A stretch of 34,008 nt of DNA from the IMG/VR virus record IMGVR_UViG_3300037963_000405, positions 1 through 34,008 of that record. One strand, 5' to 3'. Shown in pieces: positions 1 through 34,008 of the stretch. The position numbers and the translations under genes were made by a program. This DNA comes from a virus. Position 1 is the stretch's first letter, and each line of letters begins with the position of its first letter. The notes beneath the pieces were generated by a model. It searched no databases, had not been told where the DNA came from, and saw only the letters and a list, made by a program, of their open reading frames with translations.

Positions 1-38
1 AAAAGTCAGGTAAAGAATCTTCAGACTCAAAAGAGTAA
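1..38 (+). CDS. Duplicated 3' end of the 92-aa protein gene at 33669-33947
   Basis: Bases 1-38 repeat the last 38 bases of the small gene at the right end of the window, ending in TAA at 36-38. This is a consequence of the circular overlap and not a separate gene. Confidence 0.9.
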   Translation, partial: KSGKESSDSKE

Positions 39-99
39 TACTTTTGAATTTGGAGTTTTTAATTTAGCAATACCTGAGCATATTGAAGAACCACAAGAC
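1..99. repeat. Terminal direct repeat (left copy), circular-genome overlap
   Basis: The first 99 bases are identical to the last 99 bases (33910-34008). The match begins exactly at base 1 and ends exactly at the last base, which is what an assembler leaves when it closes a circular contig with a fixed k-mer length. Genes read through the junction without a break. I infer a circular or circularly permuted genome of 33,909 bp rather than true short terminal repeats. Confidence 0.95.
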
Positions 100-1311
100 T
101 TATCAAAAGTAAGGACTAAGTTTATACCTTTTGGTACTAATAATTTATTTCCACAATATTTAGCAGAATTAAAAAGAAAATCATCAACACACAGAAGTGT
201 ACTTGCACAAAAAACTATTTTTACAAGTGGTGCAAAGTTTGTTACAAACAATGATGAAATAAAAGAATACATAAAAGATGTAAATGCTGATGGAGAGTCT
301 TTAAGGCAAGTATTTAAAAAATTAGCAGATGATTACTATACTTTTGGAAATGCTTACTTAGAGGGTGTTTTATATGATGGTGGTTTAAATCTATATCATA
401 TAGATGCGACTACTGTTAGAATGGCTAAAGACAAAAAAGAGGTTTATATACACCCAGACTGGGCTAAGTATAATACTATGAAAGAAAAACTTACTATTCT
501 ACCTCTTTATCCAAAAATAAAAAGCAGTAGGTTTGTTTTACAATTTAAAGATTATGAGCCTACATTCCAATTTTACGGATTACCAGACTACACTGCAGCA
601 CTAGAACATATAGCAGTTGACTATGAGATTGGTAAATGGAATCATACAAAATTTAAAAATGGTTTCCAGCCTTCTGCAATCGTTGAGATTAGCGGAGATA
701 TGGGGGAAGAGGAGGCTAAGAAATTAGTTAGAGAAGCACAAAAGAAATTTGTTGGTGATGGTAATAATGGTAAAATTATGTTTATCGTTAAAAACGGAGA
801 TACTTCTCAGGCTAATGTTCAAATAATAAAAGATGACCAAGAAGGTAGTTGGATAGACTTACAACGAATTACTGACCAAAATATTGTAACTGCACATAGA
901 TGGCAGCCATCATTAAGTGGCTTGGTAAGTTCTGGTAAAATGAACAATACTGGAAGTGAGATAAGAATTGCTTATGATTTAGCAATGACAACAGTAATCA
1001 AAGATACATCTGATTTACTTTTAACTGGACTAAAAAAAATATTATATAGAGAACTAGGATTTTTACCAGAAGATTTAATAATACAATATGAGCCGCCAGT
1101 TAGTTTTGCTACTCAGATTGACCCTAAAGAAGTTCTTACAATAAACGAGCAAAGAAGAATGTTAGATGAAGATTTACCAATGCTAGAAGAGGGTAATATG
1201 TTTATTACAGATAGAGAGCAAATTATTGTAACTAGAGATGATGATGCAGATGGTGTTGGTGATGATGAAGCAGGAGACTTACAAGTAACGGAAATGGAAA
1301 CACAAGAATAA
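1..1311 (+). CDS. Phage portal protein (3' part; gene continues from 33883 across the junction)
   Basis: Frame 1 is open from base 1 to the stop at 1309-1311. Joined across the circular overlap, the frame starts at the ATG at 33883, because an in-frame TAA lies only 12 bases upstream of it. The full protein is about 445 residues. The portal forms the dodecameric ring at the capsid vertex through which DNA enters and leaves. The call rests on overall resemblance to portal proteins of Bacteroidota siphophages (N-terminal region with FIPFGTNNLFPQYL, a central QPSLSGL segment, and an acidic C-terminal tail rich in D and E) and on the adjacent connector-like gene. The ATG at 421 would remove a conserved N-terminal third and is not the true start. 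No other gene in the window is a better portal candidate. Confidence 0.8.
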   Translation, partial: KSQVKNLQTQKSNTFEFGVFNLAIPEHIEEPQDLSKVRTKFIPFGTNNLFPQYLAELKRKSSTHRSVLAQKTIFTSGAKFVTNNDEIKEYIKDVNADGESLRQVFKKLADDYYTFGNAYLEGVLYDGGLNLYHIDATTVRMAKDKKEVYIHPDWAKYNTMKEKLTILPLYPKIKSSRFVLQFKDYEPTFQFYGLPDYTAALEHIAVDYEIGKWNHTKFKNGFQPSAIVEISGDMGEEEAKKLVREAQKKFVGDGNNGKIMFIVKNGDTSQANVQIIKDDQEGSWIDLQRITDQNIVTAHRWQPSLSGLVSSGKMNNTGSEIRIAYDLAMTTVIKDTSDLLLTGLKKILYRELGFLPEDLIIQYEPPVSFATQIDPKEVLTINEQRRMLDEDLPMLEEGNMFITDREQIIVTRDDDADGVGDDEAGDLQVTEMETQE

Positions 1312-1313
1312 CT

Positions 1314-1898
1314 ATGGCAAACGTAAATCAATATAACCCTTTAGTAACAGCAGCAGAAGTTATTAGTAATAGTTTTACTAATGCAAATACTGACCCTGCC
1401 TTAATATCTGATAATACTATTTTACTTTCAGAGTTGGCTCACATAAAACACGCTTTAGGTAAAAAGTTTTATGAAGAAATAAAAACTCAACATCATAATG
1501 GTACTTTAACAGTTGCAAATCAAACATTAATGGATGACTTTCTTACAAGAACTTTGTGTTGGTTTGTAAGATTTGAAGTAATTAATGAGGTTCAAAGCAA
1601 TAGTAGCAGTATGGGTATAGTTCATAATGTAGATGAGTTTTCTACTATTATAGACCCTTCTGAGTTAAACGCTTACAAACAAGACACTTATAGAAAGGCT
1701 GAGATTTATTTAAAAGATATGATAGATTATATGGAAGATGAAGACCAAAATGGTCTATATCCTACATATGAAAGTAATAGACCATGTAATAATGCTACTT
1801 ATAAGAATCATGGAATAATAATGTACGACAGTATATATTCAAGACCAACAAGAAACTATGGTAGTTGGAAGGATTACTGTCCTTGTGATGACTGTTAA
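1314..1898 (+). CDS. Head-tail connector-like protein
   Basis: This 194-residue, mostly helical protein starts two bases after the portal stop. Its size, helical N-terminal half and position directly after the portal fit the adaptor proteins that dock on the portal ring (HK97 gp6 type), and its sequence style matches the connector-like family common in Bacteroidota phages. The C-terminal 40 residues are rich in Tyr, Asn and Cys and end in CPCDDC, which could bind metal. The function is inferred mainly from position. It could instead be a neck or stopper protein. Confidence 0.5.
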   Translation: MANVNQYNPLVTAAEVISNSFTNANTDPALISDNTILLSELAHIKHALGKKFYEEIKTQHHNGTLTVANQTLMDDFLTRTLCWFVRFEVINEVQSNSSSMGIVHNVDEFSTIIDPSELNAYKQDTYRKAEIYLKDMIDYMEDEDQNGLYPTYESNRPCNNATYKNHGIIMYDSIYSRPTRNYGSWKDYCPCDDC

Positions 1899-1908
1899 AA
1901 ATATATAA

Positions 1909-2535
1909 ATGGCTGCAAACGAACATAAAAACTTAACTGATGCAAATAGACACAACCCAAAAGGTTTTGAGATTGCTAGTAATGATACTCTTTGTAGTAA
2001 GAATATCAATGGAACTTTAGAATGGGTTGATAAAAGTGAAATAAAGATAAGCACATTTAAAATGCAGGGTTATGCAACTTGTCAAACTAATTATGAGTAC
2101 AGACAAAACCTAACAGATGGTCAGTCTCCTTATGAGATGAATCAAGATTATGGTAGTGCAACTGTAGGTGCTGCTACTTTAGATGTTAGTGATATTTTTA
2201 GAACTGATGCCTATATACCACACCTTGCCGCTACTGTAAAATACATAAGAGGTTGGATGAGTTCAAGTACAAATGATACAGTAACTTTAGCAATTTGTAA
2301 GGTAACTCCTGCAGATGCAACTGCAACTGCTTTAACGCCCACTGTAATAGATGAAATTGCTATAGCCATGCCAGGTAACCCAGATGCAAACGATAGATTA
2401 AAAACTATAAACGAAACTACAATAACAGCACCAAGTGTTGCTGCTGGAGATTTAATTTTTCCAATGCTAAAAACAAGCGGCTCAACACCAGTTGTATATT
2501 TTAATGTTACTATAGGATTGTGTTATGACAACTAA
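1909..2535 (+). CDS. Head-fibre/decoration-like structural protein
   Basis: This 208-residue protein has a polar N-terminus (NLTDANRHNPKGFE) followed by a beta-rich, Thr/Ala/Asp-rich body with few charged helices. N-terminal segments of this kind are common on fibre-type virion proteins of Bacteroidota phages, where they probably anchor a variable C-terminal head domain. It sits between the connector-like gene and a small coiled-coil membrane protein, inside the structural block. I infer a fibre or decoration role on the capsid or neck. No enzymatic motif is visible. Confidence 0.45.
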   Translation: MAANEHKNLTDANRHNPKGFEIASNDTLCSKNINGTLEWVDKSEIKISTFKMQGYATCQTNYEYRQNLTDGQSPYEMNQDYGSATVGAATLDVSDIFRTDAYIPHLAATVKYIRGWMSSSTNDTVTLAICKVTPADATATALTPTVIDEIAIAMPGNPDANDRLKTINETTITAPSVAAGDLIFPMLKTSGSTPVVYFNVTIGLCYDN

Positions 2536-2758
2536 AGAAGAAATAATAGCAATGAAGAAAGATATAACCACTATAAATGGTAAGATAGATAATATAGATG
2601 CTAAACTAGACATGATAACTGATAAGTTGTTAAATCCAGATGAAGGTGTAACGGCAAGAGTTAATAAAAATACATCTATGAGAAAAGTATTAGTAAAGGC
2701 AATGTGGGTTATCTATACTATTACTCTAGGTGCTTTAATAAAAATATTTACAGAATAA
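2525..2758 (+). CDS. Small coiled-coil protein with C-terminal membrane segment (XhlA-like layout)
   Basis: This is a 77-residue protein. Residues 3-37 have a heptad-like pattern of I, L and K suited to a coiled coil, and residues 57-75 (around VLVKAMWVIYTITLGALI) form one membrane segment near the C-terminus. This layout is that of XhlA-type haemolysin/holin-associated proteins. The start overlaps the previous gene by 11 bases, suggesting translational coupling. It could be a lysis accessory protein although the lysin lies 3 kb downstream. Function is inferred from architecture only. Confidence 0.45.
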   Translation: MTTKEEIIAMKKDITTINGKIDNIDAKLDMITDKLLNPDEGVTARVNKNTSMRKVLVKAMWVIYTITLGALIKIFTE

Positions 2759-2782
2759 TAATTTAAAAAAAAATAAAATAAA

Positions 2783-3070
2783 ATGAGTACATACGATACA
2801 GACAATACACTACTATTTGAAATGTTAGGTAAGGGTGGAGGAACACAGGTCTTTACTACAGCAGCACAAACAAGCACTGATTTTTATGCAGTACATTTTC
2901 CAGTAACCTCTGTTGTTGCTTCAATAACTGCAGATGGTGTTACAGGTGAATCTGCTCTTCAAACTACTTTACCTGCTGGAACAACATTATTTATGAGAAT
3001 TACAGCAATAACTTTAACAAGTGGTATTGGTATAGGATATTCAGAGCATGATGGAAACGCTAACGCATAA
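2783..3070 (+). CDS. Small beta-rich structural protein
   Basis: This 95-residue protein is rich in Thr, Ala, Gly and Val with no lysine-rich or helical stretches, apart from a short N-terminal segment (TLLFEMLGKGGG). The composition is that of a compact beta-barrel or beta-sandwich virion protein. It lies in a run of similar beta-rich genes (1909, 4061) between portal and lysis genes, so a decoration or fibre-subunit role is plausible. The leader upstream is almost pure A/T, as is usual for translation starts in this genome. I do not recognise the family. Confidence 0.4.
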   Translation: MSTYDTDNTLLFEMLGKGGGTQVFTTAAQTSTDFYAVHFPVTSVVASITADGVTGESALQTTLPAGTTLFMRITAITLTSGIGIGYSEHDGNANA

Positions 3071-3081
3071 TAAATAATAAT

Positions 3082-3819
3082 ATGTTAACTTTAAAACAAG
3101 CATTAGGATTAACTGATTTAAAAAAGGCTTTTGACACTTACTCTTTAAGTTTTAATGGTACTGATGAAAGTGTTACTATTGACTCAATGGTAGGAACTTT
3201 AAATCCTTTAGAGGGTTCTGTTTCTTTGTGGTGTAAACTAGATACAGTTTCTGCTTCTGGTAATTTATTTAGAACAAGAGTAGATGGCAGTAATTATATT
3301 AATGTACTTTATCATGCTTCTTCTAATCAAATGAGATTTGCATACAAGGCTGGTGGAACTTTAAAAACTGCTGTATTTTCTGATGCAATAGAGAATGATG
3401 GTTTATGGCATCATGTAGTTGGAACTTGGAGTTCTTCGTCAGATGAAATTAAAATTTATTTAGATGGAACTTTGAAAGCAACAACTACAGGTTTAGGAAC
3501 TTGGAGTGGAACTTTAGTGGATGCAGATTTAGGTCAAAACTTAACAGGTGGAGGTTTTTACAAAGGTAAAATGAGTAATGTAGCATTATTTAATACAGTT
3601 TTATCTTTGGCTAATGTTCAGTATATACAGAATAGGTCAAATGCTGTTGCTACTAGATTTTATCCTATGGATATAACTAATATGTCAGGTTTAAAAGCAT
3701 ATTACAGATTGGGCTTAGGTTCAGGAACTGTAGCCTTAGATAGCAGTGGTAATGGTAATAATGGAACTTTAGTTAATACTCCTACTTGGAGTACAACAAC
3801 ACCAACTTATAACAATTAA
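3082..3819 (+). CDS. LamG/concanavalin A-like lectin domain protein
   Basis: This 245-residue protein contains a LamG-type beta-sandwich at about residues 20-190. Diagnostic pieces are the early SLSFNGTDESVTI strand, the SLWCKLD strand, the DGLWHHVVGTW core motif, the IKIYLDGTLKATT strand and the later GKMSNVALFNTVLS segment. Near the C-terminus is DSSGNGNNGTL, typical of such lectins. These domains bind glycans or proteins, and on virions they usually aid attachment to host surface polysaccharide. The N-terminal 17 residues may anchor it to the particle. It lies in the head-fibre region, well away from the tail lectins at 19809-26970. Confidence 0.75.
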   Translation: MLTLKQALGLTDLKKAFDTYSLSFNGTDESVTIDSMVGTLNPLEGSVSLWCKLDTVSASGNLFRTRVDGSNYINVLYHASSNQMRFAYKAGGTLKTAVFSDAIENDGLWHHVVGTWSSSSDEIKIYLDGTLKATTTGLGTWSGTLVDADLGQNLTGGGFYKGKMSNVALFNTVLSLANVQYIQNRSNAVATRFYPMDITNMSGLKAYYRLGLGSGTVALDSSGNGNNGTLVNTPTWSTTTPTYNN

Positions 3820-3820
3820 T

Positions 3821-4039
3821 ATGAAATACGTTTTAATATTAGCAGAGCAAGTATCAGAGGTAGATTTTAGTCAGGTTTTACAAACTTCTGAAGAAACATT
3901 AAGATATAATAATGATAGAAGTCAGGCATTATTAAAGTTTGTAGGAGATACACCTAGTTTTTTAGAGGGTAAAAGAATATACGATTATGAAAGTATAATG
4001 GAAATTTTAGATAGTCCAGAATGGACACAAGAGGATTAA
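3821..4039 (+). CDS. Small hypothetical protein of the structural block
   Basis: This 72-residue acidic protein has an N-terminal beta-strand (KYVLILAEQ) and a DFSQVLQTSEETLRYNN segment, followed by DYESIMEILDSPEWTQ. It begins one base after the stop of the lectin gene and is probably translationally coupled to it. That suggests it assists or modifies the lectin, perhaps as a chaperone, but nothing in the sequence proves this. I do not recognise the family. Confidence 0.4.
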   Translation: MKYVLILAEQVSEVDFSQVLQTSEETLRYNNDRSQALLKFVGDTPSFLEGKRIYDYESIMEILDSPEWTQED

Positions 4040-4060
4040 TAAAATAAATAAATAATAAAT

Positions 4061-4525
4061 ATGGCAACAACAGTACAAGCGGCAGATTTAACAGTTACAA
4101 TAACAGAAAGTTATTCTTTAAATGGAGTTTCTTATGGTAATACCACTACTAAATCTTTTACTAATGGTGGAGAAATAGTACAAAGAGTTATGGCTATTCA
4201 AAGTCAAGGTAGAGGTTCAAACTGGACAGATATTTTAAATTTTGGTGCAGCAGATTCAGCAGGTCAGGTAGATGTATCTAATTACAAATATTTTAGAATT
4301 ACAAACTTAGACGACACTAATTTTTTAGAATTAAGAATTACAGGTGCTTCTAACACTTCTTACTTTGTTAAAGTAAAAGCAGGAGAAAGTTACTTTTTAA
4401 TGGATAACGAAATGGATGCAGAAACAAGTAGCACAACTGTAGGAACTTTAGCAGATGTAACTCAAATTGCTGCTAACGCAAATACAGATGGTATTGACAT
4501 TGAGTTTATGTGTGTAACAGGATAA
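4061..4525 (+). CDS. Beta-rich virion protein, possible capsid decoration protein
   Basis: This 154-residue protein is made of short Thr/Asn/Gly-rich strands with few charges (TVTITESYSLNGVSYGNTT, YFRITNLDDTNFLELRI). Segments such as KYFRITNLDDTNFLELR followed by KAGESYFLMD resemble immunoglobulin-like or jelly-roll modules in which a measured value is bounded by a KAG turn, seen in small phage structural proteins. Its position in the structural block supports a decoration, head-fibre or tail-accessory role. There are no catalytic motifs. Confidence 0.45.
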   Translation: MATTVQAADLTVTITESYSLNGVSYGNTTTKSFTNGGEIVQRVMAIQSQGRGSNWTDILNFGAADSAGQVDVSNYKYFRITNLDDTNFLELRITGASNTSYFVKVKAGESYFLMDNEMDAETSSTTVGTLADVTQIAANANTDGIDIEFMCVTG

Positions 4526-4528
4526 TAA

Positions 4529-4660
4529 ATGGCTAGAAAGAAAACAATAACTTTTGAATTTAGAGGTAATGGCAGAAAGAAGCGTAAAGGCGTTCATTCT
4601 AAAAATGCCTCTAAAGGACAGAGAGGATATAAAAAGACCTATAGAGGTCAGGGAAGATAA
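4529..4660 (+). CDS. 43-aa highly basic protein
   Basis: The frame opens with ATG at 4529, three bases after the previous stop, and closes with TAA at 4658-4660. The product is 43 residues, 18 of them Lys or Arg, with a short beta-like start (KKTITFEF) followed by GRKKRKGVHSK and an ending of YKKTYRGQGR. Very short basic proteins with a KGVH...YRGQGR pattern occur in other Bacteroidota phages to my recollection. Nucleic-acid binding is the obvious inference from charge. It could also be a DNA-condensing internal head protein given its place among virion genes. Confidence 0.6.
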   Translation: MARKKTITFEFRGNGRKKRKGVHSKNASKGQRGYKKTYRGQGR

Positions 4661-4671
4661 AAATTATAGAT

Positions 4672-5688
4672 ATGCCTTGTTACGAATGTGAAAATGGAAA
4701 ATGGAAGTTTGGTCAAACTGGCAACTGTCAGTATGATTCTAAATCAGAGTGTGAAACTGCTAATAAAGATTATTATGCAGAAGAAACTTATAATGACTAT
4801 CCTGAAGCAGCAACCAATAATGCTAAGAGAGCAATAAAGTATAAAGAAGAGAATGGTAGTTCTTGCGGAACTATCGTGGGCTGGACAAGAGCCAGACAAT
4901 TAGCAAATAGAGAAAGCCTTACAAGAAGAACTATTGCTCGTATGGCATCATTTAAAAGACACCAACAGCATAAAGATGTGCCATATGATGAAGGTTGTGG
5001 TGGTATAATGTGGGATGCTTGGGGAGGTGATGCAGGTGTTAACTGGGCAATAAGAAAGTTAGAACAAATAGAAAAAGCAAAAAATTCTATGAAGAATCAA
5101 GAAGAAACAGAAATTAGCGAGAGAATAAAAAAGGCCTTGAAAAATAAAATGGAAGAGCATAATGAAGATGTGAAAGATTTAAAGAAGGATTGGAATCCAA
5201 AGGTTACTGTTGCTAAACTAGAAAAAGTATTTAAAAGAGGTGTTGGTGCTTATTATACAAATCCTGAAAGCGTAAGAGAAGGGGTTACAGGGCCTGACCA
5301 GTGGGCACTAGCACGTTGCAATTCTTTTTTATATGCTTTAAGAAATGGAAAATATAGAAGTGGTAAGCATGATACAGATTTGTTACCAGAAAACCACCCA
5401 ATGAAAACAACTAAAGAAGAAAAAAACATGGCAAAAAAAAGAAAATACTATGGAGATGATGAGCATGACCATCACTTTCACTTTACAAAAGATATGATGG
5501 AAAAGTTACATCATGATGGAGAATTAGAAGTTAAGGTAGAAGAAGATGATAAAGAGATGCTTATATTGTTTACTTATGATGTAGAGGGTATGGAAAAAGA
5601 AGAAGAAAAAGAAGAGTACACAATAGAAGAAGATATAAAAGAAGAGTTCACTGATTTCTTTGACGAAATAATTAACAAGTATAAATAA
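4672..5688 (+). CDS. Two-domain phage structural-type protein with DUF5824-like domain
   Basis: This 338-residue protein has four recognisable parts. Residues 1-30 form a Cys-rich start (CYEC, C19, C27). Residues 49-132 form a domain with WTRARQLANRESLTRRTIARM and CGGIMWDAWGGDAGVNWA, a module that recurs in phage head proteases and other virion proteins. Residues 172-240 (KVTVAKLEKVFKRGVGAYYT, QWALARCNSFLYAL) resemble DUF5824, a viral and phage domain of unknown function. Residues 250-338 form a strongly acidic tail with a HDHHFHF cluster. The gene abuts the endolysin with a one-base stop/start overlap. I cannot assign a molecular role; a DNA-ejection or assembly role is possible. Confidence 0.5.
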   Translation: MPCYECENGKWKFGQTGNCQYDSKSECETANKDYYAEETYNDYPEAATNNAKRAIKYKEENGSSCGTIVGWTRARQLANRESLTRRTIARMASFKRHQQHKDVPYDEGCGGIMWDAWGGDAGVNWAIRKLEQIEKAKNSMKNQEETEISERIKKALKNKMEEHNEDVKDLKKDWNPKVTVAKLEKVFKRGVGAYYTNPESVREGVTGPDQWALARCNSFLYALRNGKYRSGKHDTDLLPENHPMKTTKEEKNMAKKRKYYGDDEHDHHFHFTKDMMEKLHHDGELEVKVEEDDKEMLILFTYDVEGMEKEEEKEEYTIEEDIKEEFTDFFDEIINKYK

Positions 5689-6065
5689 TGAGTCTTAAAT
5701 ATTTTAAGAAAAAAGAATTTACTTGTTCTTGTGGTTGTGGACAAACAGTCATAAGTGATGAATTATTAGAGATGTTAGATATGGCAAGGGAACTTGCAAA
5801 GATACCATTTGTTATAAGTAGTGGTTATAGATGTAAAGAACATAATGAAAATTTAATTAGAAAAGGTATAAAGGCATCTAAAAACTCTGCACATTTAAAA
5901 GGTTTAGCAGCAGACATAAAATGCAAAAACAGTAAAACTAGAGCATTGATGGTAGATGCTTTAGGTTATGCTGGATTTACAAGAATGGGTTTAGGTAAAA
6001 CCTTTATCCATGTTGACATAGACAACAAAGATAAGCCAAGTCCATCAATTTGGCTTTACAATTAG
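5688..6065 (+). CDS. Endolysin, M15-family zinc peptidase
   Basis: This 125-residue protein matches the peptidase M15A fold in full. It has a start typical of such enzymes (YFKKKEFTCSCGCG), the GYRC turn at 46-49, the zinc motif SAHLKGLAAD at 67-76 (His69 and Asp76), and the C-terminal metal ligand His108 in FIHVD. Such enzymes cut peptide bonds in peptidoglycan stem peptides (D-Ala-D-Ala carboxypeptidase or endopeptidase type) and act as phage lysins. Its ATG overlaps the previous stop by one base, and two small membrane proteins follow directly, giving a lysis cassette. No signal peptide is visible, so export should depend on a holin. Confidence 0.88.
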   Translation: MSLKYFKKKEFTCSCGCGQTVISDELLEMLDMARELAKIPFVISSGYRCKEHNENLIRKGIKASKNSAHLKGLAADIKCKNSKTRALMVDALGYAGFTRMGLGKTFIHVDIDNKDKPSPSIWLYN

Positions 6066-6088
6066 AATATTAACCAAATAAATATATT

Positions 6089-6250
6089 ATGAATTTTATT
6101 ACAGAAAATTGGCTAGAGTTATTAATAGGTCTTATGGCTTTTGCTAAAGTTATAACTAATCTAACTCCAACAGAAAAAGACAACAAAATCTTTGGATGGT
6201 TAGATACTATTATAGACGCACTAATACCTAACTATAAAAAGAAAAAATAA
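6089..6250 (+). CDS. Small membrane protein, holin candidate
   Basis: This 53-residue protein begins at the ATG at 6089 and ends at 6248-6250. Residues 8-24 (around WLELLIGLMAFAKVIT) form one membrane segment, followed by TPTEKDNKIFGWLD, an amphipathic segment and a basic KKKK tail. Small proteins with this layout and a TPTEKD motif sit beside lysins in Bacteroidota phages. The order lysin, small membrane protein, second membrane protein supports a holin or holin-accessory role. It ends with a one-base stop/start overlap with the next gene. Confidence 0.6.
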   Translation: MNFITENWLELLIGLMAFAKVITNLTPTEKDNKIFGWLDTIIDALIPNYKKKK

Positions 6251-6540
6251 TGTTTAAAAAGTATATAGCAGAAGCAATAATAAAAGGAGGTGTAAAACCT
6301 ATAACTGAATTAATAAAAGCAGTTAAAGAATTATTTACAGACACAAAAGGTAAATGGAGTAGCAAAAGAACTATTAGCGGTGTAATAGTTTTGGCTGCTA
6401 GTTTATACATAGAAAAAAATGGTATAGATACTAACTCTCTAATACTTGTAGGGTTAGGAGTGTTACCATTATGCTTTTCTGTGTTTGAAAAAAATGATTG
6501 TAAAAATGTGTGTAAAGACAGTGATGTTTGTAAAAAATAA
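6250..6540 (+). CDS. Membrane protein of the lysis cassette, second holin candidate
   Basis: This 96-residue protein has an amphipathic, lysine-rich N-terminus (1-40) and two short hydrophobic stretches, about residues 43-55 (ISGVIVLAASLYI) and 63-78 (SLILVGLGVLPLCFSV), joined by a short polar loop. The C-terminal tail contains three cysteines (CKNVCKDSDVC). The one-base overlap with the preceding gene argues for coupled translation. A class II holin or antiholin role is inferred from topology and position. It is the last gene before a terminator. Confidence 0.5.
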   Translation: MFKKYIAEAIIKGGVKPITELIKAVKELFTDTKGKWSSKRTISGVIVLAASLYIEKNGIDTNSLILVGLGVLPLCFSVFEKNDCKNVCKDSDVCKK

Positions 6541-6541
6541 T

Positions 6542-6549
6542 TATCTTTG
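6542..6549 (+). promoter_or_regulatory. Candidate Bacteroidota -7 promoter element
   Basis: TATCTTTG followed by C matches the Bacteroidota -7 consensus TAnnTTTG. It lies immediately after the stop of the lysis cassette. No TTG sits at the expected distance upstream, so the -33 box is weak or absent. If used, transcription would begin near 6555 and meet the terminator hairpin at 6611, which would give an RNA of about 90 bases. Confidence 0.4.
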
Positions 6550-6610
6550 CAAACAATTAAGATGGGGTTATCCTGTCTGGTTTCTAGTTTACAGTTTATA
6601 GTTATCAATA

Positions 6611-6644
6611 GTGAGGTGTTTATAACATCTCACTTTTGGTTTTT
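6611..6644 (+). terminator. Rho-independent terminator after the lysis cassette
   Basis: GTGAGGTG (6611-6618) pairs with CATCTCAC (6626-6633) around a 7-base loop, giving eight pairs with one G-U, followed by TTTTGGTTTTT. It separates the late structural/lysis genes from the early region that starts at 6693. Confidence 0.75.
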
Positions 6645-6692
6645 AAAGGGGTTGTTTTTTATATACTTTTAGGTCAACTAATAAACAATACA

Positions 6693-7781
6693 ATGAAAAA
6701 ATACGGAAAAAGATTAAGGCTTTCTGAAGAGGAAGTTGAAATGGTATATGAGAGTAGGGCAGAAAATACATCTATAAATGGTAACTCTGCACTTGATATA
6801 CATTTACAAGAAAGAGGTATAAATAAAAAAGATGTAGTATCTGTAAAACATTGGCAATCTGCTAATGGACAATATAGATTTAGCGTAGTTACTAAAGAAG
6901 ATTTAAGTTTAGACCAAAATGTTTTATTAGAAAACATAAAAAAATTTATAGAAGGACACTCGCCTTACTATCCTCCAAAAGAAAGAAAAAATAAATATGG
7001 TAATCACTTATTAGTAATAAATCCTGCAGACATACATATAGGTAAATATGCAAATGATTTAGAAACTGGTAGTGGTTATGACGTTGAAACTGCTTGTATG
7101 CGTGTTTTAGAAGGCTTAGAAGGCTTAACAGTAAAGGCAGAAGGGTTTGATGTAGAAAAAATATTATTCTGCATAGGTAATGATGTATTGCATATAGACA
7201 ATGTTTACAACCAAACTACAAAAGGTACAAGACAAGATGTTGATGGTAAATGGTGGGAACACTTTGAGATTGCCTTAGCATTATATGTTAAGTGTATAGA
7301 AATGTTAAGAGAGATAGCACCTGTAGATGTAGTACACTCTATGAGTAACCATGATTATCAAAGTGGCTTTCATTTAGCACACGCACTTAAAAGTTGGTTT
7401 AGAAATGATAAAGATGTAAACTTTGATATAAGCGTTTCACATAGAAAGTATTATCAGTATGGTAAAAACCTAATAGGATTTGAACATGGAGATGGTGCAA
7501 AGATGGATAAATTACCACTAATTATGGCACAAGAAAGACCGCATATGTGGAGTGAGTCTAAGTTTAGATACTGGTATCTACATCACTTACATCACAAGGT
7601 AAAACACAAGTGGTTAGATGGTAAAGACTTTATAGGTGTTACTATAGAGTATATGAGGTCTCCATCAGGCACTGATAGTTGGCACTCAAGAAAAGGTTAT
7701 GTGGGAGTTCCAAAAGCAGTTGAAGGATTTTTACACGAAAAAACAAGCGGTCAAGTGGCTAGACTTGTGCATTATTTCTAA
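6693..7781 (+). CDS. Calcineurin-like metallophosphoesterase
   Basis: The ATG at 6693 is chosen because the longer reading (from a TTG at 6636) would begin inside the terminator hairpin. The 362-residue protein carries the metallophosphoesterase ligands in order: DIH at 113-115, GND at 162-164, NHD at 219-221, a HGDG motif at 265-268 and a His cluster around 297-301 (HHLHH). Residues 1-90 form a separate helical, possibly DNA-binding, N-terminal domain. Related enzymes cut DNA (SbcD/Mre11 type) or phosphodiesters. Placement just upstream of the replication genes favours a nuclease or DNA-repair role, but this is inference. Confidence 0.8.
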   Translation: MKKYGKRLRLSEEEVEMVYESRAENTSINGNSALDIHLQERGINKKDVVSVKHWQSANGQYRFSVVTKEDLSLDQNVLLENIKKFIEGHSPYYPPKERKNKYGNHLLVINPADIHIGKYANDLETGSGYDVETACMRVLEGLEGLTVKAEGFDVEKILFCIGNDVLHIDNVYNQTTKGTRQDVDGKWWEHFEIALALYVKCIEMLREIAPVDVVHSMSNHDYQSGFHLAHALKSWFRNDKDVNFDISVSHRKYYQYGKNLIGFEHGDGAKMDKLPLIMAQERPHMWSESKFRYWYLHHLHHKVKHKWLDGKDFIGVTIEYMRSPSGTDSWHSRKGYVGVPKAVEGFLHEKTSGQVARLVHYF

Positions 7782-7840
7782 AAACATCACACAATTTATA
7801 TCTAGTAAATAAACATTTTGTAAAAAAATGTTAAAAATGT

Positions 7841-7870
7841 TTTGTGGTTTATTCCAATTTTATATCTTTG
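7841..7870 (+). promoter_or_regulatory. Strong Bacteroidota-type promoter for the early region
   Basis: TTTG at 7841-7844 and TATCTTTG at 7863-7870 are separated by 18 bases, close to the Bacteroidota -33/-7 arrangement. The downstream leader contains a double repeat (ACTTAAAACTTAAAAA) directly before the ATG at 7893. It should drive the early operon from 7893 to about 12828. Confidence 0.75.
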
Positions 7871-7892
7871 TCGCAACTTAAAACTTAAAAAC

Positions 7893-7961
7893 ATGGAAAC
7901 ATTAATAGCAGTTCCTACAATTATAATTCTTATGATTGTGTATCTAAGTCAAGAAGATTAA
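7893..7961 (+). CDS. 22-aa single-span membrane peptide
   Basis: An ATG at 7893 follows the best promoter in the genome and its A-rich leader, and the frame closes at 7959-7961. The product has 22 residues, of which about 4-18 (LIAVPTIIILMIVYL) are hydrophobic, ending in SQED. It is the first possible gene of the early operon. A leader-peptide or regulatory role, or a short membrane-acting early peptide, are both possible. The reading frame is too short to be certain that it is translated. Confidence 0.45.
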   Translation: METLIAVPTIIILMIVYLSQED

Positions 7962-7984
7962 ATATTAACTATAAATAAATAACT

Positions 7985-8488
7985 ATGGGAAAAATGAAAC
8001 AAATGTATGAACAACAAACAAATATTAATAACTTAAACAACAATGAAATGAGTAGAAAATCAAACAAGCAAGAACAAGTAGAAGTAACTCCTGAAACAAG
8101 AGAGGATGCTCTAAGAAGATTATTTAAAGAAAACAATCTTGTCAAAGAAGATGTATATAAAGACAAGAGAGGTTTTGTAATCATTACTAGGTCAGGTATA
8201 GATAAAATTGTAAGTAAACAAGGAATAACTGTTGCTTATGATGTAGTTACATTAGACTTAGATAAGAATCATGTAGTCTTAAAAGCAGTTGCAACAATGA
8301 AGGTTGGTAAGAACGAAGTAAGAAACATGATGAGTTTCGGTGAGGCATCTGATGCTAATTTAATGGGAGGAGGTAAAAAGTTTCCTGTTGCTATGGCTGA
8401 GAAGAGAGCAATGTCAAGAGTTGTACTTAAATTGGCTGGTTTCTATGAGCAAGGTAATGTCTTTGGTCAGGATGAGATAGTTGATTAA
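7985..8488 (+). CDS. Early protein, possible single-strand annealing protein
   Basis: This 167-residue protein has a low-complexity Asn/Gln-rich start (1-35), so the true start may be the ATG at 8048 (Met22). The folded part runs from about 45 to 160: RGFVIITRSGIDKI, a strand-rich middle, then FPVAMAEKRAMSRVVLKLAG and a C-terminal acidic FGQDEIVD. The helix with AEKRA-R-VLKL resembles that of ERF/Rad52-like annealing proteins of Bacteroidota phages as I remember them. Context supports recombination, since an SSB-like protein and nucleases are in the same operon. The assignment is tentative. The stop overlaps the next start by one base. Confidence 0.4.
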   Translation: MGKMKQMYEQQTNINNLNNNEMSRKSNKQEQVEVTPETREDALRRLFKENNLVKEDVYKDKRGFVIITRSGIDKIVSKQGITVAYDVVTLDLDKNHVVLKAVATMKVGKNEVRNMMSFGEASDANLMGGGKKFPVAMAEKRAMSRVVLKLAGFYEQGNVFGQDEIVD

Positions 8489-8742
8489 TGAATGATTGGT
8501 TAGATGATATACTTGATGGTGAGCCTACTGGTATTACAGATACACAGTGGCTTATCATTGAGTCTAACATTCATAGAACCGCTTTGCCTCCACATTATGT
8601 AGATGATGTTATGGAAAGATTAAACGACTTAACAGAACTAGAGGCAGAGGAAATAATAAAACAAATAAACGAAAACAAAATAGAAACAGACACTAGAAAG
8701 CAATGGTTGAAAATGCTAAAAGATGGAGTGTTTGATAAGTAA
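8488..8742 (+). CDS. Small acidic helical early protein, unknown
   Basis: This 84-residue protein is rich in Asp, Glu, Ile and Leu and predicted to be mostly helical (MERLNDLTELEAEEIIKQIN). It starts at a one-base overlap with the possible annealing protein, so the two are probably made together and may interact. Its last base is the first base of a long inverted repeat (8742-8897). I do not recognise the family. Confidence 0.45.
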   Translation: MNDWLDDILDGEPTGITDTQWLIIESNIHRTALPPHYVDDVMERLNDLTELEAEEIIKQINENKIETDTRKQWLKMLKDGVFDK

Positions 8743-8897
8743 AATTATATGAGTGGAGTTATAATCATTATTAATTATTAACTGAGCGGTTAGACTTTGT
8801 AAAGATTATGCCCTTATTGACAAACAACAACAATTAAAATAAATTAACTTAAAAAATTAATTTACAACAACGGAGGGGTTCTTCACTCATATAATTT
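8742..8897 (+). ncRNA. Structured RNA candidate, three-way junction with 17-bp closing stem
   Basis: Bases 8742-8758 pair with 8881-8897 over 17 positions (16 Watson-Crick, one G-U). Inside, 8760-8766 pairs with 8804-8810 (7 bp, one G-U) and encloses a small hairpin 8778-8782/8789-8793. Then 8811-8815 (CCCTT) pairs with 8873-8877 (GAGGG) and encloses an A/T hairpin 8841-8847/8857-8863. The helices abut with 1, 0 and 3 unpaired bases, the geometry of a compact three-way junction. G/C-rich patches in an otherwise A/T-rich gap fall in the helices and one hairpin loop. The structure ends 9 bases before the ATG at 8907, so a cis-regulatory leader of the replication genes or a processed small RNA are the main options. 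I do not recognise a known class. Confidence 0.6.
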
Positions 8898-8906
8898 ATT
8901 ATAGAT

Positions 8907-9149
8907 ATGACAAATAAATATTCATTAGATAAAATTAGAAAATCAAGAAATGAGTTTGAAGCATTGCTTAGAATTTATGGTATATCTAATTTAAGGCTTT
9001 GTAAAATACTTGAGGTTAATTATGCAACAAGTAAAAAGTTTATAGAAGAGCCAACAACTATGAGGTTTATACACGCTAAAAGATTAGCAGATAGCATTGG
9101 ATTAACTATACAAGACATCATTGATACAGTAGTGTACGATATAAATTAA
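8907..9149 (+). CDS. Small helix-turn-helix DNA-binding protein
   Basis: This 80-residue protein looks like a Cro/C1-type HTH: NLRLCKILEVNYATSKKFIEE has the pattern of helix 2, turn and recognition helix, followed by MRFIHAKRLADSIGLTIQDI as the closing helices. It would bind DNA, probably as a dimer, and control early transcription or replication. It is the first gene downstream of the structured RNA at 8742-8897, which could be either its regulator or its target. No integrase is present, so a lysogeny repressor role is not favoured. Confidence 0.6.
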   Translation: MTNKYSLDKIRKSRNEFEALLRIYGISNLRLCKILEVNYATSKKFIEEPTTMRFIHAKRLADSIGLTIQDIIDTVVYDIN

Positions 9150-9160
9150 AATATAAAAAT

Positions 9161-9601
9161 ATGAAAAGAAGAAGAGTAAGATTTAGCCAGTATTATGACA
9201 ATATAATATTAGAAGAAATATCAAAAATTTATGACGTAGAAAGAGAAAGAATTTTTTTAGGCAGTAGAACTAAGAACATAATCTATGCAAAGCGTATGTA
9301 TATATTTGTATTGAGAAATGTTTTTTATCTAACATTAATGGAGATAGCAGAGTTAACTAATATGCACCATGCTTCTGTTATACATCATGATAGAAAGTTT
9401 CAGTTCTTTTACGAGAATTATTCTAAAGACCAACAAGCGTTTAAGCAAATAGAAAACAGAATAATAGAAGTAGAAGTAGATGAAGAAATTATTGCTTTAG
9501 AAAGTAAAAAGAAACAAATAGAAGAATCATTAACCAAATTATATTTAATTAAAACACAAAAAAATGAAAGAGAAAAAAGAGAAAATTTATTTACCGAGTA
9601 G
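9161..9601 (+). CDS. DnaA domain IV-like DNA-binding protein
   Basis: Residues 15-80 of this 146-residue protein follow DnaA domain IV. There is an N-terminal helix (ILEEISKIYDVERERIF), a basic stretch (SRTKNIIYAKRMYIFVLR) like the basic loop, and TLMEIAELTNMHHASVIHHDRKF, which matches the DnaA signature in which the HASVIHH segment corresponds to DHTTVLHA. The C-terminal 60 residues form a Lys/Glu-rich helix. No ATPase domain is present, so it can bind DNA but not open it by itself. It probably recruits or competes with host DnaA at a phage origin. Confidence 0.7.
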   Translation: MKRRRVRFSQYYDNIILEEISKIYDVERERIFLGSRTKNIIYAKRMYIFVLRNVFYLTLMEIAELTNMHHASVIHHDRKFQFFYENYSKDQQAFKQIENRIIEVEVDEEIIALESKKKQIEESLTKLYLIKTQKNEREKRENLFTE

Positions 9602-9827
9602 TATAAAAAACATTACTACACAATATGGAAGTATGTTAGTAGCAAACTTTAAAGTAGATGACTTACAAGCAAACTCAAAGAATGGCTGGGTGTCTATGGT
9701 TATATCAGAGAGAAGAGAGCCATCTGAAAAAGGTGCTACACACTATGCTTATGTAAATGATTACAAACCACAAGAGAATACAAAACCTGCTGCAAAACAA
9801 ACAGCAGATGATGATTTACCATTCTAA
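9564..9827 (+). CDS. Short single-stranded DNA-binding (SSB-like) protein
   Basis: This 87-residue protein has a short strand-rich body (YGSMLVANFKVDDLQ, GWVSMVISERRE, THYAYVNDYK) of the size of a minimal OB-type domain and ends in a Pro/Ala/Lys linker plus DDDLPF. That acidic hydrophobic tip is the hallmark by which SSB proteins contact partners. Its start lies 38 bases inside the previous gene, preceded by an A-run leader. A role in coating ssDNA during replication and annealing is inferred. Confidence 0.65.
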   Translation: MKEKKEKIYLPSSIKNITTQYGSMLVANFKVDDLQANSKNGWVSMVISERREPSEKGATHYAYVNDYKPQENTKPAAKQTADDDLPF

Positions 9828-10327
9828 TGTTGGTTTGGAAAAAAACTACCTATCCTAGCACTTTCATTGGTTTATCTGATGAACTTGCTAAGGCTAGGTC
9901 TATGCTGTCTGCTAATGTGTATAATAAAAATACAGATAAGTATAGGGGTAAACAAGAACATAAGATACAACAACTTGGAATATTTGCAGAGTTAGTTGCT
10001 AGACATATACTTGATAACAATAAAGGTGTTCAGTATAAGGCTGCACCTATATTAGAGGCGAGTCCTGTTGTTGGTGCTGATATAATTTTAAAAGGTATTG
10101 GTGAGATGAACTACATAGATGTTAAGGGTGTAAAGACAGATGGTGATACTTTAAGGGTTAACTATGATGCTCATAATAATCCTAACAAAAAAGTTACACA
10201 CTATTTATTCATACAACCTATAAATCAAATATACGCAAGGTTTTGCTGGTTGTTACACAGAGATGTTTCTAAGTGGACAGTAGTCATGTCAACCTATACT
10301 AAATGCTATGAACTAAAAATAAAATGA
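9827..10327 (+). CDS. PD-(D/E)XK-type nuclease candidate
   Basis: This 166-residue protein has the order of acidic residues expected of the PD-(D/E)XK fold: Glu55 in GIFAELVARHIL, Asp85 in VVGADIIL and Asp98-x-Lys100 in YIDVKGV. The VNYDAHNN segment and an aromatic strand (THYLFIQPI) follow. Such proteins are restriction-like or recombination nucleases. It overlaps the SSB-like stop by one base and the initiator start by four, so it is embedded in the replication operon. Substrate unknown. It could be a resolvase, or a host-DNA degrading enzyme. Confidence 0.55.
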   Translation: MLVWKKTTYPSTFIGLSDELAKARSMLSANVYNKNTDKYRGKQEHKIQQLGIFAELVARHILDNNKGVQYKAAPILEASPVVGADIILKGIGEMNYIDVKGVKTDGDTLRVNYDAHNNPNKKVTHYLFIQPINQIYARFCWLLHRDVSKWTVVMSTYTKCYELKIK

Positions 10328-10962
10328 AAGAGAAACCAAACTACTATGCTATAATAAGTGCTGAGGTTAGATATGATAAAGATTTAACTGCAAACGCTAA
10401 ATTACTATACGCTGAAATTACTGCACTACTAAATATGAATGGTGAGTGCTTTGCAACAAACAAATACTTTTCCAACTTGTATGGTAAAAGTATTGTAACT
10501 ATATCTAAGTGGATTAGTGAATTAGTTGCAAATGGTTATATATCAACGTATTACACTTATAAAGAGGGTACTAAAGAAATTGATAGGAGGTATATAAGTA
10601 TTCTTAAAGGGGGTATTAAAGAAAACTTAAAGGAGGGTATTAAAGAAAACTTTAAGGATAATAATACAAGTATTAATAATAATATTACATATAGTAATAA
10701 TAAGCGTTTTAAAAAACCAACTATTGAGGAGATTAGTATTTATTGTAAACAAAGAAATAATACAATAGATGCAGAAACTTTTTTTGATTTTTATGAAAGC
10801 AAAAATTGGAAAATAGGAAAGTCTGCAATGAAGTGTTGGAAGAGTTGTGTAAGGACTTGGGAAAAGAGACAAGACACAAAAACAAAAGGTATGAGTAAAA
10901 TACATCAACACTTACAAAAAAATATAAACGTAAAAGAAAAACTAAAACAACAATTTAAATAA
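10324..10962 (+). CDS. Winged-helix replication initiator (lambda O-like role)
   Basis: Residues 1-95 of this 212-residue protein resemble the HTH_36 type of winged helix found in phage and plasmid initiators (LTANAKLLYAEITALLN, NGECFATNKYFSNLYGKS, TISKWISELVANGYIS). The middle contains an eight-residue repeat (GIKENLKE/GIKENFKD) then an Asn-rich linker, and residues 125-175 (KPTIEEISIYCKQRN, WKSCVRTWEKR) form the C-terminal helical domain often fused to these. The DNA of the middle carries iteron-like repeats, as in lambda O, where the origin lies within the initiator gene. It starts four bases inside the preceding gene. Confidence 0.7.
   Translation: MKEKPNYYAIISAEVRYDKDLTANAKLLYAEITALLNMNGECFATNKYFSNLYGKSIVTISKWISELVANGYISTYYTYKEGTKEIDRRYISILKGGIKENLKEGIKENFKDNNTSINNNITYSNNKRFKKPTIEEISIYCKQRNNTIDAETFFDFYESKNWKIGKSAMKCWKSCVRTWEKRQDTKTKGMSKIHQHLQKNINVKEKLKQQFK
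10561..10705 (+). other. Candidate replication origin: iterons plus A/T-rich segment inside the initiator gene
   Basis: The 18-mer GGGTATTAAAGAAAACTT occurs at 10611-10628 and again at 10635-10652, exactly 24 bp apart, and a weaker copy (GGGTACTAAAGAAA) lies at 10566-10579. Directly downstream, 10656-10705 is almost pure A/T (AATAATAC, ATTAATAATAATATTACATA). Iterons followed by an A/T-rich unwinding stretch inside an initiator gene is the lambda ori arrangement. The repeat also encodes an in-frame peptide repeat, so part of the signal could come from protein duplication. Confidence 0.5.
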
Positions 10963-11330
10963 TGAAACTAATAAAAACAATGTCAAAAGAAGATTTGCTT
11001 ATGGGTGCTGTAGATTTAATAAGCAAAACATATATTCAGTTAGGACAAAATAATGTAGAAGAAGATACTATAATGGTTATGTCTCAAAGTTTAGCAGATG
11101 ATTTATCTAAGACTTATAAAAATTTTTACTTTGAAGATGCAGAACAAGCATTTAACTTAGGAATAAGAAATCCACAAAACGATTCTTTTATACACTTAAA
11201 TGTACCTACTTATATGAGATGGTTAAGAAAGCACAAGGATTTAATATGGGATGCAAGAGCAAAGTTTGACAGGGGAGAAGACCCAAAGACCATACCTCAT
11301 TATAGACCAGAACCTAAATTATTAAAATAA
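10962..11330 (+). CDS. Early protein next to the initiator, possible helicase-loader-type factor
   Basis: This 122-residue protein is largely helical, with TIMVMSQSLADDLSKTYKNF in the middle and SFIHLNVPTYMRWLRKHKDLI near the C-terminus. It overlaps the initiator stop by one base. A small partner gene directly after the initiator is the position of helicase loaders in lambda-like operons, but I see no Walker motif or other proof. It is the last gene before a small intergenic gap with a promoter-like element. Confidence 0.4.
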   Translation: MKLIKTMSKEDLLMGAVDLISKTYIQLGQNNVEEDTIMVMSQSLADDLSKTYKNFYFEDAEQAFNLGIRNPQNDSFIHLNVPTYMRWLRKHKDLIWDARAKFDRGEDPKTIPHYRPEPKLLK

Positions 11331-11354
11331 TATTATAAAATTGGATTATTTTTA

Positions 11355-11362
11355 TATATTTG
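11355..11362 (+). promoter_or_regulatory. Candidate Bacteroidota -7 promoter element
   Basis: TATATTTG at 11355-11362 fits TAnnTTTG and lies in the gap between 11330 and 11377. A TTG at 11341-11343 is only 11 bases upstream, shorter than usual, so the promoter may be weak or rely on an extended element. It would drive the second half of the early region. Confidence 0.4.
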
Positions 11363-11376
11363 TAAAAAACTTTATT

Positions 11377-11487
11377 ATGAGTTATATAAAATGGTTTATG
11401 TTGATTTGGATAATAGCAATAGTTTATTGTATATTAGAAGCATATTTTTGTGCAGAGTTTGTTGATGACGACTACACAAATTATTAA
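11377..11487 (+). CDS. 36-aa single-span membrane peptide
   Basis: The frame opens at ATG 11377 and closes at TAA 11485-11487. The product has a hydrophobic, Trp/Ile-rich segment at about residues 5-25 (KWFMLIWIIAIVYCILEAYF) and an acidic tail (EFVDDDYTNY). It is placed 15 bases after a promoter-like element. Small one-span peptides of this kind can act as membrane modifiers in infected cells, but no function can be read from the sequence. Confidence 0.5.
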   Translation: MSYIKWFMLIWIIAIVYCILEAYFCAEFVDDDYTNY

Positions 11488-11498
11488 AAATAAAAGTT

Positions 11499-11684
11499 AT
11501 GGTAGAATTTGCTTATTTTTGTTTGGGTGTAATTATTTTAGTAATGTTTATTTCTGCTATAATATTAGATTCTAAAATAAAGTATGACAATACAAAAGAA
11601 TTAAAAAAGAATATGAATAAGTATAAAACCAGAACAGGTGGATTGCATAATGATAGAATATATGAAAGAAAAAGAAAGTCATAG
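11499..11684 (+). CDS. 61-aa membrane protein with basic tail
   Basis: Residues 5-24 (around YFCLGVIILVMFISAIIL) form a membrane segment. The remaining 37 residues are strongly basic (KELKKNMNKYKTR, RIYERKRKS) and would face the cytoplasm, where they could bind DNA or ribosomes. The gene follows the 36-residue membrane peptide by 11 bases and its end overlaps the DUF3310 gene by 35 bases. Function unknown. Confidence 0.5.
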   Translation: MVEFAYFCLGVIILVMFISAIILDSKIKYDNTKELKKNMNKYKTRTGGLHNDRIYERKRKS

Positions 11685-11973
11685 TAAATACTATTACGAA
11701 AAAGACAGGAATGGTTATGTGTCAAACTCTACTTGGGAGGATGTAGATTATAGTAAAGATAAAACACCAAACTATTATATAGGTAGTGTTTATGGCTATG
11801 AAGCAAGAAAAGTTGTAGAGGATTTTGATTTATCATACAACTGTGGCACAGCAGTTACTTATCTTCTTAGGGCAAAAAGAAAGCACTCTACAAGTGTTGA
11901 TTGCATACAAAAAGCAATTAACCATTTAGAGTTTGAGTTAGATAAAATTAAAAATGAAAAAACCAATATTTAG
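11650..11973 (+). CDS. DUF3310 family protein
   Basis: The ATG at 11650 is preferred over a GTG at 11638, giving 107 residues. Residues 33-100 follow DUF3310: PNYYIGSVYGYEARKVVEDF, then LSYNCGTAVTYLLRAKRKH and a closing helix (SVDCIQKAINHLEFELDKI). This small helical domain is common in phages and is sometimes annotated as a nucleotide kinase, but its activity is not established. It overlaps the preceding gene by 35 bases and the next gene by 20. Confidence 0.7.
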   Translation: MIEYMKEKESHSKYYYEKDRNGYVSNSTWEDVDYSKDKTPNYYIGSVYGYEARKVVEDFDLSYNCGTAVTYLLRAKRKHSTSVDCIQKAINHLEFELDKIKNEKTNI

Positions 11974-12211
11974 AGTATTTGTATCTTATCAAATAAAAAA
12001 GAAAAATGCAGTAACCAGAAGAGCAATTACTGGCACACTAGATACCTTTGCACTTACATCTGATATTGAAGAAATAAAAAACGACCAAATCATCATAGAT
12101 AGAATCTGTTACATCAACAAGAAAAAACACGACAAGGTTGATGTTCTAATTACAGATGTAGAAATAGAAGGACAGTATGGAGAAACAATAGACAGATTTG
12201 ATGATGAATAA
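11954..12211 (+). CDS. Small hypothetical early protein
   Basis: This 85-residue protein is predicted to be a small alpha/beta domain. It opens with a strand (KPIFRVFVSYQIKKK), has a TRRAITGTLDTF segment and closes with an acidic DRFDDE. It overlaps the DUF3310 gene by 20 bases and so is probably translated with it. The family is not recognised. Confidence 0.45.
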   Translation: MKKPIFRVFVSYQIKKKNAVTRRAITGTLDTFALTSDIEEIKNDQIIIDRICYINKKKHDKVDVLITDVEIEGQYGETIDRFDDE

Positions 12212-12222
12212 AACAAAGTATT

Positions 12223-12441
12223 ATGCCAAAGATTAGAAAAATAAAAATAGAGGACAGAAAAGATTTAAGAGGAGGTGGGTATGCTAGAAGAAAATTTAGC
12301 ATACAAGAAGCAGATGATATAAGAAAAGAATACAGAACCTCAACACAAAAGATAACTATCTCATCATTAGCGAGAAAGTATAAAGTATCTCAACCTTTAA
12401 TGTACCAATTAATAAAAGGCACTACCTATACAGATGGATAG
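12223..12441 (+). CDS. Small helix-turn-helix protein
   Basis: This 72-residue protein has a basic N-terminus and a C-terminal HTH: SIQEADDIRKEYRT forms helix 1 and ISSLARKYKVSQPLMYQLIK forms helices 2 and 3, similar to HTH modules found in phage and homing-endonuclease proteins. It ends at 12439-12441, where the first long G run begins. It may regulate the nuclease gene downstream or bind the nearby repeat region. Both are inferences from position. Confidence 0.55.
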   Translation: MPKIRKIKIEDRKDLRGGGYARRKFSIQEADDIRKEYRTSTQKITISSLARKYKVSQPLMYQLIKGTTYTDG

Positions 12442-12474
12442 GGGGGGATATAGGGGGTCAATAGGGGGGGGTGG
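12441..12474 (+). other. G-run cluster, possible G-quadruplex
   Basis: Runs of 7 (12441-12447), 5 (12453-12457) and 8 guanines (12464-12471), plus GG at 12473-12474, occur in 34 bases of a genome that is about 70 percent A/T. Each long run is preceded by TA (ATAGGGGG repeated). It fills the gap between the HTH and nuclease genes, 6 bases from the nuclease ATG. A quadruplex in DNA or mRNA is plausible. Confidence 0.6.
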
Positions 12475-12480
12475 TCTGCT

Positions 12481-12828
12481 ATGAAAAAAGAAGCATCAGT
12501 CCAATCATCTTTTTGTACTTACATGAAGTACACATATCCTGATATAAGATACTGTGCATCATTAGGTGGTATTAGAACATCTATGAAACAAGCAATACTA
12601 GCAAAGAAAACAGGTTATGTAAAAGGCTTTCCAGATATGCAGATACTTAAAGTAAACAGTAAGTATGCAGGTTTATTCTTAGAAATAAAAGCAGACAAGA
12701 AAAGTTATCCAACTAAAGAACAGAAAGAGTGGGTAGCATATCTTAATGAAGCAGGTTACTATGCTAAGGTTGTTAAAGGACTAGACCAATGTATGGATGT
12801 ACTTGACTGGTACATGAAAATAAAATAA
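12481..12828 (+). CDS. VRR-NUC domain nuclease
   Basis: This 115-residue protein is the length of a stand-alone VRR-NUC domain. It shows an N-terminal acidic helix (EASVQSSFCTYM), a GGIRTS turn, the GFPD motif at 49-52, LFLEIK at 65-70 supplying the Glu-x-Lys pair, and a following EQKEWVAYL helix that supplies Gln81. Stand-alone phage members are thought to cut branched DNA such as Holliday junctions. The gene is bracketed by a 10-bp direct repeat (12473-12482 and 12915-12924) and by a G-run cluster and an iteron region. Confidence 0.8.
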   Translation: MKKEASVQSSFCTYMKYTYPDIRYCASLGGIRTSMKQAILAKKTGYVKGFPDMQILKVNSKYAGLFLEIKADKKSYPTKEQKEWVAYLNEAGYYAKVVKGLDQCMDVLDWYMKIK

Positions 12829-12881
12829 TTTTTATTATAAAAAAAAATTTTTATTTTTTTATTTTTTTAAAAAAAAAATTT

Positions 12882-12911
12882 TGAAACTGCCCTGAAACTG
12901 CCCTGAAACTG
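12882..12911 (+). repeat. Three tandem 11-bp iterons (TGAAACTGCCC)
   Basis: TGAAACTG is repeated at 12882-12889, 12893-12900 and 12904-12911 with identical CCC spacers between copies. The period is one helical turn, so bound proteins would line up on one face of the DNA. Confidence 0.85.
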
Positions 12912-12925
12912 CTGGGTCTGCTATA

Positions 12926-12950
12926 ACACGTGTCTACACGCCCACACACG
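12926..12950 (+). repeat. Three ACACG boxes with 10-bp period
   Basis: ACACG occurs at 12926-12930, 12936-12940 and 12946-12950. The spacers differ (TGTCT, CCCAC), so the conserved part is only the box, as expected of protein-binding sites rather than slippage repeats. Confidence 0.7.
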
Positions 12951-13033
12951 CCTGTTTCTATATATAAAAGATTGATAATCAGTTATTTAGAATGATTATA
13001 AATTAGCATATTTTATAAATATTTTTAACATTA

Positions 13034-13066
13034 TTTGTTTTATTGTGTAAAAGTTTGTTATATTTG
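13034..13066 (+). promoter_or_regulatory. Bacteroidota-type promoter for the small-gene block
   Basis: TTTG at 13034-13037 and TATATTTG at 13059-13066 are 21 bases apart, and a C follows the -7 box. Downstream is the leader ACTTAAAACTTAAAAAAATG, nearly identical to the leader of the early promoter at 7841-7870. It would transcribe 13098 to the terminator at 15652. Confidence 0.65.
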
Positions 13067-13097
13067 CATTATAATTATAAACTTAAAACTTAAAAAA

Positions 13098-13283
13098 ATG
13101 AAAAATTACACAATCGCAAGAAAAAATTTAACAATGAATAAAAACTGGTTTTATGCTTTATCAGTAGAGGGAAGAAACGAATTCGACAAAGGAAACAAAG
13201 AAACAAAAACATTAATATTAATGCAATTAGTGGAGAACGGCAATATTAGTATTATGCAATTAATGCAAATAATGAATAAATAA
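13098..13283 (+). CDS. 61-aa hypothetical protein, first gene of the small-gene block
   Basis: The ATG at 13098 follows the ACTTAAAA leader; a longer reading from a TTG at 13035 would start inside the promoter and is rejected. The product has a basic N-terminus, FYALSVEGRNEFDKG in the middle, and a helical, Met/Leu-rich C-terminal half (ISIMQLMQIMNK). It is the first and presumably best expressed gene behind the promoter at 13034-13066. Function unknown. Confidence 0.55.
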   Translation: MKNYTIARKNLTMNKNWFYALSVEGRNEFDKGNKETKTLILMQLVENGNISIMQLMQIMNK

Positions 13284-13314
13284 ATAAAAAAAATAAACTA
13301 TAAAACTTTAAAAA

Positions 13315-13449
13315 ATGAAATTAACAACAGTAAAACAAAGACAAAATATTGTAATTGCTTACACAGTAGCAAACACAAAAGAAACGTATATTTTCAACAC
13401 AACAGAAGAGGCACAAAAAAAATACTATAAACTAATAAAAAAAATATAA
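13315..13449 (+). CDS. 44-aa small basic protein
   Basis: The ATG at 13315 is preceded by AAACTTTAAAAA, the leader type shared in this block, and TAA closes it at 13447-13449. The 44-residue product is basic with a strand-like middle (NIVIAYTVANTKETYIFNT) and a Lys-rich helical end (EEAQKKYYKLIKKI). Codon use is like its neighbours. Function unknown. Confidence 0.5.
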   Translation: MKLTTVKQRQNIVIAYTVANTKETYIFNTTEEAQKKYYKLIKKI

Positions 13450-13451
13450 TT

Positions 13452-13541
13452 ATGATAACTAAACTATTTAATTTAATTTATATAAGTGGATTTATATCTT
13501 TGTTCACTTTCACAATTTACACAATAATAAATAATATATAA
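13452..13541 (+). CDS. 29-aa membrane peptide
   Basis: ATG at 13452, two bases after the previous stop, opens a frame of 29 residues closed at 13539-13541. Nearly all of it is hydrophobic (LFNLIYISGFISLFTFTIYT). It could be a one-span membrane peptide. The -7-like sequence TATCTTTG at 13495-13502 lies within it, so the region could also act as an internal promoter. Confidence 0.35.
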   Translation: MITKLFNLIYISGFISLFTFTIYTIINNI

Positions 13542-13561
13542 ACTTTAAAAACTTTAAACAA

Positions 13562-13798
13562 ATGACAAACTACAAACTAATAAACAAAAAAACAAATAAA
13601 GCAACTATTTTAAATAGTGATGAATATATCGTTTTTTTTCAATATAATAAAAGAGAAAATTACGACATAAAAAAAATAAAAACATTTAAAAACATTATAG
13701 AAGATATTATATTTTATACCGCATCACTCGTTTTTATGTCGGCATCTCTTTATTTTTTATGTTATTTATTTAGCATGATTGACAAAATAACACTTTAA
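13562..13798 (+). CDS. 78-aa membrane protein
   Basis: The start follows a duplicated leader (AACTTTAAAAACTTTAAAC). Residues 1-45 are polar and basic; residues 47-73 (around IIFYTASLVFMSASLYFLCY) form one or two closely spaced membrane segments near the C-terminus. The arrangement is that of a tail-anchored protein with its main domain in the cytoplasm. Function unknown. Confidence 0.5.
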   Translation: MTNYKLINKKTNKATILNSDEYIVFFQYNKRENYDIKKIKTFKNIIEDIIFYTASLVFMSASLYFLCYLFSMIDKITL

Positions 13799-13811
13799 AA
13801 AACTTAAAAAA

Positions 13812-14126
13812 ATGATAAATCAAAAAGAATATTTAAAAAATTTGTATCAAGGTTACCAAGACCCAACACAATACGAACAGACAAAGCAAGATTTACAAAT
13901 AATAAAAAACGAAAATTTGATAAATAGATTAGACGAATTGACAAAAAAGTATTTTAATGAGTTTGCGTCTGATTATTTACCACATTATCATGACTCAGAC
14001 ACTGACGAAATAGAAATTTATAATGATTTATTAGATGATGGATATTTTCAGACAAAGAAACATGAACAAATATTTATTAAAAAAATATTGCCAGAACTAG
14101 AAAAAGAATATAACAAAAACTATTAA
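13812..14126 (+). CDS. 104-aa acidic hypothetical protein
   Basis: This protein is rich in Asp, Glu, Tyr and Gln, with a HYHDSDTDEIEIYNDLLDDGY stretch in the middle that could bind divalent metal, and a helical C-terminus. The leader before it (AAACTTAAAAAA) belongs to the repeated type of this block. Strongly acidic small phage proteins can act as DNA mimics, but this is only a thought from charge. The family is not recognised. Confidence 0.5.
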   Translation: MINQKEYLKNLYQGYQDPTQYEQTKQDLQIIKNENLINRLDELTKKYFNEFASDYLPHYHDSDTDEIEIYNDLLDDGYFQTKKHEQIFIKKILPELEKEYNKNY

Positions 14127-14147
14127 CAAAAAAAAACTATAAACAAA

Positions 14148-14753
14148 ATGAACTTACTTACACAAAACGCAAAGATGAAAAAAACATCTAAAGAAAATAA
14201 AACGAAAATATTTAATTTTAGCATACCAGCATATAAAACAAAACAAGGCAAAATTACTTGTCCATTTGCTAAAGAATGCGTTAAATATTGTTATGCTCAG
14301 AAAGGAAATTATACAAGGTTTCCAATAATACAGCAATTAATGGAGAAAAAATATAATTTGACTAAACAAGATAATTTTATTGAACTAATAACAAACGAAA
14401 TAAAAAAGAAAAAAGCAAATTATATTAGAATACATGATAGCGGTGACTTTTATAGTGTTGCATATCTTAAAAAGTGGGTACAGATAGCAAAACAAAATAA
14501 AGACGTTATTTTTTACGCTTATACAAAATCAATAAAATTTTTTATAGATTATCAAATTAACTTACCTAAAAATATGAAAATTATATTTTCTGAGGGTTCA
14601 AAAACAGATAATTTAATAAACACTAAAAAACATCGTCATGCAAGAATATTTAAGACAGTAACCGACTTATTAAAGGCAGGATATATTGACGCGTCTAATA
14701 ATGATTTAAAAGCAATTACAGACAATAAAAAAGTCGGTTTAGTATATCATTAA
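14148..14753 (+). CDS. Phage gp88-like protein with three-cysteine motif
   Basis: This 201-residue protein begins with NLLTQNAKM and has a CPFAKECVKYCYAQKG motif with Cys38, Cys44 and Cys48, then YIRIHDSGDFYSVAYLKKW at 91-109, and further strands (KDVIFYAYTKS, NMKIIFSEGS). This pattern is that of the mycobacteriophage gene 88 family (Gp88) and its relatives, found widely on phages and plasmids and of unknown function. The Cys cluster and repeated beta-alpha units suggest a metal- or Fe-S-binding TIM-barrel-like fold, distantly like radical SAM proteins, though the canonical CxxxCxxC is absent. Confidence 0.6.
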   Translation: MNLLTQNAKMKKTSKENKTKIFNFSIPAYKTKQGKITCPFAKECVKYCYAQKGNYTRFPIIQQLMEKKYNLTKQDNFIELITNEIKKKKANYIRIHDSGDFYSVAYLKKWVQIAKQNKDVIFYAYTKSIKFFIDYQINLPKNMKIIFSEGSKTDNLINTKKHRHARIFKTVTDLLKAGYIDASNNDLKAITDNKKVGLVYH

Positions 14754-14783
14754 AAAATAATATTAACTATTAAAAACAATACA

Positions 14784-15038
14784 ATGAAACCAATTAAAAA
14801 ACTTACAAAAAAATTTGCAGAAAATTATATATATTATAATTACGGATATTTAAAACACGATGTTAAAAGATTAGTAAAAGCATCTAGAGAAACGGCAAAA
14901 ACATATAATTGCACCCCTTTACAAATTTTTTTGTTTATGATAGACGATAAACCAATCAACAAACTTTATACGCATTCTTATGGCTTTAATACAAGAAACG
15001 GAAGAGAAATAGAACAAACTTTTAAAAATAATTATTAA
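14784..15038 (+). CDS. 84-aa basic hypothetical protein
   Basis: This Tyr- and Lys-rich protein has a basic N-terminus (KPIKKLTKKFAENYIYY), a helical centre (VKRLVKASRETAKTY) and an Asn-rich end. It lies between the gp88-like gene and a small helical gene in a tight run. The family is not recognised. Confidence 0.45.
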   Translation: MKPIKKLTKKFAENYIYYNYGYLKHDVKRLVKASRETAKTYNCTPLQIFLFMIDDKPINKLYTHSYGFNTRNGREIEQTFKNNY

Positions 15039-15055
15039 TTAAATAAATTTAAATT

Positions 15056-15241
15056 ATGGAAAATATCGAGAAAAAAGCAAGGGCAAGATTAATAAACTAT
15101 ATTACAGCCCACACAAAAACAGACAAAAACATTTTGCTAGACTTGGCTTTTATGACTCTCAGAGAGTTAGAACAAGAGGCAAAAGCAATTAAACAACAAG
15201 TAAAAAAAGCACGTTTAAAATGGGCAAATAATAACTTTTAA
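15056..15241 (+). CDS. 61-aa helical, basic protein
   Basis: The protein is almost entirely charged helix: ENIEKKARARLINYITAHTK, then DLAFMTLRELEQEAKAIKQQ and a basic end (VKKARLKWANNNF). The second half has a coiled-coil-like pattern. It starts 17 bases after the preceding gene and ends 2 bases before the next start. Function unknown. Confidence 0.5.
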   Translation: MENIEKKARARLINYITAHTKTDKNILLDLAFMTLRELEQEAKAIKQQVKKARLKWANNNF

Positions 15242-15243
15242 AA

Positions 15244-15540
15244 ATGAAAATCATGACTAATAAAACTATAAACAAAGACAAAGCAAAGCAATTAATTCAA
15301 GGCACAAAGGGCCAAATATTTAGCGGTTTATTCATTAAAAAGGATGGCACACACCGACTTATTAACGCTAGACTAGGAGTAAAAAAGCACCTTAACCCAA
15401 ATGCAAAGAAACAGCCCTATAATCCTATTAAATACGATTTAATACCTGTGTTTGATATGGCTAATAAAGGTTATAGAATGATAAATTTAAACACTTTGCA
15501 AAAATTAATAATTAATAAAATAATATATAAAATAAAATAA
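15244..15540 (+). CDS. SH3-like beta-barrel fold protein
   Basis: This 98-residue protein shows the pattern of a small phage family usually called SH3 beta-barrel fold-containing: AKQLIQGTKGQIFSGLFIKK, then RLINARLGVKKHL, a YNPIKYDLIPVFDMANKGYR segment and MINLNTLQKL. The role is unknown; such proteins are common in early regions of many phages. The ATG at 15253 (Met4) is an alternative start. Confidence 0.65.
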   Translation: MKIMTNKTINKDKAKQLIQGTKGQIFSGLFIKKDGTHRLINARLGVKKHLNPNAKKQPYNPIKYDLIPVFDMANKGYRMINLNTLQKLIINKIIYKIK

Positions 15541-15542
15541 CT

Positions 15543-15626
15543 ATGGCTGGCAAACAATTACCTATGTCTAACTTTCCTAATTTCTTTTATGTAATATTAT
15601 TATTACTTGCAATGTTATTGCACTAA
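15543..15626 (+). CDS. 27-aa membrane peptide
   Basis: A frame from ATG 15543 to TAA 15624-15626, two bases after the previous stop, encodes 27 residues: a polar start (MAGKQLPMSNFPN) and a hydrophobic end of about 12 residues (YVILLLLAMLLH). It is the last possible gene before the terminator. It is short, so translation is not certain. Confidence 0.4.
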   Translation: MAGKQLPMSNFPNFFYVILLLLAMLLH

Positions 15627-15651
15627 GAAACAAACAGAGGAAGAAACTTAT

Positions 15652-15680
15652 AAGAGTCTATTTATATAGGCTCTTTTTTT
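15652..15680 (+). terminator. Strong rho-independent terminator ending the small-gene block
   Basis: AAGAGTCTA (15652-15660) pairs with TATAGGCTCTT over nine positions (right arm 15667-15675, one G-U) around a 6-base loop, and is followed by a run of seven T (15674-15680). It closes the transcript from 13034-13066 and insulates the terminase region. Confidence 0.85.
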
Positions 15681-16293
15681 ATTGTCTAATGTAAGCAAAT
15701 AAAACTTATATATCTATATACTATATGACTATTAAAACGCTTTAAAACTCATTAAAATGATTAGTTAAATATTAGTTAATGTTTTGTAAATTAAAATAAA
15801 TTTGTTTTGTATTGTTGGCTTTTTCTTTTTATTCTTACGATTTTGTACCAAAAAGAAAGATTTAAAACACAAAAAGACAATTTAAAACAGTGTTTTTACA
15901 CGCTTTGCCAGAGTTTTTTAAAAAAATATTGATTAAATTAAAAAAAAGGTGTTGTTTTGCGATTCCGTAATGCAAACCCCTAAGGGCTTTTAGCCACACA
16001 AACGTACACACACCAAATTAAAGTTCAATTTTATAAAAACTATGTTTTAAGAATAAACATCTATTTTAAAAGTTTGATATAAACCTTGCGATATGAGCAA
16101 TGATGTTTACTATAAGACGTGACGATTATAAGGTCACAATAGGGATAAACTCTTATAAGAGGAACGAAGATAGTGTTTTAAAATTAAAGTTTTGCATAAT
16201 TTGTGTACAATTCAAAATAATGTTAACAACATGGTGTTCAATTTTATATTATAATTATGAAAAAGGAAAAGAAAGTTTTTGTATTTTGGCAAA
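15681..16293. other. 613-bp region without a convincing gene; candidate packaging site
   Basis: The stretch is A/T-rich with a short G/C-rich island at about 15950-16015. Visible structure: a direct repeat TTAGTTAA at 15761 and 15772; TTTGC/GCAAA (15956-15960/15972-15976); the palindrome CCCTAAGGG (15978-15986); GGCT/AGCC (15985-15988/15992-15995); TAAACATC/GATGTTTA (16054-16061/16102-16109); GTGAC/GTCAC near 16122-16140; and the perfect 12-bp palindrome CTCTTATAAGAG (16150-16161). No promoter with both boxes is clear. Lying just before the terminase genes, it is the natural place for a cos or pac site. Confidence 0.5.
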
Positions 16294-16542
16294 ATGGAAA
16301 AAGAACTATTAAATTACTTAGCGGAACATGATTGCTTAATTGCAGATGGTTTTGATAATGCTATAATTGGTACTGCCTACAACAAAGAAGCAGAGATGAT
16401 TGTTGTGTATGATATTCAAAAATGTATAGAGTCTTTAGTTAAAGATGGAATGAATGATGAAGATGCTATAGAATTTTTTTATCATAACACTATGAATTGT
16501 TATGTTGGTGCTAAGTCTCCTTTATTTATAAACACATTATAA
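16294..16542 (+). CDS. 82-aa conserved-type phage protein upstream of terminase
   Basis: The ATG at 16294 is preferred over a TTG at 16279. The product contains DGFDNAIIGTAYN, VVYDIQKCIESLVKDGM and NDEDAIEFFYHN, ending in AKSPLFINTL. Small proteins with the DGFD-AIIG and DGM-EEAIE-F pattern are frequent in many phages, without known function. It overlaps the small terminase start by one base, so it is co-translated with the packaging genes. Confidence 0.55.
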   Translation: MEKELLNYLAEHDCLIADGFDNAIIGTAYNKEAEMIVVYDIQKCIESLVKDGMNDEDAIEFFYHNTMNCYVGAKSPLFINTL

Positions 16543-16958
16543 TGGGTGAAGAAAAAAAGTTAGGAGAAGAGGCAAGGAAAAAGAGACCTCAACTTGGAAA
16601 GATAGATGAGAACTACAATAACACACCTAAATCTTTGCAACCAAAAAACCATGAAGTAAGGCAAGTGGCTAAGATGACTAGGAAGTCATTGGCATATGCA
16701 CTAGAAGGACAACCAGTAAAAATTAAGATGGCATTAGATATATTGTTTGATGAAGACCCTCGTGCCTACATAGATGCAATAGCAAAACTAATGAACTATG
16801 CTATACCTAAACTACAATCAACAGAAATCAAAAAAGACACTGATACCAAAATTGAAATAAAATTAAATGAAGGTGCAACTCTTGAAGATATTAAAAATCA
16901 AATAAGAGGTCTTGATGATGCAGAAGATATTGACTTTACAGAACTAGATGAAGAATAA
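16542..16958 (+). CDS. Terminase small subunit-like protein
   Basis: This 138-residue protein is charged and helical, with VAKMTRKSLAYALEGQPVKI and KMALDILFDEDPRAYIDAIA, and an acidic C-terminal tail (DDAEDIDFTELDEE). It lies directly upstream of and overlaps by 11 bases the large terminase gene, the usual place of the DNA-recognising small subunit. No sequence motif is fully diagnostic, so the call is from position, size and helical, acidic-tailed layout. Confidence 0.6.
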   Translation: MGEEKKLGEEARKKRPQLGKIDENYNNTPKSLQPKNHEVRQVAKMTRKSLAYALEGQPVKIKMALDILFDEDPRAYIDAIAKLMNYAIPKLQSTEIKKDTDTKIEIKLNEGATLEDIKNQIRGLDDAEDIDFTELDEE

Positions 16959-18390
16959 AAAACTTTTAAAGTTTGCACTCAAAAAGAAACTTTGTGAGAT
17001 GAGTTTTTATGAGTTCTTTAAACAGGCATGGCACGTTGTAGAACCATCAGTACCTCTATCTACTAATTGGCATCATAAATATATTTGCGATATACTACAA
17101 GCAGAGTGTGAAAGAATCATTGCACAAAAACCAAAAACAAAAGACATAATCATTAACGTACCCTTTCGTAGTACAAAGTCATTAATAGTTACAGTTATGT
17201 TTCCAGTATGGGCTTGGATAAAATCACCAAAACTTAGATTTATAACCTCATCATATTCTGCAACACTATCTATTGAATTAGCAACAAAGTCAAGGGATAT
17301 AATATTTAGCGATTGGTTTAAAGCAAGATGGAGTGATGTTTTTTTTATTAAGAAAGACCAAAACCTAAAAGAGAGATATGAGAATAATCATATTGGAATG
17401 AGAAGAGCAACCTCTGTTGGTGGTACTGTTACTGGACAGGGTGGAGACTTTCTTATTGTTGATGACCCCCTATCACCACAAATGGCAAACTCTGCAACTG
17501 AAAGAGAGAACGCTAATGAATGGTATAGGACAACATTCTACTCAAGACTTAACCAAGCAGACATTGGAGTAAGAATTATAATTATGCAGCGAGTACATGA
17601 AGATGACTTAAGTGGATTTTTACTTGATAGAGAAACAAGAACTAAATATAAACACATTTGCATACCAGCAACAAATGAAGATGGAAATATCAAACCAAAA
17701 TCATTAGTTCAATTTTATAACAAAGAAAGTGGACTGTTTTGGCCAGATAGATTTAGTAAAGAAGTTTTAAATGATTATAAAAGTGCTTTAGGTAGTTATG
17801 GCTATGCTGGACAACTACAACAAACACCAACACCCCTAGATAGTGGTATGATACGCAAAGATTGGTTTAAAATAGATAGATATAGAGTAGAAGAAGCAAC
17901 AGTTAACTTTGTTATTGACCCTGCATATACTGCAAATCAAAAAAATGACCCCTCAGCACTACTAGCATATACCTATAAAAACAATAAATGGCAGATAATA
18001 GATTGTGTAAATGTGCATAAAGAGTTTCCAGAACTGGTAAAGTTTATACCACAATGGGTAAAAAAGAATGGTTATACACCAAAAAGCAGAATATATGTAG
18101 AGCCAAAAGCATCAGGAAAGTCTATAGTTCAAACGTTAATTAGAGAAACTGGACTAAATGTTAAAGAAGATAAGCCGCCAACTAAAGATAAAGTAGCAAG
18201 AGTAAGTGATATTAGTGCATCTTTAGAGAGTGGTAGGGTAAGTTTGTTAAATGGCGACTGGAATAGAGAGTTTTTAGACCAACTAACTAAATTTCCAGCA
18301 GCAAAGCATGATGATATGGTAGATTGCTTAGTTATGGCAGTAAATAAGGAGATTTGGAGTGGAAATGGCAAGATAGTGTACTTTAGTTAA
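16948..18390 (+). CDS. Terminase large subunit
   Basis: This 480-residue protein is the packaging motor. The ATPase half shows a Walker A-like NVPFRSTKS at 70-78, a QxxR-type SYSATLS segment at 102-108 and Walker B FLIVDD at 168-173. The C-terminal RNase H-like nuclease half shows FVIDPAYT with Asp324, VEPKASGKS with Glu385 and KHDDMVDCL with Asp455/456. These are the motifs of TerL families with the Terminase_6C type nuclease. The size is normal, and no intein or frameshift is visible. Confidence 0.92.
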   Translation: MKNKKLLKFALKKKLCEMSFYEFFKQAWHVVEPSVPLSTNWHHKYICDILQAECERIIAQKPKTKDIIINVPFRSTKSLIVTVMFPVWAWIKSPKLRFITSSYSATLSIELATKSRDIIFSDWFKARWSDVFFIKKDQNLKERYENNHIGMRRATSVGGTVTGQGGDFLIVDDPLSPQMANSATERENANEWYRTTFYSRLNQADIGVRIIIMQRVHEDDLSGFLLDRETRTKYKHICIPATNEDGNIKPKSLVQFYNKESGLFWPDRFSKEVLNDYKSALGSYGYAGQLQQTPTPLDSGMIRKDWFKIDRYRVEEATVNFVIDPAYTANQKNDPSALLAYTYKNNKWQIIDCVNVHKEFPELVKFIPQWVKKNGYTPKSRIYVEPKASGKSIVQTLIRETGLNVKEDKPPTKDKVARVSDISASLESGRVSLLNGDWNREFLDQLTKFPAAKHDDMVDCLVMAVNKEIWSGNGKIVYFS

Positions 18391-18442
18391 TTTTTTTTCC
18401 AGTTTGTTTAAAAATTGTGAAATTATTTCCTAATATACCTAC

Positions 18443-18450
18443 TATTTTTG
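18443..18450 (+). promoter_or_regulatory. Candidate Bacteroidota -7 promoter element
   Basis: TATTTTTG followed by C lies in the 99-bp gap after the large terminase gene. A TTG at 18415-18417 is 25 bases upstream, longer than usual. It could drive the 142-residue protein and the tail operon. Confidence 0.45.
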
Positions 18451-18489
18451 CATAGTTTTGAGTAACAGCGAAAAAATTGTAATAAAATT

Positions 18490-18918
18490 ATGAAAATTAA
18501 AGAAGTTGCATATTTAAACGACAAACACAAAAAGATAATTGAAAAATTAACTAGAGATGTTAAAAAATACGTTTATTTTGCTACAGATGACTTTAATGCA
18601 GAAAAATATAAAGACTTTATAGAAATATTGGATTCTGTCTTTGTATATTCTAATAATTTTCATGATATTACATATAGAGTAGATAAAGAGAATGGTGTTA
18701 TGGCAGAATTTTTGTTTATAATACCAAATACACTATTTTATACTGCTATTGGCTTTTTAATTGCACTAAGGAATGAAAAAAACGAACACACCATTTACAG
18801 ATATTTACAAAAAATAAGTGGTTGTTGTGAAAACGCTACAAGCGAACTAACAGATGTTCTTATTGATGAAAAAGAAAAAAGAAATATAAAAAAAACAATT
18901 TTACAAAACACGCTATAA
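18490..18918 (+). CDS. 142-aa hypothetical protein between terminase and tail genes
   Basis: The protein has a basic, Tyr-rich N-terminal half and a hydrophobic stretch at about residues 77-97 (AEFLFIIPNTLFYTAIGFLI), then a charged helical end with two adjacent cysteines (GCCENA). It has its own promoter-like element and sits between two functional modules, an arrangement seen for accessory genes. It may be membrane-associated. The family is not recognised. Confidence 0.45.
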   Translation: MKIKEVAYLNDKHKKIIEKLTRDVKKYVYFATDDFNAEKYKDFIEILDSVFVYSNNFHDITYRVDKENGVMAEFLFIIPNTLFYTAIGFLIALRNEKNEHTIYRYLQKISGCCENATSELTDVLIDEKEKRNIKKTILQNTL

Positions 18919-18931
18919 AAAAAACTAAAAA

Positions 18932-19606
18932 ATGATACAAATTAAAATTCAAGACAAAGAATATGATATACCAACAGAGTGGAAAGATATTACACTTAAA
19001 TATTGGTGTGGTTTATACCAAATAATAAATAAATACAATAAAAAAGACGAAGAAGGTAATGTTATAGAAGACCAACACACAGAAGTTGAGTCATTAAGAC
19101 TTAATAGAGATATTTTTATGTATTTAACTGGAATGAATGAAGAACAAATGAATATGCTTGAAGTAGAAAGTGTAAATAACGCTGTAACAACTTTCAGTTC
19201 AGTTTTAGAAAAGTATGAGCCAAAAGGTATTGAAGGTTTTGAGTTTGATGGTAAATTCTATATGTTTCCAAAAGAATTTTTAAAAAGAAGCACATTTGGA
19301 GATTATATAGAAGCAACTCATTTAGAAAGCACTGTAAAAATAATGAAAAATGGAAGGTTTGATGTATTGCCAGAGCAAATGGCTATACTTTGCAGAGAGG
19401 TAGATGAACAATATGATGATGATGCTATACCAGCAAAAACTGAAAAGTTTAGAGAACTTACAATGGATATAGTTTGGGAGTTCAGTTTTTTTTTGACCAT
19501 GCAAAGCATAAAATTAGCAAAGACTTTCCAAACGTATTTAGCGAAAGAAGGGGAGGTGGAGGAAAAAACAGAGTCTCTACAGTTGGACTCTACAACAAAT
19601 TTATAA
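18932..19606 (+). CDS. Tail assembly chaperone (gpG-like, unshifted product)
   Basis: This 224-residue protein begins with IQIKIQDKEYDIPTEWKDIT, typical of the tail assembly chaperone N-terminus (tail-protein interacting), and ends with a helical region (MDIVWEFSFFLTMQSIKLAK). It lies two to three genes upstream of the tape measure, and its 3' end overlaps a second frame by 133 bases with a slippery T run. Together these define a G/GT-type frameshift pair. The chaperone keeps the tape measure soluble and guides tail-tube assembly. Confidence 0.75.
   Translation: MIQIKIQDKEYDIPTEWKDITLKYWCGLYQIINKYNKKDEEGNVIEDQHTEVESLRLNRDIFMYLTGMNEEQMNMLEVESVNNAVTTFSSVLEKYEPKGIEGFEFDGKFYMFPKEFLKRSTFGDYIEATHLESTVKIMKNGRFDVLPEQMAILCREVDEQYDDDAIPAKTEKFRELTMDIVWEFSFFLTMQSIKLAKTFQTYLAKEGEVEEKTESLQLDSTTNL
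19486..19492 (+). promoter_or_regulatory. Programmed -1 ribosomal frameshift slippery site
   Basis: In the zero frame the codons are T-TTT-TTT at 19486-19492 within a run of nine T (19486-19494), a perfect X-XXY-YYZ slippery heptamer. Slipping back by one base joins the chaperone frame to the overlapping frame that ends at 19806, giving a fusion of about 291 residues (187 plus 104). Confidence 0.8.
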
Positions 19607-19806
19607 AACCATATGGATGGCTAAATAGTTTATATATGGTTGCAGAAAAAGGAATATTTAAAATGGATGGTGAAAATAATGTAGATAGTGTGAAAAAATC
19701 AAACTTGTATAAAGTTTTAACTTATTTAAGTTGGAATAGTGCTAAAAACGACTATGAGGTTGCTGTTCAAGAAAAAATACATAATAAAAATAATATAACA
19801 TTGTAA
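19492..19806 (+). CDS. Tail assembly chaperone frameshift extension (gpT-like part)
   Basis: This second frame has no ATG near its beginning and is expressed only by -1 slippage at 19486-19492. After the shift it reads FDHAKHKISKDFPNVF, then a Gly-rich GGGG turn, STVGLYNKFIKPYGWLNSLY and EKGIFKMDG. The helical T-domain-like part ends 2 bases before the next gene. In lambda the shifted gpGT form contacts the tape measure via G and the tail tube protein via T. The ratio of the two forms is set by slippage. Confidence 0.75.
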   Translation, partial: FDHAKHKISKDFPNVFSERRGGGGKNRVSTVGLYNKFIKPYGWLNSLYMVAEKGIFKMDGENNVDSVKKSNLYKVLTYLSWNSAKNDYEVAVQEKIHNKNNITL

Positions 19807-19808
19807 AA

Positions 19809-20963
19809 ATGGCAATAAATAGACTCACAGACATAATAACAGTATTTGATAGTAAATGGACTTATGGAGATGTTAAGTTTGGTTATGAACCAGATGTAAA
19901 TCAAGACCACGACACTAAATACCCATTAATGCTAGTTGAACCACCAATATCAACAATACCTGAAATCAATAATGGTAGAGAAGAATATGCGTTTGAATTA
20001 AATTTTTACAATTTATATTCACAAGCAGCACAATCAGCAGTAACACTACAAAAAAGATGGGATAACTTACAGGATTTGGCTTATGAATGGCTAGATATGG
20101 TTTTGAAAAATTATCAAGACACTTCTGTAGAGGTTTATCTAAATGATGAAAGCATAGAAATAGAAAGAGTAAAAGATGTTGCTAATGATAGATTAGTCCA
20201 AATAAAAATTACCTTTACAATGAGTGGCTTTAGCAAATGCTTTAGACCAGTATCTCATTACCCATCAGACTTTGCAAATCTTGCTGTTTGGCTTAAAGCA
20301 GATAGTGGCGGAACTTTTCCTGTTGGTATAAAATCAAAAATGAGTGCATGGGCTGACCAGTCTGGTAATGGTAATAATGTAGCACAAAGCACTGAAGCAA
20401 ACAAACCTGAATGGGTTGGCTATGATGGTATAAACGATAAGGCATATATAAACTTTGATGGTACTACAGACTTTTTTACTTCTAGTGGTAACTCTCCTAT
20501 AACGGCAGATTTTACAATTTTTATAGTAAGTCAAGTCAAAACAAATGACAGCGTACTTTTTGATTATGAAAAAAGTGGTGGTATAGGTCAGGCAGGTAGA
20601 ATACAGGTAGCACCAGCAGCAGGAGTGCAAAAAGTTTCAATAACAGATGGTACAAATTCTCTTGTAGTAGCATCTACCTCTGAAACAGTAATAAACGCAC
20701 CAAATATAACAACTGTAAGAAAAGAAAGTAAAACAGCAACACTACAATATGATGATGCTTCTGCTTCTACTACAGGTTCAAGTACAAATGCTTCTTTTGA
20801 TGCGACAAGAACTTTTAACCATGCAGAGTTTGTGATTGGTAAAAAAACTACAAACTTTATGAGTGGAATATACAGTGAATTAATAATATATAATAGGGCT
20901 TTGTCTAACGCAGAAATATCAGATATAAAGAATTATTTAAATACAAAATACAAAATATATTAA
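19809..20963 (+). CDS. Tail protein with C-terminal concanavalin A-like lectin domain
   Basis: Residues 1-155 of this 384-residue protein form a tail-associated domain (YPLMLVEPPISTIPEINNG, LQKRWDNLQDLAYEWLD) of the size of a small tail completion or terminator protein. Residues 156-384 are a beta-sandwich lectin with FANLAVWLKADSGG, SAWADQSGNGNN, INFDGTTDFF, TIFIVSQV and FMSGIYSELIIYNRALSNAE, the latter a standard closing motif of LamG-like domains. It is thus a fusion that displays a glycan-binding module on the tail. Homologues I know of lack or vary the lectin half. Confidence 0.65.
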   Translation: MAINRLTDIITVFDSKWTYGDVKFGYEPDVNQDHDTKYPLMLVEPPISTIPEINNGREEYAFELNFYNLYSQAAQSAVTLQKRWDNLQDLAYEWLDMVLKNYQDTSVEVYLNDESIEIERVKDVANDRLVQIKITFTMSGFSKCFRPVSHYPSDFANLAVWLKADSGGTFPVGIKSKMSAWADQSGNGNNVAQSTEANKPEWVGYDGINDKAYINFDGTTDFFTSSGNSPITADFTIFIVSQVKTNDSVLFDYEKSGGIGQAGRIQVAPAAGVQKVSITDGTNSLVVASTSETVINAPNITTVRKESKTATLQYDDASASTTGSSTNASFDATRTFNHAEFVIGKKTTNFMSGIYSELIIYNRALSNAEISDIKNYLNTKYKIY

Positions 20964-20966
20964 ACT

Positions 20967-22865
20967 ATGGCTAATAAAATAAATGGAACTTGTACTTGGG
21001 GTATTATGCCTTTAACTTGGTCTGGAACTGGATGGGGGTCAAATACATATAATGCTTTTCCAAGCAAACACACAAACTATCTTAAAAGTACAAATGAACC
21101 TTTAAGATTCCAAATACAGTGGTTTAATGGTGCTATGGATGAAGGAACAGAGCCTTCTGCTGCTAATGCAACTACAAGTGGAGGTGATACTTTTGGAGAT
21201 GTAGTAAATGTTATATTTGAAGTTAGTGTTACTACAGACCCTATAAGTGCAGGAGGTGCAATTCTTACAAAAATTGCATCTGTAAAAAAATCAAGAGACA
21301 TAACAAATAGAAGGTATAATGATGATGCGACTCCACAAGGACATAGATTCACCATAGATATTTCTTCTATACTGTCAGACCAATTATCTTATAGTTTATG
21401 TCCAATAAATAAAGGAACTTGGCAGAGTAGAAGATGGGGAGGTATGAATGGAGGTCTAGTAAATCAAGATAATGTTTTAAGTGGTACAGGCTCTGTTGGT
21501 CATCCTATTAGTCAGTTCAATGTTAGTAAAAATGGAACTTTTTTAAATGTAAGGGTAGATGCTAAATTTGAAATTATAGATAGTGATGGAAACTTGCAAT
21601 TAGCCGTTGACAATATTCAAAAATCATCAACAATGACTGTAATAAATTCTGTAAATCAATTTGATTTAGACAAGGCTTATTATGGTTCTTCTTTTGAGGA
21701 TTCATATTATGCTATAGATACCACACGATTAGGTAACCTGTCACAAAACGATTTTTTAACTAAATGTCCAAACTTTACTTTTGACTTGCAAACAAGACCA
21801 GAAATAATGCCAAGCGTAAGAACAACAGATGAGGCTCTTTTTGTTCAATGGTTTACAAGGAGGTCTGTTGAAACAAATCTAAATTCAAGTGGTACTGGTT
21901 CTCCTCACAATGATTGTGCTGGTTATGCAATAAGAGTAGATACTTTTGATTATACTAATACCACAAACACACCAACAAATACTTTTTACTTGATAGATTG
22001 TAACAGTCTTGCCGATACAGATACAAGTGGCTACACAGATGGTAGTGGTAATAATGTATCTACTATTTTAGATGAATGGCAACAGGGTATGTTTATTCAA
22101 AACATATCTCCATCTTTCATTAACAATACTGCTTCTTTAAAATCTGAAACAACCAGTCGTTCTACTTTTCCATATTGGGACTCTTACACTGGAGACAAAA
22201 TAACTAATAGAACAAACTACTATTGTGTAAGTTTTATAAAACAAGCGGCTTCACCAGTAGCAAACAGTAATGGAGGTAGAAATTTAAGTATCGTAACAAG
22301 AAGAAGGTGGTTTAAGATAGATAGACAATCAGAAAAGTTTGCTTTTGAGTTTGTTCGTTTTCATTGGCTAAATTGTAAGGGTGGTATAGACAGTTATACA
22401 GCAAGAAGAAATGTTGTTGAAGGCGTTAGTATAAGTAGAGATATTATAGAAAGAAAAACTTCTGATAAAACTTGGATTCAAAACAGGGAAAGTGCTGGTG
22501 GTGCTTCATTGAATAGCAGTTTTATTTCTGATACAATGAGGGGTGGTAATATTTATAAAGGAGGTAGAGAGGTTAAAAGTATAACTGCAGATAAGACTAA
22601 TAGTGTTTATACAGAGCCTTTAAATAAGCCAGAAGCAAAATGGTTGCAAGAAATGTTACTATCTCCAAATGTGTGGGTAGAAATGGAGACAGGTGCGTCT
22701 AAGTTTAATAATAGCCTAAACAATTATCTTAGACCATCAACAAAAGAATATATTCCTGTTTTAATCACAAACAGTGAAGCCGACACAGTAAATGAAGAGC
22801 AAGGGTTAGTAACTTTTAATATTGAATATACTTTAGCACACAAAGTAAACACTCAAAGAAATTAA
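20967..22865 (+). CDS. Tail structural protein
   Basis: This 632-residue, beta-rich protein opens with CTWGIMPLTWSGTGWGS and has many Asn/Thr/Ser-rich strands, with few helices until the C-terminal region (LNKPEAKWLQEMLLSPNVWV), which looks like the structural end seen in distal-tail or baseplate proteins. It begins 3 bases after the lectin-bearing protein and ends 3 bases before the giant tail protein. I place it in the tail tip or baseplate but cannot name a family. Confidence 0.5.
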   Translation: MANKINGTCTWGIMPLTWSGTGWGSNTYNAFPSKHTNYLKSTNEPLRFQIQWFNGAMDEGTEPSAANATTSGGDTFGDVVNVIFEVSVTTDPISAGGAILTKIASVKKSRDITNRRYNDDATPQGHRFTIDISSILSDQLSYSLCPINKGTWQSRRWGGMNGGLVNQDNVLSGTGSVGHPISQFNVSKNGTFLNVRVDAKFEIIDSDGNLQLAVDNIQKSSTMTVINSVNQFDLDKAYYGSSFEDSYYAIDTTRLGNLSQNDFLTKCPNFTFDLQTRPEIMPSVRTTDEALFVQWFTRRSVETNLNSSGTGSPHNDCAGYAIRVDTFDYTNTTNTPTNTFYLIDCNSLADTDTSGYTDGSGNNVSTILDEWQQGMFIQNISPSFINNTASLKSETTSRSTFPYWDSYTGDKITNRTNYYCVSFIKQAASPVANSNGGRNLSIVTRRRWFKIDRQSEKFAFEFVRFHWLNCKGGIDSYTARRNVVEGVSISRDIIERKTSDKTWIQNRESAGGASLNSSFISDTMRGGNIYKGGREVKSITADKTNSVYTEPLNKPEAKWLQEMLLSPNVWVEMETGASKFNNSLNNYLRPSTKEYIPVLITNSEADTVNEEQGLVTFNIEYTLAHKVNTQRN

Positions 22866-22868
22866 TAT

Positions 22869-25800
22869 ATGTCTGTAAGAATAGAACTTTTAGAATATAA
22901 ATACCAGAAGGATAATGATATAGATTGGTCAAATGACGCAAATAATTTAATTAATTGGACTACAAATACTGGTGTTTCTTTAACAAATAGTTTTGCTACT
23001 ACTTCTGTAAAGATTAGTTCTGATGCAAGTTCAGTAACTGGAGGTATTCATATTGGTGCATATAACAGTATAGTTCTTAATAATAATAATGATTATAAAT
23101 TAACTTACAATGTTGTTGCTTATAATAATAACGGACAAACTGCTAGTAAAATATTTATAAGAGGAGATTCAAGTGCTGGTGGTGACCCTAGTTATTATCC
23201 TACTGGAATAAATGATGTTACTTCTACAGGCTATCAGCAATTTACATTTACAATAGATACAAGTCTAAACAATGGTAGTAATGCTTTTAGATTTTTCGTT
23301 CAGTTAACAGGTGGTAATCTAGCAGATAAGCACGTTAGATTAAACAATGTTACTTTATTTAACCAAACTATTGATACTGGTGTAAACTGGTTTGAAAGCG
23401 TGGTTGGTGAGTTAGACATAACAGATAGTAAAAACTTTCCATTAGCATTAAACTTTCAAATATCAGATATAAAAGACTTAACATCAACCACTGGTGATTT
23501 TAGTAAAACCTTTAAAGTTCCTGCAACAAAAAATAATAATAATATTTTCAAACATTTATATATCGCTAATATAAATTCTGATACCTTAACTGGAGGTATT
23601 GGTACAGACGTAACAGAAAGATTAAAATGTAGAATAATTATTAATGGTTTAAGCACTTTAAATGGTATTCTTAAGGTTACTGGAGTTGGAGGATATGGCG
23701 ATAATCCTGCCTATTATAATTGCATATTTTTAGGTAGTAATATAGGATGGGCAGATGAATTAGATAATGTTTATATGAGTGATATAGAGTGGGGTAGAGC
23801 AGGGGATGGTCTTCTTTATAATTATAATAGTGTTACTACTTCATGGAATCAAGAAGATTCAGATAATATGGCTGATGGTACATCTAATAGTGGACTGATA
23901 GTTTATCCACTTATATCATATGGAGAGTATAATGAAGGTGGAGAAGAAAATACAGTTCAACTTCTTAAAACAAAATATGAATATGATGGTTTAAACACAA
24001 ACCAAGTGGGTTATCAAGGTATGTATCAACATAACGCTTTATATGGTAATCCAAACCCACAACCAGATTGGAGACCAGCAATATGGGTTAAAAAAACTTT
24101 AGAAACAATATTTGCTTCTATAGGGTATTCTATAGATTCACAATTTGTAAAAAGTTCAATTTTTAGACATCTAGTTTGGACTCTTCCAAATTTTAAATGT
24201 TATAATATAGATGAAAAATATGCAGTTAATTCAATAGAAGCAGACTGGAGTAGTTCAGTAAGTTTAAGCACCTCTACGACATCTGTTGATTATGCTAATC
24301 CTTATCCAAACCCACATAATTATCAGTATGCTGGTTTTGGTGTTCAGTTAGGAACTTTAAATACAGCGTTTTCTTATAGTGCTACTACGCAAGACACAGA
24401 CATAACATATACAGACGCTGCTTCTTCAACATGGACTGGTTTTAGTGATTATCCAGATACTGTTTATCCAGGAAAAAATGCAACAACTTTAGCAACAGGA
24501 GGAGGTTCGTATTTTGAAATAGCAGAGTATGGTTACTATCAAATAGAGTTATCTGATTGTAGTGTGCATTTTAACAATTTACTAATGGATGGTTCACAAA
24601 TGGGGCCGGTGAATGTGATGGGTGCAAGGTATTATGAGTTTCAGTTTGATAAAATACAATACAGAGTGCAAAGACAATCTCCTGGCCAAACAAGTTGGGA
24701 TAGTATAGCAACTATGACTGAAGACGACCCGCATTTTAATATTGCAGGCCAATATGGAGCCACTTCTGCTACTACGTTTGTAGGTGTATATAGTCTTAGT
24801 ACAGCCTCATCATACAATCCTTATCCTTCTTTGGATGGAGATGCTTCTGGAGGTGGTAATACCATTGACGTTAATGATGATATAAGTTTTACTAAGTGGT
24901 TAAACAAAGGAGATAAAATAAGAATATTACTCCAAATAAAGGGAAGGCCTGGTGTGGGTACAGGAACTACATATCCACAAGCGTTTTATGGAACTTTTAC
25001 TTATGAAGCAAGACCAATTATAGGTAATTTTAGTATTAAACTAGACCCAAGTGTTGTTGAGTGGGGTCAAACTTATAATTTAAAAAATGTTATAGACCCA
25101 GAACTAAAAGTTGTTGATTTTATAAAAGGAATTAGCCATGCTTTTAATTTAAAAGTAACAACAGATGAACTAACAAAAAAAGTAACATTAGAGCCTTTTG
25201 AGGACTTTTATAAGCCTTTTAATGAAGCAATAGATTTTACACACAAGGCAGATATGTCTAAATTGACAGAAGATAATTGGTTAAAAAGTGATTTAAAAAG
25301 AGATATAATTTTTAAATACAAAAGTGATAATAAAGATAAGAAGGTAGAGGATAGGGGTGATAGGTATTTTAATGGTGTTAAAGATGAATATCCATACCAA
25401 GAAAATTTATCTACCAATTTTGAAAGAGGAGAAACTGTTTTTGAAAATCCTTTTTTTGCTGGTACTTACAACGCTAAAGACCAACAAATAAGAGATGGTA
25501 TAACCTCTTATACTAATAATGCACCAACTGCTTGTTTATGGGAAGACGACCCATCTTCTTATTCTCAAGATAGACCAGATAAGGGGTACGAGTTTTTGCC
25601 AAGACTTCTATATTGGAAAAGGTATGATAGTGTTACGAAAATACTACAGTTAAAAAACCAAAAAGTAGGATTTGCACAATGTTGGGAAAATGAAATAAAT
25701 ATTTTAATTCCTGGTGTTGGTATTCAACCTACAACATCAAGTTTTACAGAGTTAAATGTTTTTCCTCATGCAGTTTCTTACAATGTAGATAAAACCTCAT

Positions 25801-26213
25801 ATCCTGTTTTAACCTATGGTAATATTAACATAAGAAAATTTGGAGACACAACAGGTAATTATGATGACCCTGTTATTGGAAAGGGGTTATATGAAACTTA
25901 TTACAAACAAATGTTTGAAATGTTAAAGTCTAGGCCAAGAGTTAGAACTGTATATATTGATTTAGATGTTACAGATATACTAAACTTAGATTTTAGAAAA
26001 TTAATTTATCTAAATGGGGTTTATTACAGGCTAAACAAAATTATAGATTATCAGCCAAACAAAAACACGTCAACTAAAGTAGAACTTATAGAATGGTTAC
26101 AACTAGGTACTTTTGCTGCAACAGCACCTGCTCTTGATGATGATACTATAGGAACTGGAGGTACTAATGGTACAAGCATACCAGACATAGGAACTAATAA
26201 TAGTAAATTATAA
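22869..26213 (+). CDS. Large tail protein with inserted carbohydrate-binding-like domain
   Basis: This 1114-residue protein is the largest in the genome. Residues 1-18 and from about 168 onward read as one conserved frame (MSVRIELLEYKY and NWFESVVGELDITD), while residues 25-160 between them look like an independent beta-sandwich of the CBM4/9 type: INWTTNTGVSLTN, DYKLTYNVVAYNN, YQQFTFTIDTSL and VRLNNVTLF. Downstream parts include a conserved SKTFKVPATKNNNNIFKHLY segment and many beta-repeats, ending with GTGGTNGTSIP. It is most likely a tail-tip or receptor-binding protein. Adjacent tail genes support this. Exact role unproven. Confidence 0.6.
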   Translation: MSVRIELLEYKYQKDNDIDWSNDANNLINWTTNTGVSLTNSFATTSVKISSDASSVTGGIHIGAYNSIVLNNNNDYKLTYNVVAYNNNGQTASKIFIRGDSSAGGDPSYYPTGINDVTSTGYQQFTFTIDTSLNNGSNAFRFFVQLTGGNLADKHVRLNNVTLFNQTIDTGVNWFESVVGELDITDSKNFPLALNFQISDIKDLTSTTGDFSKTFKVPATKNNNNIFKHLYIANINSDTLTGGIGTDVTERLKCRIIINGLSTLNGILKVTGVGGYGDNPAYYNCIFLGSNIGWADELDNVYMSDIEWGRAGDGLLYNYNSVTTSWNQEDSDNMADGTSNSGLIVYPLISYGEYNEGGEENTVQLLKTKYEYDGLNTNQVGYQGMYQHNALYGNPNPQPDWRPAIWVKKTLETIFASIGYSIDSQFVKSSIFRHLVWTLPNFKCYNIDEKYAVNSIEADWSSSVSLSTSTTSVDYANPYPNPHNYQYAGFGVQLGTLNTAFSYSATTQDTDITYTDAASSTWTGFSDYPDTVYPGKNATTLATGGGSYFEIAEYGYYQIELSDCSVHFNNLLMDGSQMGPVNVMGARYYEFQFDKIQYRVQRQSPGQTSWDSIATMTEDDPHFNIAGQYGATSATTFVGVYSLSTASSYNPYPSLDGDASGGGNTIDVNDDISFTKWLNKGDKIRILLQIKGRPGVGTGTTYPQAFYGTFTYEARPIIGNFSIKLDPSVVEWGQTYNLKNVIDPELKVVDFIKGISHAFNLKVTTDELTKKVTLEPFEDFYKPFNEAIDFTHKADMSKLTEDNWLKSDLKRDIIFKYKSDNKDKKVEDRGDRYFNGVKDEYPYQENLSTNFERGETVFENPFFAGTYNAKDQQIRDGITSYTNNAPTACLWEDDPSSYSQDRPDKGYEFLPRLLYWKRYDSVTKILQLKNQKVGFAQCWENEINILIPGVGIQPTTSSFTELNVFPHAVSYNVDKTSYPVLTYGNINIRKFGDTTGNYDDPVIGKGLYETYYKQMFEMLKSRPRVRTVYIDLDVTDILNLDFRKLIYLNGVYYRLNKIIDYQPNKNTSTKVELIEWLQLGTFAATAPALDDDTIGTGGTNGTSIPDIGTNNSKL

Positions 26214-26214
26214 C

Positions 26215-26970
26215 ATGAGTAAAAAAACAAGATTAATATCAAATAGAGGTATAGAAAAGCAAAGTGGTTTAGATGTTTTTTCTTCTGTAACCGTTTATAA
26301 TGGAGAGTATGTAAACTTTGGTAATGCTTTTGCATATGGCACTCAAATGGGTTCTCAAGATGAACATGGAACAACAGAAACAAACTTTGTTGCTGATTCT
26401 TTAGCAGACCAACCTCCATCTTCTGCTGGTGTATGGTACAGATTTAAAACTACAGGCTCTCCATTTACAAGCACAACATCACCTACTAGCACTGGTGGTT
26501 ATTTTATTTTTCCTGGTCAAAAATCTGGAGGTAATAATAGTTATAGTGGTATTTATCAAAAATTATCTGGATTGAACATTGGATATGAATATAAAATAAG
26601 TATTCAAAGTGCTATAAGTTCAAGTGCTGGAACAATGTCTGTTGAAACATATTATGATGATACTTTTAAAGCATCAAGTTATTCAGGAACACTTGTTCCT
26701 AGTTATAGGAGAACCTCATCTTCTACTATAACATTTCCAGTAAGTGGTACAAGTACAGGTATTTCAGAATCTACTTTTACAGCAACAACAAATAACGACA
26801 TTTTAGTTATTTACTTTACAACAGAAGATACAAGTTCAATTAATGTTGCTATAACATCTGTATCAATACAAGAGAGACAAGATTATTTAGTACCTTCTTA
26901 TGGTACTGATAAATTTAATGTTGCTCATAAATTATTAAGAAGACCAGAAGGCATAATAACAGATGATTAA
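26215..26970 (+). CDS. Tail-associated protein with carbohydrate-binding module-like domain
   Basis: In this 251-residue protein, residues 60-225 form a beta-sandwich like a CBM4/9 module: GVWYRFKTTGSPFTS, GIYQKLSGLNIGYEYKISIQ, ILVIYFTTEDTSSINVAITS and VSIQERQ. The short flanks (GTDKFNVAHKLLRRPEG at the end) look like a separate part for attachment to the virion. It begins 1 base after the giant tail protein and overlaps the next gene by 8 bases, so it is expressed with the tail. Confidence 0.5.
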   Translation: MSKKTRLISNRGIEKQSGLDVFSSVTVYNGEYVNFGNAFAYGTQMGSQDEHGTTETNFVADSLADQPPSSAGVWYRFKTTGSPFTSTTSPTSTGGYFIFPGQKSGGNNSYSGIYQKLSGLNIGYEYKISIQSAISSSAGTMSVETYYDDTFKASSYSGTLVPSYRRTSSSTITFPVSGTSTGISESTFTATTNNDILVIYFTTEDTSSINVAITSVSIQERQDYLVPSYGTDKFNVAHKLLRRPEGIITDD

Positions 26971-27454
26971 ACTAACACATACAAATAGAACTCTAACTGA
27001 GGTAGGTGTAATGCTGAGAAAAGGATTGCAAGATGAACTTATTGCACAAAAGCATAACGCAACAGGTAGATTAAGTAGAGGTTTGAAGTATCATATAAAG
27101 GGTAGTATATTAAACGTCATTTCATCTGTTGCTTATTGGAAGGCAGTTAACAATCCTAAGTTTGCAAAAAAACCAAACCTACTTGCAATTAGGTCTTGGG
27201 CAAAAACAAAAGGATTACCAGCCAGGTCTGTAGTTCCTATATGGAGAAAATTACAAGAAAATTATGGGCAGCCTTATGTAGTATGGACAGAAGGAAATAG
27301 TTTAAGGAGAACAGATTTTGCAGGTCATACTGCAAATAAATTTAGTAAACAAGTAGCAGATAAATTAGCACCATCTGTAGGTGTAGATGTGGCTAATATG
27401 ATAGCAAGTAAAATTAGAAAAAACACAAAAGCAAAAGTAACGGAAGCGTTTTAA
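26963..27454 (+). CDS. Tail/neck-type basic protein
   Basis: This 163-residue basic protein has LRKGLQDELIAQKHNATGRL near the start, a VISSVAYWKAVNNPKF segment and a basic, Lys-rich end. Its size, charge and place just before the tape measure fit minor tail or HK97 gp10-like proteins, in which KHNATGRLSRG would be a neck-type motif. No diagnostic motif is seen, so the call is from context. It starts 8 bases inside the previous gene. Confidence 0.4.
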   Translation: MIKLTHTNRTLTEVGVMLRKGLQDELIAQKHNATGRLSRGLKYHIKGSILNVISSVAYWKAVNNPKFAKKPNLLAIRSWAKTKGLPARSVVPIWRKLQENYGQPYVVWTEGNSLRRTDFAGHTANKFSKQVADKLAPSVGVDVANMIASKIRKNTKAKVTEAF

Positions 27455-27466
27455 TATATATAAGAT

Positions 27467-29998
27467 ATGGCAACAAATACAGAAAGAATAGTAGTTCAGG
27501 TAGTAGTACAAGGACAAAAAGATTTAGCAAACCTAGAAAAAAGGACAGGTTCTACAACTAAAAGTTTTGGTAGAATGGCTGCAGGGGTGTTGGCTGCTGC
27601 TGCTGCATTTAGAACTATAAATCAAATAGTTTCTAACAGTGTAAAATCTTTTAGAGATTTTGAGTTTCAAATGGCTAAAGTTAGAGCAATCACAGGTGCT
27701 GGTAGAAAAGAATTTTTAGCATTAGAAAAATCTGCAAAAGAACTGGGTCGTTCTACTTTCTTTACTGCACAACAAGTTGCAGAATTACAAACTAATTATG
27801 GTAAATTAGGTTTTACTACAAAAGAGATTTTAGCAGCACAAGAAGCAACATTAAACTTAGCAACAGCAACAGATAGTGATTTGGCTAGAGCAGCAATAGT
27901 TGCTGGTTCTGCTGTAAGAGGTTTTGGTTTAGATGCTTCAGAGACTCAGAGAGTAACAGATGTTATGGCAAAAGCCTTTACATCTTCTGCATTAGACTTA
28001 GAAAAGTTCCAAACATCTATGACTAAAGTTGCACCTATTGCAAAATCAGCAGGTTTTTCTATTGAAGATACAACTGCTATTATGGCTCAGTTAGCAGATT
28101 CTGGTATTGAGGCTTCTATTGCAGGTACATCTTTAAGAAACATACTTCTTAAAATGCAAGACCCAAATTCTGATTTAGTTAAATCTTTTGGTAAAACTAT
28201 TCACTCATTAGACCAGTTAGTACCAGCGTTAACTAAATTTAGTCAAGAAGGTGGTAGTCTAGCAGAAATTATGGAGGTTGTTGATTTAAGACAGGCCGCA
28301 GCATTTGAGCAGATGATTACAAGTAGAGATAGAACAGTGGCATTGAGAGATGCTTTAGAAGGTGCTAATGGTGCTGCTGCAGATATGGCACATATTGTTG
28401 GAGATAGTTTAGAGGGTGCTATGAAAAGATTGACATCTGCTTTTGAGGGGTTTCAAATAGCATTTATAGAGCATTTTGGCGAAGGCATGAAACAACTTGC
28501 AGATGGTTTTGCTGGTTTTTTTAACACTATAACAGATTTTATAGAGATACCTGTTTCACAAAAATTAGAAGAAGATAGGATAGAAATGAATCTGTTATTT
28601 GATACTTTGAAAAACACTAATATTTCACAAGACACAAGAAATAGATTAATCACTGAATTAAATACTAAATATTCAGAATATTTACCAAAACTGGTTACTG
28701 AAAAAGATAATCTTGAAGATTTAGAAACAGCACAATTAGGTGCAAATGATGCCTTAAAACAAAGAATATTATTACAGGCAACTCAAGAACAACTACAAGA
28801 TGTAATTAACAAACTTTTAGAAAATCAAATTGAAGCAACAAGATTAGCAAAACTAGAAACAGAATTAAAAAATGAAGTAGAAGAAGCATCAGTAGGTTCA
28901 ACAGAAAGAGCAATGAGAAGTAGAGAAGGTTTTGATAGAAGATTAAATTCAGCAACGCTAAAACTACAAGCAAACACAAAGGCTCAAGAAAATAATAAAG
29001 AAGAAGCAGAAGAATTAAAAAAAGAATATGATTTAGTTAAAGAAGCAGCAAAAAATTTAGGATTAACTCTTGATGATACCACAACAAAAATAAAAACAAG
29101 GACTGACGCAACAAAACAAGGTACAAAAGCAACCGAAGAAGACACAAAAGCAACTAATGAAAATAAAAAAGCAAAACAAGAAGATAAGGCATCAGCAGAA
29201 CTATTAGCCTATAGATTACAGTTGCAAGAAGCAGGTCTTTTAAGTAAACAGCAAGAATTAGACCTACAAAAAGAACTTAACAATTTAAGAATACAAGAAT
29301 TAGAAAACATTTTAAACAATACAGAGGCTTCAGCATTAATGTCAGGACAAAGAAAGGCTATGATTATGGAGTTGCACAACTTAACTATGAGTACAGGCAA
29401 AACTGAAAGAGAGTTAAAAGATGAACAACTTGCTAGAGATTTAAGAGCAGCAGCATTGTCAGGACAGACTGCTAAACAGGCTATGATTTCTGCAATTAGA
29501 GCAGAGTTAATGGAGGCAGTAGCAGGATATGCTTCTTCTGCTTTTAAAACACTGCCTTGGCCTATAAATATTGGAGTGGCAGCAGGAGCAGCAGCAGTAG
29601 TAGGTGGTATGTTTGAAAAATTAGTTGGAGGAGCAGAAAGTAAGTTTGCTCAAGGAGGTATGGTTCATGGGCGTTCACACGCACAAGGTGGAGAAAAATT
29701 TGCTGTAGGCGGTAGAGTAGTAGAGTTAGAAGGTGGGGAGGCTGTAATAAATAAAAGAAGTACAGCAATGTTTAGAAATCAATTATCTGCAATAAACGCT
29801 GCAGGAGGAGGTGTCAAGTTTGCTGATGGAGGTCTTTTAAATATGCCTTCATTTTCACAACAACAATTTAATGCTCTAAATCAAAATCAAATGATGGGTG
29901 CAATGAGTTCTGGTGCAGGAGGAGTAGTGGTTGTAGAGGCGGATATTACTGATAGTCAAAATACTGTAAACGTAATTGAAGCACAAGCAACAGTATAA
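27467..29998 (+). CDS. Tape measure protein (TP901 core type)
   Basis: This 843-residue protein has the TP901/PhageMin_Tail core at about 80-310: LGRSTFFTAQQVAELQTNYG, LATATDSDLARAAIVAGSA, TKVAPIAKSAGFSIEDTTA and SIAGTSLRNILLKM. The middle (370-620) is a long Lys/Glu/Gln-rich helix and coiled coil. A hydrophobic patch at about 690-720 (LPWPINIGVAAGAAAVVGG) may act in membrane passage, and the C-terminal part has GGEAVINKRST, a common tape measure ending. At 1.5 angstrom per residue of helix, the tail would be about 125 nm, as expected of a siphovirus. This estimate assumes full helicity. Confidence 0.88.
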   Translation: MATNTERIVVQVVVQGQKDLANLEKRTGSTTKSFGRMAAGVLAAAAAFRTINQIVSNSVKSFRDFEFQMAKVRAITGAGRKEFLALEKSAKELGRSTFFTAQQVAELQTNYGKLGFTTKEILAAQEATLNLATATDSDLARAAIVAGSAVRGFGLDASETQRVTDVMAKAFTSSALDLEKFQTSMTKVAPIAKSAGFSIEDTTAIMAQLADSGIEASIAGTSLRNILLKMQDPNSDLVKSFGKTIHSLDQLVPALTKFSQEGGSLAEIMEVVDLRQAAAFEQMITSRDRTVALRDALEGANGAAADMAHIVGDSLEGAMKRLTSAFEGFQIAFIEHFGEGMKQLADGFAGFFNTITDFIEIPVSQKLEEDRIEMNLLFDTLKNTNISQDTRNRLITELNTKYSEYLPKLVTEKDNLEDLETAQLGANDALKQRILLQATQEQLQDVINKLLENQIEATRLAKLETELKNEVEEASVGSTERAMRSREGFDRRLNSATLKLQANTKAQENNKEEAEELKKEYDLVKEAAKNLGLTLDDTTTKIKTRTDATKQGTKATEEDTKATNENKKAKQEDKASAELLAYRLQLQEAGLLSKQQELDLQKELNNLRIQELENILNNTEASALMSGQRKAMIMELHNLTMSTGKTERELKDEQLARDLRAAALSGQTAKQAMISAIRAELMEAVAGYASSAFKTLPWPINIGVAAGAAAVVGGMFEKLVGGAESKFAQGGMVHGRSHAQGGEKFAVGGRVVELEGGEAVINKRSTAMFRNQLSAINAAGGGVKFADGGLLNMPSFSQQQFNALNQNQMMGAMSSGAGGVVVVEADITDSQNTVNVIEAQATV

Positions 29999-30017
29999 TA
30001 ATTAAAAATATAAACAA

Positions 30018-30212
30018 ATGTTTGTTGATAAAAAAACCAAGTTAGAAAGATTAGATATATGTAAAAATTGTAGTTTTTACCGAAACTTTTTGTTATTAAA
30101 AAGACCTAAATTTACTTATGGTGCAAGATGTGCTAAATGTAAGTGTTTCTTAGATGCAAAAACATCATTAACAAAAGAGTTCTTTGGCAAGTGTCCAGAA
30201 AACAAATGGTAA
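30018..30212 (+). CDS. Small zinc-ribbon-type protein
   Basis: In this 64-residue basic protein, two cysteine pairs (CKNC at 15-18 and CAKC at 38-41) and two further cysteines (C43 and C59, in CKCFLD and GKCP) can form a zinc ribbon, with an ending of CPENKW typical of small phage proteins of this type. It lies directly after the tape measure gene, a place often held by small neck or tail accessory proteins. DNA or protein binding is possible; function unknown. Confidence 0.5.
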   Translation: MFVDKKTKLERLDICKNCSFYRNFLLLKRPKFTYGARCAKCKCFLDAKTSLTKEFFGKCPENKW

Positions 30213-30222
30213 AAATTTACAT

Positions 30223-30516
30223 ATGAATTTAAAAGAAATCGCACAAAACTTTAACAAAGAAAAAAGAAAGTTTATGACTGAAGCAGTCATAAAACAATCT
30301 AACCATGCTCGTAACTTCTCAACTTATCATGCTGAATCATTAGATATTATGTTCGCAGAATGGCATTTATTATTTCCAACTAACAAACAAGACATGAATT
30401 GCAACTCTTGTAGAAAAGCAGTTGTAAAGTTTTGGGAAACAATGGTGGATGAGTGGATAGAACTTGAAAGAAAACCTAAAAAAACTAATGCGTCAAAAAA
30501 AGCAAAGGCAAAATAA
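30223..30516 (+). CDS. 97-aa hypothetical protein with a cysteine pair
   Basis: The start is the ATG at 30223, because the longer reading from 30184 would lie mostly inside the preceding gene. The product has a basic helical N-terminus (NLKEIAQNFNKEKRKFMTE), a HARNFSTYHAESLDIMF segment, CNSCRKAV in the middle and a Lys-rich tail (KPKKTNASKKAKAK). It overlaps the next gene by 29 bases. The family is not recognised. Confidence 0.45.
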   Translation: MNLKEIAQNFNKEKRKFMTEAVIKQSNHARNFSTYHAESLDIMFAEWHLLFPTNKQDMNCNSCRKAVVKFWETMVDEWIELERKPKKTNASKKAKAK

Positions 30517-30820
30517 AGTTGAGGTAGTTAAAGACTTTATTAATGTTGCAGGTGTAAGTTTAGAAAAAAGATTTGGTTTACATCCAACCTGTAAAGATAT
30601 TGTCAGGCACTTTGTAGAGAAAGGCATAATAGAACCTAAAAGACTTAGAAACTATATGATTATAGTTGACTTTGATAGAATGTTGTCAACTAATAATGGT
30701 AGCAGAACTAACACATGGATGGATTTATCTATAAAATATAATATAAGCGAAAGTCAAGCACAAAATATAGTTTATAAAGAAAGAAAAAAAGAAAAACCTT
30801 CTAATAATATAAGAGATTAA
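30488..30820 (+). CDS. HTH-like DNA-binding protein candidate
   Basis: The ATG at 30488 is preferred over an upstream TTG. The 110-residue protein has a very basic start (RQKKQRQNK), SLEKRFGLHPTCKDIVRHFV as a first helical part, and WMDLSIKYNISESQAQNIVY near the end, which has the helix-turn-helix pattern. It ends before a promoter-like gap, so it could regulate the head genes downstream. The HTH assignment is by eye and tentative. Confidence 0.45.
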   Translation: MRQKKQRQNKVEVVKDFINVAGVSLEKRFGLHPTCKDIVRHFVEKGIIEPKRLRNYMIIVDFDRMLSTNNGSRTNTWMDLSIKYNISESQAQNIVYKERKKEKPSNNIRD

Positions 30821-30835
30821 AGTTTTGTAGAAAAA

Positions 30836-30870
30836 TTGGGTAAAAAACTTTTTTATAAATTCTAATTTTG
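30836..30870 (+). promoter_or_regulatory. Candidate promoter of the head module
   Basis: TTG at 30836-30838 and TAATTTTG at 30863-30870 are 24 bases apart, the latter matching TAnnTTTG, with C following. The ATG of the prohead protease is only 6 bases after the -7 box, so the leader would be very short or leaderless. Confidence 0.45.
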
Positions 30871-30875
30871 CCGTT

Positions 30876-31910
30876 ATGAAAGAAAAATGGTATAACATAC
30901 AAAATAAGAAGGGTGAAACTGCTGACATTTATATCTTTGATGAAATAGGAAGATATGGTGTTTCTGCACAAGAATTTATTTCAGATATAAAAAATCTGAA
31001 GAATACCCCAATCAATTTAAGAATTAATAGTTTAGGTGGTGATGTTTTTGATGGCATGGCTATGTATAACGTAATTAAAAGGAGAGAGGCTAGAACCACT
31101 GTATATATAGAAGGTATAGCGGCAAGTATTGCTACTATAATTGCTTTAGGTGCAGATGAGGTTATAATGGCAGAAAATTCTTTATTTATGATACATAATG
31201 CGTGGGGAGGTACTACTGGTGAAGCAAAAGACATGAGAAAAACTGCAGAAACTCTTGAGAAAATATCAAGTGAGTTAACAGATATTTACACTAAAAAGAC
31301 AGGATTATCAAGAGAGGCTGTAAGTCAAATGATGGATGAAGAAACTTGGTTAAATGCTGAAGAAGCATATGAATTAGGTTTTATTGACGTTATTTCTGAC
31401 TCAATAAAAGTTGCTGCAAAGTATGATATTTCTAAATTTAAAAACATAACACATGAAAAAATTAAGAATCAATTAAGTATTAACATAAATAATAAAACAA
31501 TGACTAACGAGTTAAAAGAATGGTTCAACAACAAAGTTGAAGAAATCGTTGCTGCTGTAAAGAGTGATGTGAAGGTTTCTGAAGATGTTGCTGAAGATAC
31601 AGCGATAACTGTTAATCTAGGAGATAATGAAGAAATAATGAATAAAATTTCTGATTTTGAAACTAAAAACTTAGAGTTATCTAACAAGATTTCTTTATTA
31701 GAAGAAGAATTAGCAACTTCTAAAGGTGCTAACGAAACTTTAACTGAAGAGGTTGAAGCGTTAAACGCTAAAATCAACAAAGCAGATGCTAAAGGTACTG
31801 AAATAGAAACTGATAGCGACCCTGTAATCGTTGAAAACAAAAAAGAAGATGCTAATGCAAGTTTTTACAATGCAATGGCAGAAAGAGTAAGAAATAAATT
31901 TAATAACTAA
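30876..31910 (+). CDS. ClpP-type prohead protease with C-terminal scaffold part
   Basis: Residues 1-185 of this 344-residue protein match the ClpP/S14 head maturation protease: INSLGGDVFDGMAMYNVIKR, Ser84 in GIAASIATIIAL, His107 in MIHNAWGG and a DEETWLNAEEAYELGF segment in which a Glu (about 156) takes the place of the usual catalytic Asp. Residues 209-344 are a Lys/Glu-rich coiled coil (KISDFETKNLELSNKISLLE) of scaffold type. The enzyme would cut the scaffold and capsid precursor during head assembly. An internal ATG at 31500 probably makes the scaffold alone. Confidence 0.85.
   Translation: MKEKWYNIQNKKGETADIYIFDEIGRYGVSAQEFISDIKNLKNTPINLRINSLGGDVFDGMAMYNVIKRREARTTVYIEGIAASIATIIALGADEVIMAENSLFMIHNAWGGTTGEAKDMRKTAETLEKISSELTDIYTKKTGLSREAVSQMMDEETWLNAEEAYELGFIDVISDSIKVAAKYDISKFKNITHEKIKNQLSININNKTMTNELKEWFNNKVEEIVAAVKSDVKVSEDVAEDTAITVNLGDNEEIMNKISDFETKNLELSNKISLLEEELATSKGANETLTEEVEALNAKINKADAKGTEIETDSDPVIVENKKEDANASFYNAMAERVRNKFNN
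31500..31910 (+). CDS. Nested scaffolding protein (internal start within the protease gene)
   Basis: An in-frame ATG at 31500 (Met209 of the protease) is preceded by AATAATAAAACA, the same type of A-rich leader as the capsid gene start at 31925. Translation from it would give a 136-residue coiled-coil protein (start MTNELKEWFNNKVEEIVAAV). Lambda C/Nu3 and many ClpP-type phages use such a nested scaffold. The evidence here is the leader, the domain boundary at that point and the precedent. Confidence 0.6.
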   Translation: MTNELKEWFNNKVEEIVAAVKSDVKVSEDVAEDTAITVNLGDNEEIMNKISDFETKNLELSNKISLLEEELATSKGANETLTEEVEALNAKINKADAKGTEIETDSDPVIVENKKEDANASFYNAMAERVRNKFNN

Positions 31911-31924
31911 AAAAATAAAAACAA

Positions 31925-32935
31925 ATGGCAAACGTAGCAAATAAAGGAACATTCGCAACTTACTCAGGTGCGAACCTTAATGAAATTTTTTATGAGCCAG
32001 TATTTAGAAGTGATGATATTATGCGTAACTATAGAGTTATTCCTAATGTTAAGCATAAAATGAATGTATTTACTTCTGCTGCTCTAACAAAAATTGTACA
32101 AAAATACACTGGTTGTTCAGCAACAAGTGGTTCTACTCAATTTAACATTGATGAGAAAACAATCACTGCAGGTAGAATGAGAGTTGCTCTTGAGCAATGT
32201 ACTGATGAGTTCTTTGGAACTTACATTGAAGAAATGTATAAAAATGGTGCAGATGTAATGAACATTGAAGGAACAATGTTAGCAGATGCAATCGTTAACA
32301 GAGCAGTAAAAGGAATAGCACAAGACGTAGTAAGATTAGCGTGGGGTGGAGATGATTCTACTGCAAACTACCAAGGTGTAACAGGATGGATTAAATTAAT
32401 GGGAGATGATGCAACTGTTGAAGGTGCAAAAAGAGCAGTAACTTGTACTGATTCTACTGCACCAACTGCAGGAGAGTCTTTAACTATAATAAGACGTGCT
32501 TATGATGAAGCACCTGCTGCTTTACAGCAAGTACCTGCATCTGAGAAAAAGATGTTTGTTTCTCCAGCAATTTACAATGCTTACTTAGCAAACTTAGAAG
32601 GAACTTCTGCTGACTTAGCAATAACTAACCAACAAGATGGTGTATTAGTTGTTAAGTTTAGAGGTGTTGAATTAGTTCCTATGTATGAGTGGGATACAAT
32701 CGTTGCAGACTTAAATCCAACAATGTTTGATGTAAGTGGTACTGATTATACAAATGGTCTTTGCTACTGTGCAGTTGACAATTTAATAATTGGTTCTGAT
32801 GTAACTGACCCAGAAGGTTCTTTCAAAGTATTCTATGATGACTTAGAAGAAAAAATGTTCTTTAGAGGTTACTTCAAGTTAGGTGTACAATTCTTGTATC
32901 CTTCACTTGTTCAGTGGGTAATTGCAAAGGCATAA
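31925..32935 (+). CDS. Major capsid protein, HK97-fold type
   Basis: This 336-residue protein follows the protease/scaffold gene by 14 bases, with the A-rich leader AAAAATAAAAACAAATGG. The size, position and composition fit a phage major capsid protein: an N-terminal YSGANLNEIFYEPVF, a long spine-like helical stretch (SLTIIRRAYDEAPAALQQVP), VSPAIYNAYLANLEG and a C-terminal hydrophobic end (KLGVQFLYPSLVQWVIAKA). The N-terminus is not long, so no large cleaved delta domain is visible. The scaffold function is supplied by the preceding gene. Confidence 0.85.
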   Translation: MANVANKGTFATYSGANLNEIFYEPVFRSDDIMRNYRVIPNVKHKMNVFTSAALTKIVQKYTGCSATSGSTQFNIDEKTITAGRMRVALEQCTDEFFGTYIEEMYKNGADVMNIEGTMLADAIVNRAVKGIAQDVVRLAWGGDDSTANYQGVTGWIKLMGDDATVEGAKRAVTCTDSTAPTAGESLTIIRRAYDEAPAALQQVPASEKKMFVSPAIYNAYLANLEGTSADLAITNQQDGVLVVKFRGVELVPMYEWDTIVADLNPTMFDVSGTDYTNGLCYCAVDNLIIGSDVTDPEGSFKVFYDDLEEKMFFRGYFKLGVQFLYPSLVQWVIAKA

Positions 32936-32950
32936 TGACAATGTAATAAT

Positions 32951-32974
32951 AGAGGAGGTGTAAAAGCCTCCTCT
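32951..32974 (+). terminator. Hairpin after the capsid gene, likely partial terminator
   Basis: AGAGGAGG (32951-32958) pairs perfectly with CCTCCTCT (32967-32974) around an 8-base loop. It is followed by TTAATTACTTTTAATT rather than a clean T run, so it may slow transcription or protect the capsid mRNA 3' end instead of fully stopping it. Confidence 0.6.
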
Positions 32975-33010
32975 TAATTACTTTTAATTAACAATAAAAA
33001 CAATAATAAA

Positions 33011-33586
33011 ATGGCAATAGATACAGGTTTAGGCGTAGAGTGTAGCGACTTACAAGCAACTGGAGGGATAAAACAAATTCTTCTAAGGTCTTGGGCAGAT
33101 GCAGACGTAATTACTTATGGTACAGGTACAGCACATACTATTACTAATATACAATCAGGTGGTGATGCTAACTGGTTTGTTTATGAGTTTAAAAACGAAA
33201 ATCCATCTTTAACAATAGCGGCTACAAAAGAAAATGGTTCAACTGCATTTGAGTGCAGTCTTTCTTTTATGATTCCTAATATAGCGGCTACAAGGTTTGA
33301 AGAATTGAAAAATTTAGAAAGCACTTGTATGATGGGGTTAGTTCTTGATACTAATGATAAATGGTGGGCAATAGGTGTAAGTGCAAAATACGCAAATGAA
33401 ACTGTTGCAGCAAAAAGTCAAACATTTTTAAATCTAGTTGGATTTGAAGGTGGTACTGGTGCTGCTTATTCAGATGAAAATGGTATTACTGTAAACTTAA
33501 TGGCAAGACAATTTGAATTACCAAGAGAGTATAAAGGTACTGTTGGAGTAAACACTAATGCGTTGACTGCAACTACAGGTGCATAA
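33011..33586 (+). CDS. Structural protein after the capsid gene (tail-tube or decoration type)
   Basis: This 191-residue protein is beta-rich: GVECSDLQATGGIKQILLRS, WFVYEFKNENPSLTIAATKE, STAFECSLSFMIPNI and NLVGFEGGTGAAYSDENGIT. The pattern of a GF-GGTGAA-D-NG-TV turn followed by ARQFELP resembles tail-tube-like proteins of Bacteroidota phages as far as I recall. It lies directly after the capsid gene and a hairpin. Either the major tail tube or a capsid decoration protein is possible. No tube protein is recognised elsewhere, which favours the first. Confidence 0.5.
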   Translation: MAIDTGLGVECSDLQATGGIKQILLRSWADADVITYGTGTAHTITNIQSGGDANWFVYEFKNENPSLTIAATKENGSTAFECSLSFMIPNIAATRFEELKNLESTCMMGLVLDTNDKWWAIGVSAKYANETVAAKSQTFLNLVGFEGGTGAAYSDENGITVNLMARQFELPREYKGTVGVNTNALTATTGA

Positions 33587-33601
33587 TAATTAAAGGTATA
33601 A

Positions 33602-33663
33602 TAATAGGTTGAACTTTGTTCGTAAAAAGTTTAATAACATTATCCTATTAATATCTTTTTTTT
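33602..33663 (+). terminator. Rho-independent terminator-like structure
   Basis: TTGAACTTT (33609-33617) pairs with AAAGTTTAA (33626-33634) over nine positions, one of them G-U. An outer arm TAATAGG/CCTATTA (33602-33608/33644-33650) extends it across an internal loop. A run of eight T (33656-33663) follows. The structure ends 5 bases before the next ATG, so it could act as a terminator or as an attenuator of the small gene and the portal. Confidence 0.6.
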
Positions 33664-33668
33664 GAAAT

Positions 33669-33947
33669 ATGTGTAATTGCAATGCAAAAAGCGTAGATTC
33701 ACCACATTTAAAAATATATACAGTTATGTCAGAATACAAAGCAAAAAAATCAGTAGGTACTTTATATAAGGGTGGTTTTAAAATTAATTGGGCAAGTGCA
33801 AGTCAAGAGGAATTAGCATATGCCTATGAGGAGTTAGGTATGACTTCATTAATAGAAAAAACATCAAACATAAAAACAAAAGATGAGCCAAAGAAAACAA
33901 CCAAAAAGAAAAAGTCAGGTAAAGAATCTTCAGACTCAAAAGAGTAA
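33669..33947 (+). CDS. 92-aa small protein overlapping the portal start
   Basis: The protein has a Cys-containing start (MCNCNAKSVD), a central YTVMSEYKAKKSVGTLYKGG and NWASASQEELAYAYEELGM, and a Lys/Ser-rich tail (EPKKTTKKKKSGKESSDSKE). Its last 65 bases are also the first codons of the portal gene in another frame. The small size and place between structural genes suggest a head accessory protein. The basic tail could bind DNA. The family is not recognised. Confidence 0.5.
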   Translation: MCNCNAKSVDSPHLKIYTVMSEYKAKKSVGTLYKGGFKINWASASQEELAYAYEELGMTSLIEKTSNIKTKDEPKKTTKKKKSGKESSDSKE

Positions 33948-34008
33948 TACTTTTGAATTTGGAGTTTTTAATTTAGCAATACCTGAGCATATTGAAGAAC
34001 CACAAGAC
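33883..34008 (+). CDS. Phage portal protein (5' part, continues at base 1)
   Basis: The start is the ATG at 33883, and the in-frame TAA at 33871 rules out anything longer. The first residues are basic (MSQRKQPKRKSQ). The start lies inside the preceding gene, so 65 bases (33883-33947) are read in two frames. Bases 33910-34008 duplicate 1-99, and the protein continues in frame 1 to 1311. Confidence 0.8.
   Translation, partial: MSQRKQPKRKSQVKNLQTQKSNTFEFGVFNLAIPEHIEEPQD
33910..34008. repeat. Terminal direct repeat (right copy)
   Basis: This is the second copy of the 99-bp overlap described at 1-99. It covers the C-terminal end of the 92-residue protein gene (stop at 33945-33947) and the early codons of the portal gene. 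Confidence 0.95.

Follow-up and report, generated by a model that had tools for sequence, protein, structure and literature searches.

Which role does the structured stretch in front of a small HTH gene in this viral DNA play, and is it peculiar to this one locus? A first-pass annotation of the window, i.e. the whole stretch of 34,008 nt analysed here, had described it as a compact three-way-junction RNA of no recognised class and had considered it a riboswitch-like or autoregulatory leader of the HTH gene.

The computed fold of the + strand reproduced this architecture at exactly the positions that the annotation had given for the closing stem and the inner helices. The closing stem P1 comprises 17 bp (8742..8758 paired with 8881..8897). 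Inside it are P2 (8760..8766 with 8804..8810), which encloses the hairpin P3 (8778..8793, UUAACU-GAGC-GGUUAG), and P4 (8811..8815 with 8873..8877), the base helix of a third arm. The junction linkers of 1, 0 and 3 bases were also recovered in the MFE fold. The third arm holds an A-rich single-stranded motif, UUGACAAACAACAAC (8817..8831), and an A/U-only hairpin, P5 (8840..8864, with 8840-8847 paired to 8857-8864). The MFE of 8742-8897 is -31.9 kcal/mol, compared with a mean of -17.86 kcal/mol (sd 3.1) for dinucleotide-shuffled sequences (z -4.53; none of 200 shuffles was as good), and the suspicion that the packing exceeds chance was therefore justified.

The element fills the space between two genes on the + strand. 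P1 shares its first base with the end of the stop codon (8740-8742) of an 84-aa gene with no assigned function (8488..8742), and P1 ends 9 bases before the start codon of the HTH gene (8907..9149; 80 aa, Cro/C1 type, HTH_26, E 1e-4). The next gene encodes a DnaA domain IV-like protein (Bac_DnaA_C, E 2.6e-9). The annotated gene context is thus borne out for these two genes; the product of 9564-9827, which had been called SSB-like as well, gave no Pfam or PHROGs match, and we take it to be SSB-like from its acidic DDDLPF tail.

We then asked whether the RNA belongs to a known class. Searches with Rfam 15 at the gathering score yielded no match in the window, in agreement with the annotation, and none in ten other loci of the family described below. 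In e-value mode the window stretch gave one chance-level match (14.3 bits), locus L257 gave 11 weak unrelated matches (the best scoring 23.1 bits where the cut-off is 50) and locus L041 gave none. ARAGORN found no tRNA or tmRNA in the window. Among the papers listed on structured RNAs of marine and Bacteroidetes phages, on noncoding RNA of flavophages, on flavobacterial small RNA and on the core letters, none was recognised as describing the family. Structured RNA encoded by phages is as such already known; judged by these searches, the present family is not in Rfam. It shares with the orphan RNA motifs in Rfam a conserved structure derived from intergenic comparison and the lack of an assigned function, but differs from them in that no Rfam 15 family reached the gathering score in the window or in the ten other loci.

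The comparison started from proteins of viral contigs that are related to the HTH protein; 80 of the 136 such relatives were taken. Diverged copies of the element emerged from a nucleotide search of the fetched loci; some lie between the HTH and the DnaA-like gene, others several genes upstream or in still other places. A pattern derived from the common core then returned at least 120 stretches in viral contigs, from which 115 distinct copies were extracted by script; nine of these are apparently false or incomplete, and the others follow one plan. A long P1 of free sequence is followed by UUA or a variant of it in an internal loop, the short P2, and a large asymmetric loop that contains an A/U-rich stretch, the small P3 with GC ending its loop, and ACUUUG; P2', a short linker and P1' complete the element. 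A covariance model built from 51 aligned copies matched the window only once, at the window copy (E 1.9e-6), and matched 92 of 100 pattern-scan loci, one marginally (L220, E 0.096), and 23 of 55 further loci. When the pattern-scan, HTH-relative and further loci are combined, the family is present in at least 148 distinct viral contigs, a count that omits L220 and two 28-bit matches (L051 and L053). The comparisons come mostly from contig fragments. The window RNA is, by sequence and predicted fold, one member of a wider structured RNA family, which goes beyond the view of the first-pass annotation, and what the members have in common is a conserved RNA of about 75-155 nt read on the gene-sense strand.

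The most conserved part of the family is a core with the consensus GCnGUUAUACUUUG, which is nearly constant in the alignments, although its letters were partly fixed by the search pattern. In the window the core is GCGGUUAGACUUUG (8786..8799), with the core letters GUUAGACUUUG. A second scan used a pattern without GUUAUACUUUG and gave 14 model-confirmed copies in 46 new loci (L388-L433); UAUACUUUG was intact in nine of them and present as a near variant in the other five. The core was also considered as a flavobacterial sigma-A promoter. This candidate was rejected: the flavobacterial -7 consensus is given as TAnnTTTG in PMC9723704, and TATACTTTG has three bases or one base, not two, between TA and TTTG.

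For the analysis of covariation two alignments of short copies were used. Alignment A1, from which the covariance model was built, was made with plain MAFFT and holds 51 of 55 copies after filtering by score, loop length and an id list and after removal of near-duplicates. Alignment A2 contains 100 chosen loci (95 distinct) fitted to the covariance model, a procedure which favours the structure. In A2, changes on both sides were seen in 16 of 20 pairs, and the covariation score was 0.556; shuffled alignments averaged 0.211 (sd 0.009), and none of 500 reached the observed value. The paired positions were able to pair in 94.6% of the cells, whereas structures slid along the alignment reached only 46-58%. 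A1 agrees, with two-sided changes in 15 of 20 pairs (nine of ten in P1 and all six in P2). Across the 95 distinct copies the covariation of P1 was assessed on its inner ten pairs, and all six family pairs of P2 vary on both sides. In A2 the four pairs of P3 show no variation at all; covariation hence has nothing to say on P3, nor on the core, which hardly varies.

The direction of the wobble changes distinguishes between the strands. Read on the gene-sense strand, P1 contains 72 G-U cells versus 9 A-C cells and P2 contains 30 versus 11. Since G-U is favoured over A-C, folding of this strand as RNA is favoured, and a DNA palindrome or cruciform is disfavoured by the same asymmetry. From the covariation and the wobble bias, the family is best described as a structured RNA and not as a chance hairpin or a DNA palindrome. 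A mobile DNA element with inverted-repeat ends was set aside too: P1 has no constant sequence, and it covaries. The presence and absence of the element at different junctions is nevertheless real, and the element may have moved by some route.

The three-way junction, after which the first-pass annotation had named the structure, is not what defines the family. Most copies were found to lack the third arm. The long copies that carry it were excluded from A1 and A2 and aligned separately (alignment A3, 16 of 17 copies, including that of the window); in these the extra arm is inserted between P2' and P1'. Its base helix, P4, varies in sequence among the copies. On average, matched arms scored 15.7, compared with 11.1 for arms swapped between copies, and 19 of 240 swaps, which include swaps between close relatives, reached the matched mean. 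RNAalifold recovered P4 from A3 with two-sided changes at five of six positions. It also paired the 5' strand of P2 with the 3' strand of P3 instead of P2', an arrangement that gains no support from the covariation of P2 in the short copies. The motif UUGAUAAACAACAA is conserved inside the third arm of the long copies, the A-rich stretch of the window being conserved among the 16 aligned ones, and several have a self-complementary stretch resembling P5 (judged by eye). As P4 covaries in the long copies but is absent from most copies, the three-way junction is real in the window and optional in the family. Covariation, by which the annotation had proposed to judge the three helices, thus speaks for P1 and P2 and, less strongly, for the third arm of the long copies.

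If the RNA were a riboswitch or an autoregulatory leader of the HTH gene, it should accompany this gene. It does lie just upstream of it in the window and in four contigs (L003-L006, two identical and two about 91% identical over the element). In the other 76 of the 80 HTH loci fetched, taken from 136 relatives, it is not directly before the HTH gene; these relatives carry it after the HTH gene, at unrelated junctions or not at all. Empty sites exist at the very same junctions: in one relative (L027) the 84-aa gene abuts the HTH gene, and the gap between the HTH and DnaA-like genes measures 10-11 nt in the window and in L030, L079 and L018, whereas L009 and L026 carry the element there. No replacement element was recognised in four relatives without the RNA. 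The 9 nt between P1 and the start codon in the window moreover leave little room for a switching platform. The varied neighbours and positions make a leader specific for the HTH gene unlikely, and we regard this part of the annotation as practically refuted. Nor did we find a constant association with any other gene, as in a riboswitch or the leader of a single gene; the downstream genes are diverse.

The neighbourhood was assessed for 106 of the 115 copies (eight copies judged false and one incomplete copy were omitted; near-duplicates, among them the window excerpt, are still included). At least 25 single-linkage protein clusters flank the element on each side. Some of the neighbours are replication- or recombination-like, such as DnaA-like proteins, a replication initiator and a Holliday junction resolvase, and further neighbour genes are presumably replication or recombination genes as well. 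The surrounding coding sequence is mostly co-directional with the element in 105 of the 106 copies. Over all 106, the median distance from the nearest preceding stop codon to the element is 5 nt, and that from its end to the following start is 25 nt.

The number of copies was determined in 48 records. Of these, 42 (15-84 kb) had been picked as known carriers, and each of them gave one and only one match at E 0.01; the element was missing from the other six. All six belong to the 17 records among the 48 that are related to the window by the HTH protein or the 84-aa neighbour; the element is hence dispensable in that group. A single copy often situated near replication-like genes could indicate a replication origin of the phage or a primer RNA. 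Both the six relatives of the window that do without it and the lack of a GC-skew switch at the element in the window argue against this function, which we consider very improbable.

A further feature is reminiscent of transcription termination. A run of at least five U within -5 to +20 of the end of P1 was found in 75 of 100 short copies. In the stretch from +20 to +45 such a run occurred in 1 of 100, and upstream in 8 of 98. The element resembles intrinsic (Rho-independent) terminators in this succession of stem and U-run and in its usual place just after a stop codon. Unlike them it is capped by a conserved domain, about 50 nt long, that includes a covarying stem; the U-run is missing from 25 of 100 copies and from the window copy, and the next gene usually starts about 25 nt on. 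Termination is therefore not universal in the family, and the missing U-run of the window copy is the main fact against reading the element as a terminator. Moreover, a consensus promoter was found within 350 nt downstream in only 7 of 100 loci, so that strong termination would silence the next genes. With the next gene following at once and usually lacking a consensus promoter, any termination must be partial or regulated.

Seven loci (L166, L221, L228, L247, L254, L266 and L421) have a promoter-like site, TTG-N17-23-TAnnTTTG, within 350 nt after the element. There the element could end one transcription unit before the next.

Upstream of the element, a consensus flavobacterial-type promoter was present within 2.5 kb in 29 of 52 loci. 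At control positions it was found in 2 of 10 (-5 kb), 7 of 29 (-2.5 kb), 20 of 66 (+2.5 kb), 6 of 32 (+5 kb) and 7 of 16 loci (+7.5 kb). The enrichment is modest and the related loci are not independent of each other, so that it is suggestive only.

The explanation we tentatively prefer, on the grounds of comparative sequence data, is that the RNA forms part of the early transcript, is read by a factor, and either terminates transcription partially or is processed. It would be transcribed with the early genes and would act on the early transcript overall instead of on one neighbour gene. P1, with its U-run in most short copies, would constitute a partial terminator or else a 3'-end or processing signal, and the near-constant loop core would be read by a factor. 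This factor would more likely come from the host than from the phage, since phages that differ in genome size and in the genes beside the element have the same core; a nearly constant core amid changing neighbours points to a fixed partner. Binding of the factor would set the amount of transcription that passes the element, or the fate of the released RNA. In the clade of the window, where the U-run is missing, the outcome would be processing or protein binding and not intrinsic termination.

The element could also be a simpler signal for the processing or stability of the mRNA, e.g. with a nuclease site in the long P1, that separates early messages. The free sequence of P1 and the usual position right after a stop codon would suit such a signal. 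A pure processing signal would not need a near-constant core, however, and several copies per genome would be expected where each of the 42 carrier records holds exactly one; we think this explanation improbable.

A close rival, in our estimate nearly equal to a factor-read element of the early transcript, is a trans-acting small RNA of the phage. It would be cut from the early transcript or terminated within it, its core would bind a host protein, RNA polymerase or target RNAs, and the neighbouring genes would be irrelevant. One copy per carrier record, many different neighbours, the nearly constant loop sequence, the presence or absence at different junctions and a U-run like that of small RNA terminators in 75 of 100 copies would all be understandable for such an RNA. 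It is less easily explained that the element nearly always lies between genes of the same direction, in most cases immediately behind a stop codon, and that only 6 of 100 loci have a consensus promoter within 400 nt upstream.

An RNA that acts in cis on the polymerase has a precedent in the put RNA of HK022, a lambdoid phage. According to PMC9378689, put RNA works alone by direct contact with the polymerase, and it is likewise a structured phage RNA in early transcripts without a phage protein partner; the likeness to our element concerns a possible mode of action alone. A processive antitermination RNA of this type would bind RNA polymerase and let it pass later terminators of the early operon. 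Besides the precedent, the single copy per carrier record, the sense orientation, the lack of a specific neighbour and the location some way into the operon at part of the loci would agree with it. HK022 put belongs to a different host group, and the U-run at the end of most short copies is not expected in a suppressor of termination. In addition, we found no terminator-like site on the + strand between the element of the window and position 15,652, and the one at 6610-6634 lies upstream of the element. Antitermination of the put type is for these reasons unlikely.

The carriers of the family point to flavobacterial hosts. The closest relative of the terminase encoded in the window is that of Croceibacter phage P2559Y from seawater (46%), and for a gene adjacent to another copy, 49 of the 50 records with a relative are Flavobacterium or Tenacibaculum phages. 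Judged by these proteins the hosts are probably Flavobacteriia, and a marine origin is likely. Eight cultured flavophages were searched: Tenacibaculum phage JQ, Flavobacterium phages lillamy9-1 and tooticki6-1, Croceibacter phages P2559Y and P2559S, and Cellulophaga phages phi40:1, phi17:1 and phi18:3. None of them gave a convincing match, the best one (E 0.04) lying within a structural gene. Two DNA stretches of the window had no match among 50,697 phage records, nor had the DnaA-like protein among the phage records; a short copy matched seven of them, none over 80% of its length.

Among 84,980 genomes of cellular species the exact pattern occurred in 79 stretches, of which one is a clear member (L347, 60.3 bits); the others had E values of at least 0.0065 or no match. 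The clear member lies on a 29-kb contig (PBGL02000003.1) of a Euryarchaeota MAG, SP3063, and this contig may be a mis-binned phage. In flavobacterial genomes 0 of 299 and 0 of 296 matched, a weak negative, as the search had no positive control and scored only a few candidates in each genome. An antisense target of the core was sought in eight host genomes and rejected as evidence: it was matched in seven of the eight, yet five or more of the nine places coincide with the pattern matches by which those genomes had been selected. The element appears to be a feature of phages.

RNA families with good support that occur only in phages, in a single copy per genome, and lack any Rfam relative are, to our knowledge, uncommon. 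The family may represent a new class of phage RNA, i.e. a movable module, present in a single copy in flavobacterial phages that are otherwise dissimilar, which would use its near-constant GCnGUUAUACUUUG core to capture a single conserved machine of the host (RNA polymerase, the ribosome or an RNA-binding protein) and thereby reprogram early infection, although we hold this broader view to be rather doubtful. With short synthetic RNAs the regulation of early infection in uncultivated Bacteroidota phages becomes directly testable.

Three other structures were noted in the window. Just before the exonuclease gene, positions 6541-6640 contain a promoter-like box TATCTTTG, a small hairpin, a linker and the terminator-like hairpin with T-run at 6610-6634 mentioned above. 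A similar arrangement is present in gaps of seven related genomes, and the region may be a leader attenuator or a small RNA of about 90 nt belonging to an early promoter. On the + strand a terminator-like hairpin with a T-run (15652-15675) is situated upstream of the terminase gene (16948-18390) and perhaps marks the end of the early region. Near the right end, a gene gap at 32936-33010 harbours a strong hairpin, GAGGAGG...CCTCCTC, which is probably an intergenic processing or terminator hairpin; a similar hairpin with its flanks was seen in seven related genomes.

Follow-up and report, generated by a model that had tools for sequence, protein, structure and literature searches.

The stretch analysed here (the window) is an entire virus record of 34,008 bases. 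Its first and last 99 bases (1-99 and 33910-34008) are identical, and a circular or circularly permuted contig is therefore probable. A replication operon that ends with the gene for a VRR-NUC nuclease is followed by an operon of small genes and then by the terminase genes, and a short array of direct repeats lies between the two operons. Gene calling was mechanical, promoters and terminators were assigned from sequence patterns, and confidence in the structure models is moderate. The repeat units were located in the sequence itself; the basis of some other assignments is given in parentheses. Along the record, the features are as follows.

4752..4760, + strand: dispersed TGAAACTGC unit inside a gene
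7085..7093, + strand: dispersed TGAAACTGC unit inside the exonuclease gene
10324..10962, + strand: gene of an O-like / DnaD-like replication initiator, which contains repeats at 10555-10703
12223..12441, + strand: HTH72, a small conserved helix-turn-helix protein, weakly Mor/C-like; a rival candidate ligand of the array
12481..12828, + strand: VRR-NUC / Holliday-resolvase-like nuclease, the final gene of the replication operon
about 12817..12882, no strand: run of A/T only, ahead of the array; relatives do not conserve it
12882..12912, + strand: array of three TGAAACTGC units with an 11-bp period, conserved in relatives
12913..12921, + strand: degenerate fourth, terminal unit TGGGTCTGC (the array-end consensus in relatives is GAAACTGCYRGGTCTGC)
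12922..12952, no strand: three ACACG boxes; in relatives their place is taken by alternating purine-pyrimidine or other tracts
13035..13066, + strand: Bacteroidota-type promoter of the small-gene operon (sequence pattern: TTG, 21 bp, TATATTTG)
16542..16958, + strand: candidate small terminase, the gene before TerL (position only; no family match)
16948..18390, + strand: terminase large subunit, TerL
30914..30922, + strand: dispersed TGAAACTGC unit inside the head maturation protease gene

The first two units of the array, TGAAACTGCCC, start at 12882 and 12893 and the third, TGAAACTGC(TG), at 12904, which gives an exact 11-bp period. ACACG recurs every 10 bp, with boxes starting at 12926, 12936 and 12946. 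The two sets of three repeats described in the original prediction were thereby confirmed at their exact coordinates. Of 200 genomes simulated with a Markov model, none contained the 20-mer of the array and none the ACACG pair, and triples of any 5-mer at a period of 10 or 11 numbered 6 in the record and 0-1 per simulation. The repeats are far above chance expectation. The A/T block reported ahead of the first set is also present, as a run that starts in the final codons of the VRR-NUC gene and lies mostly past the stop codon (12826-12828). Likewise, the array does lie just upstream of the promoter of a block of unknown genes, as had been proposed, this block being the small-gene operon.

Several other proteins encoded upstream are of relevance. 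A small protein with DnaA domain IV is found at 9161-9601 (PF08299, E 2.6e-9). The exonuclease belongs to phrog_704, and the conserved protein adjoining it (7985-8488) has no Pfam or PHROGs assignment; Rad52 is its best, weak, predicted-fold match, and it gives weak RecT profile hits. The terminase is closest to those of isolated flavobacterial phages, among them Croceibacter phage P2559Y (46% identity), and for this reason a marine flavobacterium is the probable host.

The array and its flanks in related phages

The array is shared by a large family of marine phages that have not been cultured. Its exact 20-mer, TGAAACTGCCCTGAAACTGC, matched 104 viral contig stretches. In 84,980 prokaryote genomes it matched only twice, both times in unrelated sequence. 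A bacterial source of the 20-mer was rejected, as these two matches are due to chance and lie in unrelated, more G+C-rich sequence (59% and 45%). The genomes reached by way of these matches showed no sign of Bacteroidota, and for one of the two, SusD was absent from the phylum. Among 50,697 phage records, neither a similar region nor a similar array was found.

Conservation was also seen in a sample of 75 loci that is independent of the array, as they were picked solely by similarity of the VRR-NUC gene. At least two units were present within 430 bp downstream of this gene in 72 of the 75. In the remaining three, HTH72 comes after the nuclease gene; in one of these exceptions, contig L115 (which also appears as L339), the array is located farther downstream, past a WYL_2-type gene. 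The arrays contain 2-7 copies. A spacing of 11 bp is the commonest, towards which counts from the 20-mer search are biased because that search imposed one 11-bp step, and spacings of 9, 12 and 13 bp also occur. The 11-bp phase is the mode and not the rule.

Comparison with related phages, which the original prediction had suggested as a check, upheld the array but neither the ACACG phasing nor the A/T block. In L003, L005 and L025 the A/T block is missing, and the array begins right after, or within, the end of the VRR-NUC gene. Where the record has ACACG boxes, relatives have C/A-rich or G/T-rich tracts, or nothing similar, and the ACACG set is one state of a fast-changing tract. Within the 80 bases after the array, purine-pyrimidine alternation runs for 12 bp or more in 27 of 68 distinct VRR-type regions and for 20 bp or more in 11 of 68, the maximum being 29, whereas such runs occur in 0.9% and 0.02% of background windows, respectively. 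Since many array-bearing relatives lack both the A/T block and the phased ACACG boxes, the two repeat sets are separate, unrelated features, and the idea of one helically phased protein array spanning both had to be abandoned. The spacing of the array units also varies by 4 bp.

Two further elements were observed in this interval. Several relatives (L006, L012, L014, L059 and L072) carry a 29-bp perfect alternating purine-pyrimidine tract, which is Z-DNA-prone and usually has GCGTTCTATATA at its end; it is located between the array and the promoter, where the ACACG boxes sit in the record. The palindrome-like ATTTAGAATGATTATAAAT at 12985-13003, which we take to resemble a 7-1-7 Fur/PerR-type box, recurs in many relatives about 60-75 bp past the array.

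These comparisons bear on whether the array is an iteron-type replication origin, at which an initiator would bind the units and open the A/T block. Direct repeats beside an A/T-rich stretch, together with an O-like initiator, are indeed reminiscent of the origin iterons of the lambda O type, and a protein with DnaA domain IV is also encoded in the vicinity. However, the unit, at just 8-9 bp with an 8-bp core, is too short for such iterons, its spacing of 9-13 bp keeps no constant register, it is located outside the initiator gene, and further copies are dispersed genome-wide. The A/T block is missing in some relatives, the array contains no DnaA box, and the whole record contains no perfect TTATCCACA box. 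GC skew, which had been put forward as a check for an origin, does not change sign across the array, although this is a weak test because the genes are co-directional. Moreover, the initiator gene 2 kb upstream bears its own repeats, in which 24-bp direct repeats are followed by AT-rich ones (10555-10703). Relatives have AT-rich repeats of 15-24 bp at the corresponding place, which may reflect a repetitive protein linker. The repeats of the initiator gene would make a better, albeit unproven, origin candidate than the array, and an origin at the array itself appears highly improbable.

A partition site was considered as well. The parC/ParR system of plasmid R1 has 11-bp direct repeats near a promoter, and so does the record. 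Here, however, the spacing is inconstant, the copies are dispersed, and neither a partition ATPase nor a centromere-binding protein was found among the scanned proteins of the record, which represent part of its ORFs.

Operon ends, promoters and terminators

Gene order is constant in 21 near-complete genomes, with the replication operon (exonuclease, HTH_26, O-like initiator, HTH72 and VRR-NUC, in this order) followed by the array, the small-gene operon, the terminase genes and the structural genes, and with all landmark genes on one strand. In all 21 genomes the array is located about 2-4 kb ahead of the terminase genes and has the same orientation. The final gene of the operon varies among phages (VRR-NUC, HTH72 or WYL_2-type), and the array marks the operon end regardless. 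L020, L025, L070 and L090 have a second array some 1.6-2.6 kb farther downstream, where it follows the WYL_2 (Sm-like) gene that closes the next operon.

A promoter-like pattern was also found past the arrays of relatives. It would suit a multi-site operator, in which a phage regulator, most likely the Mor/C-like HTH72, binds tandem sites about one helical turn apart and thereby governs the downstream promoter, that of the small-gene operon. HTH72 is strongly conserved, is predicted to fold as a helix-turn-helix protein, and is weakly similar to Mor and to Mu C; it has no homologue among the 50,697 phage records. Its gene is upstream of 96 of 103 arrays, but VRR-NUC is equally frequent near them (97/103), and the co-occurrence is therefore uninformative. 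A comparison with the Mor/C activator sites of phage Mu is similarly ambivalent, as a Mor-like helix-turn-helix protein, of weak similarity, is encoded alongside the array, whereas the promoter distance is not fixed and copies are dispersed in genes. With promoters called by pattern only, the distance from the array to the next promoter ranges from about 93 to 380 bp. This variability argues against an ordinary operator, as does the 4-bp variation in unit spacing, and an operator would leave unexplained why the word is over-represented, with polarity, in coding sequence (described below). We consider control by such a regulator unlikely.

In many groups of these phages, the arrays are also associated with transcription terminators. 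A strong T-run hairpin is present within about 130 bases of 44 arrays, usually with the array downstream of it, and in 18 of these 44 the hairpin segment itself includes an array unit. In L008, L010, L099, L140 and L171 the loop and 3' stem of an intrinsic terminator upstream of the array are built of the array unit; one example reads GGGAGGTAGTATTGAAACTGCTTCCC, followed by the T-run. One alternative is that the word is recognised in the transcript or on the non-template strand, as a termination-linked or antitermination-type element at operon ends. Such a role would account for a strand bias that parallels transcription, for the inclusion of the unit in terminator hairpins in one group of phages, and for the marking of operon ends by the arrays. 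Many arrays, however, lie past a strong terminator and before the next promoter, where they should be little transcribed, and the array showed neither an unusual RNA fold (z -0.59) nor an Rfam match. The 44 arrays that adjoin a strong intrinsic terminator favour a role in DNA over one in RNA. The array most probably acts as DNA, and a function at the transcript level appears very unlikely.

The word elsewhere in the genomes

With the arrays masked, we ranked 11,314 octamers in 705 kb by their excess over a pentamer Markov model. The most over-represented was TGAAACTG (175 copies, 24.6 expected) and the second was GAAACTGC (116 copies, 28.7 expected), these counts being inflated by the inclusion of related genomes, with smaller values for non-redundant sequence. 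The same masked set contained TGAAACTGCT 78 times in the forward and once in the reverse orientation, against about 4 and 2 expected. Since nearly all genes are on one strand, the polarity of the word relative to transcription and to replication is inseparable. A second gene caller, again with the arrays masked, left the top three octamers unchanged.

Because related genomes inflate these counts, a stricter test was applied, in which synonymous codons were shuffled in 302 non-redundant genes. In this test TGAAACTGCT was the top 10-mer (15 copies, 0.9 expected) and GAAACTGCT the top 9-mer (19 copies, 2.2 expected). GAAACTGC was in excess in two codon frames (17 copies against 5.8 expected, and 7 against 0.07), which amino-acid content cannot explain and which points to selection on the DNA word. 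The record alone has 3 coding copies against 1.7 expected, a difference that is not significant, and no excess of the word was found in isolated flavophages. Tandem units also occur within a coding sequence: a small gene in L010 (1491-1516) and L030 (1368-1402) contains 3-5 tandem GAAACTGCT units, which encode ETA repeats, and L362 has tandem GAAACTGCT units at the corresponding place (3191-3234).

None of the three functions offered by the original prediction (an iteron origin, a partition site or an operator) explains why the same word is also the most over-represented one, on a single strand, elsewhere in the genomes. The origin, partition and fixed-operator readings fit poorly, and the earlier interpretation as a whole is partly supported.

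A Chi-like reading of the word

A polar word that is both dispersed on one strand and arrayed between the replication operon and the terminase genes resembles Chi. We estimate the probability that TGAAACTGC(T/C) is such a Chi-like word at about 0.5. In lambdoid phages, Chi is clustered between the replication genes and the terminase, and phages that encode a recombinase without a RecBCD inhibitor over-represent Chi, more so towards the cos site (Bobay, Touchon and Rocha 2013, PMC3784561). Chi of lambdoid, P1-like and T5-like phages (GCTGGTGG in E. coli) and the present word have in common that they are short, polar, over-represented and situated between replication genes and the terminase or packaging site (PMC3784561). 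In the genomes that carry it, the excess of our word goes beyond composition, and the strand polarity of TGAAACTGCT (78 against 1) is pronounced, though confounded by the one-strand gene layout. The recombination genes of these phages comprise the exonuclease, the VRR-NUC/Holliday-resolvase-like nuclease and a probable Rad52-like annealing protein (a weak fold match). The resemblance has its limits, as the sequence differs from GCTGGTGG, the word forms tandem arrays of about 11 bp here, the hosts are probably flavobacterial, and we only infer recognition by a host enzyme. Compact tandem arrays of this period are not described in the Chi literature that we searched, and a search for literature on the word, or on Chi of Bacteroidota or Flavobacterium, returned nothing relevant.

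The probable reader would be a RecBCD/AddAB-type enzyme of the host that starts at the packaging end. As concatemers are replicated and packaged, the terminase would cut near its own genes, and the array would then have an open double-stranded end on its right. The host helicase-nuclease would enter at that end, move leftward and approach every copy of the word 3' side first, which is also the direction from which the enzyme must meet Chi of E. coli for it to be active. The orientation of the array suits an enzyme entering at the packaging end if the cut is near the terminase genes. With several copies in series, recognition of the word would become near certain, and it may switch the enzyme from degradation to protection and recombination, with the formation of concatemers or the restart of forks as the outcome.

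Instead of a host enzyme, the foremost alternative is a reader encoded by the phage, namely a nuclease, an annealing protein or a DNA-organising protein that uses the word as a genome-wide self mark or loading site. It would account for the same polar genome-wide enrichment, and candidates exist in the exonuclease, the nucleases and the probable Rad52-like annealing protein of these phages. On the other hand, no system of this kind is known, and we regard such a reader as distinctly unlikely.

Returning to the Chi-like word, it is conceivable, with somewhat less confidence, that TGAAACTG(C) is the first Chi-type signal for Bacteroidota hosts, stacked by phages between their replication and packaging modules, or else a new phage-encoded self-recognition word. 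If true, marine Flavobacteriia, for which the literature searched has no Chi, would gain a specific candidate for such a word. It would also mean that phages distant from the enterobacterial ones place such words between replication and packaging too, in this case as compact arrays.
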